Shown here piece by piece: positions 1-64,000 of a stretch of DNA of 64,000 nt; within the stretch, counting starts at the first letter, position 1, and the number at the start of each line of letters is the position of its first letter. The DNA is taken from the NCBI RefSeq assembly GCF_902805515.1, contig NZ_CADCTE010000172.1, forward strand, positions 1 through 64,000. Reading direction: 5' to 3'. The translations under genes were made by a program, and so were the position numbers. Source of the stretch: an uncultured Arthrobacter sp. (GTDB lineage Bacteria > Actinomycetota > Actinomycetes > Actinomycetales > Micrococcaceae). Below the pieces are notes generated by a model, which did no database searches, was not told where the DNA came from, and saw only the letters and a program-made list of their open reading frames with translations.

Positions 1-499
1 GCTCGAAAGTCGTACTGAACGTCAAAATCTCGAATGCACCGCCCCGAAGCCACCTTCCATCCTCGTAGATGCCTCCAACGACGGACTTTATCTTCTTACA
101 GGACGCACAGGCGGGGTCAGTCACCTGGTCAAAGGCCCTCCAATCGTTGGTGGCGTATCCGTAGTTGAACAACTCGAACCAGTACCTCGTGAAGGCCTCT
201 AGTCCCTCCTTGCTGTTCTCGTCCGCGAGTGCCGGCTTCGTTGGCACCGGAATATTGGCCGCCGGACCAATAGACGATGCAGGAGAGGGCTCCGGCGCGG
301 CAGTGGATGCACCACCTGACGGATCAGCCGACGCTGTTGGAGGCGCCGAAACAGCAGTCGAGGTTGGAGGAAAAGAGGATGGAGAAGCTGTCTGCGCCTC
401 GTCTGGGTCGCCCTGACATCCACTCAGCATCAGGGTTCCGGCGATAAGCACCACGAACATGCGGAACCGGAAGCGGTGGGCGGTTGAAGTCCGGTTCAT
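1..499 (-). CDS. DUF6318-type lipoprotein, C-terminus cut by window edge
   Basis: The frame runs from an ATG at 499-497 to the window edge without a stop, so the C-terminus is missing. The N-terminus has basic residues, a hydrophobic stretch and the lipobox LSGC (about residues 23-26), so it is probably exported and lipid-anchored. A Pro/Ala/Ser/Thr-rich linker follows, then a folded part containing EGLEAFTRYWFELFNYGY and a CASC pair. These match the complete paralogue just upstream, which has EGLEAFTRYWFGLLSYGY and CDTC. The family is common in Arthrobacter relatives but has no known function. Tandem duplication with the neighbour is an inference from the shared motifs. Confidence 0.85.
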   Translation of the reverse strand, partial: MNRTSTAHRFRFRMFVVLIAGTLMLSGCQGDPDEAQTASPSSFPPTSTAVSAPPTASADPSGGASTAAPEPSPASSIGPAANIPVPTKPALADENSKEGLEAFTRYWFELFNYGYATNDWRAFDQVTDPACASCKKIKSVVGGIYEDGRWLRGGAFEILTFSTTFE

Positions 500-594
500 G
501 TGAGCCCCCAAGGTGGTGCGGGCAATGGCGGATGACGCATGATCAGCTTAATCCGTGGATGGCAGGGCGGTCCCGATATCCACAGATCGTTCGA

Positions 595-1221
595 CTAACT
601 GGCGCTGGGAGAGCCAAAGTCGAGCATCACCCAACGGTTGTTCTTGTGCACTGCAACGATGATGCTGCGCGTCGGCGGAAGCGCATCCGAAACAGCCGCC
701 TCCCGACCGGACTTATCCAGGTACTTCAGTTCGGTTTGTTCGAGTTCAACGTATGACGAAATGGGCCCCTGAGCACCAGGCTCACCCTTCGTGGAGATCG
801 AATTGACAGTGACCCTGCCACCCGTGATCCATCCACCACTTTCGTAATGCTTTCGCACCTCACCGATCACATTGGTGCAGGTATCGCACCCCCTGTCGGT
901 AACCGTCTGCAGGGGCGCCCAGTCGTTTGATTCGTATCCATAGCTCAACAGTCCAAACCAGTACCGGGTGAAGGCTTCCAACCCCTCCTGCGACTCGGCG
1001 TCGACCCCCGGCGGCTTCTCAGGTGGCTGGAGGTCCGCAGCAGGACCGGGCGATGTGGCGGTCCCGGCTGTCGAGGACGCCGACGGACCAGCCGCACCGC
1101 CACTGGCAGGAGGCGAATTGCCTGCCTCCGTGCCCTGACAGCCTGCCAGGAACAAGGAGCCAACGACGACGACGCCCACACGCTGGATCCGCCTGCCTCG
1201 CGCTGATCGCAGTGGGCGCAC
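595..1221 (-). CDS. DUF6318 family lipoprotein
   Basis: Encodes 208 residues from a GTG at 1221, chosen because GGAGG lies 5 bases upstream and the start puts the signal peptide at the N-terminus. A longer frame to 1443 would bury the signal behind about 74 residues. The signal is basic residues, then VGVVVVGSLF and the lipobox LAGC. A low-complexity Ser/Pro/Ala/Gly linker follows, then the DUF6318 domain with EGLEAFTRYW, a CDTC pair and WVMLDFG near the end. Function is unknown; the protein probably sits on the outer face of the membrane. It lies 95 bp upstream of a truncated paralogue in the same orientation. Confidence 0.88.
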   Translation of the reverse strand: MRPLRSARGRRIQRVGVVVVGSLFLAGCQGTEAGNSPPASGGAAGPSASSTAGTATSPGPAADLQPPEKPPGVDAESQEGLEAFTRYWFGLLSYGYESNDWAPLQTVTDRGCDTCTNVIGEVRKHYESGGWITGGRVTVNSISTKGEPGAQGPISSYVELEQTELKYLDKSGREAAVSDALPPTRSIIVAVHKNNRWVMLDFGSPSAS

Positions 1222-1443
1222 CGCAACCTCCAGCCCTGACTCGGATGTACCTCTGGCGGCCGCGATCCGGCCGCACCAGGTAAGCACTTTCAGAGTAGTG
1301 GGCGCTGCGCCACCGAGGCAGTGCGAACAACGGTCTGCAGAAAGATTAGGTAGCCCAATTAGGGGTTTCGGAAATACGCCGATCACCGGAGGCGGACCGC
1401 CGATCCGCCGGTCCGCCGCTTCGCCTCCGCCAACACCAGCCAC

Positions 1444-2286
1444 TTACAGGATCGGCTGACCACCGGTTACCGCGACACGTGCTCCGGAGACGTAGGACGC
1501 CTCATCGGAAGCCAGCATCACGTAGACCGGAGCCAGCTCCACCGGCTGCCCGGCCCGCTGCATCGGCACCTGCTGTCCGAAGCTTTCCACCTCTTCCTCC
1601 GGCATGGTGGCGGGGATCAACGGCGTCCAGATGGGACCGGGCGCCACGCTGTTCGCCCGGATCCCACGCTCGGCCAACAGTTGCGCCAGCGACGCCGTCA
1701 TATTGGCGATCCCTGCCTTGGTCACGGAATAGGGAACAAGGGTCGGCAGAGGGTTGTCGGAGTTCACGGAGCTCGATCCGATGATCGATGCTCCCGGCTC
1801 CATGTGAGGCAGCGCCGCCTTCGTCAGGTGGAAAAAGGCGCTGAGGTTAATGGCGATGGTCCGGTCCCACTCCTCGTCCGGAATTTCCTCTAGGGTCTCG
1901 TGGCTCATTTGGAAAGCCGCGTTGTTGACCAGGACGTCGACCCGGCCGAACTCCTTCACCGCCCGTTCGATGACGGCCCTGCAGTAGGCGGGGTCGGCCA
2001 GGTCACCCGGGAACAGCACTGCTTTCCGGCCTGCCTGCTCCACCCAGCGGGCGGTGTCCCTTGCGTCTTCCTCCTCCTCTTCGAGGTAGCTGATGAGCAC
2101 GTCCGCACCCTCGCGGGCATAAGCGATGGCGACGGCCTTCCCAATGCCGCTGTCTCCACCGGTAATGACGGCGGCCTTCCCTTCGAGCCTGCCCGAACCC
2201 CGGTAGCTCTCCTCGCCATGATCAGGCTTCGGATCCATCGCGGCGGTGGTGCCGGGAGGCGTCTGCTGCTGGGCTGGCTGGCTCAT
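1444..2286 (-). CDS. SDR family oxidoreductase, general-stress type
   Basis: A 280-residue short-chain dehydrogenase. A hydrophilic leader of about 35 residues precedes the Rossmann glycine motif TGGDSGIGKA. NNAAF follows, then the catalytic Ser (IIGSSSVNS) and YSVTK, which carries the Tyr and Lys, and then the SVAPGPIWTPL segment. The long leader containing MDPKPDHGEESY and the overall sequence resemble the YhdF/YdaD stress-induced SDR group. The substrate is unknown and NAD(P) use is inferred from the fold. GAGGAG precedes the ATG. It is divergent from the glycosyltransferase at 2415. Confidence 0.9.
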   Translation of the reverse strand: MSQPAQQQTPPGTTAAMDPKPDHGEESYRGSGRLEGKAAVITGGDSGIGKAVAIAYAREGADVLISYLEEEEEDARDTARWVEQAGRKAVLFPGDLADPAYCRAVIERAVKEFGRVDVLVNNAAFQMSHETLEEIPDEEWDRTIAINLSAFFHLTKAALPHMEPGASIIGSSSVNSDNPLPTLVPYSVTKAGIANMTASLAQLLAERGIRANSVAPGPIWTPLIPATMPEEEVESFGQQVPMQRAGQPVELAPVYVMLASDEASYVSGARVAVTGGQPIL

Positions 2287-2414
2287 TGGTGCTCCTCGCT
2301 GATCGGTGGCGTTCCTAGAATCGTTCGCAGAACAACCCTAGGCATCACCACCGGAAATTGGGAAGCACACTTAGTATTTACACATGACCCAATCGACAGG
2401 AGGCGGCGAACCCC

Positions 2415-3404
2415 ATGGCGTCATCGGCGGAGTACATCCTTCCCCTGAAGTGGACCGGAGAGGGGCCGATCACTGAATTGGCCGACTACCTGGCCACGCT
2501 TCCGGAATGGGTCGAGGTCACAGTGGTTGACGGGTCCCCGGAAAACTCGTTCGAGCGACATGCACGCGCCCTCCCGCCACGGGTCCGGGTTCTCCGCCCG
2601 GATGCCTCCGGTGCCGGCAACGGCAAGGTGATTGGCGTGCTGACCGGCGTGAGGGCGGCCCGTCATGAGCGGCTGGTACTGGCCGACGACGACGTCCGCT
2701 ACAGTGCCGAGCAGCTTCGCGAGGTGGTGAACCGGCTCGACGACGCCGACCTCGTCCGTCCGCAAAACTATTTCCGCGAACTGCCCTGGCATGCCCGCTG
2801 GGATACGGCGCGCTCCCTCATCAACCGGGCCCTCGGCTCGGATTACCCGGGAACGCTTGCGGTCCGCCGGAGCATCCTTGAGGCGACCGATGGGTACAGC
2901 AGCGAAGCACTGTTCGAAAACCTCGAGCTGATCCGCACCGTCCACGCCGCAGGCGGCCGGGAGGCAAGGGCCGACGACGTGTTCGTGGTACGGATCCCGC
3001 CAACCGCACGCCATTTCCTAGGCCAGCGGATCCGCCAGGCATACGACAGCTTCGCCCAACCGGGCCGCCTCGCAGCCGAACTGCTCATCGTGCCGCTGGC
3101 CGCCTACGCCGCGGAACGCCCGCACCGCCTTCTGGCAGGCATCGGCTCCCTGATGGCACTGGCGGAGGTGGGACGCCGACGGCAGGGCGGACGGTCGATC
3201 TTTCCCCCGACCTCCGCCTTCTGGGCGCCGGTGTGGGCGCTCGAGCGGGGAATCTGCATCTGGCTGGCCGTCCTGAGCAGACTGAGGGGCGGCGTGCCCT
3301 ACGCCGGCGGACGCATGAAGCTCGCCGCACACTCTCAGGCGTGGCTGGGCCGCCGTCATGCACAAGCACACACCCGACCGCGACAAGGAGCAGAAGCTCA
3401 GTAG
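2415..3404 (+). CDS. Family 2-like glycosyltransferase
   Basis: A 329-residue protein with a GT-A type N-terminus: VTVVDGSPEN (about residues 35-44), the nucleotide-sugar and metal motif LADDDVRY (about 92-99), and RPQNYF further on. The C-terminal third is Arg-rich, with hydrophobic stretches (AELLIVPLAAYAA, FWAPVWALERGICIWLAVL) that suggest membrane association. AGGAGG lies 11 bases before the ATG. Donor and acceptor sugars cannot be assigned. It is followed 53 bp later by the DUF3072 gene in the same orientation. Confidence 0.8.
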   Translation: MASSAEYILPLKWTGEGPITELADYLATLPEWVEVTVVDGSPENSFERHARALPPRVRVLRPDASGAGNGKVIGVLTGVRAARHERLVLADDDVRYSAEQLREVVNRLDDADLVRPQNYFRELPWHARWDTARSLINRALGSDYPGTLAVRRSILEATDGYSSEALFENLELIRTVHAAGGREARADDVFVVRIPPTARHFLGQRIRQAYDSFAQPGRLAAELLIVPLAAYAAERPHRLLAGIGSLMALAEVGRRRQGGRSIFPPTSAFWAPVWALERGICIWLAVLSRLRGGVPYAGGRMKLAAHSQAWLGRRHAQAHTRPRQGAEAQ

Positions 3405-3457
3405 ACTGAGTACCAACCGAGAAGCCACGACGCGGGACCACCACGAAAGGAACTGAC

Positions 3458-3685
3458 ATGGCAGACACCTTGGGAAGCTCCACCCCTGAGCCGGCGGGCG
3501 ATTTCGAGCGCGACCCCTCCGACTGGGTCACCGGCGACGAACCGATGACCGATGCGCAGCGAAGCTACCTCGATACCCTCGCCCGGGAGGCCGGCGAGGA
3601 GATTCCGGCCGACATCACCAAGGCGGAGGCGTCCGAGCATATCGACCGCCTGCAGCAGAAGAGCAAGCGCCTCTCCGACTCATAG
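3458..3685 (+). CDS. DUF3072 domain protein
   Basis: A 75-residue acidic protein. It contains the DUF3072 signature: a DPSDWVTGDEPMTDAQ segment followed by YLDTLAREAGEEIPADITKAEAS and a helical end with HIDRLQQKS. The domain fills nearly the whole protein. AAAGGAA lies just before the ATG. The function is unknown; its compact basic/acidic helical character and frequent occurrence in actinobacteria fit a small cytosolic protein. A GC-rich stretch with repeated AGCCGGCAGCG follows the stop. Confidence 0.88.
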   Translation: MADTLGSSTPEPAGDFERDPSDWVTGDEPMTDAQRSYLDTLAREAGEEIPADITKAEASEHIDRLQQKSKRLSDS

Positions 3686-3760
3686 CTCACGGGCTCACAG
3701 CTTTCCGGCTCACAGAAAGCCGGGCAGCCGGCAGCGTAGCCGGCAGCGCCATGGATTCGC

Positions 3761-5182
3761 CTACGAGCGGACCGCAGCCCCGGCCTGTTCCCGCGCTGCG
3801 GCGAAGTTGAACTCCGTGCAGATGTCCTGGCCGAAGACGAACCTCCGCACCGGTGCGGTGCGTGCCTCGGCGAGCGCATCCGACCCCTCGAACCGCACAC
3901 CGGGCACGCCGTCACCGACAAGCAGGGGCGCCGTCGTCAGGTAGAGGCGGTCCAACGTGCCCGCCGCAAGGAAGGCGGACACGGTACGGCCTCCGCCTTC
4001 GACGAGCACCCTGTCCAGCCCCTGTCCGCGCAGCAGCTTCAGGAGTTCAACCGGCTCAAACTGCCTGGGCTGCAGCCGAAGGATCCGGACATGGGCGGCC
4101 ACTTCGTCCGGCACCTGGGCATCGGTTCCAACGAGCCACAGGGTGGGAGCGGCGCCGTCGGTCAGGATTCGGGATCCGGTCCCGACACGCGCCGTGGGGT
4201 CGAGCACCACCCGGGTCGGGTTTGTTCCCGGAATGTCCCTTACGGTCAGTTGCGAGTCATCGGCGGCCACGGCGCCGGCACCGATGACGACGGCGTCGAC
4301 CAGGGCCCGGAGACGGTGCAGGTGGGTGCGGTCCTCGCGGGCATCGGCGACAGTGCCGTCACCGCTGCGCGAGGCAATGAAGCCGTCGAGGCTCTGCCTG
4401 AGCTGGGCGAGGACGACCGGCCCCTCAGCTGCCGCGAGGTACCCGTAGCGGTGGACCAGGTCCTCGGGCTCACCGGCGAGCGGGGCAGCCGGCACCCTGC
4501 CGGCAGTGAGTTCGCCCCACGTGTCGCTGGCCGGAGCGGGATCGTGGCGCATCCGCAAGCGTTTCGTGGCGAGATACGCCGCGTTCTCGGCACGGTCGGC
4601 CACCGCGAGGTTCAGGCGCTCGGCGACAGAGATTCCAAGGTCCTCCAGCGCCTCCTGCTTCGCGGGGTTCCCGGAGAGCAACCGGATCCGGTCCACGCCG
4701 AGGTCCTGGAGAATTTCGGCCGCCTGGTGGTAGCTGCGCGAGTCGACCGGGAGGCCGAGCGAAGTATTGGCGTCAACGGTGTCGACGCCCTGGTCCTGGA
4801 GGGCGTAAGCCTTGAGCTTCGCGAGCAGCCCGATCCCCCGGCCTTCATGGCCGCGGACGTAGACGACCACTCCCCTGCCTTCGTCGCTGATGGCAGCGAG
4901 TGCCGCATCAAGCTGCTCACCGCAGTCGCAGCGGAAGGAACCGAACGCGTCCCCGGTCAGGCATTCGGAGTGGACCCGGACCAGGGGCGCTGCACCGGCA
5001 GGCAACGACTCCCCGGTCGCCGTCGTCACATCGTCGATCCCCCGCACCAGCGCGACGTGCTCGGTGTTTTCGGCGTCTCGGTATCCGACCATACGAAAGA
5101 GACCGTGCCGTGTGGGTAGCACCGTCTCGGTGACCCGCTCAACCGTTGAGGGAATCAGAAGCGGATCGAACGAAAAAGCCAT
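3761..5182 (-). CDS. ribA: GTP cyclohydrolase II fused to RibD-type reductase
   Basis: A 473-residue two-domain protein. Residues about 1-210 are GTP cyclohydrolase II: the zinc ligands fit C74, C85 and C87 ([16 protein letters not shown]), followed by [11 protein letters not shown] and the [13 protein letters not shown] segment. Residues about 250-465 are a RibD C-terminal/dihydrofolate-reductase-like domain: [31 protein letters not shown] and [14 protein letters not shown]. There is no deaminase domain. The first domain converts GTP to the diaminopyrimidine riboside phosphate of the riboflavin pathway; the second would reduce the ribosyl chain. It stands alone, without ribB, ribH or ribE neighbours. 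An alternative is a specialised pathway for a flavin- or pterin-like metabolite. Confidence 0.88.
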
Positions 5183-5276
5183 GAATCAACCTTAGTCGGG
5201 GGCAGGGGTCGCACTAAACGGGGCCGACGGGATATTCCGCTAGCTCCTCGTAGGAAGAACGTCCACAGGGTGCGCT

Positions 5277-6242
5277 TTATTGCCTGCCGCCAGGATCGCC
5301 CGCTGCTGTGCCCGTTCCCGGCCTGGCGCGGTGCTCGGCCCCGGCTGCAACCATTGCGGCCGAACGCGCCAGGACCTCCCTGCAGGCCAGCAGCGCCGGA
5401 CGGTTGGTGCTGGCCCGACGTGCCGAGGTGAAGACCGACCTCCGCGGATTGTCGGGAAGGTCATAGAGCTTCACCGTGGTCTGCCTCCCGGTCCAGACGA
5501 GGTCCGGCATCAGCGCCACCGCGTTGCCGGACTCGATGAGGCGGATCTGCGCCTGCAGGTCCGCCGTCTCATACCGGACGTCGGGCTCGAAACCCGCGCG
5601 GCGGCACGCCTGCTCGGCCCAATGGCGGGAAGCCGCACCCCGGGGCTCCATTACCCAGGCCGCATCGGCGGCCTCGGCCACGGTGCTGATCCCCAGGTGG
5701 TTGAGCGGATCGGGCGGCACTGCGAGCCGGATGGCGTCCGTCGTGAGGGCGACCTGGTCGAGTTCCGGATGGCGTGGCGCGGCGTGGCCCGGGTACTGCT
5801 CGGCAATCACCAGATCGAAGTCACGGGCGAAGGTTTCGTAGAGCGCCGTCTCCGGTTCGCGCTGCACCATCTCGATCCGGACCTCCGGATACTCCTTCGT
5901 CATAATGGTCAGCGCATCGGGCATCAGCGCCAGCGCGGCGGATTGGAACACGGCCACGCGCACCGTGCCGGTGACCGTGGTGAGCGATGCCGCGAGGTCG
6001 GCCTCGGCTCGCTCGAGGATCTCGAGCAGTTCGGCCGTGTGCGCCACGAGGACCTCCGCCTGGGGTGTCAGCGTCACGCCGCGCCCGGATTTCCGGAGCA
6101 GTTCAACTCCGACCTCCTTCTCAAGGAGGGCCAACTGCTGGGACACGGAGGACGGACTGTAGCGGAGAGCCGAGGCCACCTCGCTCAGGGTCCCGCGGAT
6201 CTTCAACTCTCGGAGCAGGCGCAGCCGTCGAACGTCGAGCAT
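5277..6242 (-). CDS. LysR family transcriptional regulator
   Basis: A 321-residue regulator. Residues 1-60 form the winged helix-turn-helix (SEVASALRYSPSSVSQQLALLEKEVG, then the wing RKSGRGVTLTP). Residues about 90-290 form the periplasmic-binding-protein-like effector domain, starting GTVRVAVFQSAAL. The last roughly 30 residues are a low-complexity tail. It is divergent from a permease and putA, and a dyad lies between them. Control of proline uptake and breakdown is therefore the simplest inference. The effector is not evident from the sequence. Confidence 0.88.
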   Translation of the reverse strand: MLDVRRLRLLRELKIRGTLSEVASALRYSPSSVSQQLALLEKEVGVELLRKSGRGVTLTPQAEVLVAHTAELLEILERAEADLAASLTTVTGTVRVAVFQSAALALMPDALTIMTKEYPEVRIEMVQREPETALYETFARDFDLVIAEQYPGHAAPRHPELDQVALTTDAIRLAVPPDPLNHLGISTVAEAADAAWVMEPRGAASRHWAEQACRRAGFEPDVRYETADLQAQIRLIESGNAVALMPDLVWTGRQTTVKLYDLPDNPRRSVFTSARRASTNRPALLACREVLARSAAMVAAGAEHRARPGTGTAAGDPGGRQ

Positions 6243-6282
6243 CGTGCCACCAATACTTTAGGGAATCTGAACAATATCATTC

Positions 6283-6300
6283 GCAAAACCTAGCTTTTGC
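6283..6300. promoter_or_regulatory. Inverted repeat, candidate LysR operator
   Basis: GCAAAA-N6-TTTTGC is a perfect interrupted dyad lying 41 bp upstream of the divergent lysR start and about 110 bp upstream of the permease start. The surroundings are AT-rich compared with the flanking genes. Position and symmetry suit binding by the adjacent LysR protein; this is inferred, not shown. Confidence 0.5.
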
Positions 6301-6411
6301 TAAATGAAAATCGGCACCATAATGGATCAGTTCCCAAAGTGGCGGACACCACTGTGTTTATCGTGCGACACCAGCGTGGCCGACCCTCCCCTCTCTTCCG
6401 GATGGACCGTT

Positions 6412-7890
6412 ATGACGAACGCATCGGATCGAAGCCTGCCTCCAACGGGCGGCTCTTCAACCTCGATCCTTCGGCGGAAGCCGATCGACGACGTCGAGGA
6501 TGAGAAGGGCGGAACCAAGCTCTTCAAGAGCCTGGGACTGTGGCAGCTGACGGCCATCGGCGTCGGCGGAATCATCGGCGTGGGCATCTTCACCCTGGCC
6601 GGTCTCGTGGCGAACGGCGGTGAGGACGGCCAGCCCGTGGGGCCCGCTGTCCTGATCTCCTTCCTCGTCGCAGGCCTGGCCAGCGCGGCGGCCGCACTCT
6701 CCTACGCGGAGTTCGCCGGGATGATTCCCCGTGCCGGATCCGCCTACACCTACGGCTATGTCGCCCTGGGCGAGATCATCGGCTGGTTCATCGGCTGGGA
6801 CCTGCTCCTCGAATACATCGCCATCGTGGCCGTCGTCGCCATCGGCATCTCCGGGTACTTCACCGAATTCATGTCCGGCATCGGCATCCAGGTTCCGGTC
6901 TGGATGCAGGGAACACCGGACACCATAGAGGGCGGGCTCATCAACGTGCCCGCCATCGTCGTGTGCCTGCTCATCACCTTCATCCTCAGCCGTGGCACCA
7001 AGACCTTCGGCCGCTTCGAACTGATCGCCGTCGGGCTGAAGATCCTGCTGATCATCGGCATCGTCGGTCTCGGGTTCTTCTACGTCAACGTCGACAACTA
7101 CACGCCGTTCCTGCCCTCCGGCTTCGGCGCCATTTTCGCCGGTGCGGCAACAGTGTTCTTTGCGGTGTTCGGCTATGACGCCATGAGTACCGCCGCCGAA
7201 GAGGCGACCGACGGCAAGAAGCACATGCCCAAGGCGATCCTGCTCTCCCTGGCCATCGCGATGTTCCTCTACGTCCTGGCCACCCTCGTGCTCACCGGGA
7301 TGCAGAACTACACCGAGATCAGCCCCACCGCCGGCTTCGCCTCCGCCTTCCAGTCCGTCGGCCTGCCCGTGATCGCCACGATCATCTCGGCGTTCGCCGT
7401 AATCTCGATCCTCACGGTCATGCTGACCTTCCTCCTCGGCGTCACCCGGGTCTGGTTCTCCATGAGCCGCGACGGACTGCTCCCCGCCTGGTTCTCCGGC
7501 ACCGACCGCCACGGCACCCCGCAGCGCGTGACCTGGATCGCCGGCATCGCCGCTGCCCTGCTGGCCGGGGTATTCCCGATCCGCGCCGTCGCCGACCTCA
7601 CCAACATCGGCATCCTCGCGGCATTCGTCGTCGTCTGCGTCGCCGTCATCGTCCTGCGCCGCAAGGCACCGGACGCTCCGCGCACCTTCCGCCTCCCCTG
7701 GATGCCGGTTGTTCCGGCCTTCGGCGTGCTGGCCTCCGGTTTCCTGATGCTCCAGCTCGAATTCGAAACCTGGATGCGGTTCGGTGTCTGGCTGATCATC
7801 GGCCTGGTCATCTACTGGTTCTACGGCCGCAAGCACTCCCTGATGAACCCGAACAGCCCGCGTCACACCCAAGATGTCCGGAACGCCTGA
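6412..7890 (+). CDS. APC family amino acid permease
   Basis: A 492-residue transporter from the ATG at 6412. An upstream in-frame ATG at 6304 would add a non-conserved leader that overlaps the promoter region. The APC signature is clear: LWQLTAIGVGGIIGVGIFTLAG in TM1, SYAEFAGMIPRAGSAYTY between TM2 and TM3, then GEIIGWFIGWDLLLEY. In all, about twelve hydrophobic segments are visible, with FFAVFGYDAMSTAAEEA at TM6-7. It resembles the cationic amino acid transporter subgroup. Location next to putA suggests proline or a related amino acid as substrate, but the sequence does not prove this. Confidence 0.88.
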   Translation: MTNASDRSLPPTGGSSTSILRRKPIDDVEDEKGGTKLFKSLGLWQLTAIGVGGIIGVGIFTLAGLVANGGEDGQPVGPAVLISFLVAGLASAAAALSYAEFAGMIPRAGSAYTYGYVALGEIIGWFIGWDLLLEYIAIVAVVAIGISGYFTEFMSGIGIQVPVWMQGTPDTIEGGLINVPAIVVCLLITFILSRGTKTFGRFELIAVGLKILLIIGIVGLGFFYVNVDNYTPFLPSGFGAIFAGAATVFFAVFGYDAMSTAAEEATDGKKHMPKAILLSLAIAMFLYVLATLVLTGMQNYTEISPTAGFASAFQSVGLPVIATIISAFAVISILTVMLTFLLGVTRVWFSMSRDGLLPAWFSGTDRHGTPQRVTWIAGIAAALLAGVFPIRAVADLTNIGILAAFVVVCVAVIVLRRKAPDAPRTFRLPWMPVVPAFGVLASGFLMLQLEFETWMRFGVWLIIGLVIYWFYGRKHSLMNPNSPRHTQDVRNA

Positions 7891-7943
7891 CCGGCGCCAC
7901 CGGCTCCCGCTCCGCCCAGCAGGGCGGCGCCAGTAACAGTTGA

Positions 7944-10900
7944 ATGGATACAGAAATCATGACTAGCTCACTGTCCGACCGCGGAGACATCATCTCCGAC
8001 GGCGGAACGGGCGCCGCCGGCGCCACCGGTCCGGACGCCGCAGGCTCCGGTCCAATTCCTGAGCACCTCGCGGCCGAGGCCACGGCGCTGGTGCGCCGCT
8101 GGCTCACCGAAGCGGCCAAGGTACCGGTCGACGCCTCCGCCGAGCAGTTGGCCGGCGTCCTCAAGGACCCGCACGGCCTTGAGTTCACCGTGGGATTCGT
8201 GGACGGCGTGATCCGCCCCGAGGATCTGTCGGTCGCCGCGCGCAACCTCGCGGCTATCGCCCCCAAGGTGCCCGCCTTCCTCCCGTGGTACATGCGCTCC
8301 GCCGTGCGCCTGGGCGCCACCGTGGCCCCGGTCCTGCCGCAGGTCGTCATTCCGGTGGCGCGGCGGGTGCTGCGAGAGATGGTCGGCCACCTGATCATCG
8401 ACGCCTCGGACCAGAAGCTGGGCAAGTCGATCAGCAAGATCCGCAAGGACGACACCCGGCTGAACGTCAACCTCCTGGGTGAGGCCGTTCTCGGCGAGCA
8501 CGAAGCCGAGCGCCGCCTCGAGGGGACCATGAAGCTCCTCGCCCGCCCGGATGTCGACTACGTGTCCATCAAGGTCTCCTCGACCGTCTCCCCCCACTCC
8601 CCCTGGGCGTTCGAGGAAGCCGTCCAGCACGTCACCGAGAAGCTGACGCCGCTGTACACGCTGGCCGCGTCCACCACCCCCGCCAAGTTCATCAACCTGG
8701 ACATGGAGGAGTACAAGGACCTGGACCTGACGATCGCGGTGTTCACCGCGATCCTCGACCGCCCCGAGTTCAAGAACCTCGAGGCCGGCATCGTGCTCCA
8801 GGCCTACCTGCCGGACTCCCTCGCAGCGATGATCCGCCTGCAGGAATGGGCAGCGAAGCGCCGCGCCGAAGGCGGTGCCGCGATCAAGGTCCGCGTCGTC
8901 AAGGGCGCCAACCTGCCCATGGAACAGGTCGAGGCATCCCTTCACGACTGGCCGCTGGCCACCTGGGGCTCCAAGCAGGAATCCGACACCCACTACAAGC
9001 GGGTGCTCAACTACGCCCTTCATCCCGACCGCATCGGCAACGTGCGCATCGGCGTCGCCGGCCACAACCTGTTCGACCTCGCCTTCGCCTGGCTCCTCGC
9101 CGGTGAGCGCGGCGTCCGCGACGGCATCGAGTTCGAGATGCTCCTCGGCATGGCCCAGGGCCAGGCGGAGGCGGTCAAGAAGGACGTCGGCTCCCTGCTG
9201 CTCTACACCCCGGTGGTGCATCCCCGGGAGTTCGACGTCGCCATCGCCTACCTGATCCGCCGCCTCGAAGAGGGGGCCAGCCAGGAAAACTTCATGTCGG
9301 CGGTGTTCGAACTCTCCTCCAACGAGGCGCTGTTCGCCCGGGAGGAGGACCGGTTCCTCCGCTCGCTCGAGGCCCTGGATGACACGGTGCCCGGCCCGAA
9401 CCGCACGCAGGACCGCAACCAGTCCGAGCCTCCCGCGCCCACGACCGGCTTCACCAACACCCCTGACACGGATCCGTCCCTGCCGGCCAACCGCCGCTGG
9501 GGCCGTGCGGTGCTCAAGCGGGTCGAGGGTTCCGGCCTGGGCGAAGCGACGGTCGCGGCGACCACACTGCGGGACCCCGAGGCCCTCGAGCGCGTCATCT
9601 CCGAGGCTCTGGCCGAGGCCGACGCCTGGGGTGCCCTGAGCGGTGCCGAGCGTGCGGAGATCCTGCACCGCGCCGGCGACGCACTGGCGGCCCGCCGGGC
9701 CGACCTGATGGAGGTCATGGCGGCCGAGACCGGCAAGACCCTCGACCAGTCCGACCCGGAAATCTCCGAGGCGATCGACTTCGCGCATTACTACGCCGAG
9801 CTCGCCCGCGGGCTCGACGACGTTGACGGTGCCGTCTACACTCCGGCGAAGCTCACAGTCGTCACTCCCCCGTGGAACTTCCCGGTGGCCATTCCGGCCG
9901 GCTCGACCCTGGCGGCCCTCGCGGCCGGTTCCTCGGTGATCATCAAGCCCGCAGGGCAGGCGCCGCGCAGCGGTTCGGTGATGGTGGAGGCACTGTGGGA
10001 GGCCGGCGTTCCGCGCGGCGTCCTGCAGCTCGTCCACCTCGATGAGCGGTCCCTGGGCACCAAGCTGATCTCCGACGCGCGCGTCGACCGGGTCATCCTG
10101 ACCGGCGGGTACGAGACGGCGCAGCTGTTCCGTTCCTTCCGCCAGGACCTGCCCCTGCTGGCGGAGACCTCCGGCAAGAACTCGATCATCGTCACTCCGA
10201 GCGCGGACTTCGACCTCGCGGCCAAGGACGTGGCGTACTCGGCCTTCGGCCATGCGGGCCAGAAGTGCTCGGCGGCGTCCCTGGTGATCCTTGTGGGCAG
10301 CGTGCGGCACTCCCAGCGTTTCCGCAATCAGCTCGTCGATGCGGTCACCTCCCTGAAGGTCGGCTATCCCTCGGATCCGGCCACGCAGATGGGCCCGGTC
10401 ATCGAGCCCGCCTCCGGCAAGCTGCTCGACGGACTGACCAAGCTCGGCGAGGACGAGAACTGGCTGATCCAGCCCCGCAGGCTCGACGACACGGGCCGGC
10501 TGTGGAGCCCCGGCGTCCGCGCCGGCGTCAAGCGCGGTTCCGAGTACCACCTCACCGAGTACTTCGGTCCGATCCTGGGCGTCATGACCGCAGAGACGAT
10601 CGAAGAGGCAATCGAGATCGCCAACCAGGTCGACTACGGCCTGACCGCCGGGCTGCACTCCCTCAACCCGGGAGAGATCGGCACCTGGGTCGACTCGATC
10701 CAGGCCGGCAACCTGTACGTGAACCGCAGCACCACGGGAGCGATCGTCCAGCGTCAGCCGTTTGGCGGGTGGAAGAAGTCAGCCGTCGGTGCGGGCACCA
10801 AGGCCGGCGGACCGAACTACCTCGTCGGACTGGGCAACTGGAGCACGCGGAAGTCAACGGCGTCCGCCGAGCCGGTTCCGGCTGCGCAGCCTCTGCTGGC

Positions 10901-11468
10901 CGCCGTGGCACCCGAGGCCGGCTCCGAGCTGCGCGAGGGCGACTTAGCGATGCTCCAGCGCGCGGCGGCCTCCGACGCGGCGGCCTGGGCGGACGAGTTC
11001 GGCGCGGCCAAGGACGTGTCGGCGCTCACGGCGGAGCGGAACGTGTTCCGTTACCTCCCGGTCCCCGTGACCGTCCGCCTCGCCGAAGGTGAGCCGGTCG
11101 TCAAGCTGATCCGCGTCCTCGCCGCCGCAGCCGCTGCCGGTTCAACCGTGCGCGTGTCCTCGGCCGTGGAACTGACCAGCGCGCTCTCGACCGCGGTCCG
11201 CACCTTCGCGGCATCGGTCACCATCGAAACCGACGAGGAGTGGCTGGTGTCCGTTGCCCGCCACGAAGCCGGGCGCCTCCGCCTCATCGGCGGTGACCCT
11301 GCTGCCCTGGCCAAGGCAACCGGCGGGCGCCCCGACCTGGCCGTGTACCACCAGCCCGTCACCGAGGCCGGCCGGGTCGAAATGCTGCCCTTCCTGCACG
11401 AGCAGGCAGTGAGCATCACCGCCCACCGGTTCGGCACCAAGAACGAGCTCTCGGTGGGCCTGATCTAG
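7944..11468 (+). CDS. putA: Bifunctional proline / glutamate-semialdehyde dehydrogenase
   Basis: A 1174-residue protein that oxidises proline to glutamate in two steps. Residues about 90-440 form the FAD-dependent proline dehydrogenase barrel (YVSIKVSSTVSP, VRVVKGANLPMEQVE, GVAGHNLFDLAFA). Residues about 550-1000 form the NAD-dependent aldehyde dehydrogenase, with LAETSGKNSI supplying the Glu and FGHAGQKCSA the catalytic Cys775. Residues about 1010-1174 are an extra C-terminal domain. There is no N-terminal ribbon-helix-helix, so unlike enterobacterial PutA it should not self-regulate. An alternative start is the ATG at 7959. It lies 53 bp after the permease, likely in one operon controlled by the divergent LysR protein. 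Confidence 0.96.
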   Translation: MDTEIMTSSLSDRGDIISDGGTGAAGATGPDAAGSGPIPEHLAAEATALVRRWLTEAAKVPVDASAEQLAGVLKDPHGLEFTVGFVDGVIRPEDLSVAARNLAAIAPKVPAFLPWYMRSAVRLGATVAPVLPQVVIPVARRVLREMVGHLIIDASDQKLGKSISKIRKDDTRLNVNLLGEAVLGEHEAERRLEGTMKLLARPDVDYVSIKVSSTVSPHSPWAFEEAVQHVTEKLTPLYTLAASTTPAKFINLDMEEYKDLDLTIAVFTAILDRPEFKNLEAGIVLQAYLPDSLAAMIRLQEWAAKRRAEGGAAIKVRVVKGANLPMEQVEASLHDWPLATWGSKQESDTHYKRVLNYALHPDRIGNVRIGVAGHNLFDLAFAWLLAGERGVRDGIEFEMLLGMAQGQAEAVKKDVGSLLLYTPVVHPREFDVAIAYLIRRLEEGASQENFMSAVFELSSNEALFAREEDRFLRSLEALDDTVPGPNRTQDRNQSEPPAPTTGFTNTPDTDPSLPANRRWGRAVLKRVEGSGLGEATVAATTLRDPEALERVISEALAEADAWGALSGAERAEILHRAGDALAARRADLMEVMAAETGKTLDQSDPEISEAIDFAHYYAELARGLDDVDGAVYTPAKLTVVTPPWNFPVAIPAGSTLAALAAGSSVIIKPAGQAPRSGSVMVEALWEAGVPRGVLQLVHLDERSLGTKLISDARVDRVILTGGYETAQLFRSFRQDLPLLAETSGKNSIIVTPSADFDLAAKDVAYSAFGHAGQKCSAASLVILVGSVRHSQRFRNQLVDAVTSLKVGYPSDPATQMGPVIEPASGKLLDGLTKLGEDENWLIQPRRLDDTGRLWSPGVRAGVKRGSEYHLTEYFGPILGVMTAETIEEAIEIANQVDYGLTAGLHSLNPGEIGTWVDSIQAGNLYVNRSTTGAIVQRQPFGGWKKSAVGAGTKAGGPNYLVGLGNWSTRKSTASAEPVPAAQPLLAAVAPEAGSELREGDLAMLQRAAASDAAAWADEFGAAKDVSALTAERNVFRYLPVPVTVRLAEGEPVVKLIRVLAAAAAAGSTVRVSSAVELTSALSTAVRTFAASVTIETDEEWLVSVARHEAGRLRLIGGDPAALAKATGGRPDLAVYHQPVTEAGRVEMLPFLHEQAVSITAHRFGTKNELSVGLI

Positions 11469-11487
11469 CCGACCCACGCACAACCAG

Positions 11488-11520
11488 AAGCGCCCCTCCC
11501 CGATTCGGGGAGGGGCGCTT
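11488..11520. terminator. Hairpin terminator between putA and ddl
   Basis: A perfect 14-bp stem (AAGCGCCCCTCCCC and its complement) closes a 5-base loop, 19 bp after the putA stop. No long T tract follows on either strand. The position between convergent genes fits a shared terminator. Confidence 0.75.
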
Positions 11521-11592
11521 CGGTGTTCAGGGCCAACTATGGACACGCCGCGGGCGGCCGCAGCAGGCCGAAGGTGACCGCCGAGGGGCCGG

Positions 11593-12738
11593 TCAGCGCA
11601 GGCCGGTCCTGCGCTCGAGTGCCAGTTCGATCAGCTCGTCGATGAGGTCGGTGTAGGTGAGACCCGACTTGGCCCACATCTGCGGGTACATGCTGATCGG
11701 GGTGAATCCGGGCATGGTGTTGATCTCATTGATGATCAGCTCGCCCGCCGGGGTGTAGAAGAAGTCGACCCGGGACAGCCCTTCGGCGCCCACGGCGTCG
11801 AAGGCCTGCGCGGCCAGGTCGCGGACCGAGTCGGTGACGTGCGGCGGAAGGTCGGCCGGGCAGCTCAGCTGCGCGGCGTTCCCGTCGACATACTTGGCTT
11901 CGAAGTCATACCAGTCGTGGCCACCCGGCTGCACCGCAATCTCTCCGGGCAGCGAGGTCCGCGGGTCCTGCGTGCCCCGGCCCTGCAGGACGGCAACCTC
12001 AATCTCGCGTCCGTCGATGCCTGCCTCGACGATGACCTTGGGATCGAAGACCCGCGCGGCCTCGATGGCCTGCCGCAGGCCCGCCGGGGACTCGACCCGG
12101 CTGATCCCCATCGACGATCCCGCGCGCGCAGGCTTCACGAACACCGGGAAGTCGAGGTCCGCGGCGCGCCGCAGGCACTCCTCGCTGTCCTTTTCCCACT
12201 GCCGGTTGGTAACCACCGCGTAGGGGCCCACCTTCAGCCCGGCCGACGCGAACACGACCTTCATGTAGTGCTTGTCCATGCCGACGGCGGAGGCCAGGAC
12301 GCCGGCGCCGACGTAGCGGATGTCCGCCATCTCAAGCATGCCCTGCAGCGTTCCGTCTTCACCGAACGGCCCGTGCAGCAGAGGCATAACGACGTCGACG
12401 CCGCCGAGGCTGCGTGGCATCGAGTCAGGTGCCGTCACCATCAGTTCCTGTCCCCGGGCAGCGTCGGGGAAGGCCGCCGAGGAGATGACAACGGACTCGG
12501 AGGAGGCCGTCACCTCGGGGAGGGTGCCGGAGCTCAGCGACCACTGGGAGGGATCCTCGGACACCAGCGCCCACTGCCCGTTCTTGGCAATGCCCACGGG
12601 AACGACGTCGTACTTCGACCGGTCGATCGCATTGAGGACGCCGGCGGCGGTGACGCAGCTGACCGAGTGCTCGCTGGAGCGCCCCCCGAACAGGACAAGG
12701 ACGCGGGGCCTGCGCCCCGGAGTGGATTCACTTGTCAC
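11593..12738 (-). CDS. ddl: D-alanine--D-alanine ligase
   Basis: A 381-residue ATP-grasp ligase that makes D-Ala-D-Ala for peptidoglycan. It shows VLFGGRSSEHSVSC at the N-terminus, MPLLHGPFGEDGTLQG, DKHYMKVVFASAGL, FVKPARAGSSMGISRV and the metal-binding end FFYTPAGELIINEINTMPGFT. The GTG start overlaps the gpsA stop by four bases (GTGA), so translation is probably coupled. It is the last gene of the murA-plsC-gpsA-ddl series. Confidence 0.95.
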   Translation of the reverse strand: MTSESTPGRRPRVLVLFGGRSSEHSVSCVTAAGVLNAIDRSKYDVVPVGIAKNGQWALVSEDPSQWSLSSGTLPEVTASSESVVISSAAFPDAARGQELMVTAPDSMPRSLGGVDVVMPLLHGPFGEDGTLQGMLEMADIRYVGAGVLASAVGMDKHYMKVVFASAGLKVGPYAVVTNRQWEKDSEECLRRAADLDFPVFVKPARAGSSMGISRVESPAGLRQAIEAARVFDPKVIVEAGIDGREIEVAVLQGRGTQDPRTSLPGEIAVQPGGHDWYDFEAKYVDGNAAQLSCPADLPPHVTDSVRDLAAQAFDAVGAEGLSRVDFFYTPAGELIINEINTMPGFTPISMYPQMWAKSGLTYTDLIDELIELALERRTGLR

Positions 12739-13787
12739 GGAGTATGTTCGCCTTCCGGTTTGAGGTCGCGGGCCAGAAGGCGCGGTCCCAGATCGTTAAC
12801 TGAAATACTCCCCTGGAGCACTGCCACAACATTATCGGTGATCGGCATGTCGACGCCGAGCTGGGTGGCGAGGTCGAGCACGGCCTGGGCCGACTTGATG
12901 CCCTCGGCGGTCTGGTTCATGCGCACCGTGACCTGCTCAAGGGTGAGGCCCTGGCCAAGCAGGTGCCCGGCGGTGTGGTTGCGGGACAGCGCGGAGGAGC
13001 AGGTGGCGATGAGGTCGCCCATTCCGGCGAGCCCGGCGAGGGTCTCCGCCCGCGCGCCGAGCGCCACCGCCAGTCGGGTCGTTTCGGCAAGGCCGCGGGT
13101 GATGACCGAGGCCTTGGTGTTGTCCCCCATCCTCCGCCCCTCGCAGATGCCGACGGCCAGGGCGATGACGTTCTTGACGATGCCACCGATCTCCACTCCG
13201 ACGACGTCCGTCGTGGTGTAGGGCCGGAAGTAGGAGGCGGTGCAGGCGGCGGCGATCCAGGCGGCGACGTCGTGGTTCGAGCAGGCGACGACCGAGGCGG
13301 TGGGCTCCTGGCGGGCGATTTCCATTGCGAGGTTCGGCCCCGACACCACGGCGACGCGGTCGGCGGGGAGGCTGAGCTCGGCGGCGATGACTTCGCTCAT
13401 GCGCGCGTCGGTGCCGACTTCGAGTCCCTTCATGAGCGAGACGACGACGGCACCGTCGGGGATCAGGGCCTTCCAGCCGGCCAGCTGGGGGCGCAGGGTC
13501 TGCGCCGGGACGGCCAGGACGACGAGCTGGGCGTCCGCGAGGACGGCGCCGACATCGCTCGAAGCGGTGATGTTGCCGGGCAGGACGACGTCACCGAGGT
13601 ACCTGCTGTTGCGGTGGGAGCCGTTGATCTCGAGGGTGACCTCTTCACGGCGGGCCCAGAGCCGGACCACCGCATCCTTGGAGGAGTCGGCGAGGACCTT
13701 CGCGAAGGTGGTCCCCCAGCTTCCCGCTCCGAGGACGGCGACACGGGTGGGCACCGGGCGTCCCATCCGGGACGTTCCAGCACTCAC
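12735..13787 (-). CDS. gpsA: NAD(P)-dependent glycerol-3-phosphate dehydrogenase
   Basis: A 350-residue enzyme reducing dihydroxyacetone phosphate to sn-glycerol-3-phosphate for phospholipid synthesis. It has the nucleotide motif VAVLGAGSWGTTFA, VVSLMKGLEV, SGPNLAMEIA and the catalytic region EIGGIVKNVIALAVGICEG. I chose the GTG at 13787 because GGAGGAGG lies 7 bases upstream and the GTG overlaps the plsC stop as GTGA. An ATG at 13766 is the alternative. It overlaps ddl by four bases downstream. Confidence 0.94.
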   Translation of the reverse strand: MSAGTSRMGRPVPTRVAVLGAGSWGTTFAKVLADSSKDAVVRLWARREEVTLEINGSHRNSRYLGDVVLPGNITASSDVGAVLADAQLVVLAVPAQTLRPQLAGWKALIPDGAVVVSLMKGLEVGTDARMSEVIAAELSLPADRVAVVSGPNLAMEIARQEPTASVVACSNHDVAAWIAAACTASYFRPYTTTDVVGVEIGGIVKNVIALAVGICEGRRMGDNTKASVITRGLAETTRLAVALGARAETLAGLAGMGDLIATCSSALSRNHTAGHLLGQGLTLEQVTVRMNQTAEGIKSAQAVLDLATQLGVDMPITDNVVAVLQGSISVNDLGPRLLARDLKPEGEHTP

Positions 13788-14542
13788 GCGTTGTCCTCCT
13801 CCGCCGCGTCGAAGTCGCGGCCTGTCCGTTTCTGTCGTTTCGCGGCCGGGTCCCAACGCTCCGCCGGCGGCTGCTCGCCGCGCAGCTCGGCGAGCAGGGC
13901 GGTGACGGCGTCAAGGATGCGGTCGGTTGCCTCGTTCAGGGTGTCCCGGGTGATCGGGCGGTCCCGGAAGTCGCTGAGGTCCACGGGATCCCCGACGATG
14001 ACCCGTGAGGTCTTCCGCGGGAAGAGGTAAAGACGCCGGGCGTACCGGGGAAACACCTCATGCGCTCCCCAGTGCGCCATGGGCACCACGGGCGCGCCGG
14101 TCTGCAGGGCCAGGCGGGCGGCGCCGGTCCGGCCCTTCATCGGCCACATCCCCGGATCGCGGGTGAGGGTGCCTTCGGGGTAGACGATGACTCCGCCGCC
14201 GTCGGCGATGGCCTGCTGGGCCGCCTCGAGGGACCGGTTCGCTCCGGCGGTGGTGCGCTCGACCGGGATCTGCCCGGTGGCGCGCAGCGCACCTCCCAGC
14301 ACGGGCACCGAAAACAGGGACGCCTTGGCCAGGAAGTGGGGCATCACCTTGTTGTTGTAGAGGAAATGCCCCACGACCACCGGGTCGATCTCGGTGACGT
14401 GGTTCGGGCACAGGATGAAGCCGGAATCCCGCGGCAGTTTTTCCGTGTGAATCCACTGCTTGTTCATCAGCAGATTCATGACCGGACGCAGGATCCCGGC
14501 GAGCACCGCAAAGGCGGCCCGTGACGTGCCTGTCTCACCCAT
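13784..14542 (-). CDS. plsC: 1-acyl-sn-glycerol-3-phosphate acyltransferase
   Basis: A 252-residue PlsC-type acyltransferase that adds a second acyl chain to make phosphatidic acid. The catalytic motif NHVTEID (about residues 48-54) and the substrate motif YPEGTLTRD (about 121-129) are intact. A hydrophobic N-terminal stretch (AAFAVLAGILRPVMNLL) suggests membrane attachment. The last roughly 30 residues are a charged tail. It overlaps gpsA by four bases, and both products feed phospholipid synthesis, so coupling makes metabolic sense. Confidence 0.92.
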   Translation of the reverse strand: MGETGTSRAAFAVLAGILRPVMNLLMNKQWIHTEKLPRDSGFILCPNHVTEIDPVVVGHFLYNNKVMPHFLAKASLFSVPVLGGALRATGQIPVERTTAGANRSLEAAQQAIADGGGVIVYPEGTLTRDPGMWPMKGRTGAARLALQTGAPVVPMAHWGAHEVFPRYARRLYLFPRKTSRVIVGDPVDLSDFRDRPITRDTLNEATDRILDAVTALLAELRGEQPPAERWDPAAKRQKRTGRDFDAAEEDNA

Positions 14543-14560
14543 GCCTGGTGCGCCCCGGAC

Positions 14561-15910
14561 CTAGAGGAGTCCCGCGGCGAAGACCGGGGCTTCCTCCGTG
14601 ATGTCGAAATCGGCGCCAAGGCCCTCGAGCTTGTCCTGGAAGCGCTCGTACCCGCGGTTGATGAGCTCGATGCCCGTCACCCGTGAGGTTCCTTCGGCCG
14701 CAAGGGCTGCGATGAGGTGGCTGAAGCCGCCCCGCAGGTCGGGGATGTCGATGTCGGCCCCGCGCAGCTGCGTCGGGCCCGAGATGACGGCGGAGTGGAG
14801 GAAGTTCCGCTGGCCGAAGCGGCACGGCACGCTGCCGAGGCACTCGCGGTGGACCTGGATGTTCGCGCCCATGCGGATCAGTGCCTCGGTGAAGCCAAAC
14901 CGGTTTTCATAGACGGTCTCGTGGACGATTGAGACGCCCGAGGCCTGGGTGAGCGCAACGACGAGGGGCTGCTGCCAGTCCGTCATGAACCCGGGGTGCA
15001 CGTCCGTCTCGAGGACCAGCGGCTTGAGCGGGCCGCCGGGGTGGTAGAAGCGGATCCCGTCGTCGTCGACGTCGAAGGCGCCGCCGACCTTCCGGTAGGT
15101 GTTGAGGAAGGCGGTCAGATCGAGCTGGCGTGCGCCCTCGACGTAGATGTCGCCCTTGGTGACCAGGGCCGCCGACGCCCAGGAGGCGGTCTCGTTGCGG
15201 TCGGAGATGGCCTTGTGGTTGTAGCCGGTCAGTTCCCGGACGCCCTCGATGCGGATGACGCGGTCGGTCTGGACCGTGATGATGGCGCCCATCTTCTGCA
15301 GCACCGCGATGAGGTCCATGATCTCGGGCTCAACTGCGGCACCGGACAGCTCGGTGATGCCTTCGGCGCGGATCGCGGTCAGCAGCACCTGCTCGGTGGC
15401 TCCGACGCTGGGGTACGGCAGCGACAGCTTGGCGCCGTGGAGGCCCTTCGGGGCGGAGATGGAGATGCCGCCCGGGCGCTTGTCGACGACTGCGCCAAAG
15501 TTGCGAAGAACCTGGAGGTGGTAGTCGATGGGACGGTCGCCGATCTTGCAGCCACCGAGATCGGGGATGAACGCCTCACCGATGCTGTGCATCAGGGGCC
15601 CGCAGAAGAGGATGGGGATGCGCGAGTCGCCGGCGTGCGCATCGATGTCCTTGGACTGCGCCATCTTGGCGGCGCTGGGATCCATGGTGAGATCGCCGGT
15701 CACCGGGTCCTTGGTGACCTCCACGCCGTGTAGGCGCAGCAGGCTGGTGACAACCTCAACGTCCTTGATCTCGGGAACGTTGCGCAGGACAGACGGGGTG
15801 TTTCCCAGCAGGGACGCCACCATGGCCTTCGGCACGAGGTTCTTCGCTCCGCGGACGGAGACTTTCCCATTAAGTGGAACCCCACCGCGGATGGTCAGAA
15901 CGTTACCCAT
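14561..15910 (-). CDS. murA: UDP-N-acetylglucosamine 1-carboxyvinyltransferase
   Basis: A 449-residue enzyme of the EPSP-synthase fold that transfers enolpyruvate to UDP-GlcNAc, the first committed peptidoglycan step. The active-site lysine is in GAKNLVPKA. The fosfomycin-target Cys121 lies in LGGCKIGDRPIDYH. The acid region is NRFGFTEALIRMGANI. The segment before the Cys (DSRIPILFCGPLMHSIG) differs from the common MRAS..GPL form, so it is a divergent clade member. AGGAAA precedes the ATG. It is the first gene of a murA-plsC-gpsA-ddl series, 18 bp before plsC. Confidence 0.93.
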   Translation of the reverse strand: MGNVLTIRGGVPLNGKVSVRGAKNLVPKAMVASLLGNTPSVLRNVPEIKDVEVVTSLLRLHGVEVTKDPVTGDLTMDPSAAKMAQSKDIDAHAGDSRIPILFCGPLMHSIGEAFIPDLGGCKIGDRPIDYHLQVLRNFGAVVDKRPGGISISAPKGLHGAKLSLPYPSVGATEQVLLTAIRAEGITELSGAAVEPEIMDLIAVLQKMGAIITVQTDRVIRIEGVRELTGYNHKAISDRNETASWASAALVTKGDIYVEGARQLDLTAFLNTYRKVGGAFDVDDDGIRFYHPGGPLKPLVLETDVHPGFMTDWQQPLVVALTQASGVSIVHETVYENRFGFTEALIRMGANIQVHRECLGSVPCRFGQRNFLHSAVISGPTQLRGADIDIPDLRGGFSHLIAALAAEGTSRVTGIELINRGYERFQDKLEGLGADFDITEEAPVFAAGLL

Positions 15911-16159
15911 GAATACCTAATTTCCTCATACAAATATGCCCCCGCAGAACGTGATTGCCCGAGTACAGCATAGGAGCTTGTCGAACCGAACTGAAATGCA
16001 AGGCTAGTTCATTCCTGCCTTGCCTAATGGTTAGAACCGCGGATCGGCGGGCAAGATTCCTTAACGCAATCAGGATCACACCGGTTTGACCGGCGGCTCG
16101 GAACGGGTCTCCGAAGGGGTTTTCACTCCCCGACGGGGAGTCGGTGCGCCGGGCCGGGG
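15911..16159. other. Intergenic, murA promoter side and small hairpin
   Basis: No credible ORF. The murA-proximal half is AT-rich for this genome and must carry its promoter; I could not fix the -35 and -10 boxes. The leuD-proximal half holds a hairpin at 16125-16141 (ACTCCCC, 3-base loop, GGGGAGT), 19 bp after the leuD stop and without a T tract. It is a weak terminator candidate. Confidence 0.5.
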
Positions 16160-16759
16160 CTAGGTGCGCACCGGCAGGGTGGTAGGCCGGAAGCTCGGCC
16201 GGGTGGCCTCGAACTCGGTGATGTCGGGCTCATGGCGAAGGGTCAGCCCGATGTCGTCGAGCCCTTCGAGCAGCCGCCAGCGCGTGTAGTCGTCGATCTG
16301 GAACAGCGCGCTCACCGGACCGCAGACGGCCGTGCGGGCCTGGAGGTCAACGGTAACCGTGGCACCGGGCTCGTTCTCGAGCACCTTCCAGATCAGTTCG
16401 ATTTCGTCCTGGGCGACCTGGGCCGCCACGAGTCCCTGCTTGCCCGAGTTGCCCCGGAAGATATCGGCGAAGCGTGAGGAGAGCACGGCCCGGAAGCCGA
16501 AGTCCTTGAGCGCCCACACGGCATGTTCCCGGGATGATCCGGTGCCGAAGTCGGGGCCCGCGACGAGCACCGAGCCGCGCGTGTAGGGCTCCCGGTTGAG
16601 AATGAAGTTCTCATCCTTGCGCCAGGCGGCGAACAGCGCATCCTCGAAGCCGGTCCGGGTGATCCGCTTGAGGTAGACGGCGGGGATGATCTGGTCGGTG
16701 TCGACATTGCTCTGACGCAGCGGAACACCGATGCCGGTGTGCGTGGTGATCTTTTCCAT
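16160..16759 (-). CDS. leuD: 3-isopropylmalate dehydratase small subunit
   Basis: A 199-residue aconitase swivel-domain protein; with LeuC it isomerises 2- to 3-isopropylmalate in leucine synthesis. It shows [36 protein letters not shown] and [14 protein letters not shown]. The ATG at 16759 has AGGAG 8 bases upstream and matches the family N-terminus; in-frame upstream sequence lies inside leuC. It begins 10 bp after leuC, so the two are co-transcribed. Confidence 0.96.
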
Positions 16760-16769
16760 GGCGGGGCTC

Positions 16770-18260
16770 CTAGGCGGCTGGGGTGGCGGACGGGGTGGTC
16801 GCGAAGGCGCCCGGGGCGCCCGTTCCACTGCCCGACGGCGGAACCGGGTCGAGGTCCGACGGCGAACTGAGGGTGCCGCGCACCGCGGTGGCGGCGGCGA
16901 CGACGGGCGAGACGAGGTGCGTGCGTCCGCCCTTGCCCTGCCGCCCCTCGAAGTTCCGGTTCGAGGTGGAGGCACACCGCTCCCCCGGCGCCAGCTGGTC
17001 CGGGTTCATGCCCAGGCACATTGAGCAGCCCGCGAAGCGCCATTCGGCGCCGAAGTCCTTGAAGACCTGATCGAGGCCCTCCGCCTCGGCCTCGAGGCGC
17101 ACCCGGGCGGAACCGGGAACGACCATCATGCGGATGGCCGGGTCCTTGGCCCGCCCGCGGATGATGTCGGCGGCGATGCGGAGGTCCTCGATCCGGCTGT
17201 TGGTACACGAGCCGAGGAACACCGTATCGACCCGGATCTCCTTCATGGGCGTGCCGGCCTCGAGCGCCATGTACTCAAGGGCGCGTTCGCAGGCGGCGCG
17301 GTCGTTCTCGTCGGCGAAATCTGCGGGCGAGGGCACGGCCTGGGACAGTGAGACGCCCTGCCCGGGATTCGTGCCCCAGGTGACGAACGGTTCGAGATCG
17401 TCGGCGTCGAGGTACACCTCGGCGTCGAACACCGCGTCGTCGTCGGTGACCAGTCCCCGCCAGTTCTCGACGGCGGCGTCCCAGTCGGCACCCTCGGGAG
17501 CGTGCGGACGGCCCTTGAGATAGGCGAACGTCGTCTCGTCGGGGGCGACCATGCCGGCACGGGCCCCGGCCTCGATTGACATGTTGCAGATGGTCATGCG
17601 TGCTTCCATCGACAGCGCACGGATCGCCGAGCCACGGTACTCGAGGACGTAGCCCTGCCCCCCGCCGGTGCCGATCTTCGCGATGACGGCCAGGATAATG
17701 TCCTTTGCCGTGACTCCGGGCTTGAGCGTGCCCTCGACCGTGATGGCCATGGTCTTGAAGGGCCGCAGTGAAAGCGTCTGTGTGGCCATGACGTGCTCCA
17801 CCTCGGAGGTGCCGATGCCCATGGCCAGCGCCCCGAACGCGCCGTGGGTGGAGGTGTGGGAGTCTCCGCAGACGACCGTCAGGCCCGGCTGGGTGAGGCC
17901 CAGCTGCGGGCCGACGACGTGCACGATGCCCTGCTCGGCATCTCCCAGGGAGTGCAGGCGGACGCCGAATTCGCGGCAGTTCGCCCTCAGGGTTTCGATC
18001 TGCGTCCGGCTGGTGGGGTCGGCGATCGGCTTGTCGATATCGAGGGTCGGCGTGTTGTGGTCCTCGGTGGCGATGGTGAGGTCGGGCCGGCGGAGCCGCC
18101 GTCCGGCCAGCCGCAGGCCCTCGAAGGCCTGCGGCGAGGTCACCTCGTGGATGAGGTGGAGGTCGATGTAGAGCATGTCGGGCTGCGCCTCGGCGCCGAC
18201 GACCTCGCCCTTGCGGACGACGTGCGAGTCCCAGACCTTCTCTGCCAGTGTCTTGCCCAT
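16770..18260 (-). CDS. leuC: 3-isopropylmalate dehydratase large subunit
   Basis: A 496-residue aconitase-type subunit carrying the 4Fe-4S cluster. The cluster cysteines are in [13 protein letters not shown] and [27 protein letters not shown] and [14 protein letters not shown] are also present. The ATG at 18260 has GGAGGGA upstream and the family start [13 protein letters not shown]. The upstream intergenic region holds a GTCTCA-N5-TGAGAC palindrome and the divergent IclR regulator, which points to leucine-responsive repression. Confidence 0.96.
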
Positions 18261-18377
18261 GGTGTTCCCTCCACCGCTCGTCCGCTGTGGCGCAAACCTG
18301 CTGTTCGCCTGCCCTGCGGAACCTTCGATCCCAACTGTTCCAGTGACGCCACCCAACACGCCAGCAGATCGACTTGC

Positions 18378-18394
18378 GTCTCAGATATTGAGAC
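18378..18394. promoter_or_regulatory. Palindrome GTCTCA-N5-TGAGAC, candidate IclR operator
   Basis: A perfect 6-bp inverted repeat with a 5-base spacer (GATAT). It ends 14 bp before the IclR ATG and lies about 120 bp upstream of leuC. The same arms and spacing recur at 33332-33348 upstream of leuB. Two sites at the loci known to be controlled by LtbR/NdgR-type IclR proteins make this a good operator candidate. Confidence 0.75.
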
Positions 18395-18408
18395 GGCAAT
18401 ATCAGTCT

Positions 18409-19131
18409 ATGGACAATTCTAGTGGTGTGGGAGTCATTGATAAAGCGGCAACCGTGCTGGATGCCCTCGAGGCGGGGCCGACGACGCTCGCACAGCTTGT
18501 GGCCTCAACCGGTCTCGCCCGGCCCACCGTGCACCGCCTTGCCCTTGCCCTCGTGCACCACCGGCTGGTCAGCCGCGACATCCAGGGGCGGTTCGTCCTC
18601 GGCAGCCGCCTGGTGGAGCTGGCCAGCGCCGCCGGCGAGGACCGCCTCATAGCCGCGGCGGGCCCGGTCCTGCAGCAGTTGCGCGATGCCACCGGCGAGA
18701 GTGCCCAGTTGTTCCGGCGGCAGGGCGAATGGCGCGTCTGCGTCGCCTCCGCCGAGCGTCCGGCCGGACTCCGCGACACCATCCCGGTCGGAACCCAGCT
18801 TTCAATGAGGGCCGGCTCGGCGGCCCAGTGCCTGCTCGCCTGGGAGGACCACGACCGGCTCCTCAAAGGGCTCCAGAATGCGCGCTTCACCCCGACGGTC
18901 CTCGCCGGCGTCCGCCGCCGAGGCTGGGCGCAGAGCCTTGGCGAACGCGAGCCGGGCGTCGCCTCGGTGTCCGCTCCCGTGCGGGGTCCGTCGGGACGCG
19001 TGGTGGCGGCTGTCTCGATCTCGGGGCCGATGGAAAGGCTGACCCGCCAGCCCGGGCGGATCCACGCCGAGGTGGTCACCGAAGCGGCCCAGCAACTCAC
19101 TCTCGCCGTCAGCAAAGCAGCCAACGAGTGA
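18409..19131 (+). CDS. IclR family regulator, NdgR/LtbR-like
   Basis: A 240-residue regulator. Residues about 8-65 are the winged helix (VIDKAATVLDALEAGPTTLAQLVASTGLARPTVHRL); residues about 75-235 are the IclR effector domain. It is divergent from leuCD, the position held by NdgR in Streptomyces and LtbR in Corynebacterium, which control leucine genes. The ATG at 18409 has no ribosome site, and CAATAT lies about 12 bases upstream, so the mRNA may be leaderless. The palindrome 15 bp upstream suggests autoregulation. Confidence 0.9.
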   Translation: MDNSSGVGVIDKAATVLDALEAGPTTLAQLVASTGLARPTVHRLALALVHHRLVSRDIQGRFVLGSRLVELASAAGEDRLIAAAGPVLQQLRDATGESAQLFRRQGEWRVCVASAERPAGLRDTIPVGTQLSMRAGSAAQCLLAWEDHDRLLKGLQNARFTPTVLAGVRRRGWAQSLGEREPGVASVSAPVRGPSGRVVAAVSISGPMERLTRQPGRIHAEVVTEAAQQLTLAVSKAANE

Positions 19132-19154
19132 CGGCCGGCTCCGCAGCGGCGGCC

Positions 19155-19682
19155 ATGCCCTGGGCCGTTTTCCTCCGGGGAGTCAACGTCCAGGGCACCA
19201 CCATCCGGATGGCGGACCTGCTCAAGGCGCTCGAGGGGCTTCCGCTTTCGAATCCGCGCACCCTGCTGGCCTCCGGAAACCTCGTCTGTACTTCGGTGCT
19301 TGGGGCGCAGGAACTCAAGGACGCAGTCGAACAGCGCCTCCGCTCGGCCTTCGGCTATGACGCGTGGGTGGTGGTTCTGCCCGCGGCGCGGCTCGCCGAG
19401 CTTCTTGCGGCCTGCCCCTTCCCCGCCGACGACCCGGCGGTGCACGCCTACGTCACCCTGAGCTCGGATCCCGCGGCGGTGGAGGAACTCGCCGCCGCGG
19501 CCCGGACCGCCGGCGAGGCACTCACGGTGCTTGGGTCCGACGCCGTCGCCTGGCAGGCGCCGCGGGGAGGAACGCTCGACTCCGGGCTGGGGAAGATCAC
19601 GGCCCGGGGCCGCTTCAATGCGGCGACGACCACCCGCAACCTAAGGACGCTGGTGAAGGTCCACGCCGCGATGGCGGGCTGA
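19155..19682 (+). CDS. DUF1697 domain protein
   Basis: A 175-residue protein filling the DUF1697 family: WAVFLRGVNVQGTTIRMADL at the start, NPRTLLASGNLVC, then GLGKITARGRFNAATTTRNLRTL near the end. The function is unknown. I used the ATG at 19155 because the family typically begins with a short M-x-FLRG(I/V)N segment. A GTG at 19128 overlapping the regulator stop (GTGA) would add nine residues and allow coupling. It is probably co-transcribed with the IclR gene. Confidence 0.85.
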   Translation: MPWAVFLRGVNVQGTTIRMADLLKALEGLPLSNPRTLLASGNLVCTSVLGAQELKDAVEQRLRSAFGYDAWVVVLPAARLAELLAACPFPADDPAVHAYVTLSSDPAAVEELAAAARTAGEALTVLGSDAVAWQAPRGGTLDSGLGKITARGRFNAATTTRNLRTLVKVHAAMAG

Positions 19683-19807
19683 CCCCATCCTCATTCCGGC
19701 ATCTCCGTACGCACCGCGCGCCGCGGCCCCGCCGAACCGCTCCAACCCCAGCCCCGGGCCGCCGTCATCGCCGCCGCGCCCGGCCCGTCAGGTGCGCCGC
19801 GGCCCGG

Positions 19808-21433
19808 TCACTTCGTGCGCCCCGCCGCCGCCAGCGCCGCCCGGAAGTCGTTGTACCTGCCGATTTCGTCGATCACCGGTTGGGCGACCACCGTCTCGGC
19901 CACCTTTGCACAGGCGGCGCGGAGCCGGCGCCGCGCCTTGCGGCCGCGGGCCTTGGCCGCGAACCGGGCGATCACCGAAGCGAGTACCGCCAGGAGGATC
20001 CCCGCGGCAACACCACCGGCGATCAGCAGCGTGGGCACCGGGAACCCCTCGACAGAGGGAGCGTCCGGGACATCGAACTGAAGGAACCCCATCGCCGCCA
20101 TGACCCCGAGCCAGCCGAGGCCGACGACGAGGGCGGCCAGCGCCAGCCACTGCAGCAGACCCACCAGCGGCCACCACCAGGACCTTCGGCCGGTGTCGAG
20201 GTTGGTCCCGGCGAGGGCCTGGTCGAGTCCGTCGAGGAGCGTAGGCACGGTCCCGCGCGCCGCCGAGCGGATGGCGGAGCGCCAGGGCTCAACAGACGAT
20301 CCCGCTGCAGTGTCGGCAAACGTCCGCAGCGCCTGGTCGACCCGGGCCCGCTGCGCCGGCGCTCCTGAGGGCATCGAGGTCCGCCGGAGGGCCGCGTCGA
20401 CGTCGCTCCGGCGCAGGTTGAGCCGCCGGAGCGGATCGGAGCGGAGGGAACCCAGCCAGCGGGTCACGGGCCAGCCCGTGGCTGCGTGGGCGTCACGGCG
20501 GTAGGAACGCACAACCGCGTCAACGACGGCGTCGACCCCGGCGGCCGCGGCGAGGCGGGCCGAGAGATCGGCCTGGGCCGCCTTGCCGGGTATCGGGAGG
20601 TCCTCCGGCCCGGCGAACGGGGCAAGCTGGGTGGAGGCCGCGGCGACATCGGCTGCCAGCCGGGCGTTCGCAGCCTGTTTCCGCCCGGCGATCTGCCGGA
20701 TCGCGCCGGCGAGGTCGTCGAGGCCGTCCCGCGTCCGGGCGGAGACGGGAAAGACCCGCACACCGCGAAGGCCCTCCTCGGCCAGGATGCCGGACAGTGA
20801 AGCGGTCACCTGCTCCTGCTGGCGGCCGGAAAGCCGGTCCGCCTGGTTCAGCGCGACGAGGGTCACGGCGCCGTGGGAGGCCAGCGGCGCGAGGAAGTCA
20901 TGATGAAGCGCCGCGTCCGCGTATTTCTGCGGGTCGACGACCCACAGCAGGACGTCCACCTGGCCCGACATGCGTTCGACGATGGTCCGGTGGGCTGCGG
21001 CGGTCGAGTCGAAGTCGGGAAGGTCAAGCAGGATCAGCCCGCCCGTGTCCGAGCCGAGCAGCGCGGCGTTTGCAGGCATCTCATGGCGCTCGTCGACTTC
21101 CAGCCAGTCAAGGAGCGGGCCGCTTCCCTCGGCGCCCCACACCACGGCCAGGGGCTTCGAGGTCGTCGGGCGCCGGGCCGCGACCCGCGCCACCTCGGTG
21201 CCGCTCAGTGCGTTGATCAGTGACGATTTGCCGCTCCCTGTGGGACCGAAAATTCCGATGACCGTGTGGTCGGCGGACAGCGAGCGGCGGCTGCTTGCCC
21301 GGTCGAGCACGCCGAAGAGGCCCTGCACGTGCTCGTCGGGAAGCCGTCCTTCGGCGAGCCCGCGCACACTGTCGAGTGCCTCGAGTTGATTATGCAGACC
21401 GCTCTTGGACCCCGCACCGCGGTGCCGGCTCAC
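19808..21433 (-). CDS. Dynamin-like GTPase, second of a pair
   Basis: A 541-residue membrane GTPase. The P-loop is GPTGSGKSS (about residues 64-72), the switch II is DLPDFDS in place of DxPG, and NQADRL serves as the guanine motif. A helical middle domain follows, then two membrane spans: one in WWWPLVGLLQWLALAALVV and one in LLIAGGVAAGILLAVLAS. The tail is basic and helical. The GTG start overlaps the upstream GTPase stop by four bases (GTGA). Tandem GTPases of this form resemble actinobacterial dynamin pairs (DynA/DynB, IniA/IniC) that act on membranes; a similar role here is inference. Confidence 0.8.
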   Translation of the reverse strand: MSRHRGAGSKSGLHNQLEALDSVRGLAEGRLPDEHVQGLFGVLDRASSRRSLSADHTVIGIFGPTGSGKSSLINALSGTEVARVAARRPTTSKPLAVVWGAEGSGPLLDWLEVDERHEMPANAALLGSDTGGLILLDLPDFDSTAAAHRTIVERMSGQVDVLLWVVDPQKYADAALHHDFLAPLASHGAVTLVALNQADRLSGRQQEQVTASLSGILAEEGLRGVRVFPVSARTRDGLDDLAGAIRQIAGRKQAANARLAADVAAASTQLAPFAGPEDLPIPGKAAQADLSARLAAAAGVDAVVDAVVRSYRRDAHAATGWPVTRWLGSLRSDPLRRLNLRRSDVDAALRRTSMPSGAPAQRARVDQALRTFADTAAGSSVEPWRSAIRSAARGTVPTLLDGLDQALAGTNLDTGRRSWWWPLVGLLQWLALAALVVGLGWLGVMAAMGFLQFDVPDAPSVEGFPVPTLLIAGGVAAGILLAVLASVIARFAAKARGRKARRRLRAACAKVAETVVAQPVIDEIGRYNDFRAALAAAGRTK

Positions 21434-23190
21434 CGGCCGCCACCGGCGGTGGTGCCTGCGGCGAGATCGGTTCCGGCGAGCCGGCGCGCATAGGCGAAGA
21501 GCGCTTCGGGCGGTGTCTGGGCTGCCACCGGGGCGAGGAGGACGATGAATTTTTCCTTCTCCTCATCGAGCAGGGCGCGGCACCGGCGCTCGAGGTTGTC
21601 GCGCGCCGTCTTGGCCAGCCGGCGGACGGCGTCCTCACCGAAGACGGCTTCAAGGAGCTTCTGGCCGACGACGGCCGAACCGCCGGCGATGCCGATCTCG
21701 GCACCGGACAGACCACCGGTCGACGCGAAGACGACCACCATCAGGGCCACCGCCACCCCGTTGACGCCGAAGGAAAGCATCCGTGCGGCGAAGCGCTTGT
21801 CGGAGCCTTCGGTGCTGACCAGCTCGAGCAGATCCTGCTGCCACTCCCTCACCTGCCGTGCGGCCTCGGCGGAAAACTCGTCGCTGACATAGGCGCCCCG
21901 GCCGGCCAGCAGGGCCCGGCCGGCGTCGTCGCTGCGCCACCACTGCTCGGTCTGCTCGAACGCCTTCGCCGATTCTTCGACAATGACCGAGTGCAGCCCG
22001 GTCTCGATCGCCGCCGCAACCGTGGTTGCCGGGGCGGGCTGGCCGGTGAAGAACGCGGTGATCCGGTCACGCAGCCATCCCACCCGGGTCTCGATGCCGC
22101 GCATGAACTCTCCGGTGCCGACGAAGTCCTGCCAGCGGGCGAGGACCTCCCCGCGGAGCATTGTTCCGTCCTCGGTGGAGCGGAGGATCGCCGCGAGGGC
22201 CTCCTGGTAGGCGGCCTCAGCCGCCCCGGAAAGGCGGGCAGCGGTCGCCTGCTGGGCCTCGGCGGCCTCAGCGACCTCCTCGACGCGACCAGCGAGGGCG
22301 CGCACCGCTCCGGCCAGGGTGCGGCGCGCAATGTCGGTGCGCCCCTCCGCGTCGGCGGCGAGGGCTCCGAGCCAGCGGCGGATGGGATCGACCGACCCGG
22401 CGGGGAGCATTCCTTCCTCATCGAGGGCCGACTCCTGCACGACGAAGATCGGGGCGTGCCCGAGGGACTCGGCCGTGAGGAGGGTCATGAGGTCTTCACG
22501 GACTTCCTCCTCCACCCCGGCCGGCACCCGGTCGAGCACCACGGCCAGGAGGATGTCGCGCCGGGCCGCCTCGGCGAGCAGCTTCCACGGGACGGCGTCG
22601 GCATAGCGGTTGGCTGTGGTGACGAAGATCCAGAGATCGGCCGCAGCGAGCAGCTGCCCGGCGAGGCGGCGGTTCTCGTCAGCGATTGAGTCGATGTCGG
22701 GGGCGTCGAGGATCGCCAGCCCGCGCGGAACGGTCGCCTCACCCTGCAGGAGGAGGGTTCCTGCTGCGGCTCCGACGGCGTCCTGGGGGGCGAGTTCGCC
22801 CGCGCCGGCCTGGACCCGGCTGAGCGAGGGCAGCACCCGCTGGGAGGTGAACCATTCGGCTTCGGCGGGGTGGTGGAGCAGGATGGGCTGCCGCGTCGTC
22901 GGCCGCACCGCTCCGGTTCGGGTCACCGGCCGCCCGATGAGGGCGTTGACGAGGGTGGACTTGCCGGCTCCGGTCGATCCTCCGATGACGGCGAGAAGCG
23001 GAGCGTCGAGCCGGTCGAGCCGCGGAAGGATGTAGTCGTCGAGTTGCGCGGCGGCCGCGGCAGCCGCGGCGCGCGCTGCGGGGGCCCCTGCGAGGGAGAG
23101 CGGGAAACCGGCGCCCAGCAGCGCACCATGTACTTCCCGGAGGAATCCCGCTACCCCGCGGGCGTCGGCGGCGGTGAGGGATGCATTCAT
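21430..23190 (-). CDS. Dynamin-like GTPase, first of a pair
   Basis: A 586-residue GTPase. The P-loop is GGSTGAGKST (about residues 69-78), with a threonine switch in RPTTRQ and DAPDIDS as the DxP motif. VVLDRVPAG occupies the usual NKxD place and lacks a clear N-K-x-D, so base specificity is uncertain. Long helical middle and effector regions follow. A hydrophobic hairpin (VNGVAVALMVVVFASTGGL, then AEIGIAGGSAVVGQKLLEAVFG) could insert into a bilayer. It overlaps the next GTPase by four bases, so the two are probably made together and may form heteromers. Confidence 0.8.
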   Translation of the reverse strand: MNASLTAADARGVAGFLREVHGALLGAGFPLSLAGAPAARAAAAAAAAQLDDYILPRLDRLDAPLLAVIGGSTGAGKSTLVNALIGRPVTRTGAVRPTTRQPILLHHPAEAEWFTSQRVLPSLSRVQAGAGELAPQDAVGAAAGTLLLQGEATVPRGLAILDAPDIDSIADENRRLAGQLLAAADLWIFVTTANRYADAVPWKLLAEAARRDILLAVVLDRVPAGVEEEVREDLMTLLTAESLGHAPIFVVQESALDEEGMLPAGSVDPIRRWLGALAADAEGRTDIARRTLAGAVRALAGRVEEVAEAAEAQQATAARLSGAAEAAYQEALAAILRSTEDGTMLRGEVLARWQDFVGTGEFMRGIETRVGWLRDRITAFFTGQPAPATTVAAAIETGLHSVIVEESAKAFEQTEQWWRSDDAGRALLAGRGAYVSDEFSAEAARQVREWQQDLLELVSTEGSDKRFAARMLSFGVNGVAVALMVVVFASTGGLSGAEIGIAGGSAVVGQKLLEAVFGEDAVRRLAKTARDNLERRCRALLDEEKEKFIVLLAPVAAQTPPEALFAYARRLAGTDLAAGTTAGGGR

Positions 23191-23251
23191 CTTTCCATTC
23201 TGCCAGCTTGCTTACTTTCCTGCTGAAGCAAACCGAGTCACCCCTGAACGC

Positions 23252-23293
23252 AAAAACGCCCCGGACATTCGAGGAATGTCCGGGGCGTCTTTT
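23252..23293. terminator. Strong bidirectional terminator
   Basis: A perfect 15-bp stem (ACGCCCCGGACATTC and complement, 23256-23270 and 23274-23288) closes a 3-base loop. It has a T run on the minus strand (complement of 23252-23256) and TCTTTT on the plus strand. It terminates the minus-strand tRNA transcript before the GTPase operon. A second small hairpin (GTCCTT-CAAT-AAGGAC, 23299-23314) sits between it and tRNA-Glu and may guide 3' processing. Confidence 0.88.
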
Positions 23294-23319
23294 CCGATGT
23301 CCTTCAATAAGGACGCTCG

Positions 23320-23392
23320 TGACCCCAGCGGGATTCGAACCCGCGTTACCGCCGTGAGAGGGCGGCGTACTAGGCCGCTATACGATGGGGCC
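23320..23392 (-). tRNA. tRNA-Glu(CTC)
   Basis: A 73-base cloverleaf. The acceptor GGCCCCA pairs with TGGGGTC (one G-T pair). The anticodon stem GCCGC encloses a loop with anticodon CTC. The T loop is GGTTCGAATC and the discriminator is A. CCA is not encoded. It follows tRNA-Gln on the same strand. Confidence 0.95.
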
Positions 23393-23468
23393 AGTACTTT
23401 GAAACTGCTTACTGCGATACTGCTTTTACTGCTGTACTACTTTACCTTACGGCTTGCATTTTACTGCG

Positions 23469-23540
23469 CTGGGGTACCAGGACTCGAACCTAGAATGTTG
23501 GTACCAGAAACCAGTGTGTTGCCAATTACACCATACCCCA
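23469..23540 (-). tRNA. tRNA-Gln(CTG)
   Basis: A 72-base cloverleaf. The acceptor is TGGGGTA/TACCCCA, the D arm GTGT..ACAC, and the anticodon loop TTCTGGT carries anticodon CTG. The T arm contains GGTTCGAGTCC and the discriminator is G. The outermost anticodon pair is C-A, a mismatch. The 76-bp spacer to tRNA-Glu is AT-rich and contains TACTGC repeats. Confidence 0.95.
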
Positions 23541-23607
23541 ATGGCACTTTCCGAAGGCCCCAGTGGTGCAGGCTCCCGGCTGCGTAACCGCTCCGCGCCG
23601 AGAAATA

Positions 23608-23637
23608 ACTCTACCGGAAAGATGGCAGGAACTGCAA
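23608..23637 (-). promoter_or_regulatory. Candidate promoter for tRNA-Gln and tRNA-Glu
   Basis: On the minus strand TTGCAG, an 18-base spacer and TAGAGT are found about 68 bp upstream of tRNA-Gln, overlapping the end of the HAD gene. The same -10 box TAGAGT precedes tRNA-Lys at 50824. The assignment is by eye. Confidence 0.5.
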
Positions 23638-24402
23638 AACGGCGTCCAGGGAGGTGATCCGGCGCAGCCCCTCCCCCGCCGTTCCGGCCTCCTCCGCCCC
23701 GCTTCCCGGGGCGTCGGGAGCCCCCGACGGGGCGGGTGAGCCGGCACCACGCCGGTCAAGCCAAACGCCGACCAGCCCTGCGGTATCCGCGGCCCGGGCG
23801 TCGATGGCAGGGTTGTCGCCGACATAGAGGGTACGGGCAGGGTCCGTGCCAAGGCGTCGAGCACCTTCACGGAAAATAGCGGGGTCGGGTTTCGCGGCTC
23901 CGACGGCATCGATCCCCACCAGCACCCGAATCCGGCTCAGCCCGGACCGGTCAAGCTTGGCCCGCTGGTAGTCGTGCACGTTGTTGCTCACGGCGCCGTA
24001 CGGGACGCCCCTGACCTCGAGCTCGTCGAGGAGGGGCATCACGTCGTCGTACGGCCGGAAATGCAGCGGCAGCGTCGCCTCGTAGGCGCTGGTCCACCGG
24101 TGGGCGGCCTCCCCTTCAAGGGGATCCGCGATGAAGGAGGCCTGGGCGTGGCGGGCGCGCCGAAGACGCTGCTCGGCGAACGTCACCTGGCCGGCCAGGA
24201 AGGCCTCATAGTGGCCCTGGGGGTCCGTGGTGAAGAGCCGCTTGTACTCCGCCCAGTCGTCATCGCTCAGATGCCCAAAGGCATCCCCCGCGATGTGGTG
24301 GAGGGTCCGGCCCATGGCAGTCTCAAGGTCGACCAGCGTGTCATCGATGTCAAAGAGCACTCCCTCGATCACCGGCACCCCTTTCCCCGGGCCCTCCCTC
24401 AT
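23611..24402 (-). CDS. HAD family hydrolase
   Basis: A 263-residue haloacid-dehalogenase-type phosphatase. Motif I is LFDIDDTLVD with both nucleophile and acid Asp, motif II is AVSNN, motif III is AAKPDPAIF, and motif IV is YVGDNPAIDARAA. A helical cap (about residues 25-95) is present. A Gly/Ala/Pro-rich insertion near 225-245 is not typical. The ATG overlaps the gltX stop by one base (TAATG), so it is translationally linked to gltX. The substrate is unknown; phosphoglycolate-like or nucleotide substrates are both possible. Confidence 0.87.
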   Translation of the reverse strand: MREGPGKGVPVIEGVLFDIDDTLVDLETAMGRTLHHIAGDAFGHLSDDDWAEYKRLFTTDPQGHYEAFLAGQVTFAEQRLRRARHAQASFIADPLEGEAAHRWTSAYEATLPLHFRPYDDVMPLLDELEVRGVPYGAVSNNVHDYQRAKLDRSGLSRIRVLVGIDAVGAAKPDPAIFREGARRLGTDPARTLYVGDNPAIDARAADTAGLVGVWLDRRGAGSPAPSGAPDAPGSGAEEAGTAGEGLRRITSLDAVLQFLPSFR

Positions 24403-25910
24403 TAGTCGCCTGCCCCGGCAAAGGCGCGGATCCGCGCCAGGGAGGAGTCGCGGCCGAGGATGACCATTGACTCGAACAGGGGCGGGGAGATGCGCCGGCC
24501 CGACACGGCGGTGCGCACGGGGCCGAACGCAAGCCGGGGTTTGAGGCCGAGGTCGTCCACGAGGGCAGCCCGCAGGGCGCCCTGGATTGACTCCGCGTCC
24601 CAGTCGGCCACGGCTTCGAGCGCCTCGAGCGTCTTGCCGAGGACCTCGTCGAGGCTGTCCGGCAGGCCCTTCCGCGCGTCGTCGGCGACGTCGATGGCGT
24701 CGTCGTCCTTGAAGAGGAAACCGAGCATCTCGGGAGCCTCACCGAGCAGGGTGATCCGTTCCTGGACCAGCGGCGCGGCCTCGGCGATGATTCTTTCCTC
24801 GCGCTCCGTGACCGGATCCTCGATCAGTCCGGCGGCCTGGAGATAGGGGACGAGGCGGGAACGGAAGTCCTCCTGCTCGAGCAGCCGGACATGGGTGCCG
24901 TTGATCGCCTCGGCCTTCTTGAGGTCGAAGCGCGCGGGGTTGGCCAGGACGTCGCGGACATCGAACTTCTCAACGAGCTGCTCGACGCTGAAGATGTCCT
25001 CGTCAGCGGAGAGGCTCCAGCCCAGCAGCGAAAGGTAGTTGAGCAGCCCTTCGGGGATGAACCCGCGGTCCCGGTGGAGGAACAGGTTCGACTCCGGGTC
25101 GCGCTTGGACAGCTTCTTGTTGCCCTGGCCCATGACGTAGGGCAGATGCCCGAACAGCGGCATGTAGCGCGCGACGCCGATATCGATCAGGGCGCGGTAG
25201 AGGGCGATCTGCCGCGGGGTGGAGGAGAGCAGGTCCTCGCCGCGCAGCACATGCGTAATACCCATCAGGGCGTCGTCGACAGGATTGACGAGCGTGTAAA
25301 GGGGCGCTCCATTGGCCCGGACGACGGCGAAGTCGGGGACGCTGCCGGCCCTGAAGGTGATCTCGCCGCGGACCAGGTCTGTGAACGTGATGTCCTCATC
25401 GGGCATCCGCAGCCGGAGCACCGCGTTCCGGCCCTCGCTGCGGAACGCCTCGCGCTGGCTCTCGGTGAGGGTGCGGTCGAAGTTGTCGTAGCCGAGCTTG
25501 ACGTCGCGCCCGGCAGACCGGTGGCGGTCCTCGACCTCCTCGGGCGTGGAGAAGGATTCGTAGAGGTGCCCGGCCTCCACGAGTTTCGCGATCACATCCT
25601 GGTAGAGGTCCCCCCGCTGCGACTGCCTGTACGGTTCATGCGGGCCACCGACCTCGACGCCCTCATCCCAGTCGATGCCAAGCCAGCGCATTGCGTCGAG
25701 CAGCTGGTTATAGCTTTCCTCACTGTCGCGGGCGGCGTCGGTGTCTTCGATCCGGAAGACAAGCTTGCCGCCGGTGTGCCGGGCGTACGCCCAGTTGAAG
25801 AGGGCGGTGCGGATCAACCCGACGTGCGGTGTGCCCGTCGGTGACGGGCAGAACCGCACGCGGACCGGGGTTGAGTCATTGACAGTGGGGATTTCGGCTG
25901 CAGTAGTCAT
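24402..25910 (-). CDS. gltX: Glutamyl-tRNA synthetase
   Basis: A 502-residue class I synthetase. The HIGH signature appears as [14 protein letters not shown] and the KMSKS signature as [29 protein letters not shown] and the anticodon-binding C-terminal region are also present. It charges tRNA-Glu and, in actinobacteria that lack glutaminyl-tRNA synthetase, also tRNA-Gln for later amidation. Both tRNA genes lie downstream on the same strand, which is a notable functional linkage. Confidence 0.96.
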
Positions 25911-25973
25911 GATGGGCCAATTCTAGTAGCCGGACCCTTCGCCCCCCGGCCACCGGGGGAGGCAGCCGCCGAG

Positions 25974-26747
25974 TCAGCGGCGGGCGGGGTTTGAAAGCCG
26001 CCCGATCCCCTCGATCTCGACTTCGTAGCGCTGTCCCTCGCTGATGAGCCCAACTCCTGCCGGAGTGCCGGTAAGAATGATGTCGCCGGGAAGCAGGGTG
26101 AAGGCCTGGGACACGTAGGAAACGAGTTCCTTGGCTCCCCAGATCATCTGGCTGGTGGAGCCGTCCTGGCGCAGCTCGCCGTCGAGGCTCCCCTTAACGG
26201 CGAGGTTTTCCGGGTCAAGCTCGGTCTCGATCCAGGGCCCGATCGGGCAGGAGGTGTCGAAGCCCTTGGCCCTCGCCCACTGGTCGTCGGTGCGCTGGGC
26301 ATCGCGTGCAGTGAGGTCATTGGCGCAGGTGTAACCGAAGACGACGTCGTCGACCCGCTCGAGGGGCACGTCCTTGCAGATCCGCCCGATGACGATGGCC
26401 AGTTCTGCTTCGTAGGAAATCTCGTCCGAGAAGGAGGGAAGCAGGATGGGGTCGCCGGGGCCGATGACGGAGGTGTTCGGCTTGAGGAACATCAGCGGAG
26501 CCGGCGGGACCTCGTTGCCGAGTTCGGCGGCGTGATCCGCGTAGTTCCTGCCGATCCCGACCACCTTACTGCGGGGAATCACCGGGGCCAGCAGACGCAC
26601 ATCGGCCAGCAGATGCCGCGCGCCGGTGAGCTGGATGCCGGAGTAGAAGGGGTCACCGTTGATGACCGCGAGCTCTTCGCTGCCGTCGGGGCCTTCAACG
26701 ACGCCGAACATTGGATCGTTATCTACAACAAAGCGGGCTATACGCAT
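25974..26747 (-). CDS. Fumarylacetoacetate hydrolase family protein
   Basis: A 257-residue protein of the FAH/HpaG fold. KVVGIGRNYADHAAELG introduces the catalytic domain. The metal ligands fit the two Glu in EISYEAELAIVIG and a later Asp in GYTCANDLTARDAQ. LLPGDIILTGTPAGVG is the family end signature. Members hydrolyse C-C bonds in acylpyruvates or decarboxylate oxaloacetate; the substrate here is not evident. It precedes gltX by 63 bp on the same strand. Confidence 0.9.
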   Translation of the reverse strand: MRIARFVVDNDPMFGVVEGPDGSEELAVINGDPFYSGIQLTGARHLLADVRLLAPVIPRSKVVGIGRNYADHAAELGNEVPPAPLMFLKPNTSVIGPGDPILLPSFSDEISYEAELAIVIGRICKDVPLERVDDVVFGYTCANDLTARDAQRTDDQWARAKGFDTSCPIGPWIETELDPENLAVKGSLDGELRQDGSTSQMIWGAKELVSYVSQAFTLLPGDIILTGTPAGVGLISEGQRYEVEIEGIGRLSNPARR

Positions 26748-26794
26748 TGTCCTAGGCTACAGGCTCACTCCAGCCGGCCCCGGGCAGCGGAAAG

Positions 26795-26832
26795 GCCGTG
26801 AACTCGCCCCCCAGGAAGCGGGTTCACGGCCC
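26795..26832 (-). terminator. Hairpin downstream of the secreted peptide gene
   Basis: Ten-base perfect arms GGCCGTGAAC and GTTCACGGCC are separated by 18 bases. On the minus strand the hairpin is followed by TTTCC. It lies about 80 bp after the small peptide stop. A second, weaker hairpin (TCGGTTC..GAACCGA, 26881-26900) sits between them, with no T tract on the right side. Confidence 0.55.
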
Positions 26833-26912
26833 TTATCACACTGCCGGACAGATCCGGCCAGGGTTTTTCTTTACTTTCAATCGGTTCCCTTTAGAACCGA
26901 CCGAAGAAAGAA

Positions 26913-27056
26913 TCAGTACGGCCAGTTGTTGATGCGATCGGTGCTGACGGTGGTCGATCCCGACTTCGTCGAGGTCGAACCCGCCGCGACGGCTGCAGAG
27001 CTTCCGGCGGTAACGAAAAGTACCGACAGCAGGAGCGCGGAGGTGAGCTTCTTCAT
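26913..27056 (-). CDS. 47-residue secreted peptide, unknown function
   Basis: A short ORF from an ATG at 27056 to a TGA at 26913, with TTGAGGAC 5-8 bases upstream as a good ribosome site. The N-terminus is a textbook signal peptide: MKK, a hydrophobic core LTSALLLSVLFVTAG, then SSAAVA with an A-x-A cleavage site near residue 24. The predicted mature part is about 23 residues, Ser/Thr/Gly-rich, ending DRINNWPY. I recognise no family. It is divergent from a TPR-like protein whose start is 140 bp away. That arrangement recalls exported signalling peptides paired with TPR receptors, but a structural surface peptide is also possible. Confidence 0.72.
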   Translation of the reverse strand: MKKLTSALLLSVLFVTAGSSAAVAAGSTSTKSGSTTVSTDRINNWPY

Positions 27057-27195
27057 GATTTGTCCTCAAGGTGAGATGGAAGCAAAAGACAAAAGCGGTC
27101 TTCTGCATTGCTATAGCAGATTCAGTCTACGAAATGTTGCTCCGCCACACCAGTCACAAACGTAACATTTTTTGACTAATTAATTCCGGGGGTCC

Positions 27196-28317
27196 ATGCT
27201 GGCCTTCACTGGACGCCCGACCGCGCGGCGCCCATGTAGTTGGATGGTGCCGCCAAGCGCCCTCCGCGAGCCGAAGGTGGTGAAGGCCCTGCAAGAAACG
27301 CCAGGGGAACAGGTCCTCCTCGAACTTCAGGCTCGAAGCGCGTGGAACCAACGCGATTACGAGCTTGCGCGGCGGATCGCCGAGCAGGCAGCCGGCCTTG
27401 CAGCTGACCTCAACGATGACAACGCCTGGTGGAATATGACGTTTCTTCAGGCTGAATGCCTGCGCAAACAAGGCTTGATGAACGAGTCCGTAATCGTCGG
27501 GCGCAGTCTTCAAAACCACCCCGTCACCGCTCAGTCGACGGCGCTCGCCGTAAGGGTGGCGACCCTCGTGTCCTTCGCACTCCAGGGTTGTGGAGCCTTG
27601 AGGGAAGCGGTCGCCGAAGCGCGGGGAGCCGCGGCACAGGCGTCGCTCGCCCCGGGGCAACAGGAATTGCACATCGAGGCGCAGAATGCGCTCATCGCGG
27701 CCCTTGCCGACAGCGACCAGCTAAGCGACGCCTGGACCGAATGCCTCGTCCTGGCCGATCTTCTCGAAGAAAACGCGAGCAAGCAGACCGCGGGCATGAG
27801 CTACTGGGCCATTGGCAACGTGGCATTCCTCCTTCAGCGCGTCGAAGACGGGACCAAGTATCACCGCCTGGCAGCTGAGAACCTGTCGCCGACCAACGAC
27901 CTTGACCTGTGGGCCCGCTTCAACCGGGCTTCCGCTGCGCTGCGCCTCGCTGCGGGCGTCGTCGAGCCCGAGACGCTCGAATGCATCGACCGCGCAGAGA
28001 TGGCCAGCTCAATTGTCGGGGGCAGCGAACGGGACCGGCTGGAACTTGCATTGACCCGTGCGCACTGGCTCGTGCTGACCGGACAGTTCGACGCAGCAAT
28101 CGAACGGCTGCGGGCGGTGACCTCCCAGGAGTCGCTGCTCGCTACCCACACCGCCGCCGAAGCACGCTTCCTGCTGGGCCAGGCATATAACGCCCGGCAT
28201 ATCGAACTCGAAGCCCTGCTGAACCTCGAAGCGAGCGAGCAGCTATTCGTCCAGTCAGGCGCCAACGACCGGGCCGCCGCCGCACGGCAGCTCATCCACC
28301 AGGTTCAGGGCGGTTGA
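27196..28317 (+). CDS. TPR-like helical repeat protein, putative peptide receptor
   Basis: A 373-residue all-helical protein without signal peptide or membrane span. Repeated helix pairs of TPR character run through most of it: QARSAWNQRDYELARRIAEQA, NDDNAWWNMTFLQAECLRKQG, then AEARFLLGQAYNARHIELEALLN near the end. There is no visible helix-turn-helix. The start at 27196 follows GGGGG closely; the ATG at 27244 is an alternative and may be better. The secreted 47-residue peptide is divergently encoded next to it. TPR proteins of the Rap/RRNPP group bind such peptides in Firmicutes; an analogous role here is a hypothesis. It could equally be a general scaffold. Confidence 0.72.
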   Translation: MLAFTGRPTARRPCSWMVPPSALREPKVVKALQETPGEQVLLELQARSAWNQRDYELARRIAEQAAGLAADLNDDNAWWNMTFLQAECLRKQGLMNESVIVGRSLQNHPVTAQSTALAVRVATLVSFALQGCGALREAVAEARGAAAQASLAPGQQELHIEAQNALIAALADSDQLSDAWTECLVLADLLEENASKQTAGMSYWAIGNVAFLLQRVEDGTKYHRLAAENLSPTNDLDLWARFNRASAALRLAAGVVEPETLECIDRAEMASSIVGGSERDRLELALTRAHWLVLTGQFDAAIERLRAVTSQESLLATHTAAEARFLLGQAYNARHIELEALLNLEASEQLFVQSGANDRAAAARQLIHQVQGG

Positions 28318-28661
28318 TCGGGCGGGCCGGCTCAAGCCACAGCACAGCCGCCGACCGCCGTCCAGCGCCCCGAATTCCCCTCTCAGCGAAGCGGACTTGC
28401 GGTTGAGGGTAGCTAGTTGTGTAGAGTCTTCCTTAAGCCCTGGCCGGGCTGGGCGTTTCCCCCCATTACTCCCACCCCGGCCGGGGCCCTTACAGTTAAG
28501 CGCCACTGCGGCGGTGACCCGACCCACCGCTGACCCATTAGCTCCCGCTCCCCCGGCCCCAGCCCCGGCCCCAGGATTCGTCGTGAAGAGCTCCGCACGA
28601 GGGCGCGCCATGGTGCTAGTGTTACGCGCATCCCGCGGCGTGCGCCGCCATAGCTTGGCGG
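28318..28661. other. Long intergenic region with GC-rich palindromes
   Basis: I see no convincing gene. The region contains the palindrome CCCCGGCCGGGG (28475-28486), a nearby AGCCC-N5-GGGCT, a pyrimidine-rich low-complexity stretch (about 28541-28572), and TAGAGT at about 28425. It may hold a long leader, a small RNA or a terminator for the TPR gene. No c-di-GMP riboswitch core was recognised. Confidence 0.4.
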
Positions 28662-28687
28662 AATCAAGGTCCGACAATCAAGGTCCG
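28662..28687. repeat. 12-bp direct repeat upstream of c-di-GMP operon
   Basis: AATCAAGGTCCG occurs at 28662-28673 and again at 28676-28687, a 14-base period. It lies directly upstream of the palindromic promoter at 28700. Direct repeats at such spacing often bind activators, which is an inference here. Confidence 0.7.
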
Positions 28688-28699
28688 GTACCCCTTGAA

Positions 28700-28729
28700 G
28701 AGATCACTGTCAGTGATCTCTGGTATAAC
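28700..28729 (+). promoter_or_regulatory. Palindromic operator with -10 box
   Basis: GAGATCACTG, one central base, then CAGTGATCTC form a perfect 21-base inverted repeat (28700-28720). TATAAC, a good -10 box, follows at 28724-28729. The palindrome covers the expected -35 position. A bound dimer would control the cysteine-rich ORF and the STAS/GGDEF-EAL genes downstream. Confidence 0.7.
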
Positions 28730-28762
28730 GGGATTTCCGTCCTTCAATGGAGAAGTGGTGAA

Positions 28763-28924
28763 ATGCAACGCTGCCCCAAGGGGTGCTGCTGTTGCCGTAT
28801 GAATGCTGGGGAGCATATGTCTAACTCAATCACCGGAACCTGCTCATTCGAGCCGGAACAAAGTCCCGCCCGCGAATGTCGATGGGGCACGGAACGACGG
28901 TCCTTGCCGCAGCTGGCCCGCTGA
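28763..28924 (+). CDS. Cysteine-rich short ORF, possible leader peptide
   Basis: A 53-codon ORF starting MQRCPKGCCCCRMNAGEHM; a GGAG lies about 11 bases upstream. Its start is about 34 bases after the -10 box at 28724. Four consecutive Cys codons near the start recall the polycysteine short ORFs that act as cysteine-sensitive attenuators in mycobacteria. It ends 28 bp before the STAS-like gene. The remainder of the peptide is not signal-like. It may also be a chance ORF; a competing frame from 28803 runs into the STAS gene. Confidence 0.4.
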   Translation: MQRCPKGCCCCRMNAGEHMSNSITGTCSFEPEQSPARECRWGTERRSLPQLAR

Positions 28925-28952
28925 ATTTCGACACGGGATGGTTGGGGGACCG

Positions 28953-29387
28953 ATGACCGACGAAATACTGCTCCACGATGACGCAGAACTGCTCGAGGCA
29001 GGCGCGGAGCGTGCCACAGGTGCCCACGGGCGTGGTGAACAAACCCTTTCGCGGGATGGGATCACATTGGTCACGCTCCCCGCCGGGGAGCATGTATCCA
29101 AGCGACTGGCCGAATCGAAGGCGGAGGAGGCCCGCGCGCTCGCGGCCGGCGTGCCCCGGCCCCTGCTGATCGATATTCGGGGCGTGAAATCCATCGACCG
29201 CGATGCGCGCGCCATCCTGGGCGCTGCGCAAATGTCGGCGGCGGTTGCCCTGCTGGGTGCCGGCCCGGTGGACCGCGTGCTGGGAAACTTCGTGATGGGA
29301 GGTCAGGAGCCACGATGCCCCGTGGCCTTCTTCGCATCGCGCAGCGAGGCGCTTGCATGGCTGGCGGGCTTCCTGCCGGTACCCTGA
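28953..29387 (+). CDS. STAS-like protein preceding the GGDEF/EAL gene
   Basis: A 144-residue protein from the ATG at 28953, with GGGGGAC just upstream. The middle holds an STAS/SpoIIAA-like alternation: ITLVTLPAGEHVSKRLAESKAEEARALAAG, then RPLLIDIRGVKSIDRDARAILGAAQMSAAVALLG. This is followed by a short end with FFASRSEALAWLAGFL. Such proteins occur next to GGDEF genes in Arthrobacter and may sense ligands or partner with the cyclase. The stop is five bases before the next start, so the two are co-transcribed. No clear phosphorylatable Ser motif is seen. Confidence 0.72.
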   Translation: MTDEILLHDDAELLEAGAERATGAHGRGEQTLSRDGITLVTLPAGEHVSKRLAESKAEEARALAAGVPRPLLIDIRGVKSIDRDARAILGAAQMSAAVALLGAGPVDRVLGNFVMGGQEPRCPVAFFASRSEALAWLAGFLPVP

Positions 29388-29392
29388 AAAAG

Positions 29393-30934
29393 ATGAACGC
29401 CGAAAACAAGGATCCGCGGTTGGGCCAGCTGGTCGACAGCATAGTGCGCCTTTCGCGCGGCGAATTGAGCAGCCGCATTGAGCCCTCGGAGGCAAGGGAT
29501 GAAGTCGATGCGGTAATCACCGGCTTCAACCTCCTCGCGGAGGAACTGGAACAGGTCTATGACCAGTTCGAGAAGCGGGTGGAAAGCCGGACGGCGATGC
29601 TTCGCCAGGCTCACCGGGATATGAAGAAGATGGCGATGTCCGACGCCCTCACCGGCCTCGCGAACCGGGTAGCCCTGATGGAAGCCCTTGAGACCGCGCT
29701 GGCCGAGGCCGCGGATGGAGCGCCCCCGCCGGCGCTGATCCTCCTTGACCTCGATTCCTTCAAGAACGTCAACGACCGCTTCGGGCATGACGCGGGCGAC
29801 CGCGTGCTCCAGGAGGTCGGCGTCCGGCTCAATGGTGTGGTGCGCACGAGCGATGTCGTCGCACGGCTCGGCGGCGACGAGTTCGCCATCCTCCTTCCAG
29901 CGGCCACCATGGAGATCTGCATGCGCGTCGCACGCCGCGCCCTCGAAGTCCTTGGCGAGATCATCGAACTGGAGGACCTCCAGGTCCATTCGCGGGCGAG
30001 CATCGGCGTACGGCTCGGTGATCCCCAGCAGAGCGCGGATGACCTGCTGCTCGACGCAGACACCGCCATGTACGCAGCCAAGCGCGAAGGCCGCAACATC
30101 ATCAAGGTGTTCGAACCGGTGATGCAGTACTCGCGGCAGCTCCGCAGCCAGATGGCGGCGGAACTCCGATCCGCCATCCGCCATGACGAACTGGTTCTTC
30201 ACTTCCAGCCGCTGGTTGAACTTGCGACGAGCCGCATCATCGGGCTTGAGGTGCTAGTGCGCTGGCAGCACCCGGTGCGCGGGCTCATCCCGCCGGACGT
30301 CTTCATCCCCCTCGCCGAGGAAATCGGAGTCATCCACGACCTCGACCGGTGGGTGATGTCTACGTCCCTACGCCACCTCGCCGAGTGGCGCCGTGACCTC
30401 CAGCTCGACGACGATTTCCAGTTGCAGGTGAACCTCTCCGCTGTTGAGCTGAAGCAGCTCGACCTGGTCGACTATGTGCGTGGCCTGCTGCGGGAAACGG
30501 GGGTCCCTGCCTCCTGCCTGGTCATCGAGATCACCGAATCGGCGATCGTGACGCGGGGCGAAGTGGAGATGTACTCGCTTCTCAGCCTGCAGCAGCTCGG
30601 AGTGGGAATCGAGATCGACGACTTCGGGACCGGTTATTCCTCAATCAGCTACCTGCGTGAGCTGCCCGTGAGCATGGTAAAGGTGGACCGCTCGCTTCTT
30701 GTCGATCTTGACACCAAACCCGGACAGTTCGGGTTTGTCTCCGCAGTGCTTCAGTTGATCCGGGCAGCCGGACTTGAGGCAGTCTGCGAGGGCATCGAGA
30801 CAAAGGAACAGGCCGACCAGCTGCGGGCCATGGGCTGCGCCAGCGGCCAGGGCTACTACTTCAGCAGACCGCTGCCCATCGACGAGATCAAGGCCCTGCT
30901 CGCCACCCACAGGTTTCTCAGCCTGCCGGCCTAG
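29393..30934 (+). CDS. GGDEF-EAL protein for c-di-GMP turnover
   Basis: A 513-residue soluble protein. Residues about 8-65 look like a HAMP-type helical segment followed by a coiled coil. The GGDEF domain (about 75-240) has DALTGLANR, LLDLDSFKNVND and an intact GGDEF at 160-164. The EAL domain (about 255-500) reads EVL at residues 286-288 instead of EAL, but keeps NLSAVEL, EITES, IDDFGTGYSS, KVDRSLL and EGIETKEQ. Both cyclase and phosphodiesterase activities are plausible. No membrane span is visible, so input may come from the STAS-like neighbour or another protein. Confidence 0.93.
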   Translation: MNAENKDPRLGQLVDSIVRLSRGELSSRIEPSEARDEVDAVITGFNLLAEELEQVYDQFEKRVESRTAMLRQAHRDMKKMAMSDALTGLANRVALMEALETALAEAADGAPPPALILLDLDSFKNVNDRFGHDAGDRVLQEVGVRLNGVVRTSDVVARLGGDEFAILLPAATMEICMRVARRALEVLGEIIELEDLQVHSRASIGVRLGDPQQSADDLLLDADTAMYAAKREGRNIIKVFEPVMQYSRQLRSQMAAELRSAIRHDELVLHFQPLVELATSRIIGLEVLVRWQHPVRGLIPPDVFIPLAEEIGVIHDLDRWVMSTSLRHLAEWRRDLQLDDDFQLQVNLSAVELKQLDLVDYVRGLLRETGVPASCLVIEITESAIVTRGEVEMYSLLSLQQLGVGIEIDDFGTGYSSISYLRELPVSMVKVDRSLLVDLDTKPGQFGFVSAVLQLIRAAGLEAVCEGIETKEQADQLRAMGCASGQGYYFSRPLPIDEIKALLATHRFLSLPA

Positions 30935-30978
30935 GCGTCAAGGCGAGGTTCGCCCGCACGGCATGTGAAAACCCGGCG

Positions 30979-31002
30979 CGGCGCAACTGCGAAGCTGCGC
31001 CG
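30979..31002. terminator. Hairpin between convergent GGDEF-EAL and ilvE
   Basis: CGGCGCA and TGCGCCG arms (7 bp) enclose CT-GCGA-AG, a GNRA-type tetraloop. It sits midway in the 83-bp convergent gap. There is no T tract. Confidence 0.55.
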
Positions 31003-31017
31003 GCCAGGCAATCGAAT

Positions 31018-32124
31018 CTAGACCAGCCGGGTCAGCCAGCCGTGGACATCCTCGGCAGCGCCGGTCTGGATCCCCAGCAGCTGGCTGCGGATGGACATCG
31101 TCACCTCGCCGGGAAGGGCATCGGGTGCGCCGATGATTTCCTCGCCGTCCTTCAGCTGCCCGATCGGGGTGATTACCGCTGCCGTACCGCAGGCGAAGAC
31201 TTCGGTGATGTCACCCGAGGCGATGCCGTCGCGCCACTCGTCGAGCGTGATCTTGCGCTCGACGACATTCATGCCGCGGTCCCGGCCCAGCTGGATCACC
31301 GAGGAGCGCGTCACACCTTCGAGGATGGTGCCGGACAGCGCCGGAGTGACCAGCGAGCCGTCCTTGAACACGAAGAACACGTTCATGCCGCCAAGCTCTT
31401 CAACGGCGTTGTCATTGAACTGGTCGAGGAAGAGCACCTGCTTGCAGTCGTTGGCCTCCGCCTCAAGCTGGGCGGCGAGGGAAGCAGCGTAATTACCGCC
31501 GCATTTCGCTGCGCCGGTCCCGCCCCGTCCGGCGCGGGCAAAGTTCCGGGAGACCCAGATCGAAACCGGCTTCAGCTCTCCGCCGAAGTAGTTTCCTGCG
31601 GGCGAGGCGATGACCCGGAACGAAACCTCGCGTGCGGGCCGGACACCCAGGAATGCCTCCGTGGCGATCATGAATGGCCGCAGGTACAGGCTTTCTCCGT
31701 CACCGGTAGGAATCCAGTCACGGTCGGCCGAAACCAGTTGGCGCAGGGACTCGAGGAAGATCGATTCCGGAAGCTGGGGAAGGGCCAGTCGGGCGGCCGA
31801 CCTGTTGAGGCGTGCAGCGTTGGCGTCCGCGCGGAAGGTCCAGATTGAACCATCGGCATGACGGTAAGCCTTCATGCCCTCAAAGATCTCCTGGCCGTAG
31901 TGCAGTACGGCAGCCGCGGGGTCGAGTGCGATGGGGCCGTATGGCTCGACCCGGGCATTGCTCCAGCCGCCCTTTCCATCGGCATCGACCGAGAAGTCAA
32001 CGATCGCTGTGTGGTCGGTGAAGTGGTTGCCGAACCCCGGATTGGCGAGGATGGCCTCGCGCTGCTCCTCGGTCTTCGGAGTAGTGGAGAGATGCTGGGC
32101 AAACTCCAGATCGGTGGCTGTCAT
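31018..32124 (-). CDS. ilvE: Branched-chain amino acid aminotransferase
   Basis: A 368-residue fold-type IV PLP aminotransferase that makes Leu, Ile and Val from their keto acids. GTGAAKCGGNYAASL carries the PLP lysine; YGQEIFEGMKAYR, LYLRPFMIATEAFLGV and VERKITLDEWRDGI also fit the long bacterial BCAT type. GAGGA precedes the ATG. It lies 109 bp downstream of leuB on the same strand. Confidence 0.95.
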   Translation of the reverse strand: MTATDLEFAQHLSTTPKTEEQREAILANPGFGNHFTDHTAIVDFSVDADGKGGWSNARVEPYGPIALDPAAAVLHYGQEIFEGMKAYRHADGSIWTFRADANAARLNRSAARLALPQLPESIFLESLRQLVSADRDWIPTGDGESLYLRPFMIATEAFLGVRPAREVSFRVIASPAGNYFGGELKPVSIWVSRNFARAGRGGTGAAKCGGNYAASLAAQLEAEANDCKQVLFLDQFNDNAVEELGGMNVFFVFKDGSLVTPALSGTILEGVTRSSVIQLGRDRGMNVVERKITLDEWRDGIASGDITEVFACGTAAVITPIGQLKDGEEIIGAPDALPGEVTMSIRSQLLGIQTGAAEDVHGWLTRLV

Positions 32125-32233
32125 GATTCCTCCGCGCGTGACCTGCTCCGTGCGGAGCGGCGCTCCGGGAGGCTTTGGTCAGTGATCAGTGCCGGCTGCT
32201 TCGCCGACGCTGGGTTAATGGTTCCTAACCACC

Positions 32234-33292
32234 TTAGGACACTGCGGCGGCAATCGCATCGCCCACCGCCGACGTCGTTCGCGGCGCTCCGGTGCGCCCG
32301 GTAATGTCAGCCTCAACCGCCCGCTCGATTCGCTCGGCTGCCCCATCCTGGCCCAGGTGCCGCAGCAGCAGCGCCGCCGACAGGATGGCGGCCGTAGGAT
32401 CTGCCTTCTGCTGACCTGCGATGTCAGGGGCCGAGCCGTGGACCGGCTCGAACATCGAGGGCGCGGTACGGTCCATGTTGAGGTTTCCGGAGGCCGCCAG
32501 GCCAATCCCTCCACTGATTGCCGCGGCGAGATCGGTCAGGATGTCGCCGAAGAGATTGTCTGTGACAATGACGTCGAACCGTGAAGGATCGGTGACAAGG
32601 AAGATTGTCGCCGCATCGACGTGCAGGTAATCGTGGCTGACTTCGGGGAACTCCGCCGCGACAGCCTCCACGGTCCGCTTCCAAAGATGGCCCGCGAAGA
32701 CCAGCACATTGTGTTTGTGGACCAGGGTCAGCTTCCGGCGAGGGCGCTCGCTCGCACGACGGAAGGCGTCCCGCACCACGCGCTCCACTCCGTGCGCTGT
32801 ATTGAGCGAGACCTCGGTGGCAATCTCATGCTCTGTACCACCACGCAGGGTTCCCCCATTGCCCGCGTAGGGGCCCTCGGTGCCCTCCCGCACCACGATG
32901 AAGTCGACGGCGCCGGGGGCGGCCAGTGGCGAACCCACCCCCGGGTACAGCTTGGAGGGGCGCAGGTTGACGTAGTGGTCGAGTTCGAACCGCAGTTTGA
33001 GCAGCAGTTCACGCTCAATCAGCCCTGAGGGAATCCGCTTATCACCCGGTGCCGCACCCACTGCTCCAAAGAGGATCGCATCATGGGCACGCAGCCGGGC
33101 GAGGGTTTCCTCCGGGAGCGTCTCCCCCGTGGCCAGCCAGTGCTGGGCTCCAAGGGAGTACTCAGTAAGGGCGAGTTCCACCTCATCGGGCAGTACCGCT
33201 GAGAGCACCTTCACCGCTTCGGCCGTGACTTCCGGGCCGATGCCGTCTCCGGGGATGATCGCGAGGTCGATACGAGCAGTTGAGGCGTCCAT
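32234..33292 (-). CDS. leuB: 3-isopropylmalate dehydrogenase
   Basis: A 352-residue enzyme that oxidises and decarboxylates 3-isopropylmalate. It has [19 protein letters not shown] at the start, [33 protein letters not shown], and [20 protein letters not shown] with metal-binding Asp residues. [19 protein letters not shown] is near the end. The palindrome GTCTCA-N5-TGAGAC lies 40-56 bp upstream of the ATG over the probable -35 position, so the IclR protein at 18409 may repress it. Confidence 0.96.
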
Positions 33293-33331
33293 CGACCCAG
33301 ATTACGAAGCGGGCTCCCCTGCGGACAATCA

Positions 33332-33348
33332 GTCTCATTTCGTGAGAC
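33332..33348. promoter_or_regulatory. Palindrome GTCTCA-N5-TGAGAC upstream of leuB
   Basis: Perfect 6-bp arms with a TTTCG spacer. Arms and spacing are identical to the site at 18378-18394 between leuC and the IclR regulator. The position relative to leuB suits promoter occlusion. Confidence 0.75.
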
Positions 33349-33404
33349 ATCGGCGCCTAGGGCTACCGGGTCCCCCAACGATGCCGCTTGCACCGCAGAA
33401 ATGA

Positions 33405-33432
33405 GGACGGGCACCCTCTCGGGTGCCCGTCC
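33405..33432 (-). terminator. Terminator of the repeat-rich surface protein
   Basis: A perfect 12-bp stem (GGACGGGCACCC and complement) with a TCTC loop, 27 bp after the gene stop. On the minus strand it is followed by TCATTTC. Confidence 0.78.
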
Positions 33433-33458
33433 CCTTCGTACGAACTGATTTGTTCCTG

Positions 33459-34682
33459 CTACAAGCCAGCGTTCCGCTTCCGCTCAACGGCTCGGCCGGC
33501 CACGAGGCCCGCAGCGGTCAGGCTCGCCACGACAAGCCCTCCCAGCCACACTTGACCCGGGTCATCCGATGCCGCAACCGCAGCCGACTGCACGTTGAGG
33601 CCCTGGTTGGTGCCAACCGTCCCCGTTGAAGCCGGCACGACCACAGTCCGCACCGTGACGGTGCCCGAAGTCTTCACTGGGTCCTTCGTGACAGTGTTCC
33701 CTGGCATGACTGGGGTATGAGGGGCCTGCGGTGTTTCAGGGGATTCGGGTGCGGAGGGCGTCTCCGGGATTCCGGGGAGTTGCGGGTTCCCCGGGCCGGG
33801 GTTCTCCTCGTTCGGGTTCTCCTCGTCGGGGTTCTCCTCGTCGGGGTTCTCCTCGTCGGGGTTCTCCTCGTCGGGGTTCTCCTCGTCGGGGTTCTCCTCG
33901 TCGGGGTTCTCCTCGTCCGGGTTCTCCCCGCAGTCGTTCTTGCCCTCGCCGGTGTTGTTGTCTCCGCCGTTGTTGCCCTCGCCGGTGTTGTTGTCTCCGC
34001 CGTTGTTGTCACCGCAGTCGTCACCGTTGCCGCCGCCGTTATTGTCGCCGGGGCCGTTGCCGCCGCCGTTGCCGGGGTTGTTGTCACCACCGCCGCCGTT
34101 GCCGTTGCCGGGGTTGCCCTCGCCGTTGCCGTTGCCGGGGTTGCCCTCGCCGCCGCCGTTGCCGGGGTTGCCCTCGCCGTTCCCGTTGCCCGGGTTCTCA
34201 CCGCCGCCGCCGCCGTTGCCGCCACTCGGGTTCCCGGCGTTTGGCTTGCCGCCGGTTGCATTGCCTACCTTGTCCGGAGAGGCAGGAACGACCGGCACCG
34301 CCGGAGCAGCTTCAGCCGGGGCTGCCGGAACGGCAGGAACAACGGCATCGACTGGAGTAGCCGGAACCGCTGGGATTACAGGAGTGATCGGTGCCACCGG
34401 AGTGGCGGGCTCTGCCGGGACCACCGGAGCCGCCGGCATCGCTGGCACCGCCGGAGTGACCGGTGTTGTCGGCTGGGCAGGCGTTGCCGGCTGGGCCGGA
34501 GCTCCCCCCTGGCCGCCACCGCCACAGTTAGCCCCATTGCCGGCCGTGGCCTGTGCGCCGATGCCGGTCACGCCTGCCGAATGGCACGCATTATTCTGCG
34601 TCGGCGGAGCAGCGTAGGCGGGAGCGGTGGTGGCAGCGAAGGCGAAGCCTACGAGCCCGACAGTTGTAAGGATTGATTTCAT
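33459..34682 (-). CDS. Repeat-rich exported surface protein
   Basis: A 407-residue protein from the ATG at 34682, with GGAGAGC upstream. Residues 1-25 are a signal peptide ending APAYA. A short region with two Cys (NACHSAGVTGIG..GANC) follows, then a long Pro/Ala/Val region (about 45-135), a Gly/Asn-rich region with PGNGNGEGN units (about 145-240), and eight ENP(D/N)E pentapeptides. A Pro/Thr stalk leads to a C-terminal membrane span (VWLGGLVVASLTAAGLVAG) and a basic tail RAVERKRN. There is no LPXTG, so anchoring is probably by the span. It resembles wall-spanning stalk proteins; no enzymatic domain is seen. Confidence 0.85.
   Translation of the reverse strand: MKSILTTVGLVGFAFAATTAPAYAAPPTQNNACHSAGVTGIGAQATAGNGANCGGGGQGGAPAQPATPAQPTTPVTPAVPAMPAAPVVPAEPATPVAPITPVIPAVPATPVDAVVPAVPAAPAEAAPAVPVVPASPDKVGNATGGKPNAGNPSGGNGGGGGENPGNGNGEGNPGNGGGEGNPGNGNGEGNPGNGNGGGGDNNPGNGGGNGPGDNNGGGNGDDCGDNNGGDNNTGEGNNGGDNNTGEGKNDCGENPDEENPDEENPDEENPDEENPDEENPDEENPDEENPNEENPGPGNPQLPGIPETPSAPESPETPQAPHTPVMPGNTVTKDPVKTSGTVTVRTVVVPASTGTVGTNQGLNVQSAAVAASDDPGQVWLGGLVVASLTAAGLVAGRAVERKRNAGL
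33801..33920. repeat. Eight 15-bp tandem repeats coding ENPDE
   Basis: Eight consecutive 15-base units of GTTCTCCTCGTCGGG on the plus strand, the first and last with one or two changes. On the minus strand they code Glu-Asn-Pro-(Asp/Asn)-Glu. Near-identical units suggest recent expansion and length variation by slippage. Confidence 0.95.
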
Positions 34683-35073
34683 GACAGCTCTCCAACCAGA
34701 TGGGGGCTTAACTGACCACTCCTGGGGGGCTGAAATGCGGAGACGCAGGGCGTTGCACAGGACCGCTCGAATGCCGTGTGAGACCGACTCAAAATCTTGA
34801 CGTTTCCCCAGCAGAATCATCAGTTTTTGATTACTTACTCAGGCTAGAAATGGCCCGGGGGATAGTCGCGAGTGGTCAATACTCGACTGGTTTGGAGGAC
34901 TCCGAGTAATTACTCGAATTGCTACGCTTACCTTGCTGGAAAGTACGTGGCGGTTGAAAAGGGCGTACCTTGAACTCCAATTGGGTATCGACCCATCTAC
35001 CCGGCGCGCTTTGGCCTGACACTGGACAGGGCTTCGGATAGTGTGAGCGCAAGCGACATGGGGAAGGGACGCC
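34683..35073. other. AT-rich intergenic region with TACTCG palindrome
   Basis: No convincing gene in 391 bp between the divergent surface protein and sensor kinase. A perfect 14-bp palindrome CGAGTAATTACTCG lies at 34903-34916. Related motifs are CAATACTCGA (34878-34887) and TTACTTACTC (34831-34840). This is a plausible operator region for one or both genes. Confidence 0.55.
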
Positions 35074-36762
35074 GTGAGCAAGCAAGACGTTAGCTGGGCC
35101 GGATTCGGCGGCACAGCGGTCGTCGCATCGCCAAGCGATGAGGACGGCCAAGATCTCTGCGCCATTTTGCAGCAGGCCGGCTACGCCGCGGTCCCGGTGA
35201 GTTCAGGTTCGGCCCTCCTGGGGACCCTCCGTCAAAGCACGCCCGACATTGTTTTCCTCGACCTTCAATTGGCCGATGAAAGCAGCCGCGCACTCCTAGG
35301 CGTCCTCGAATCCGATTCCCGCTTCGCCGGACTGCCGATCATCCTCCTCCTGCCTGACAGTGCGCCGCTGGAGCCCGGAGGATTGCTCGAGAATCCGATC
35401 ACCGATTTCGTTTTTCGGCCATATCAGGAGCGCGAGATCATTCAGCGCGCGGCGTCCGCCATCGCCCGACGCCGCCAGCACCGGGTGCAGCGCGAGTCTG
35501 CCTCGCTGCTGCGCGAACGGATGCGCGAAATCTCCGCAGGCATCCGCGCCACCAACAGCCTCGAAACCATGGTCGGAAACTTCCTCGCCGGGCTTGGCCG
35601 TGCCCTGGGCTCCGACTCGGTCTTCCTCCAGATCTTCCCCGACGACCGCGTGGCGGACCTGAGTTCACACTGGTCGAGCGCCGACGCCGACCCGATGGAA
35701 GTTCCTTCCCTGGCCCACTCCGGAAGGGCCAAGGCGCTGGCGCTCCGGCTGTGGGAGAGCTCCACCGGTGAACGTTTCCCTCCTGCGGAGGAATCTGCAT
35801 CGGCGGGCACGTCGGTCTTCGAGGATCTCGAGGATCTCTCCGGCATCACGAGCGGCGTCGTCGTCGCCCTTGGGGAGGGCACCACGCCGTTCGGGCTTGT
35901 CTGGCTGATCAATAACCACCGGCCGCTTGAGTGGACCCCGGTGGAGAATTCGCTGACCCAGCACGTGCTCGGCAACTTCGCCCACGGCCTGATCCAGGGT
36001 CAACTGATCGCCCGGCAGCAGCAGGCCGTCGAGAAACTGCGGCGCCTCAACAAGGCCAAGAGCGACTTCGTGGGAACGGTCAACCACGAACTGCGCACAC
36101 CGCTCGCCTCGATGGCCGGCTACCTCGAGATGATCCTCGACGGCTCGGGCGGTCCACTGCCCGAAGGAGCCCGGCGCATGCTCGAGACAGTCGAGCGCAA
36201 CACGACCCGGCTCCGCGACCTGATCGAGAACATCACGGCCCTCTCCCCCACGCTCGACGAGCCGCACGGCCACCTCTCCGTGGACCTCGGCCATGTCGTT
36301 GCCGCAGCCGCCGGGGACCTTTCCGCCGCTGCTGCGGCGAAAAACGTGGCCCTTCGCTGCCCGCCCAGTGAAGAGAGCATCCTCATCGCCGGCCACTACG
36401 ATCAGCTCAAGGAAGCAGTCGCACTTGTCATCTCCAATGCCGTGAAGTTCACCGGCCCGGGCGGCGTGGTCGAGGTCCACACAGTCTGCCGTTCCGCCGC
36501 CGGTCCGGCCGAAGTGGTCGTGCGCGACACCGGTATCGGGATCCCCGAAGCCGACATCCCCCGCCTCTTCGAAAGTTTTTTCCGCGCCTCGAACGCCACC
36601 GACGGCGCCGTTCCCGGCGCCGGGGTTGGACTGGCGATAGCGCAACGGACGGTAAGTGCCCACAACGGTGCAATCACCGTCGACTCCGCTGTCGGCGAAG
36701 GGACCACAGTGCGCATCGAAATGCCGCTGAAGGCTGCATCGCCGGTGGCCTCCCGCAGCTAG
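35074..36762 (+). CDS. Soluble hybrid sensor kinase: REC-GAF-HisKA-HATPase
   Basis: A 562-residue cytosolic protein from a GTG with AAGGGAC upstream. Residues about 12-130 are receiver-like with Asp63 (IVFLDLQLAD); the usual KPF reads RPY, so it may be altered. Residues about 155-310 are GAF-like. The HisKA helix has FVGTVNHELRTPLASM (His338), and the ATPase has VISNAVKFTG, RDTGIGIPE and GAGVGLAIA. No response regulator is adjacent, so the partner is unknown. It is divergent from the surface protein, and the palindrome between them may link their control. Confidence 0.9.
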   Translation: MSKQDVSWAGFGGTAVVASPSDEDGQDLCAILQQAGYAAVPVSSGSALLGTLRQSTPDIVFLDLQLADESSRALLGVLESDSRFAGLPIILLLPDSAPLEPGGLLENPITDFVFRPYQEREIIQRAASAIARRRQHRVQRESASLLRERMREISAGIRATNSLETMVGNFLAGLGRALGSDSVFLQIFPDDRVADLSSHWSSADADPMEVPSLAHSGRAKALALRLWESSTGERFPPAEESASAGTSVFEDLEDLSGITSGVVVALGEGTTPFGLVWLINNHRPLEWTPVENSLTQHVLGNFAHGLIQGQLIARQQQAVEKLRRLNKAKSDFVGTVNHELRTPLASMAGYLEMILDGSGGPLPEGARRMLETVERNTTRLRDLIENITALSPTLDEPHGHLSVDLGHVVAAAAGDLSAAAAAKNVALRCPPSEESILIAGHYDQLKEAVALVISNAVKFTGPGGVVEVHTVCRSAAGPAEVVVRDTGIGIPEADIPRLFESFFRASNATDGAVPGAGVGLAIAQRTVSAHNGAITVDSAVGEGTTVRIEMPLKAASPVASRS

Positions 36763-36822
36763 CGGCCGGCGTTGCCGGCGCCTCCGATTTGCGCCCTGCC
36801 GAGGATCGAAGAGGATGGGTAT

Positions 36823-37359
36823 ATGAAGGATTATGAGCAGGCGCCCGACCGGTCGCGCCTCGATAAGGAAACTCTGTTCGCTTACCTCGACACCCATCTG
36901 CTGGGTGCGACGAACGGAGTCCGCCTCTTCGAAGCGGCCAGCCGTTCCTGGGACGGCACGGCAAGCGGTGCCGAACTCGCCGACCTGGCGCGCGGCATCT
37001 CCGGAGAGCGGGACACACTCGTGCGGCTCATCCACGCGCTGGGACACCGCCCCGGCAGGCTGAAGATGGCGGCAGCCCACAGCGGCGCCCTGATCTCGTC
37101 GGTGAACCCGATCAACCTCCTGCGGCGGAAAACCGGAGAGGGAGCCCAGCTGGAGTTCGAAGCGCTGCAGTCCCTCCTGCGCGGCAAGGAAGCCCTCTGG
37201 GACACGCTGCTCTTCGTGGCTGGCACACCCGCCGGCAGGCGCGAACCGGCGCTGGATCCCGCCGAGCTTGAACGGCTCTTGGAGACCGCCCGGGAACAGC
37301 AGCAGACGGTCGCCCGGATCATGCGGGAGACGGCCGTCGAGCGGTTCTTCTCGAACTAG
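36823..37359 (+). CDS. Hypothetical helical protein
   Basis: A 178-residue protein from the ATG at 36823, with GAGGATGGG upstream. It is predominantly helical, without signal peptide or membrane span. Visible segments include ETLFAYLDTHLLGATNGVRLFEAA and LLETAREQQQTVARIMRETAVERFF. The layout of four long helices resembles ferritin-like or DUF892-type bundles, but no metal-ligand ExxH pattern is evident. It lies 60 bp after the sensor kinase and may be co-transcribed. Confidence 0.75.
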   Translation: MKDYEQAPDRSRLDKETLFAYLDTHLLGATNGVRLFEAASRSWDGTASGAELADLARGISGERDTLVRLIHALGHRPGRLKMAAAHSGALISSVNPINLLRRKTGEGAQLEFEALQSLLRGKEALWDTLLFVAGTPAGRREPALDPAELERLLETAREQQQTVARIMRETAVERFFSN

Positions 37360-37377
37360 GGCGCTGTGGCCCGGCTG

Positions 37378-38949
37378 CTACCCCTCGCTCGGCTCCTCGT
37401 ACTTCGGGAAGATCGGGGTCGGGGCAGGCAGTTCGGTGCCCGGCTGCAGCGCCGTCCCGAGTGCCGGGAAGGCCCGCAGCGGATCGGCGTTCGAGGTGCC
37501 CTGTCCCAGCACCGTGAGGAGTTGGGCGGCGCTCGTCGGCATCACCGGCTGGGACAGCACTGCGACGATGCGCAGCACTTCAAGGGTCACGTAGAGGACG
37601 GTGTTCATGCGGTCCGGGTCGGTCTTGCGGAGCACCCACGGCTGCTGCTCGGCGAAGTAGGCGTTCGTGTCCCCCAGCACGGTCCACATCGCCTCCAGCG
37701 CACGGGAGAACTCCTGCTTCTCGAAGGCCGACCGGCACGTTTCCAGGAGTGTGCCGGCGTCGGCGAGCAGCGCGGCGTCGGCCTCGGTGAAGGGACCCGG
37801 TGAGGGCACAAGCCCGGCGCAGTTCTTTGCCACCATCGACAGGGAGCGCTGCGCGAGGTTGCCGAAGTTGTTTGCCAGGTCCGAATTCATCCGGCCCACC
37901 ACCGCCTCGTGGCTGTAGGAGCCGTCCGCGCCGAAGGGAACCTCGCGCAGGAGGAAGAAGCGGACCTGGTCCAGGCCGTACTGCTCCACCCAGTCCTGCG
38001 GCGCGACCACGTTGCCCAGCGACTTGGACATCTTGACCCCCTTGTTGTGGAGGTGGCCGTGGATCATGACGCGTTTGGGCAGCTCGAGCCCTGCCGACAT
38101 GAGGAACGCCGGCCAGTACACGGCGTGGAAGCGCGAGATGTCCTTACCGATCACATGGACGTCGGCGGGCCAGTACTTCCGGAATGACTCCGACTCCGTA
38201 TCCGGGAACCCGGCGCCGGTCAGGTAGTTGGTAAGTGCGTCCACCCAGACGTACATGACGTGCTTCGCATTGCCCGGTACCGGCACTCCCCACTCGAAGG
38301 TGGTGCGGCTGATGGAGAGGTCCTGCAGGCCGCCCCGCACGAAGCTGATGACCTCGTTGAAGCGGGACTGCGGTGCGCCGAACTCGGGGTTCTTCTCGTA
38401 GAAGTCGAGGAGCCGCTGCTGGTAGGAGCCCAGCCGGAAGAAGTAGCTCTCCTCCTCGGTCCACGTGACCTCGGTATCGGTCTCCGTGGCGTAGCGGATG
38501 CCGTCCTCGCGCAGTTCGGTCTCGTCCTCCGGCCAGAAGGCTTCGTCCCTCACGGAGTACCAGCCCGAATACTTATCGAGGTAGATGTCACCGTTCGCTT
38601 CCATCCGGCGCCAGATCTCCGAGGCGGCCGCATAGTGGTCCTCGTCGGTGGTGCGGATGAAGCGCGTGTAGGAGATCCCGAGGGAGTCGTTCATCGCCCG
38701 GAAGGCCTTCGCGTTACGCGTTGCCAGTTCCCGGACCGGAATACCTTCCTTGTCCGCCGTCTGCTGCATCTTCAGCCCGTGCTCATCCGTGCCGGTGAGG
38801 AAGCGGACGTCATAGCCGTCAAGCCGCTTGAACCGGGCCATGGTGTCGGTGGCGATCGTCTCATAGGCGTGGCCGATGTGCGGGACGCCGTTGGGGTAGG
38901 AGATCGCCGTGGTGATGTAGAACGGAGTGTTTGAACCGGGAGAAGTCAC
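37378..38949 (-). CDS. metG: Methionyl-tRNA synthetase
   Basis: A 523-residue class I synthetase. The HIGH motif is in [13 protein letters not shown] and the KMSKS motif in [27 protein letters not shown] and [17 protein letters not shown] also fit. It lacks the C-terminal tRNA-binding domain found in the long forms. The start is GTG. It is convergent with the hypothetical gene at 36823, with only an 18-bp gap. Confidence 0.95.
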
Positions 38950-39015
38950 TCTACGAAATTACCCTGTCCGCCGTCGAAACCCGATTCCGTTCCGGGCGTG
39001 CCCCGGGTGGGCGGC

Positions 39016-39939
39016 TCACCTCAGCGCGTCCCGGCCGAGCACGGCGTGGACGCCCCACACCTCATTGGCCATCTGCGTGACGCGCAGGTCGACCACGGTG
39101 CTCGCCAGCGCCAGCGCCTTCGTCCGATCCAGCCCGTACAGGGACTCCATCCACGTCAGCATCGCGCCAAGCGCTTCGGCGCTGGCCGCGTTCAGGTCGG
39201 AGTCGAAACCGAAGGTGATCCGGGCGGTGGGCGTGACCGCGTGGATCGACTGCAGCGCCGGATCCGCTGCCAGGTCCAGCACCAGCTCCGAAGTCATGGG
39301 GCACTCGATCGCCGTACCGCCCACTTCCCCGTCCCCCTGGCGGGCGTGCCCGTCGCCCACGCACAGCATCGCCCCCGGCACGGTCACCGGCAGGTAGAGG
39401 ACCGACCCGGCGGTGAGCTCGCGGCAGTCGATATTGCCGCCGCCGGCAGCCCGCGGCGGGACCGTCGGGAAGTCCCCCGGCTCGTTGGGCGGCATGCCGA
39501 CGACGCCGAGGAACGGGCTCAGCCCGACCACATGCCCGAGCTGGTTCACCCCCGTGCCCCGTCCGGGATCGAGGTCCCACAGGAGCCACTGGGGCTCGGC
39601 CTCTTCCATCCCGAGGGCGCGGGCGAGGGCGTCCCGGCGGTGCCCGGCAATCGTCCATCCCCACTCCCCCGGCGTCAGGGCCGTGAAGGACACCGCGAGC
39701 ACGTCACCCGGTACAGCCCCCCGGACCGCGATGGGGCCGGTCAGGCAGTGGCCCTGGCGGTCGGGGAACATCAGCGGTTTCGCCTCCCCCGGCGACGTCG
39801 GGGCCTCCAGGTGGCCCGAGGCGTCGAGGGAGGACACCACGACCGTGTCGCCCGGGTCGACCTCCAGCACGGGAGGAACCGATCGGTTGAACGACTGGAG
39901 GACCGTGCCGCGTCCGGCGGGCAGGGTGTGGACCGACAT
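39016..39939 (-). CDS. Acetamidase/formamidase family protein
   Basis: A 307-residue FmdA/AmdA-type amidase. It shows PPVLEVDPGDTVVVSSLDASGH, GPIAVRGAVPGDVLAV, FLGVVGMPPNEPGDFPTVPPRAAGGGNIDCREL and LCVGDGHARQGDGEV, all family signatures. It probably hydrolyses short-chain amides to ammonia. It lies 51 bp downstream of serA on the same strand, without an obvious pathway link. Confidence 0.92.
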   Translation of the reverse strand: MSVHTLPAGRGTVLQSFNRSVPPVLEVDPGDTVVVSSLDASGHLEAPTSPGEAKPLMFPDRQGHCLTGPIAVRGAVPGDVLAVSFTALTPGEWGWTIAGHRRDALARALGMEEAEPQWLLWDLDPGRGTGVNQLGHVVGLSPFLGVVGMPPNEPGDFPTVPPRAAGGGNIDCRELTAGSVLYLPVTVPGAMLCVGDGHARQGDGEVGGTAIECPMTSELVLDLAADPALQSIHAVTPTARITFGFDSDLNAASAEALGAMLTWMESLYGLDRTKALALASTVVDLRVTQMANEVWGVHAVLGRDALR

Positions 39940-39990
39940 CGGCCTCTTTTCTGGACGGCTCGAGGTCGAGCGTGCGGGCTGGATGTACTG

Positions 39991-41580
39991 CTAGGACTGC
40001 AGGTCGACCTCGCGCGCCACTGTCGCGCCAATCTCGGCCTTGACTGCGTCAAGCACGTCCTGGGGAACCGCGCTGTCGAGCGTGAGCAGGGACAGCGCCT
40101 GGCCGCCCTCCTTGTTCCGTGCCACCTGCATGCCCGCGATATTGATGTCCTTCTCGCCCAGCAGCCGGCCGAGGGCGCCGATCACGCCGGGGCGGTCGGT
40201 GTACAGCAGCACCAGGAGATGCTCGCTGATCGGAATCTCGAGGTCGTACCCGTTGACGCCGACGAGCTTCTCGATCTGCTTGGGGCCGGTGAGGGTTCCG
40301 GCGACCGAGATCTGGGAACCGTCCGAAAGCGCGCCGCGGATCCGCAGGACGTTACGGTACTCCTCCGACTCCGGCGTTGTCGTCAGCCGGGTGGCGATTC
40401 CGCGCTGCTCCGCGAGCACCGGGGCGTTCACGTAGGACACCTGATCCGAAACGATGTCGGTGAAGACACCCTTGAGCGCTGCAAGTTCAAGGGCCTTCAC
40501 GTCCAGTGAGGAGATTTCGCCGGCGACCTCGACCTCGATCTGGGTGAGCGAATCGTGGGTCAGTGCCGTGAAGATCCGGCCGAGCTTCTCCATGAGCGGG
40601 ATTCCGGGGCGGACGGCCGGGTCGATGATGCCGCCGGCGACGTTGACGGCATCGGGCACAAGCTCCCCGGCGAGGGCGAGCCGGACCGACTTCGCAACGG
40701 AGATGCCTGCCTTTTCCTGGGCCTCGGCGGTTGAGGCACCGAGGTGCGGGGTGACGACCACATTGTCGAGCTTGAAGAAGGGAAGGTCGGTGCTCGGCTC
40801 GGTGACGAACACGTCGACGCCGGCGCCGGCGATCTCGCCGCGCTCAAGCGCCGCATGGAGCGCCGGCTCATCGATCAGCCCGCCCCGGGCGACGTTGACG
40901 ACGTACGCGCTGTTCTTCATCTTCGCGAACGCTTCCTCGCCGAGCATGCCCACGGTCTCGGGCGTCTTGGGCATGTGGATGGTGACGAAGTCGGCCTCGG
41001 TGAGGAGCTCGTCGAGGGTCACGAGCCGTACGTTCAGCTGGGCGGCCCGTGCGGAGGTCACATAGGGGTCGTACGCCAGGATCTCGGTCCCGAATCCCTG
41101 CAGGCGCGCGGCGACGAGGGCCCCGATGCGGCCGAGGCCGATGATGCCGATCTTCTTTTCGTAAAGCTCGATGCCGGAGTAGCGGGAGCGCTTCCACTCC
41201 CCCGCCTTGAGCGCCGCACTGGCCTGCGGAACGTTCCGGGCGAGGCTGAGGATGTGCCCCACGGTCAGCTCCGCGGCCGAGATGATGTTCGAGGTCGGAG
41301 CATTCACCACCATGACCCCGGCGTGCGTGGCCGCCTTGATGTCCACGTTGTCCAGGCCCACCCCGGCCCTGGCGATCACCTTGAGCTTCGGCGCTGCCGC
41401 GATGGCTTCGGCATCCATCTGGGTGGCCGAGCGGATCAGGACGGCGTCGACGTCGCCCAGGGCCGCGAGGAGCTGAGCGCGGTCGGCGCCGTCGGTGCTA
41501 CGGATCTCGAAGTCCGGGCCGAGGGCCTCGACGGTGGCGGGCGAGAGTTCTTCGGCAAGGAGAACTACGGGTTTTTCCAC
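39991..41580 (-). CDS. serA: D-3-phosphoglycerate dehydrogenase, long form
   Basis: A 529-residue enzyme starting serine synthesis. The NAD motif is GLGRIGALVAARLQ; catalytic Arg in NVARGGLIDEPAL, Glu in the EPSTDLPFFK region, and His in VVTPHLGASTAEAQ. About 120 residues of intervening (ASB) domain and a C-terminal ACT domain (LLVLLYTDRPGVIGALGRLLGE) follow, the actinobacterial form inhibited by serine. The start is GTG. A hairpin terminator separates it from ilvC, so it has its own promoter. Confidence 0.96.
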   Translation of the reverse strand: MEKPVVLLAEELSPATVEALGPDFEIRSTDGADRAQLLAALGDVDAVLIRSATQMDAEAIAAAPKLKVIARAGVGLDNVDIKAATHAGVMVVNAPTSNIISAAELTVGHILSLARNVPQASAALKAGEWKRSRYSGIELYEKKIGIIGLGRIGALVAARLQGFGTEILAYDPYVTSARAAQLNVRLVTLDELLTEADFVTIHMPKTPETVGMLGEEAFAKMKNSAYVVNVARGGLIDEPALHAALERGEIAGAGVDVFVTEPSTDLPFFKLDNVVVTPHLGASTAEAQEKAGISVAKSVRLALAGELVPDAVNVAGGIIDPAVRPGIPLMEKLGRIFTALTHDSLTQIEVEVAGEISSLDVKALELAALKGVFTDIVSDQVSYVNAPVLAEQRGIATRLTTTPESEEYRNVLRIRGALSDGSQISVAGTLTGPKQIEKLVGVNGYDLEIPISEHLLVLLYTDRPGVIGALGRLLGEKDINIAGMQVARNKEGGQALSLLTLDSAVPQDVLDAVKAEIGATVAREVDLQS

Positions 41581-41646
41581 AGGAATGTTCCTTCACAGCT
41601 GCAATGCGGGGCGGGTGGAGTGTAAGGCCAGCTTAGGGGTGCAGGA

Positions 41647-41688
41647 AAGGCCGGGCCCGCTATGTTACTCAGCAGTGAGCCCGGCCTT
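41647..41688 (-). terminator. Terminator after ilvBNC
   Basis: AAGGCCGGGC and GCCCGGCCTT arms (10 bp) about 54 bp after the ilvC stop, followed on the minus strand by TCCTGC. A smaller hairpin GGGCAGC-GGAG-GCTGCCC (41718-41735) lies directly after the stop. Together they separate ilvC from serA. Confidence 0.7.
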
Positions 41689-41741
41689 CGTGTCCTGATT
41701 GGTTCCCCAGCGGGGGCGGGCAGCGGAGGCTGCCCCGGCGC

Positions 41742-42788
<1,047 letters not shown>

Positions 42789-42828
42789 TTACCTGGAAAA
42801 CTTGGTGGGTGGAACGGGCGGTGCGGGC

Positions 42829-43341
42829 TCAGGCGCTGCGGAGCGCCCGATCGCTCATCGACTTCGCCCCGCGGCTGATCGCGAGGGTGCCGGACTGGAC
42901 GATCTCCCGCACCCCGAACGGCTCGAGCACCGACAGGAGGGCGCTGAGCTTCTCGGGGGTGCCGGTGGCCTCGATGATCAGCGAGTCGGTGGACACGTCG
43001 ACGACGGAGGCCCGGAACAGGTCGGCGGCCTGGGTGACCTGCAGCCTGGTTGCCGCGTCGGCGCGCACCTTGACCAGGATGTGGTCACGCTGCACCGACT
43101 GTTCGGAGGTGAGCTCGACAATCTTGATGACATTGATGAGCTTGTTCAACTGTTTGGTGACCTGCTCGAGCAGGTCCCCTTCGGCCTCGACCACGACGGT
43201 CATCCTGGACATGCCGGGAATCTCGGTGGGGCCGACCGCGAGGGAGTTGATGTTGAAGGCGCGGCGGGCGAAAAGGCTTGCGACGCGGGTCAGGACGCCG
43301 GGGACGTCCTCGACGAGTACTGAGAGCGTGTGACGGGTCAT
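42829..43341 (-). CDS. ilvN: Acetolactate synthase small subunit
   Basis: A 170-residue regulatory subunit. Residues about 4-75 form the ACT domain (HTLSVLVEDVPGVLTRVASLFARRAFNINSLAVGPTE), and the rest is the second ALS-type domain. It binds valine and inhibits IlvB. The ATG at 43341 has AGGAGG upstream and lies two bases after the ilvB stop, so the subunits are made in step. Confidence 0.95.
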   Translation of the reverse strand: MTRHTLSVLVEDVPGVLTRVASLFARRAFNINSLAVGPTEIPGMSRMTVVVEAEGDLLEQVTKQLNKLINVIKIVELTSEQSVQRDHILVKVRADAATRLQVTQAADLFRASVVDVSTDSLIIEATGTPEKLSALLSVLEPFGVREIVQSGTLAISRGAKSMSDRALRSA

Positions 43342-43343
43342 GG

Positions 43344-45224
43344 CTAGTCCTCCTGCTCCCATACGGGGGTCATATTGCGGGCGATCTGAATGAGGTCGTT
43401 GCTAACCCCGGCGGGCACCATCGGCCACACCATCGAATCGCGGCTCACCACGAAGTCGACGACGACGGGCCGGTCATTGATCGCCAGCGCCTGCTTGATG
43501 GTGGCGTCGATGTCCTCGTCACGCTCGCACCGCAGGCCGGCGCACCCGTAGGCGTCGGCAAGCTTGACGAAGTCCGGCACGCGGACGGTGTCGTGCCCGG
43601 TGTTCAGGTCGGTATTGGAGTACCGGCCCTCGTAGAACAGGGTCTGCCACTGCCGGACCATGCCGAGCGATGAGTTGTTGATGACCGCGACCTTGATCGG
43701 GATGTTGTTGATGACGCAGGTCGCGAGTTCCTGGTTGGTCATCTGGAAGCAGCCGTCGCCGTCGATGGCCCAGACCACCCGGTCCGGGTTGCCGACCTTG
43801 GCGCCCATGGCGGCGGGGACCGAGTAGCCCATGGTGCCGAGCCCGCCCGAGTTGAGCCAGGCGTGCGGGCGTTCGTACTGGATGAACTGGGCGGCCCACA
43901 TCTGGTGCTGGCCGACGCCCGCAACATAGACCCCCTCGGGGCCGGTGAGCTCACCGATGCGCTTGATCACCTGCTGGGGCGCGGAGAGTCCGTCGTCGGG
44001 CTGGGTGAAGCCGATCGGATAGGTCTCGCGGAGCCGGTTGATGGTGTTCCACCAGGCCGAGATGTCGGGGGCTGCCCCGCCGTCGTACTGCTCGCGGACA
44101 GCGGAGATGAGTTCGGGGATGATTTCCTTGACCGATCCCACGATGGGCACGTCGGCGGTGCGGTTCTTGGAGATCTCCGCGGGGTCGATGTCCGCGTGGA
44201 TGACCTTGGCGCCCGGCGCGAAGCTGGAGAGCACTCCGGTGACCCGGTCGTCGAAGCGTGCGCCCAGGGTGATCAGCAGGTCGGACTGCTGCAGGGCGGT
44301 GACGGCCGAGACGGAGCCGTGCATGCCGGGCATTCCGACGTGCTGGGGGTGGGAATCCGGGAACACACCACGGGCCATGAGCGTGGTGACGACCGGCGCG
44401 CCGACCAGCTCGGCGAGCTCCTTCAGCTCCGCGGCGGCGTGGGCCTTGATGACGCCGCCACCGACGTAGAAGACCGGCCGGGTGGAACCGGCGATCAGGC
44501 GGGCGGCCTCCCGGACCTGCTTGGAGTGTCCCCGCACCACGGTGCGGTAGCCGGGGATGTCGATCTTCGGCGGCCAGGAGAAGGTCATCTTGCCCTGCTG
44601 GGCGTCCTTGGCGATATCGACCAGCACCGGCCCGGGGCGGCCGGTCGAGGCGATGTGGAAGGCCTCGGCGAGCACGCGGGGGATGTCGTTGGCATTGGTG
44701 ACCAGGTAGGAGTGTTTGGTGATCGGCATGGTGATGCCGACGATGTCCGCCTCCTGGAAGGCGTCCGAGCCGATGACGGCGCTCGCGACCTGACCGGTGA
44801 TGGCGACCAGGGGCACCGAATCCATGTGGGCGTCCGCGATGGCGGTGACGAGGTTCGTTGCGCCGGGACCTGAGGTGGCGATGCAGACGCCCGGGCGGCC
44901 GGTGACCATGGCGTAGCCCTGGGCGGCGTGCCCCGCGCCCTGCTCATGCCGGACGAGGATGTGGCGGAGCTTGGTGGAGGCCATCAGCGGGTCGTAGGTC
45001 GGCAGAATGGCTCCGCCGGGAAGTCCGAAGATGTCGTCGACGCCGAGCTCTTCAAGGGACCGGACGATCGCCGAGGAGCCGAGCATTTCGGTGGGGGGCA
45101 CAACGTTGTTGGGTCCCCGGACTGCGCTTACCTGCACCGCGTGGGCAGTATCCCTGCCAGGGGCTGCAGGAGCGGCCGGCCTTGCTGCCATCAGCGCCGG
45201 GCTGATGGGCGATCCCTTGGACAT
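43344..45224 (-). CDS. ilvB: Acetolactate synthase large subunit
   Basis: A 626-residue ThDP enzyme. The ThDP glutamate is in [44 protein letters not shown] is the Mg-ThDP motif; [16 protein letters not shown] also fits. The ATG at 45224 was preferred over the ATG at 45254 because GAAGGAAG lies 7 bases before it. The N-terminal roughly 40 residues are a non-conserved Ala/Pro-rich leader. The transcript carries an attenuator (leader peptide and terminator) immediately upstream. Confidence 0.96.
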
Positions 45225-45292
45225 CTGAAACTTCCTTCGGAACGTGTACTGCATTGACGTGCTGGACAGTTGGTGCGCGATTTGTCCTGTGG

Positions 45293-45332
45293 AAACAAAA
45301 AACCCCTCCGCCTGGTGGGCTGGTGAGGGGTT
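45293..45332 (-). terminator. Attenuator terminator upstream of ilvB
   Basis: On the minus strand AACCCCTC, a 16-base interior and GAGGGGTT form a stem followed by TTTTTTGTTT. It lies 31 bases after the leader peptide stop and about 70 bases before ilvB. A run of T in this GC-rich genome is a strong sign of intrinsic termination. It should be relieved when ribosomes stall on the leader. Confidence 0.9.
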
Positions 45333-45362
45333 GCGCGTGACGTAGGGTCTACCGGTCGGGCT

Positions 45363-45410
45363 TTAGGCCACGCGCTTGGTAAGGACGACGATTACGTTCA
45401 CTGACTGCAT
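45363..45410 (-). CDS. Branched-chain leader peptide of the ilvBNC attenuator
   Basis: A 15-residue ORF, MQSVNVIVVLTKRVA, with GAGGAG about 9 bases upstream of its ATG. Six of fifteen residues are Val, Ile or Leu, with the run VIVVL. It is followed by an intrinsic terminator and then ilvB. Stalling at Val/Ile/Leu codons when charged tRNA is scarce would let transcription continue, the known logic for ilv operons. The exact antiterminator pairing was not worked out. Confidence 0.9.
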   Translation of the reverse strand: MQSVNVIVVLTKRVA

Positions 45411-45456
45411 ATTTGAAGTCTCCTCGTACGGGTTATGCAGTGTCAACAGCACTCCC

Positions 45457-45504
45457 CCTTGTCTCACATGCTGGACAAGGCGTCCAGTTAGTGGACACTA
45501 ACTG
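45457..45504. promoter_or_regulatory. Two adjacent palindromes upstream of ilvB leader
   Basis: CCTTGTC-N10-GACAAGG (45457-45480) is followed by CAGTTAGTGGACACTAACTG (45485-45504), a near-perfect 20-base palindrome. They lie 47-94 bp upstream of the leader peptide, where a promoter and operator are expected. A lone GTCTCA half-site is present inside the first, but not the full leuB/leuC-type site. Confidence 0.6.
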
Positions 45505-45547
45505 ACCCGAGGTGCCGCGGACCGCGTGGCCCCGAAGCGCCGTGCGA

Positions 45548-45586
45548 CCTCGTGCTCCGTGCACTCTCAGCACACGGAGCACGAGG
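45548..45586 (-). terminator. Hairpin after ilvD
   Basis: CCTCGTGCTCCGTG and its complement (14 bp) enclose an 11-base loop, starting 7 bp after the ilvD stop. No T tract follows. It separates ilvD from the ilvBNC promoter region. Confidence 0.7.
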
Positions 45587-45592
45587 AGGTTT

Positions 45593-47293
45593 CTAGCCGC
45601 AATAGGCGCCCTCGGAGGCCGAGTGGACCAGCTTCGCGTACTTGGCCAGGACACCCTTGGTGTAACGGGCCGGCAGCGGCTCCCAGCCGACCTTGCGGGC
45701 TTCCAGCTCGGCCTCATCAACGAGCAGGTCGAAGCTCTTGTTGGGGATGTCGACGCGGATGTGGTCGCCGTCGCGGATGAATGCGATGGGACCGCCGTCG
45801 ACCGCCTCGGGGGCCACGTGCCCGATGCACAGGCCGGTGGTGCCGCCGGAGAAGCGCCCGTCGGTGACCAGGAGAACGTCCTTGCCGAGCCCTGCGCCCT
45901 TGATGGCCCCGGTGATGGCGAGCATTTCGCGCATGCCCGGGCCGCCCTTGGGTCCCTCGTAGCGGATGACGACGACGTCGCCGGCCTTGATGGTGCCTTC
46001 GGCGAGGGCGGCGAGGGCGCCCTGCTCACGTTCGAACACGCGGGCGGTTCCCTCGAAGATGGAGGCGTCGAACCCTGCGGTCTTCACCACGGCGCCTTCG
46101 GGGGCGAGGGATCCCTTGAGGATGCTGATGCCGCCGGTCTTGTGGACGGGGTTGTCCATGGCACGCAGGATCTTGCCGTCGAGGTCCGGCGGGTTGATCT
46201 CGGCGAGGTTCTCGGCGACGGTCTTGCCGGTGACGGTCAGGGCGTCGCCGTGGATGAGCCCGGCGTCAAGCAGTGCCCGCATGATCACGGGGACGCCGCC
46301 GACCCGGTCGACGTCGGTCATGACGTACCGGCCGAAGGGCTTGAGGTCGCCCAGGTGGGGAATCCGGTCGCCGATGCGGTTGAAGTCGTCGAGGGTGAGG
46401 TCGACCTCTGCCTCGCGGGCGATGGCGAGGAGGTGAAGGACGGCGTTGGTCGAGCCGCCGAAGGCCATCGTGACGGCGATGGCGTTCTCGAAGGCCTTGC
46501 GGGTCATGATGTCGCGGGCGGTGATGCCGAGGCGCAGCAGGTTCACGACGGCCTCGCCGGACTGGCGGGCGAAGTGGTCGCGGCGGCGGTCCGCCGAGGG
46601 CGGAGCGGCCGAGCCGGGGAGGGACATGCCGAGGGCCTCGCCGATGCAGGCCATGGTGTTCGCGGTGTACATGCCGCCGCAGGCGCCCTCACCGGGGCAG
46701 ATCGCCTTCTCGATGCGGGTGAGGTCCCCCACCGACATCTTCCCGGCGGCGCACGCACCGACGGCTTCGAACGCGTCGATCAGGGTGACTTCCTTCTCGG
46801 TGCCGTCCTCGAGCTTGACCCAGCCGGGCATGATCGTCCCGGCGTAGAGGAAGACGCTGGCCAGGTCGAGGCGGGCGGCAGCCATGAGCATCCCGGGCAG
46901 GGACTTGTCGCAGCCTGCAAGGAGGACAGAGCCGTCGATGCGCTCGGCTTCCATGACCGTTTCGACCGAGTCGGCGATGACCTCACGCGAGACGAGGGAG
47001 AAGTGCATGCCCTCGTGGCCCATCGAAATGCCGTCGGAGACGGAGATGGTGCCGAACTGCATGGGGAACCCGCCGCCTGCGTGCACGCCCTCCTTGGCTC
47101 CCTGGGCGAGCCGGTTGAGCGAGAGGTTGCAGGGGGTGATCTCGTTCCAGGAACTGGCAACGCCGATCTGGGGCTTGACGAAATCGTCGTCGCCCATGCC
47201 GACGGCCCGCAGCATTCCGCGCGCCGGCGCCCGCTCGATTCCGTCGGTTACCGCACGGCTTCTTGGCTTGATGTCAGGGGTAGTCGAGGTCAT
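45593..47293 (-). CDS. ilvD: Dihydroxy-acid dehydratase
   Basis: A 566-residue Fe-S dehydratase of Val/Leu/Ile synthesis. The cluster and active-site motifs are [26 protein letters not shown] and, before them, [32 protein letters not shown] is near the end. It lies upstream of ilvBNC on the same strand but is set apart by a hairpin and the ilvB leader. Confidence 0.96.
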
Positions 47294-47491
47294 GCCTGAA
47301 AGTCTATGGGTAACCGTCGCGGGTTCCTGTTTTCTGTTTCCGGGCTGTTACCGCCCGGCGGTTCGCGGCTGTCAACCGTCCACCTTGAAGGTGCCTCCGG
47401 TAGAATCGGCCGCAGTGGGCGAGCGCCCGCGGGCCGTGGGGGTCGATGCCGCGGCCGATCCACCAGCCGGCACCTAACTCCTTGGCGGAAC

Positions 47492-47968
47492 ATGACGTCC
47501 GAGCCTGCATCCTCCCCAGAGCACCTTTCCGGCGGCCAGGGGCTGAAGAACGCCCTCCGCCGGATCTTTGATTCGCAGATCCCGAACTTTGGCGCCTACA
47601 ACCTCGTCTTTGCCGCGCCGGAAGAACCGGAGGAGCAGGAGCAGGGGGGGCTCCCCACGCCGGACGGGACGTCCTATGTGCTCGGCTACCGATGGAAGCC
47701 GGCCGAGCTCATGATCGCGCCGGTCCGCGTCGCCGACCTCAGCGGCGCCGGTTCCCCGGTGGAGGTCAATATGACGAACCTGGCGCATGCGACCATGTGG
47801 GACGACAACACCTACGAGGTCGGCACCAGCACCGGAAAGGTCTTCCGTTTCGCCGTCGAGGACCAGCCCGTGCTGGATGTCGGTCCGGGCAACGGCATCG
47901 TCCTCGAGCAGGACGTCGACCGCATCGATTTCGACGCCTTCATGGAGGCCTTCATCGGGCTCGCCTAG
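47492..47968 (+). CDS. Conserved hypothetical protein
   Basis: A 158-residue acidic cytosolic protein from the ATG at 47492. It is marked by IPNFGAYNLVFAAPEEPEEQEQ, VLGYRWKPAELMIAPVRVADL and MTNLAHATMWDDNTYEVGTSTG. The end, PGNGIVLEQDVDRIDFDAFMEAFIGLA, is helical. The sequence has the periodicity of a small beta-rich domain, and I recognise no named family. The ribosome site is weak. It is divergent from ilvD and convergent with the 2-hydroxyacid dehydrogenase, three bases away. Confidence 0.75.
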   Translation: MTSEPASSPEHLSGGQGLKNALRRIFDSQIPNFGAYNLVFAAPEEPEEQEQGGLPTPDGTSYVLGYRWKPAELMIAPVRVADLSGAGSPVEVNMTNLAHATMWDDNTYEVGTSTGKVFRFAVEDQPVLDVGPGNGIVLEQDVDRIDFDAFMEAFIGLA

Positions 47969-47971
47969 CCC

Positions 47972-48937
47972 CTACGCCCACGGACCTGGCTGGACGAGGT
48001 TCTCAGGGTCGGCGCCGCTGCCCAGCAGGTGGAGCTGGCGCTCGAGGAGCCGGACGATGCGGGGCCAGAACGCGCCGGAATTGCCCCCGACGTGCGGGGT
48101 GATCAGCGCGCCGGGTGCCCGCCACAGCGGGTGTTCCGCCGGCAGCGGTTCGGGATCCACGACATCCAGGGCTGCGCGGAGCCTGCCCGCCACCACCTCC
48201 CGGGTCAGCGCTTCGGTATCAACGACGGGGCCGCGGGCGACATTGACCACCAGGGCGCCGTCCGGAAGCGCGGCGAGCACCTCGGCCCCGATCAGTCCCT
48301 GGGTCGCCTCGGTCAGCGGCGTGATGACGATGACGACGTCGTGGGCGGGCGCCAATGCCACGAGCTCCGAGGCCGCGTGGACGTGCCCGGACTCGTCGTC
48401 GCGGGCGGAACTGCCGACCCGGGTGAGGAGGACGTCGAAGGCGTCGAGGCGGCGCTTGATCTCCCGTCCGATGCCGCCCACGCCGACCAGGAGCACGCGC
48501 TGGTCGGCCAGCCCCGGGTACCGCCGCGGCCGCCACAGCCCCTCGCGTTGATTGCGGACGGCGTCGTCGATTCCACGCAGCGAGGCCAGGGCCAGGCCGA
48601 CGGCGAGCTCGGCGGTCGCGGCGGCGTGGACTCCCGAGGCGGTGGCGATGCCGACGCCGGGCCCGACGAGGTCGGTCACCCCGTCGTAGCCGGTGGTCTG
48701 GGTCTGAACGAGTTTCAGGCCCGGCGCCATGGGCAGGGCGGAGCGCAGGTCCGGGCTGCCGGTGTAGGGAAGAACGACGGCGTCGACCTCCGCCGGGTCG
48801 ACCCCCGCCGGGGCGCCGTCGAAGTCCCAGACCGCCAGCCGGATGGCGCCTGCGGCGGGGGCGAGGGCCTCCCGCAGCTCCTCCGAGGGGACGGTGAGGG
48901 TTCGAATCGCGTGTCCGGGCCTGCCGCTGGTCTCCAT
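47972..48937 (-). CDS. D-isomer-specific 2-hydroxyacid dehydrogenase
   Basis: A 321-residue NAD(P)-dependent dehydrogenase. The nucleotide motif is VLLVGVGGIGREIKRRL. Catalytic Arg lies in NVARGPVVDTEAL, Glu in VVDPEPLPAEHPLW, and His in ITPHVGGNSGAF. Glyoxylate, hydroxypyruvate or a related acid is possible; the sequence does not decide. Its stop is three bases from that of the hypothetical gene, a very tight convergent pair. Confidence 0.9.
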   Translation of the reverse strand: METSGRPGHAIRTLTVPSEELREALAPAAGAIRLAVWDFDGAPAGVDPAEVDAVVLPYTGSPDLRSALPMAPGLKLVQTQTTGYDGVTDLVGPGVGIATASGVHAAATAELAVGLALASLRGIDDAVRNQREGLWRPRRYPGLADQRVLLVGVGGIGREIKRRLDAFDVLLTRVGSSARDDESGHVHAASELVALAPAHDVVIVITPLTEATQGLIGAEVLAALPDGALVVNVARGPVVDTEALTREVVAGRLRAALDVVDPEPLPAEHPLWRAPGALITPHVGGNSGAFWPRIVRLLERQLHLLGSGADPENLVQPGPWA

Positions 48938-49099
48938 CGGCCCAGCTTAACTGCAGCCGCCGCACCGGAGCACCGCCGGTGCGGCACCGCCGCCGCTGCG
49001 CAGGCGTGTGTGATCATAAGGACCGGCGCCGCTGCGAATGAGCTGCCGCCTGCCCACCACCGTTCAGCCACCACCGTTCAACACTTCCGGAGCCGCAGC

Positions 49100-50770
49100 T
49101 TGGATCGAGCCCTGTCCTACCTTACGTTCAACCCGGAGCGCTTCGAACGGCTTTCCCCGCGCCGTCGGATGCTGCTCAGCCAGGTGCCCCTGACCGCGAC
49201 GGCCCTGATCCTCCTGGCCGTGGTGGCCGTTTTCGCGCCGGCTCTCCTTGCCGGGACCCTGCTGCAGCTGTGCATGCTGATGCACCTGCTGCTGCTCGTG
49301 CTCTGCGCCGCCGTCCCGTGGCACCGCCTCCCCCCGGCCGCGACCCTCGCCATCCCGGTCCTCGAATTCATCCCGATCGCGCTGATGCGCGAAGGAGCCG
49401 GCACCGAATTCACCGCCCTCGGTCTCCTCGCCGCCTTCCCGGTCATCTGGCTGACGGCGTCGGGGATCCACCCCCGCGCCGCGATCCTCACCGGAGTTCT
49501 TGGCTCCCTGGCCGTGGTGTGGCTGCCGCAGTTCCTGCGGGGGCCCGTGACCGCCGAAGAACTGGCCCGGCCCATGCTCCTGCCCATCATGATGCTGGCC
49601 ATCGGCATCACCATCAGCGCCATCACCGGGGGCTTCAGGAACCAGCGAAGGATCCTTGAGAGCAAGGATGCCGAACTCCGCTCGCTCCTTCAGGCCAGCG
49701 CCCGGCGCGAACGGCTGCTCCACACCGTGGTGAACGCCGTCGACGTCGGGGTGCTCGCCGTCGACTCCTCCGGCAAGGAGATTCTCGCCAACCAGAAGCA
49801 CCGGCGGCTGATGCCCTCCACCGCGGACCCGGCCGGCGCCGTCCACGGCGAGGCCGCCGCCCCCATGTTCGAGGAGGACGGAACCACCGTGCTGGCACCG
49901 GAACGGCGTCCGCTGTACCGGGCGGTCGGCGGTGAGACCTTTTCGAAGGAAGTGGTGCGGATCGGCGCCGGCCCGGAGCAGAAGACCCTCTCGGCGTCGG
50001 CGGCACGCATGAAATCCGACGACGGGCGCCATGACGGCACGGTCGTCACCTTCAGCGACGTCACGGAACTGATGTCGGCGCTGAACGCGAAGCAGGCCTT
50101 CATCTCCAACATCACCCACGAACTGCGCACCCCGCTGACCTCGATCGTCGGCTACGTGGAGATGCTCTCCAGTGTCGACGGCGCGCCCGCACCGATGGTG
50201 GCCGGACTCGACGTCGTCTCCCGCAACGCGCAGCGCCTGCTCGGGCTGGTCAACGACCTGCTGGGGACCGCCGACGGCCCGACGGCGCTGGATCCCTCCC
50301 CCACCGACTTCGTCCAGGTGGTCTCCCAGGCCATCGCCTCGGCGACGCCCCGTGCGATCGAGGCGGGGGTGGTGCTCGACACCGATCTGGCGGACGGCCT
50401 GCGGGTGGTGTGCGACCCCGGGAAGATCGGGCAGGTGCTCGATAACCTCATCTCCAACGCGATCAAGTATTCACCGCGCGGCGGGACCATCACGGTTCAC
50501 GCGCGGTCCGAGGATGGCCGGATGCTGTGCACCGTGACCGACACCGGGATGGGGATGAGCGAAGCCGACTGCCGCAACGTGTTCACCCGGTTCTTCCGCA
50601 GCCCGGAGGCGGTGCGTGCGGCGATCCCGGGTGTGGGGTTGGGGCTGGCCATCGTGAAGGAGATCATCGACCAGCACGACGGCGGAATCGAGTGCCGGAG
50701 CCGGCTCGGCGAGGGCACCTCCATGACCTTCTGCCTGCCTCTGAAGCAGCCGGCCCTGAGCGTGAACTGA
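49100..50770 (+). CDS. Membrane sensor histidine kinase
   Basis: A 556-residue kinase. I placed the start at the TTG at 49100 because GGAG lies 7 bases upstream and it puts about five membrane segments at residues 30-180; no ATG is in frame there. A PAS-like region (about 220-315) follows, then HisKA with FISNITHELRTPLTSI (His340) and the ATPase with LDNLISNAIKYSP, DTGMGMSEA and GVGLGLAIV. No response regulator is adjacent. The last codons and stop lie in an 11-bp tandem duplication (50760-50781). Confidence 0.87.
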   Translation: MDRALSYLTFNPERFERLSPRRRMLLSQVPLTATALILLAVVAVFAPALLAGTLLQLCMLMHLLLLVLCAAVPWHRLPPAATLAIPVLEFIPIALMREGAGTEFTALGLLAAFPVIWLTASGIHPRAAILTGVLGSLAVVWLPQFLRGPVTAEELARPMLLPIMMLAIGITISAITGGFRNQRRILESKDAELRSLLQASARRERLLHTVVNAVDVGVLAVDSSGKEILANQKHRRLMPSTADPAGAVHGEAAAPMFEEDGTTVLAPERRPLYRAVGGETFSKEVVRIGAGPEQKTLSASAARMKSDDGRHDGTVVTFSDVTELMSALNAKQAFISNITHELRTPLTSIVGYVEMLSSVDGAPAPMVAGLDVVSRNAQRLLGLVNDLLGTADGPTALDPSPTDFVQVVSQAIASATPRAIEAGVVLDTDLADGLRVVCDPGKIGQVLDNLISNAIKYSPRGGTITVHARSEDGRMLCTVTDTGMGMSEADCRNVFTRFFRSPEAVRAAIPGVGLGLAIVKEIIDQHDGGIECRSRLGEGTSMTFCLPLKQPALSVN

Positions 50771-50800
50771 GCGTGAACTGAGCGGCCGGTCCCCTCGATT

Positions 50801-50829
50801 TTTCGATTCCGCAGGAGTGCTGGTAGAGT
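50801..50829 (+). promoter_or_regulatory. Candidate promoter of tRNA-Lys
   Basis: TTTCGA, a 17-base spacer and TAGAGT, 54 bp upstream of tRNA-Lys. The -10 box is identical to that proposed for the tRNA-Gln/Glu unit. Confidence 0.55.
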
Positions 50830-50882
50830 TTCATGCTGTTGCGGATGACACGGACTCGCAAAAAAGACCGTCTCAACGCCAC

Positions 50883-50955
50883 GCACCTCTAGCTCAATTG
50901 GCAGAGCAATTGACTCTTAATCAATGGGTTCCGGGTTCAAGTCCCGGGGGGTGCA
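50883..50955 (+). tRNA. tRNA-Lys(CTT)
   Basis: A 73-base cloverleaf. The acceptor GCACCTC pairs with GGGGTGC (one T-G pair). The anticodon arm ATTGA-CTCTTAA-TCAAT gives anticodon CTT. The T arm is CCGGG-TTCAAGT-CCCGG and the discriminator A; CCA is not encoded. Confidence 0.96.
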
Positions 50956-50963
50956 CAGGGAAG

Positions 50964-51006
50964 AAAGCGGCTCCGATTCGGCGAAATGCCAGATCGGAGC
51001 CGCTTT
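50964..51006 (+). terminator. Terminator of tRNA-Lys
   Basis: AAAGCGGCTCCGAT and its complement (14 bp) with a 15-base loop, 8 bp after the tRNA, ending in TTTCGTT. Confidence 0.82.
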
Positions 51007-51166
51007 CGTTGTGCCCTCTCAAAGGCCGAGGTGCACGCTTAGTGCCGCTTTTTCCGGACTCCCTGCATCCTGCTCAAACCCAACCAGCACCCTGACCCGG
51101 CGCCCATCCTCCGCCGGAGCCTTCGAATCCCCTGCCGTGAACCTGCATGCGGTTCGCCGAGCTTCC

Positions 51167-53260
51167 TCAGCTTCCCAGCGTTGAGTCCAGCGCGGCGTGG
51201 AACCTCTTGTCGAACTCCGGAAGCATCGTCCTCACGTAGTCCGCCGTAAGGTGGTTGTGATCGAGGTACACGTAGACGTTGCCAATGACCGGCCGGCACA
51301 ATTCGTCCGGGCAGATCAGATCGGTCATGTCCATCAGTGGGACCTTCGTCCCCGCCTTCTTCTCGTCCAGCCGCGGGGCGATCGCGGGGAGTTTGGCGTC
51401 GAGCGGCGATGAGCACTCCGAGGAGGCTGAACCGCTCCGCTCCACGCACTCCATCACGTTGAAGGTGAACCGCGGATTGTCCCGGACCGTAATCAGCGGG
51501 ATACCGGCCTTGGTGAGGATCTGAGCGACCTTCTCGAGCCCGGTGTTGGCTTGCTCCTGAGGCGTGTCGTAGTCAGCTTTGGTGCCGACCGTGAAAACGA
51601 CATCGGGTTTCGTCTCGACGGCGTACGCCGTCGCAGCGGCATTGAACTCCTTGCAGGCGGCAGCAGCACCCTTCACTTCAAGCCCGTACCGGCAACCTCC
51701 GAACACCAGCGTCTGGACCCGGTAATTGTGCTTTTCAGCCATGGGAAGGATCGCTCCCAGCCACTGTTCGGCCTTTGAGTCTCCGATCACCAGGATCGTT
51801 TTGTCAGGTGTTCCCGGGGTGAGCGCCGCCCTGCACGCACCCGATGTCGCTTCGCTTTGGGTGGGACGCAGCTCCGGAGGACACTTCGCATGAAGAATGC
51901 GCCATTCCCTGCTTCGCGTGACATCCGGAATAGGGGGCGCATCTTCCGACGACCGGTCCACGAACCCTGGGAGCAGGGACATCGCTCCAGGATTGTCCTT
52001 GTCCGCCTGTTCCACCAGCCGCTGCGCTTCAATTTTGAGCCCGGTCTGCAGCGCTGCCACTGGGGTAGCGACGACCGCGAGCGAAATGAGGATTCCGAGC
52101 AGGGTCCGTAGGCGGCGCTCCCCGGGTTTGGACCGGTTTCGGACCGGCGTCTCGATGAAACGCGTGGTCACGTAGGCCAGGACCAGTGAGAGTCCGATGA
52201 TTGCGGTACCTCCCACAGGACCCACAGCCTCCCGCCCGCGGTAGACCAGGTAAATCACCAGGATAGGCCAGTGCCAAAGGTACAACGCGTACGAGATGTC
52301 GCCCAGTTTCACAAGGGGCCTCGCGGAGAGGATCCTGTCGGCGCCGAAGCGGCTTCCGGTGTCGCCGGCCACGATCACCGAGGCCGCCGCAAGGAGTGGC
52401 CACAGTGCGACATAACCAGGGAATCCGCGCTCGACGTCCAGCGCGAACCCAACTGAGAGCATCGCGGCGACTCCAATCCATCCGGCCGCAATGCGGGCCG
52501 CGCGGGGCAGCCTCAGGTAGGGCAGGGCCAGTGCAAGGAGCGTCCCGAGAGCAAATTCCCACAGCCGCGCGCGGGTGTCGAAGTAGGCAAACGTCTGGTT
52601 GGTGTTCGTCTCGTAAATCGAGAACGCAAGGGAGACTACGAACACCAGCCCGAACAGCACTGCTGTCAGGCGCCGGAATCCAATTCCCAAACGCCGTGAC
52701 AGCAGGGCTGTGGTACCGAATAGGAGCGGCCACAGGATGAAAACCTGACCCTGAATGGACAGGGACCAGAAGTGCTGCAACGGGCTCGACGTACTTTGGT
52801 TGAATGCGCTGTAGTCGACGGCCTGGAATGCGAGCAGCCAGTTTTGAAAGTAGAGGAGGGAGGACCACGTCTGCTCCAGAATGCCGGACCATCGGGAGCG
52901 TGGAACGAATGCCACGGTGGCGGCCAACGTACCGAGCAGAACCACAACAACGGCCGGAAGCAGCCGGTTGAACAACCTTGCCCAATGCCTTCTCAGTCCA
53001 AGCGGCGCTCCCGATTCCATCCTCCGGACAAAGGTCAGGGTCATCAGGAATGCCGAGATGAGGAGGAACACATCGACTCCGCCCGAGACCCGGTCGAACC
53101 AGACGTGATAGGTGACGACCATCAGCACGGCGACCGCCCGGAGTCCCTGCACCTCGGGCCGGAACTTACGGTGCGCGGACTCACCGGCCGAGCCGAGGCG
53201 GGCCGCTGGGGGCTGGTCAGACCTGCCGCCTGCGGCGTGGTCCATCAGGGTGCTGCTCAC
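51167..53260 (-). CDS. Acyltransferase-3 / SGNH surface O-acyltransferase
   Basis: A 697-residue OafA-type protein. Residues about 35-400 form the membrane acyltransferase-3 domain: RPEVQGLRAVAVLMVVTYHVWF, then FLLISAFLMTLTF, with about ten spans. Residues about 480-695 form an SGNH hydrolase-like domain, with ILVIGDSKAEQW and the D-x-x-H end YLDHNHLT. Such proteins O-acetylate cell-surface sugars: the membrane part moves acyl groups and the SGNH part transfers them outside. The start is GTG; the ATG at 53245 is an alternative. The glycan cluster at 56-64 kb may provide a substrate. Confidence 0.92.
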   Translation of the reverse strand: MSSTLMDHAAGGRSDQPPAARLGSAGESAHRKFRPEVQGLRAVAVLMVVTYHVWFDRVSGGVDVFLLISAFLMTLTFVRRMESGAPLGLRRHWARLFNRLLPAVVVVLLGTLAATVAFVPRSRWSGILEQTWSSLLYFQNWLLAFQAVDYSAFNQSTSSPLQHFWSLSIQGQVFILWPLLFGTTALLSRRLGIGFRRLTAVLFGLVFVVSLAFSIYETNTNQTFAYFDTRARLWEFALGTLLALALPYLRLPRAARIAAGWIGVAAMLSVGFALDVERGFPGYVALWPLLAAASVIVAGDTGSRFGADRILSARPLVKLGDISYALYLWHWPILVIYLVYRGREAVGPVGGTAIIGLSLVLAYVTTRFIETPVRNRSKPGERRLRTLLGILISLAVVATPVAALQTGLKIEAQRLVEQADKDNPGAMSLLPGFVDRSSEDAPPIPDVTRSREWRILHAKCPPELRPTQSEATSGACRAALTPGTPDKTILVIGDSKAEQWLGAILPMAEKHNYRVQTLVFGGCRYGLEVKGAAAACKEFNAAATAYAVETKPDVVFTVGTKADYDTPQEQANTGLEKVAQILTKAGIPLITVRDNPRFTFNVMECVERSGSASSECSSPLDAKLPAIAPRLDEKKAGTKVPLMDMTDLICPDELCRPVIGNVYVYLDHNHLTADYVRTMLPEFDKRFHAALDSTLGS

Positions 53261-53715
53261 ATTCGTCCTCGCTGTCGGAGATGGCCGGGTGGCCGCCCTG
53301 ATGCCTCATCCGCGATGGGCAGGGGTTGACGCCGGGGTCCTCCGCCGGCACCCCAGCATAGAGGACCTGTTACGTCACCGACCGGACCGCCACGGACTAC
53401 GGGACACCGTCCGACCGCTCCGCCACATCACCGACGGCTTCAGGCCCCCGGTCTGACGTTGGGCCGGCCGAGAAGCAATTTGAATACCCCGGGTTGGATC
53501 GGCCTTGGCCCGGTCCAACCCGCCGCGGGCTCCAGCCGGTGGTCACGGGCGGGCCCGGGCTGCGTCTATGCTTAAGACAGAAGCTCCCAGCGGGCTTCGA
53601 GGAACCCGGCAAGCTCTCGCCAGCTGCCGGGTTCCGTTCGTTGTAAGGTAAGTGCGACGCCACAGCGCAACCCGTGGGGCCGCAACCGACTCCTCCCGGC
53701 CAACAGGAGCTCCGC
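53261..53715. other. Intergenic region with two strong hairpins
   Basis: No credible gene in 455 bp. One hairpin at 53491-53521 has arms GGGTTGGA/TCCAACCC with an imperfect inner stem. Another at 53601-53635 has an 11-bp perfect stem (GGAACCCGGCA/TGCCGGGTTCC). They may insulate the acyltransferase promoter from the convergently arranged genes beyond, or form part of a small RNA. Confidence 0.5.
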
Positions 53716-53952
53716 GTGAAATCCAACGCCGATGACCCGCAGCGGTTCGACTTCCATCCCTGGCCGCGGCTGCCGCGCTCCGGCGGGCGCTCCACGGCAC
53801 GGCTCGTGGTCGGCAGCATCATCCTCGCCATCATCGTTGTCGACACGGCCCTGTCCGGGCCCAACCTTGGCCGCATCATCGTCGCCTGCATCATCCTGTA
53901 CGTCGTGACCGTCTGGATGAGGCGCCAGCGCCCGCAGCACCCGGGCCGGTAG
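53716..53952 (+). CDS. Small membrane protein
   Basis: A 78-residue protein from a GTG with AGGAGC 6 bases upstream. An acidic/basic N-terminus (DDPQRFDFHPWPRLPRSG) leads to two hydrophobic segments, LVVGSIILAIIVVDTAL and IIVACIILYVVTVW, and a basic tail MRRQRPQHPG. Two membrane spans are likely. No family is recognised. It is convergent with the exporter, 19 bp away. Confidence 0.68.
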   Translation: MKSNADDPQRFDFHPWPRLPRSGGRSTARLVVGSIILAIIVVDTALSGPNLGRIIVACIILYVVTVWMRRQRPQHPGR

Positions 53953-53971
53953 CGCGGCGGCGCTCGCGGCG

Positions 53972-55588
53972 CTAGTCGTCGGCGGAGTGGCGGGACTCCT
54001 GGACCGCCGCGCACACAGCCGCAGGCGGGCCGTCCACCGCGCAGTGGCGCAGGGTCGCGGCACCGGTCACAGCGGACCCGGTAGTCCATGCGCCGGCAGC
54101 GCGGGCGGTCCGTGAACCGCCGGTGCCGGCGGTCTCAGCACCGGTGGCGTCTGCGGGCTTCGGCGTCGGTGCCGCCGGGCGCTCCGCCCCTTCGGGCAGC
54201 ACCGGGTTGCGGACCGTGACTGCGGCCAGGACCGCCGCTGCGGCAAGGACCCCGGCGCACACCATCGCTGCGAACCGGAATCCTTCGGCGAAGACCGGGG
54301 GGTCCGTGTAGGCGTCCCCTGACAGTCCGGCGAGGGCCGGAAGCACCGCGATGGCGAGAAGGCCTGCGGCGCGGGCGACCGCGTTGTTGACGCCGGAGGC
54401 AAGGCCGGCCTGTGCGTCGGGCACCGAGGACAGCGCCGTGGACGTCAGTGGTGCGACCAGCAGGGAAAGTCCGAGCCCAAGGACGACAACCGAGGGAAGG
54501 ACGTCGACCCAGTAGGACGCGCCCTCTCCGATGCCCAGCATCATCAGCGCGGCTACCGCGCAGATAGCCGGGCCCGCCGCCATGGGAATGCGGGGCCCGA
54601 TGCGCACGCTCAGCGCACCGGCCCGGGATGACAGCAGGAGCATCAGCACGGTCACCGGCAGCAGCGCGATTCCCGCCGCAAGCGGCGAGAACCCTGCGAC
54701 GACCTGCAGGTGAACGACGAGCAGGAAGAAGATCCCCCCGAAGGCCCCATAGATCAGGAAGGTGACGGCGTTCGTGGCACTGAACTGGCGCACCGCGAAA
54801 ATTCCCAGCGGCAGCATGGGCCGCGCCAGCCTGTTCTCCGTGATGAAGAAAGCGATGGTGCACACCGTGCCGATTGCGGCCGCGGTGACCACGGGTGCCG
54901 CCAGCGGTCCGGCGGTGGGGATGTCGATCAGCGCGTAGGTCCAGCCACCCAGCGCCCCCGCCCCCAGCAGACCGCCCAGGTAGTCCGGGGTGCCGGTGGC
55001 CGACGGATTGCGGGTTTCCGGGACGTGGCGGTGGGAGATAATGACGACGACGACGGCGATCGGCACGTTGATGAGGAAGATCCACCGCCAGGAGACGCTC
55101 TCGACGAGCCAGCCGCCCAGGAAGGGCCCGATGGCCGTCGCCACACCTCCGAGTCCCGACCAGGCACCGATGGCGCGTGCGCGGTCCTCCCAGGCGAACG
55201 ACGCCTGGATCATGGCCAGGCTGCCCGGCGTCAGCAGGGCCCCTCCGATCCCCTGGAGGGCGCGCGCGGCGATCAGGGTGCCGGCGTTGGGGGCCAGCCC
55301 GCACAGCAGCGAGGCCACGGCAAACCACACCACGCCGATGACGAAGACGCGCTTGCGTCCGTACCGGTCGCCCAGCGATCCGCCGAGGAGGATGAAGGCG
55401 GCGAGGGTCAGGGTGTAGGCCGTAATCGTCCACTGCAGGACCTCGAAGGGTGCATCGAATTCCTCGCCGATAGCGGGCAGCGCCACGTTGACGACCGTCG
55501 CGTCGATTCCCGCGATTGCCGACCCCAGAATTGATGCCAGCAACAGCCAGCGGCCTGACGCCGACCCGAACCGTACAACCTCGTTCAT
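53972..55588 (-). CDS. DHA2-type MFS drug exporter
   Basis: A 538-residue transporter from the ATG at 55588. A longer frame adds a Pro-rich stretch that does not look like protein. ATVVNVALPAIGEEFDAP in TM1 is the DHA2 motif D; GGSLGDRYGRKRVF is motif A; ARALQGIGGALLTPGSLAMI is motif B; WRWIFLINVPIAVV follows. Fourteen membrane segments are visible. The C-terminal roughly 85 residues are an unusual Ala/Thr-rich soluble tail. It exports drugs or metabolites by proton antiport; substrates are unknown. Confidence 0.9.
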   Translation of the reverse strand: MNEVVRFGSASGRWLLLASILGSAIAGIDATVVNVALPAIGEEFDAPFEVLQWTITAYTLTLAAFILLGGSLGDRYGRKRVFVIGVVWFAVASLLCGLAPNAGTLIAARALQGIGGALLTPGSLAMIQASFAWEDRARAIGAWSGLGGVATAIGPFLGGWLVESVSWRWIFLINVPIAVVVVIISHRHVPETRNPSATGTPDYLGGLLGAGALGGWTYALIDIPTAGPLAAPVVTAAAIGTVCTIAFFITENRLARPMLPLGIFAVRQFSATNAVTFLIYGAFGGIFFLLVVHLQVVAGFSPLAAGIALLPVTVLMLLLSSRAGALSVRIGPRIPMAAGPAICAVAALMMLGIGEGASYWVDVLPSVVVLGLGLSLLVAPLTSTALSSVPDAQAGLASGVNNAVARAAGLLAIAVLPALAGLSGDAYTDPPVFAEGFRFAAMVCAGVLAAAAVLAAVTVRNPVLPEGAERPAAPTPKPADATGAETAGTGGSRTARAAGAWTTGSAVTGAATLRHCAVDGPPAAVCAAVQESRHSADD

Positions 55589-55781
55589 GAATTCTCTGCT
55601 TCCCGGCAGGCCTCCCGGCGGCTGCCAAGAGTCAGTGTCCCACCCACTGGAAAGCCAAACAAGGAAGGTGCCCGGGAACCGGCCAGCATGACGCGGCGGC
55701 TCCCGGACACCGGGAGTGCCCCAACGTCCACCCCCGCCGGAGGGGTAACCGGCCGGAACGGCGGCCGGCGGGAGCGGGCGC

Positions 55782-55973
55782 TCAGGAGTTGGAGGCCTCC
55801 TTGTTGACGTCCGTTGGGGAGTCATACTCCCGGTCGGGCAGCCCCCGCAGGGTTTCCATCACCTCGTCACCGGCGCCTGAGCCCTCCGCGTGCTTCACCA
55901 GGTCGTCCTTGGATACGGGGTAGTCGATCCCCCCGAGCGCCTTCTGGATATCGATCGGGCTTGGATTGGCCAT
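55782..55973 (-). CDS. DUF2795 domain protein
   Basis: A 63-residue protein from the ATG at 55973 with AAGGGA upstream. IDIQKALGGIDYPVSKDDLVKHAEGSGAGDEVMETLRGLPDREYDSPTDV is a typical DUF2795 domain. These are small helical proteins of unknown role, often several per actinobacterial genome. It is 30 bp downstream of the glycosyltransferase on the same strand. Confidence 0.9.
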   Translation of the reverse strand: MANPSPIDIQKALGGIDYPVSKDDLVKHAEGSGAGDEVMETLRGLPDREYDSPTDVNKEASNS

Positions 55974-56003
55974 TATGTGCATCCCTTCTGTTGATGGATC
56001 GAT

Positions 56004-56864
56004 TCACTGGCCGAGGATCACCCCGGCAGCGTCTATGGCACGGTCGGTAACCGTCGTCGGTGATTCAAGGTGCACCGCCCCGGAGGGCAGCAGGCCGGCT
56101 CCTCCGTGGCGTTCCATGACACGCCACTGCGCCGCGATGTCCTCACCGGCGTGGGCGGGCGGAAGGTCCTCCCAGAAGTCGAACCCGCCGCACTCCTCCA
56201 GCGCACTGCGGTCGAACAGGACGCACCCTCCCACCCACGCGACCTTGTACAACAGCCAGGCTCCCGGTTCGAGGTCCAGCCCGGCGGCGGCATGGGCGAG
56301 GTTCGCGGCGTTATGGAGCGGCCACCGGGTGAAGCCGGGGCTCGAGGTCCGCACCCGTTCGGGAGCCACCCGGCCGTCCTCCCAGAATTCAAGGGGTGCG
56401 CGTTCCTGCGGGCGGTCATCCGTCAGGTAGGACAGGCCCTGGACGGCGGAGCCGACGAATCCCGCGCCGGAGGCGGTGAGTGCCGTGCGCATCCGCTGCA
56501 GCGTCCCCGGTTCGAGCCACACGTCGTTGTCCAGGAACAGGACACTGGGTGCCTCCGCGAGGCCGAGCAGGTGGCTGCGGTGCTCGGCCAGGCCCCGCCG
56601 GGGCAGGTGGCGCCCGCACTGCACGCCGCGGCCCTGGGCCCGGAGGACCCGCACCATGGCCTGCACCGCAGGGTGCTCCCAGGCCGGGTCGCCGTCGGTC
56701 TGGTCGCTGATGATGACCCGGAAGTCCGGGGTGTCCTGCGCAGCGAGGCCGGCGAGGGTCACGGCCAGCTCGGCTGACCGGGCGAAGGACGGGATGAGGA
56801 CGTCGATCTCCGGGTCGGCTGCCCCGGCCGGTACGCCCCAGTCCCCCGACCAGCGCCGGGTCAC
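56004..56864 (-). CDS. Family 2 glycosyltransferase
   Basis: A 286-residue GT-A enzyme. IDVLIPSFARSAELAVTLAGLA opens the nucleotide-binding half; LFLDNDVWLEPGTL carries the DxD-like motif (about residues 109-122); GEDIAAQWRVMERHGG is the acceptor-side ED motif. The start is GTG and overlaps the HldE-like stop by four bases. It is the third gene of ALDH-hldE-GT2, so it may transfer a heptose or derived sugar; that is inference. Confidence 0.88.
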   Translation of the reverse strand: MTRRWSGDWGVPAGAADPEIDVLIPSFARSAELAVTLAGLAAQDTPDFRVIISDQTDGDPAWEHPAVQAMVRVLRAQGRGVQCGRHLPRRGLAEHRSHLLGLAEAPSVLFLDNDVWLEPGTLQRMRTALTASGAGFVGSAVQGLSYLTDDRPQERAPLEFWEDGRVAPERVRTSSPGFTRWPLHNAANLAHAAAGLDLEPGAWLLYKVAWVGGCVLFDRSALEECGGFDFWEDLPPAHAGEDIAAQWRVMERHGGAGLLPSGAVHLESPTTVTDRAIDAAGVILGQ

Positions 56865-58357
56865 GACGCGCCCTCCACCACCGGGCCGGGTCCGCGGATC
56901 TTCCGCAGCACCGCCGAGGTGGACTGTTCGGGAACGTAGTCGAGGATCCGCACCGACCCGCCGCAGGCCTCCACAGCCGGTGTCTCGGCCAGCATCTGTT
57001 CGGAGTAGTCACCGCCCTTGGCGTAGATGTCCGGGCGCAGGGCCTCGATCAGGGGCACCGGGGTGTCGGTGCTGAACACCGTGACGTAGTCGACGCAGCT
57101 CAGGGCGGCCAGCACACCGGCCCGGTCGGCGGCCGGGTTGATGGGGCGGTCGGGGCCCTTGAGCCGCCGCACGCCGTCGTCGTCGTTGACGGCGACGACC
57201 AGCACGTCGCCGAGCTGCTTCGCCTGGTTGAGGTACGCGGTGTGGCCGCGGTGAAGCACGTCGAAGCAGCCGTTGGTGAGCACGATCCTCCGCCCCTCCG
57301 CCCGCTCCCGCCGGATGGCCTGCAGCAGCTCGTCCGGTTCGAGCGCCGTCCCCGCGAAGCTGCCGAGGTGCTGGGCGAGATCGGCGGCCGAACAGACCGA
57401 GGTGCCGGCGCGGTGCACCACGATGTCGGCGCCCGCCTGGGCGAGGTCGAGGCTTGTGGTCAGCGGCAGCCCGGCGGCGCGGGCCGCGGCCAGGCAGGCC
57501 ACGAAGGTGTCCCCCGCGCCGGAGGCCTGCTTTTCGGTGGCGGGCCTCGCCCAGGTGCGGTGGAACTCCCCGTCGGCGGTCAGCAGGACCGTGCCGTCCC
57601 GGTCGAGGGTGACGACGACGGCGGCCGCTCCACTGGCCTCGAGCAGGTCGGCGCTGCGCTCGCGCACCGCCCGCGCCCGGTCCCCCCGCGGGTCGAGCCG
57701 CTCCCCGAGCAGTCCCGCCGCCTCGCGGGCGTTGGGCGTGACCAGGTCGGGGCGCAGTGCGGCCCACGCCGCCGGGTCGTGGGCGTCGACGAGGGTCAGC
57801 CGGTCCCCCGGGGCGACCGCGAGCGCGTCGCGGACCTGCCCGTCGAGAACGCCGGAGCCGTAGTCGCACACGATGACGGCGTCGCTGCCGTCGACTGCGG
57901 CCGCGGCCTCGGCGGCAACCCGCGCAGCGGCACCGGCGGGCACGCTCCGGGGGGTCTCATCGAGGCGCAGCAGCACCTGGTCGCCGCCGAGGATGCGGTA
58001 CTTGGTGGTCGTGGTGATGGCGGGATCCTCGACGAGGTGGGTGACGTCCACGCCCGCCTCGGCGAGCAACCCGCGCAGTCGAGCGCCGGCGTCGTCGGCA
58101 CCAGTGAGCCCGCACAGCCGCACCCGGGCGCCGAGGGCGGCGAGGTTCATCGCGGTGTTCGCCGCACCTCCCGGTGCGTAGTCCCGGCGGTCGAGCTCCA
58201 CCACCGGGGCCGGAGCCTCCCGGCAGAGCCGCTCGATGGTGCCGCTGAACCAGCCGTCGAGCATCACATCGCCCACCACGGTGACGACCGGCGAGATTCC
58301 GGCGATGCTCAGCGGAACCCAGCCGGCCAGGCCGCGGACCTCCTCGAGGCCGCCCAT
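56861..58357 (-). CDS. HldE-like heptose kinase / adenylyltransferase 1
   Basis: A 498-residue bifunctional protein. Residues about 20-330 are a PfkB/ribokinase domain with VVGDVMLDGW, APGGAANTAMNLAALGA and the catalytic ASGAGDTF. Residues about 355-490 are a cytidylyltransferase-fold domain with TNGCFDVLHRGHTAYL and KGGDYSEQM. In Gram-negatives HldE phosphorylates D-glycero-manno-heptose 7-phosphate and later adenylates it. The gene overlaps ALDH by one base and GT2 by four, so it is the centre of a tight operon. A second HldE-like gene is at 61915. Confidence 0.88.
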   Translation of the reverse strand: MGGLEEVRGLAGWVPLSIAGISPVVTVVGDVMLDGWFSGTIERLCREAPAPVVELDRRDYAPGGAANTAMNLAALGARVRLCGLTGADDAGARLRGLLAEAGVDVTHLVEDPAITTTTKYRILGGDQVLLRLDETPRSVPAGAAARVAAEAAAAVDGSDAVIVCDYGSGVLDGQVRDALAVAPGDRLTLVDAHDPAAWAALRPDLVTPNAREAAGLLGERLDPRGDRARAVRERSADLLEASGAAAVVVTLDRDGTVLLTADGEFHRTWARPATEKQASGAGDTFVACLAAARAAGLPLTTSLDLAQAGADIVVHRAGTSVCSAADLAQHLGSFAGTALEPDELLQAIRRERAEGRRIVLTNGCFDVLHRGHTAYLNQAKQLGDVLVVAVNDDDGVRRLKGPDRPINPAADRAGVLAALSCVDYVTVFSTDTPVPLIEALRPDIYAKGGDYSEQMLAETPAVEACGGSVRILDYVPEQSTSAVLRKIRGPGPVVEGAS

Positions 58358-59760
58358 CAGGGTTTTCCCGCCGGAGGGGAACTGATGTGCACCACCTTGA
58401 CGCGGGTGAATTCGTCGAGCAGTTCGGGCCCGTAGCCGAACCCCTCGCCGCTGATGCCCCGCGGCTGGGCCGAGCCGCCGGGGGCGCCGCCGAAGACGGC
58501 GTTGACCTTCACGGTGCCCACCGGAAGGGTGGCGACGGCCCGCTGGGCGTTGGCGATGCTGCCGGTCAGCACGGTCGCGGCCAGCCCGTACCGGCCGGAC
58601 GCCGCGCGGGCCAGGCCCTCTTCGAAGCTTTCGACGACGCTCACCGGGGCTACCGGTCCGAAGGTTTCCTCGGTCATCACCCGCATCACCTCGGTGCAGC
58701 CCAGGAGCACCGTGGCCGGGTAGTGGGCGCCCGGGCCCTCCGGGATCCTCCCTCCGATGGCCCGCACGGCGCCGAAGGTGACCGCCTCGGACACCTGCGC
58801 GTGGACCTCCTCGCGCAGCCGCGTGTCAACGAGCGGGGCGAACGCTCCGCTGTCGTTGCGGCGCCGGGCCTGCTCGACGAGCGCCTCGGCGAAGCGCCCG
58901 GAAATGTCGTGGTGCACATAGATCCGCTCAACGGCCGTGCAGATCTGCCCGCTGTTGGCGAAGGCACCGATTGCGGCCTGCTCCGCGGCCCAGACCGGGT
59001 CCACGTCGGCGTCGATGACGAGCGGATCGTTGCCGCCGTTCTCCCGCAGCACATGCGTTCCGGTGAGCGCGGCGGCCCGGGCGATTCGCTCCCCCGTGGC
59101 GCTTGAACCGACGTGGGCGAAGACGTCGACTCCGCTCTGCCGGGTCAGGAGAGCGCCGACCTCGGCTCCGCCGGTGAGGGTGATGAGCACCCCGTAGGGG
59201 AAGGCCTGCGAGAGCACCTCCCCGAGCCGCATCCCGAGGTGGGGACAGCGCTCACTTGGCTTGTGCACCACGGTGTTGCCCGTCACCAGTGCCGCCGCGA
59301 TCAACCCCACGGCGACGGCCACCGGGTCATTCCAGGGGGTCAGCAGGACGGCGACTCCACGGGGTTCGGCTACTGTGTAGTCGGCCGCGAGCACCGCCCC
59401 GCGCAGGGCGTGGCCCCGGTGCACCGGCCCCAGTTCGGCGTACTGCTCAAGGGCCGACACCCCTGCATGCACCCCGGCCAGCGCCTCCTCCACCGGCCGT
59501 CCGGTCTCGCGGGCGTTCAGCTCCGCAAGCGCTGGTGCCGCGGCCCGAAGGGCATCGGCGGCCGAGCGCAGGTGCCGGCCGCGGACCGCCGGGTCGGTGG
59601 CCGCCCACTCGGGGTGGACGGTACGGGCCAGGGACAGGGCGATCTCCACCTGCTCCGGCGTTGAGGGTTCGAGGGTTCCAACAACCGTCCCGTCCCGGGG
59701 ATCAAGCACGGTGATCGCGTCGGCCTCTGGGGGCGAATCGACGTGGGAATTGGTGGACAT
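58357..59760 (-). CDS. Aldehyde dehydrogenase family protein
   Basis: A 467-residue NAD(P)-dependent aldehyde dehydrogenase. The catalytic Cys is in FANSGQICTAVERI; the general-base Glu is in VLRENGGNDPLVID (ENGG instead of the usual ELGG). PWNDPVAVAVGLIAAALVTGNTVVHKPS is the cofactor-binding signature. It heads an operon with the HldE-like and GT2 genes, so oxidation of a sugar aldehyde is possible, but general aldehyde detoxification cannot be excluded. Confidence 0.88.
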   Translation of the reverse strand: MSTNSHVDSPPEADAITVLDPRDGTVVGTLEPSTPEQVEIALSLARTVHPEWAATDPAVRGRHLRSAADALRAAAPALAELNARETGRPVEEALAGVHAGVSALEQYAELGPVHRGHALRGAVLAADYTVAEPRGVAVLLTPWNDPVAVAVGLIAAALVTGNTVVHKPSERCPHLGMRLGEVLSQAFPYGVLITLTGGAEVGALLTRQSGVDVFAHVGSSATGERIARAAALTGTHVLRENGGNDPLVIDADVDPVWAAEQAAIGAFANSGQICTAVERIYVHHDISGRFAEALVEQARRRNDSGAFAPLVDTRLREEVHAQVSEAVTFGAVRAIGGRIPEGPGAHYPATVLLGCTEVMRVMTEETFGPVAPVSVVESFEEGLARAASGRYGLAATVLTGSIANAQRAVATLPVGTVKVNAVFGGAPGGSAQPRGISGEGFGYGPELLDEFTRVKVVHISSPPAGKP

Positions 59761-59991
59761 CGCGCTCCTTGGCAGGTTCTCCGGGTCGGCCCGCGGCGGC
59801 TCTCGAATTCCGGCGGGTAGCTAGACCAATACCCCGGCGTCCATGCATTTACACAGCCCCGGCGCGGGGATTTAGAAATTGTCCTGGGTCCCCGCCGGAC
59901 CCTATGGTTTCCTCAACACGGCCGGCGGAGACGGTGCGTCGACGCCGGAACGGACCGGGGATGCGGCCCGGGAGCGAATCAGGAGGGGATC

Positions 59992-61149
59992 ATGAACCAC
60001 GCCCTACCGGCGGTGGCCGAAGGCATCGACGCGACCGCCCGGGGAGTCGGGCCGGTGGGACCGGTCTTCGAGGATGTCGAGCGCATTGCGGTGCTGCGCG
60101 GCGGAGGCCTCGGTGACCTGATGTTCGCCGTGCCCGCCATCGACGCCCTCAAGGCCCGGTACCCCCAGGCACGCATCACCCTGCTGGGCACCCCGCTCGC
60201 CGCCGCGCTGCTCAGGGACCGCCCCGGGCCGGTGTCCGACGTCGAGATCCTTCCGGCGGCACCGGGCATCCGCGGGGGGACGGCTGACCCGCTGGCGGTT
60301 GAGGAGTTCTTCGACCGGATGGCCGCGCTGAACTTCGACCTGGCCGTCCAGATCCACGGCGGTGGGCGCAACTCGAATCCATTCCTGCTGCGCCTGGGCG
60401 CCCGGCACACGATCGGAACCCGGACCCCCGACGCGGCGGCGCTCGAGCGCACGATTCCCTACGTCTACTACCAGCACGAGGTCTTCCGCGCCCTTGAGGT
60501 TGCCGGTCTCGCGGGGGCTGAACCACGGATCCTCGAGCCGCGGATCGCGGTACGGGCCGACGAACTCGACGACGCCGCCCGGCTCGTGCCCGGCGACGGC
60601 CCGCTGGTGACCCTCCATCCGGGGGCGACCGATCCCCGCCGGCGCTGGCCGGCGGAATCCTTTGCCGCGGTGGCCGCGCTCGCGGCCGCCGACGGCGCCC
60701 GGGTCCTCGTGGTGGGCGACGAAACGGACCTCCCGGCGGCACGGGAGATCCTTCGGGTCGCACGCCGGCAGGCGCCCGGGGCCTCAATCACCTCGCTGGC
60801 CGGAGACCTCGACCTGGGCCAGCTGGCCGGGGTGCTTGCCGCAAGCACCGTGGTCGTCGGCAACGACAGCGGCCCCCGCCACCTCGCGCAGGCCGTGGGC
60901 ACCCCGACCGTCGGGGTCTATTGGATCGGGAACGTCATCAATGCCGGTGCCATCGGCCGCGCGCTGCACCGCGTCCACTTCGCCTGGGTCACCGCCTGCG
61001 CCACCTGCGGCGTGGACGTGACCCAGGTGGGCTGGACGGCCGAACGGTGCGAGCACGACGATTCCTTCGTGGGCACCGTCCGGCCGGAGGCCGTCTACGA
61101 CGATGTGCGGCAGCTTATGGCCACGAACCTTCCTCTTCGTGGCAGATGA
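59992..61149 (+). CDS. Family 9 glycosyltransferase, heptosyltransferase-like
   Basis: A 385-residue GT-B enzyme. VLRGGGLGDLMFAVPAIDAL opens the first half; LHPGATDPRRRWPAESFAAVAALA and VGNDSGPRHLAQAVGTPTVGVYW are the GT9 donor-site motifs shared with WaaC/WaaF/WaaQ. The family uses ADP-heptose, which fits the neighbouring GmhA- and HldE-like genes. CAGGAGGGGATC precedes the ATG. It is the only plus-strand gene of the cluster; its 3' end overlaps the convergent SDR gene by 35 bp. Confidence 0.9.
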   Translation: MNHALPAVAEGIDATARGVGPVGPVFEDVERIAVLRGGGLGDLMFAVPAIDALKARYPQARITLLGTPLAAALLRDRPGPVSDVEILPAAPGIRGGTADPLAVEEFFDRMAALNFDLAVQIHGGGRNSNPFLLRLGARHTIGTRTPDAAALERTIPYVYYQHEVFRALEVAGLAGAEPRILEPRIAVRADELDDAARLVPGDGPLVTLHPGATDPRRRWPAESFAAVAALAAADGARVLVVGDETDLPAAREILRVARRQAPGASITSLAGDLDLGQLAGVLAASTVVVGNDSGPRHLAQAVGTPTVGVYWIGNVINAGAIGRALHRVHFAWVTACATCGVDVTQVGWTAERCEHDDSFVGTVRPEAVYDDVRQLMATNLPLRGR

Positions 61150-61840
61150 GCATCTGGCGCACCTCGCAGCCCCGCGGCTGAGACAGGGCGAACAGGATGG
61201 CGGCGGCCACCCGCTCGGGGTCGTTGAGCCGTGAGTCGTCCTGCGGCTTGTACTGTTCGTCGCGGTCGTCGAAGAAGCGGGTCTTCATGCCCCCCGGGAT
61301 GATGGTGGTGACCCCCATCCGGCCGGCGGTTTCGGCCGCGAGGGCGTGGGAGAAACCGACGACGCCGAACTTCGAGGCGCAGTAGGCGGTGGCGTCGGCC
61401 ACCGCACGGATGCCGAGGGTCGAAGCGATCGTCACCACCCGTCCATGGACGGGCAGGAGGTAGGGCAAGGCGGCCCGAACGGTGGAGACGGTGCCGAGCA
61501 GGTTGACGCCCAGGACCTTTTCCCACTGCTCGGCCGGAACGTCTTCGAGCTTGCCGCAGCGGTCGATGCCGGCGGCGGTCACCACGGCGTCGAGCCCGCC
61601 GAGCGCCTCTCCCGCCTCCCGGACGGCGGCCTCGACCGCGCTCCGGTCGGCCACATCGACCTCGAAGGCCTTGACCCCGGAGACCCGGCTGACGTCGAGG
61701 TCGAGGACAACCGGGGTGCCGCCGGCGGCCAGGACGGCCTGCACTACGGCGGCTCCGAGGCCGGAGCCTCCCCCGGTGACGAGCACCCGTCCGGGGTTGG
61801 ACGCAATCGGGGACCGCTGGTCAGTTGTTGGAGGTGTCAT
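61115..61840 (-). CDS. SDR family oxidoreductase in heptose cluster
   Basis: A 241-residue short-chain dehydrogenase from the ATG at 61840, with AAAGGAAG upstream. RVLVTGGGSGLGAAVVQAVLAAGG is the cofactor motif; DAVVTAAGID, then IASTLGIR and YCASKFGVVGF give the Ser, Tyr and Lys. It is a classical SDR rather than the extended HldD-type epimerase, so the sugar role is uncertain. It follows the second HldE-like gene by 74 bp and overlaps the GT9 gene tail to tail. Confidence 0.88.
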   Translation of the reverse strand: MTPPTTDQRSPIASNPGRVLVTGGGSGLGAAVVQAVLAAGGTPVVLDLDVSRVSGVKAFEVDVADRSAVEAAVREAGEALGGLDAVVTAAGIDRCGKLEDVPAEQWEKVLGVNLLGTVSTVRAALPYLLPVHGRVVTIASTLGIRAVADATAYCASKFGVVGFSHALAAETAGRMGVTTIIPGGMKTRFFDDRDEQYKPQDDSRLNDPERVAAAILFALSQPRGCEVRQMLICHEEEGSWP

Positions 61841-61914
61841 TTCTTCCTTTCGGTTGCTGCGGAGGTGCCCCCGGCCCGGCGGTTCGACCGGGCCGTCGCT
61901 GGGGCGGGGCCCGC

Positions 61915-63276
61915 TCAGCCCACGCGGGCCAGCGCGGCCGCGAGTTTCGTGGTGGAACGGGCCGGAATGTAGGGAACGGTGACGGTCCTGCCGCCCCAGC
62001 CGGCGACGAGGCGCGCCTCCGGCAGGTCGGCTGCGGCGTAGTCGCCGCCCTTGACCCAGATGTCCGGCCGCAGGCGTTCGAGGGCGTTTTCCGGTGTCGA
62101 TTCTTCGAAGACCAGCACCGCGTCGACGCACTCAAGGGCGAGGAGCAGCTCCACCCGGTCCTCAATCTGCATGATCGGCCGGGTTTCTCCCTTGAGCCGG
62201 CGCACCGAGGCATCCGAGTTCAGGCACACGATGAGGCAGTCGCCCAGCCCACGGGCGGCGGCGAGGGTGCGGGCATGGCCGGCGTGAAGCAGGTCGAAGC
62301 ACCCTCCGGTGGCCACCACCGTGCCGCCCGCCTCGCGCGTCCGCCGGGCCGTGTCGAGGGCGTCCGCGCCGGGGACGGCAAGTACCTCCGGTTCCCGGAC
62401 GGCGCGGAGGGAGGAGACCCCGCCGGCACCCAAAAAGGCCGCCGCGGCCTGCACCGCCTCCTGCGCGGCGGCGTCGAGCGCATACCCGCGGGCCAGTGCG
62501 ACGGCGAGGGTGGCGGCGAAGCGGTCGCCGGCGCCGCAGGGATCGGGGGCGGTGACCTTCGGGGCGGGAACGGCCTGGGGCAGGGCATCCTCCGCCGAGA
62601 CCAGCGCGCCCCGTTCCCCCAGGGTCACCACCACGGCCCGGGCCTTCCACCGCGTGCGCAGGCGGTCGGCGGCCTCGGCGGCCGCGGCGGTCCGCTCTCC
62701 GTCGACCCCAGTGAACCGGAGCGCCTCGGCGAAATTGGGCGTCACCGCCGTGGTTCCGGGCAGCGGGTCGGCCCCCGACGGGTGGGGGTCCCAGACGACC
62801 GGGACCCGCCCCACCTGCCGCTCCAGCGCCTGGCGCAGGTCCTGGTTGAACAGCAGCCCCCGGCCGTAGTCGGCCACCACAATCGCCTCGGCGCGCTCGA
62901 GGGCGGCCGCCATCTCCGGGGTGCAGGCCGGCACCGGTGCCGGCGCGCACCCCTCATCGAAGCGCACCACGGGGTGCCCGGCGGCCCGGACCCGGGTCTT
63001 GACCGGGGTCGGGGCCCCGGACGGACCGGCGGTCACGGTGATCCCCTCGAGCTCGGCGCGCAGGAGGACCGCGGCGTCGTCGTCGGAGAGGACCGTGACC
63101 AGTTCGGTGTCGTGGCCGTCGCGCTGGAGCATCCGCGCCACCAGCCCTGCGCCGCCGGCCCGCCGCTGCACCGTGTCGACGTCGACGACCGGCACCGGGG
63201 CGTCCGGCGAGAGGCGATCCGCCGCTCCGGACAGGTCGGCGTCGAGGAGGACATCGCCGATCACCAGAACCCTCAT
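61915..63276 (-). CDS. HldE-like heptose kinase / adenylyltransferase 2
   Basis: A 453-residue bifunctional protein from the ATG at 63276, with GGAGGAA upstream. Residues about 1-300 are a PfkB-type kinase: MRVLVIGDVLLDADLSGAADRLSP and the catalytic DPCGAGDRFAATLA. Residues about 315-450 are the nucleotidyltransferase with TGGCFDLLHAGHARTL and WVKGGDYAAADL. It overlaps the GmhA-like gene by four bases (ATGA). It differs clearly from the HldE-like protein at 56861, so the two may act on different sugars or provide separate steps. Confidence 0.88.
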   Translation of the reverse strand: MRVLVIGDVLLDADLSGAADRLSPDAPVPVVDVDTVQRRAGGAGLVARMLQRDGHDTELVTVLSDDDAAVLLRAELEGITVTAGPSGAPTPVKTRVRAAGHPVVRFDEGCAPAPVPACTPEMAAALERAEAIVVADYGRGLLFNQDLRQALERQVGRVPVVWDPHPSGADPLPGTTAVTPNFAEALRFTGVDGERTAAAAEAADRLRTRWKARAVVVTLGERGALVSAEDALPQAVPAPKVTAPDPCGAGDRFAATLAVALARGYALDAAAQEAVQAAAAFLGAGGVSSLRAVREPEVLAVPGADALDTARRTREAGGTVVATGGCFDLLHAGHARTLAAARGLGDCLIVCLNSDASVRRLKGETRPIMQIEDRVELLLALECVDAVLVFEESTPENALERLRPDIWVKGGDYAAADLPEARLVAGWGGRTVTVPYIPARSTTKLAAALARVG

Positions 63277-63962
63277 GAGCGTTCCTCCCGGTACCGGCGC
63301 ACTTCCGAATCGAACGCCCGGCACAGCGCGTGCAGGGCGATCAGGTGTCCCTCCTGGGCGTTGGCCGAGGCTGCCTCCACCGCAACGTAGTCGTCGACGC
63401 AGCAGCTGAGCGGGTTGGGCGCCGAACCGGTGAGGGCCCAGGTGGTGATGCCTGCCGCCCGGGCCGCCTCCACCGCGTGCAGCAGGTTCGGGCTTTTCCC
63501 GCTCGTGCTGAGCAGGATCAGCACGTCGCCGCGCCGGCCGTGGGCGCGCACCTGACGGGCGAACAGCTGGTCGTACCCGTAGTCGTTGGCGATCGCGGTT
63601 ACCGCCGAGCTCTCGGCATGGAGGGAGATCGCGGAGAACGGCTCGCGCTCGCCGTCGAACCTTCCCACCAGTTCGGCGGTGAGGTGCTGTGCCTCGGCAG
63701 CCGACCCGCCGTTTCCTGCGGCGAGCAGCCGGCTTCCGGTCAGCAGGCGCCCGGCCAGTTCCACGCCCCAGCGGGCGAGGTGGTCCGCCTCGGCGCGCAG
63801 GGATTCGAGGGCGGGAAGGACCGCCGCCAGGTGTTCCACGACGGCCTTGCGGGAGTGCGCATGCCGCTCGTCGGAGAATCCGTCGAGTCCGGCCGGAAGG
63901 TCCCGGTCGTGCGCCGGCAGGGTGCCGAGGGGCCGGCCGGCGTTGAGGTATTCGGCGGTCAC
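63273..63962 (-). CDS. GmhA-like SIS sugar isomerase
   Basis: A 229-residue SIS-domain protein from a GTG with GGGAGGGAGG upstream. LLAAGNGGSAAEAQHLTAELVGRFDGEREP is the phosphoheptose isomerase signature; LLSTSGKSPNLLHAVEAARA is the second phosphate-binding loop; QEGHLIALHALCRAF is the end. In Gram-negatives GmhA converts sedoheptulose 7-phosphate to D-glycero-manno-heptose 7-phosphate. It directly precedes and overlaps the second HldE-like gene, which strongly supports this step. Confidence 0.9.
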   Translation of the reverse strand: MTAEYLNAGRPLGTLPAHDRDLPAGLDGFSDERHAHSRKAVVEHLAAVLPALESLRAEADHLARWGVELAGRLLTGSRLLAAGNGGSAAEAQHLTAELVGRFDGEREPFSAISLHAESSAVTAIANDYGYDQLFARQVRAHGRRGDVLILLSTSGKSPNLLHAVEAARAAGITTWALTGSAPNPLSCCVDDYVAVEAASANAQEGHLIALHALCRAFDSEVRRYREERS

Positions 63963-64000
63963 AGCGCCCTCCCTCCCGTGCTCTCCAGTGGGCGCGGCAG
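63959..64000 (-). CDS. C-terminal end of an upstream gene, cut by window edge
   Basis: An open frame enters from the edge and stops at a TGA (63961-63959) that overlaps the GTG start of the isomerase as GTGA. The last residues are LPRPLESTGGRAL. Stop-start overlap of this kind is common within this cluster, so an upstream operon partner is likely, but nothing more can be said. Confidence 0.4.
   Translation of the reverse strand: MPRPLESTGGRAL

Follow-up and report, generated by a model that had tools for sequence, protein, structure and literature searches.

Does a short gene for a secreted peptide, placed back to back with a gene for a TPR protein, encode a signal and its receptor, and does that receptor act on the c-di-GMP genes that lie beside it? 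The question arises from the window, a stretch of 64,000 nucleotides from an uncultured Arthrobacter sp. (contig NZ_CADCTE010000172.1), in which an earlier note, made from the letters alone, had read the two divergent genes as a possible peptide-receptor signalling pair.

The peptide gene and its probable divergent receptor

The putative pro-pheromone gene (26913..27056, minus strand), identified from the list of open reading frames (ORFs) and from its conservation beside the receptor, encodes 47 residues, with a leader, a 22-residue mature part and the C-terminal core INNWPY; the minus-strand reading of its 47 codons is MKKLTSALLLSVLFVTAGSSAAVAAGSTSTKSGSTTVSTDRINNWPY. The clean ribosome site and signal peptide that the earlier note had assigned to this short gene were both recovered: GAGGA (27063..27067, minus strand) stands 6 bases upstream of the peptide ATG, and the leader, read by rule, has a charged N-terminus, a hydrophobic core and an A-x-A stretch, after which the predicted Sec-type signal peptide (residues 1–25; 26982..27056, minus strand) would be cut. 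The predicted active hexapeptide INNWPY occupies residues 42–47 (26916..26933, minus strand), with D-R before it, and was placed by alignment with the repeat unit of multi-copy precursors.

Peptide and receptor are separated by a divergent gap of 223 bases when the receptor is taken to start at 27280. Within the gap, a conserved box, CACACCAGTCAC-n3-CGTAACAT (27146..27168, plus strand), was judged by reading to be the most conserved block among 27 own-genus intergenic sequences, and occurs at a single site in its own genome with up to 3 mismatches allowed. This 23-base box, a candidate promoter or operator element, may be the promoter or operator of the peptide gene; a sigma-70 promoter scan of the gap gave no match, though actinobacterial promoters are poorly covered, and no Rfam match was found between 26000 and 31000 up to an E value of 1.

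The receptor itself (27280..28317, plus strand) is a TPR protein of about 345 residues without an export signal or a DNA-binding domain. It had been described as a divergent helical-repeat ORF of 373 residues without an export signal (27196–28317), of which the reading frame and the TPR fold stand but the start probably does not, because the receptors of relatives begin, mostly with an ATG and a ribosome site, at a position aligned to the GTG at window position 27280 rather than to 27196. The closest named relatives found for the window, by receptor identity, are Arthrobacter sp. MSA 4-2 (99%) and A. crusticola (87%). No Pfam match (E ≤ 1) was found for the divergent ORF, NCBIfam gave no name for the receptor, and no match in PHROGs was found for either the window receptor or the window peptide, while the PHROGs matches of the XRE-form receptor were to HTH regulators only. 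The Pfam models TPR_12 and TPR_14 were matched above cut-off by one XRE-bearing relative; one relative with TPR repeats only matched TPR models below cut-off.

AlphaFold2 modelled the window receptor as a TPR superhelix (mean pLDDT, 93.8). The concave face of such superhelices is lined by A helices, and among 49 receptors of both kinds the conserved (≥95%) polar or aromatic residues fell at 14 of 137 A-helix positions compared with 5 of 120 B-helix positions, 10 of the 14 being located in repeats 5–7 (W176, N180, W211, N215, S218, R222, D252, E255, R260 and W263). The best structural neighbours of the model were LGN/Pins (Z 26–28), LGN being a eukaryotic peptide-binding TPR protein, and lower matches (Z 19–20) included Rap with the CSF peptide (4gyo), RapI, RapH, RapF, NprR and the Raps of pLS20 and phi3T. 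A model of the XRE form gave the same picture for its TPR part, with the HTH part at pLDDT <50. A TPR fold alone shows no function, and a sequence search of the TPR part against solved RRNPPA receptors returned no match (only IFT88, at E 0.29). The XRE domain of the sister-clade receptors resembles the HTHs of PlcR and ComR, among other XRE proteins, and an XRE sister-clade receptor matched Pfam HTH_31/HTH_3. No HTH was found in the window receptor, which by analogy would correspond to a Rap-like state.

Conservation of the pair and of its W-P core

Within the genus, the receptor was present in all 38 genomes, its own included. Synteny, read from stretches of up to 20 kb from the 37 other genomes (38 loci), followed a usual order of gltX, FAH, peptide<>receptor, GGDEF-EAL, ilvE and leuB, and some loci carry the peptide<>receptor unit twice, in tandem. 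The peptide was detected in 36 of the 38 genomes (35 of the 37 others plus the window), and in both misses (G021 and G030) the receptor was found by reading to lie at a contig end. A sample of the family contained receptor homologues in 143 of 295 genomes and 17 of 32 genera (E ≤ 1e-20). Conservation of the pair in relatives, on which the earlier note had made its reading depend, holds across the genus and, to an extent that varies between the 17 genera with homologues, across much of the Micrococcaceae, with an altered form outside the order. One of the records containing the Arthrobacter locus is labelled Vibrio cholerae strain 35D (L075) and is therefore misidentified or contaminated.

The genus-, family- and order-level searches supplied 169 non-identical receptors for a census that left out duplicates and receptors with matches starting past profile position 60. 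An HTH profile divided them into 92 receptors with an N-terminal XRE domain and 77 without (TPR-only), two of the latter being set aside with <420 bases upstream. A divergent leader peptide with a W-P core, the leader being called by rule, accompanied 72 of 75 TPR-only receptors; the rule gave 73, but the call at L265 was spurious. The other exceptions were the first copy of L045, with no peptide, and L300, with a divergent secreted-looking peptide lacking W-P. For the XRE receptors, a W-P peptide was present at 57 of 92 and none was found nearby at 35. At L065 (second copy) and L193 the rule chose the wrong ORF though a real peptide is present; both were counted as peptide-bearing, and the wrong ORFs enter the unit counts and the tree labels. 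In a control set of 508 ORFs (≥300 codons, ends away from receptors), a W-P leader was found at six, five of which were the receptors' own peptides reached through overlapping frames and one of which was unrelated. The pairing of peptide and receptor is far beyond chance.

The core occurs in 1 to 8 units per precursor with the consensus [VI]G[NDW]WP[DNHY]. TPR-only precursors mostly carried one unit (n = 55), with two units in 11, three in four and four in two, and XRE-type precursors (n = 57) carried two to eight units in 53 cases and one in four; because L065 and L193 were entered as wrongly picked one-unit ORFs, the count is too low for one precursor of each kind. In several precursors the units directly abut without a linker (IGNWPHIGNWPH; KIGDWPNKIGDWPNIGDWPN), which suggests a hexamer as the repeated unit and, as far as sequence can tell, six residues as the putative active unit, though in many XRE-type precursors the repeat extends to VGNWPDPM. 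The core statistics were based on 284 units from 127 distinct precursors. The presence of W and P in all 284 is uninformative because precursors were chosen for W-P, and the weight rests on the flanks, where G occupied position -2 in 252 units, V/I position -3 in 255, N/D/W position -1 in 250 and D/N/H position +1 in 247. In the L282 precursor, four VGWWPN units lie within two longer duplicated blocks, which suggests a recent duplication of unit pairs.

Comparing units within each gene gave 556 synonymous and 18 nonsynonymous differences (pS 0.48, pN 0.004; pairwise counts that are not independent), and this nearly pure synonymous divergence, with the multi-copy precursors, favours a reading of the W-P core as a putative signal peptide that is processed and active. 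Between species the picture is different. Across 16 aligned 46-aa precursors of different species, the leader was the most constrained part (pN/pS 0.27), and the core was no more constrained than the linker because both had a pN/pS of about 0.5; the retention of W and P while surrounding positions change is read here as pherotype drift. Where two tandem receptors had readable upstream DNA, five of six genus genomes had two peptides with different cores (for example IDDWPH and KVGNWPD), and different cores were found in 15 of 15 genomes where a TPR-only and an XRE receptor, both peptide-bearing, could be paired by hand. For covariation between peptide and receptor, which the earlier note had put forward as a check, branch-wise co-change was scored over 126 pairs, and 3 of 340 columns reached p < 0.01 against 3.4 expected. 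This is the chance level and decides nothing in either direction; the mean z was 0.23 for A-helix and -0.07 for B-helix columns. The test left out L210, L212 and L209 (long branches), and the cores of the second copy of L065 and of L193 were set by hand.

A FastTree phylogeny of the receptors, with long branches flagged, shows a single change of HTH state, with the TPR-only receptors forming one side of one branch. Peptide presence needs at least 9 changes on it, and the -1/+1 core residues 43. The HTH-less branch was probably derived by a single loss, because most homologues outside the order include the HTH, aligning from it onward. Since 35 of the 92 XRE receptors lack a peptide and its presence changed so often, the receptor fold does not need an adjacent peptide.

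c-di-GMP genes and a proposed mechanism

Downstream of the receptor, the c-di-GMP genes that had been named as a possible output are present on the plus strand. A DUF7793 protein (28953..29387; Pfam), weakly STAS/SpoIIAA-like, adjoins the receptor in other genera too (L111 and L117) and is followed by a HAMP-GGDEF-EAL protein (29393..30934; Pfam) with an intact GGDEF motif, the candidate output. No membrane segment of the latter was evident by eye, and its input should be cytoplasmic because a HAMP domain is present without one; a TPR protein would fit as its partner, by inference.

A HAMP-GGDEF-EAL homologue lies within 6 kb of the receptor at 69 of 75 TPR-only loci, and linkage rises to 73 of 75 when the window, one homologue further off (inferred) and two short loci, once extended, are added. 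The two loci without it are L067, which ends at a contig edge, and L265, which has an interrupted gene and none in 18.7 kb (L376). Linkage persists in genera in whose loci none of gltX, FAH and ilvE was detected, and the gene may stand on either side of the pair (L187, L217 and L219), so the suggested connection between c-di-GMP genes and pair holds across genera with different other neighbours, as synteny alone. No GGDEF-EAL homologue was found beside any of the 92 XRE receptors, a figure weakened because these loci were read with shorter flanks (median on the shorter side, 2.7 kb compared to 4.0 kb for TPR-only loci); a separate count over 26 named XRE loci, for which about 6 kb was read to either side as far as the contig reached, likewise gave none.

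A family-2 glycosyltransferase gene stands between the receptor and the GGDEF-EAL gene at 12 of 38 genus loci, where it is intact, and also in two genomes from another genus; its resemblance to cellulose and poly-GlcNAc synthases is weak and scores far under cut-off. The window retains a remnant (28778..28909, plus strand) of the 5' end of a deleted gene of this kind (exopolysaccharide synthase-like), detected by tblastn against a relative's intact gene (64% over 44 aa). The remnant is all that is left in a deletion scar at 28707–28919, and the nearest relative (L032) has the same kind of remnant.

Further downstream, a response-regulator/histidine-kinase hybrid (35074..36762, plus strand) is a possible associate, homologues of which adjoin the peptide gene in some other genera and stand no more than 6 kb from the receptor at 12 of 75 TPR-only loci; a histidine kinase next to the peptide may belong to the circuit. 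Kinase genes resembling it were seen beside the peptide gene at L097 (3840–5480), L111 (3977–5620), L117 (3806–5515) and L182 (5471–7201), of which only that of L097 was typed with Pfam. The window also encodes, at 33459–34820 (minus strand), a likely surface protein, highly repetitive and rich in Pro, Gly and Asn, with DEENP repeats and, at its C-terminus, a hydrophobic tail and then basic residues.

Taken as a whole, the pair very probably consists of a peptide pheromone and a cytoplasmic receptor that work like the RRNPPA systems of Bacillota, and the TPR-only branch may act on c-di-GMP. The pro-peptide would be exported by Sec and cut by signal peptidase; extracellular proteolysis would then release a short peptide (about INNWPY here, and [VI]GxWPx or VGNWPDPM in relatives, often from several tandem units), an oligopeptide ABC transporter would take it back up, and it would bind the concave groove of the divergently encoded cytoplasmic TPR receptor. 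These four steps, export, processing, uptake and receptor binding, are held jointly with high confidence. In the XRE-bearing branch the peptide-bound receptor would control transcription, and in the HTH-less branch it would act by a Rap-like protein contact with a partner in the cytoplasm, for which the HAMP-GGDEF-EAL protein encoded nearby is the likeliest candidate, with an effect on the c-di-GMP level and, in relatives that keep it, on the glycosyltransferase for a surface polysaccharide. Capacity for import is present, with six PF00496 oligopeptide-binding proteins in its own genome. The signalling-pair reading of the earlier note draws support from the conservation of the pair, the repeats and the synonymous divergence; what can be read from the DNA extends to the pairing, the export-type leader, the repeated and selected core, the single HTH transition and the GGDEF-EAL linkage, and processing, re-import, binding, regulation, output and the direction of effect are inferred. 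For the TPR-only branch, c-di-GMP as the output is an even call.

The case against the pheromone reading is made up of the lack of binding, transcript, peptide or phenotype data, the XRE receptors without a peptide, a core that is no more constrained than the linker between species, the chance-level covariation, the missing sequence link to RRNPPA receptors with LGN as the best structural match, a GGDEF-EAL link known from synteny only and leaders called by rule. Several other explanations have to be set beside it. That the peptide is a chance ORF next to a TPR gene was refuted by the census (72/75 TPR-only receptors vs 6/508 control ORFs); short ORFs do abound in this GC-rich DNA, but conservation, selection and the control counts leave the idea with a negligible probability. 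The peptide could also be an antimicrobial or modified peptide (RiPP/bacteriocin), with the TPR protein regulating it or conferring immunity. Antimicrobial activity does occur among short secreted peptides that contain Trp, and there was a weak NCBIfam match to a bacteriocin-like model (15.7 of 40 bits, far below cut-off), but identical six-residue tandem units are unusual for bacteriocins and no modification or ABC-exporter gene was found among the conserved genus neighbours (gltX, FAH, GGDEF-EAL, ilvE and leuB) or, in other genera, at nine loci checked by the start of their sequences, only some of them Pfam-typed; this explanation is considered very unlikely. Improbable, though less so, is that the TPR protein senses only its own cell's peptide (as a chaperone, for export quality or for timing) or the propeptide before export, without any cell-cell signalling. 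Pairing, TPR groove and selection would fit that too and re-import is only inferred, but selection acts on repeated units after the leader, import proteins are present in the genome and the Bacillota precedents re-import their peptides (PMC9765709, as far as its text was available).

A more serious alternative accepts the pair but not its output: the GGDEF-EAL gene would reflect old synteny, and the receptor would act on another partner, such as the orphan XRE-TPR paralogue or a nearby kinase. There is no evidence of interaction, the whole genus context from gltX to leuB is conserved rather than the GGDEF-EAL gene alone, a peptide-less orphan XRE-TPR paralogue exists in its own genome and kinases are near in 12 of 75 cases. 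The persistence of the GGDEF-EAL gene with TPR-only receptors in the absence of gltX, FAH and ilvE, its position on either side of the pair and the fact that none was seen beside the 92 XRE receptors speak against this alternative, which stays a substantial possibility, rated clearly short of even.

Known peptide systems and relatives beyond the family

Returning to the pheromone-receptor reading, the likeness to RRNPPA systems (Rap-Phr, NprR-NprX, PlcR-PapR, AimR-AimP and Rgg/ComR) comprises a short Sec-type propeptide gene adjacent to a TPR receptor, a cytoplasmic receptor of 250–500 aa with or without an N-terminal XRE-type HTH (about 345 aa in the window), a short core in the C-terminal part of the precursor and oligopeptide import proteins in the genome. 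The differences are that those systems belong to the Bacillota and this one to the Actinomycetota, that the Arthrobacter-type TPR part has no sequence link to RRNPPA structures and only the HTH resembles PlcR and ComR, and that gene order here is divergent, with a common W-P core and with TPR-only receptors linked to GGDEF-EAL genes. Further, no match was found here to the window receptor in a plasmid collection or to an XRE receptor (L120) in a phage collection. The likeness to Rap phosphatases is one of fold only, and no Spo0F-type partner was identified.

In outline, and leaving aside the HMM and SignalP steps, the window pair fits the receptor length, adjacency and secretion criteria of RRNPP_detector, as given in the available part of its description (PMC10075063), and the survey with that tool was, by the same part, restricted to complete genomes of Firmicutes and to viruses, so that Actinomycetota were not scanned. 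Several copies of the active peptide per precursor are likewise reported for the multi-pheromone Phr precursors of Rap-Phr(3T) and Rap-Phr(105); in the accessible text (PMC11343458) the Phr3T family has pseudo-repeats with no identical internal copy, and the Phr105 family has identical repeats in 6 cases and pseudo-repeats in 33, whereas the precursors here have up to 8 units that are mostly identical. Actinobacterial signals are typically enzyme-made small molecules, with cytoplasmic-receptor peptide signalling a trait of Bacillota, according to the available portion of PMC10075063. An older review (PMC4748050), likewise available in part, mentions cyclic or modified peptides as actinobacterial signals, gives Arthrobacter quorum sensing only as AAA, LuxR-like and REC homologues, and includes 'TPR' among the bioinformatic components for Streptomyces, Rhodococcus, Saccharopolyspora and Thermobifida. 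Searches for Actinobacteria terms in the accessible text of PMC9765709, PMC11343458 and PMC12700828 found none. Among the papers listed in PMC searches, judged by title and start of abstract and with bioRxiv and most subscription papers out of reach, none reported an RRNPP-type system for Arthrobacter, the Micrococcaceae or the Actinomycetota, and none used the core motifs as signal peptides; nor was a peptide-to-c-di-GMP circuit seen described.

A conserved multi-copy peptide system in the Micrococcaceae, which has divergent relatives in other parts of the class, would give a major soil phylum a linear peptide code; the evidence points to a messaging system, undescribed so far, that may be wired to a biofilm-type switch. 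Because the code is short and predicted, synthetic peptides can test it directly, and the GGDEF-EAL linkage offers a measurable output. In its widest form, the reading would be that Actinomycetes own a large family of XRE-TPR receptors and secreted peptide pheromones over several orders, with xWPx cores in the Micrococcaceae and some others and CC-ending C-termini elsewhere, and that one Micrococcaceae branch, in which the HTH was lost once, provides a direct peptide input to c-di-GMP and polysaccharide synthesis; this combined reading is tentative, falling only just under an even chance.

A class-wide sample contained matches to a broader profile in 67 of 394 genomes (E ≤ 1e-15, own relatives included). 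Outside the order, 44 loci were collected, one of which (L333) had no upstream DNA. Of the remaining 43 receptors, 11 had a divergent leader ORF with W-P, 19 one ending in CC and 25 either, compared to 0 of 105 (W-P) and 3 of 105 (CC-ending) in controls cleaned of frames overlapping receptor starts. Repeated cores in this set were DISWP (three times), DIGWP (twice) and DIEWP (twice). Extension beyond the Micrococcaceae rests on less testing than the system inside that family and is offered as a lead. In another Micrococcales family, three precursors (L210, L340 and L342) each hold two to three copies of VGGSWPT, and several further receptors are without such a peptide. Secreted short ORFs ending in Cys-Cys were seen divergent from the outside-order XRE-TPR genes of L336, L338 and L353–L372.

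The orphan XRE-TPR paralogue of the window's own genome (L002, 1267–2490, contig C107) has 38% identity and no W-P peptide gene nearby. Distant homologues like it were present in 24 of 38 genus genomes, the XRE domain having been checked in three, and the paralogue might also read the peptide of the pair.
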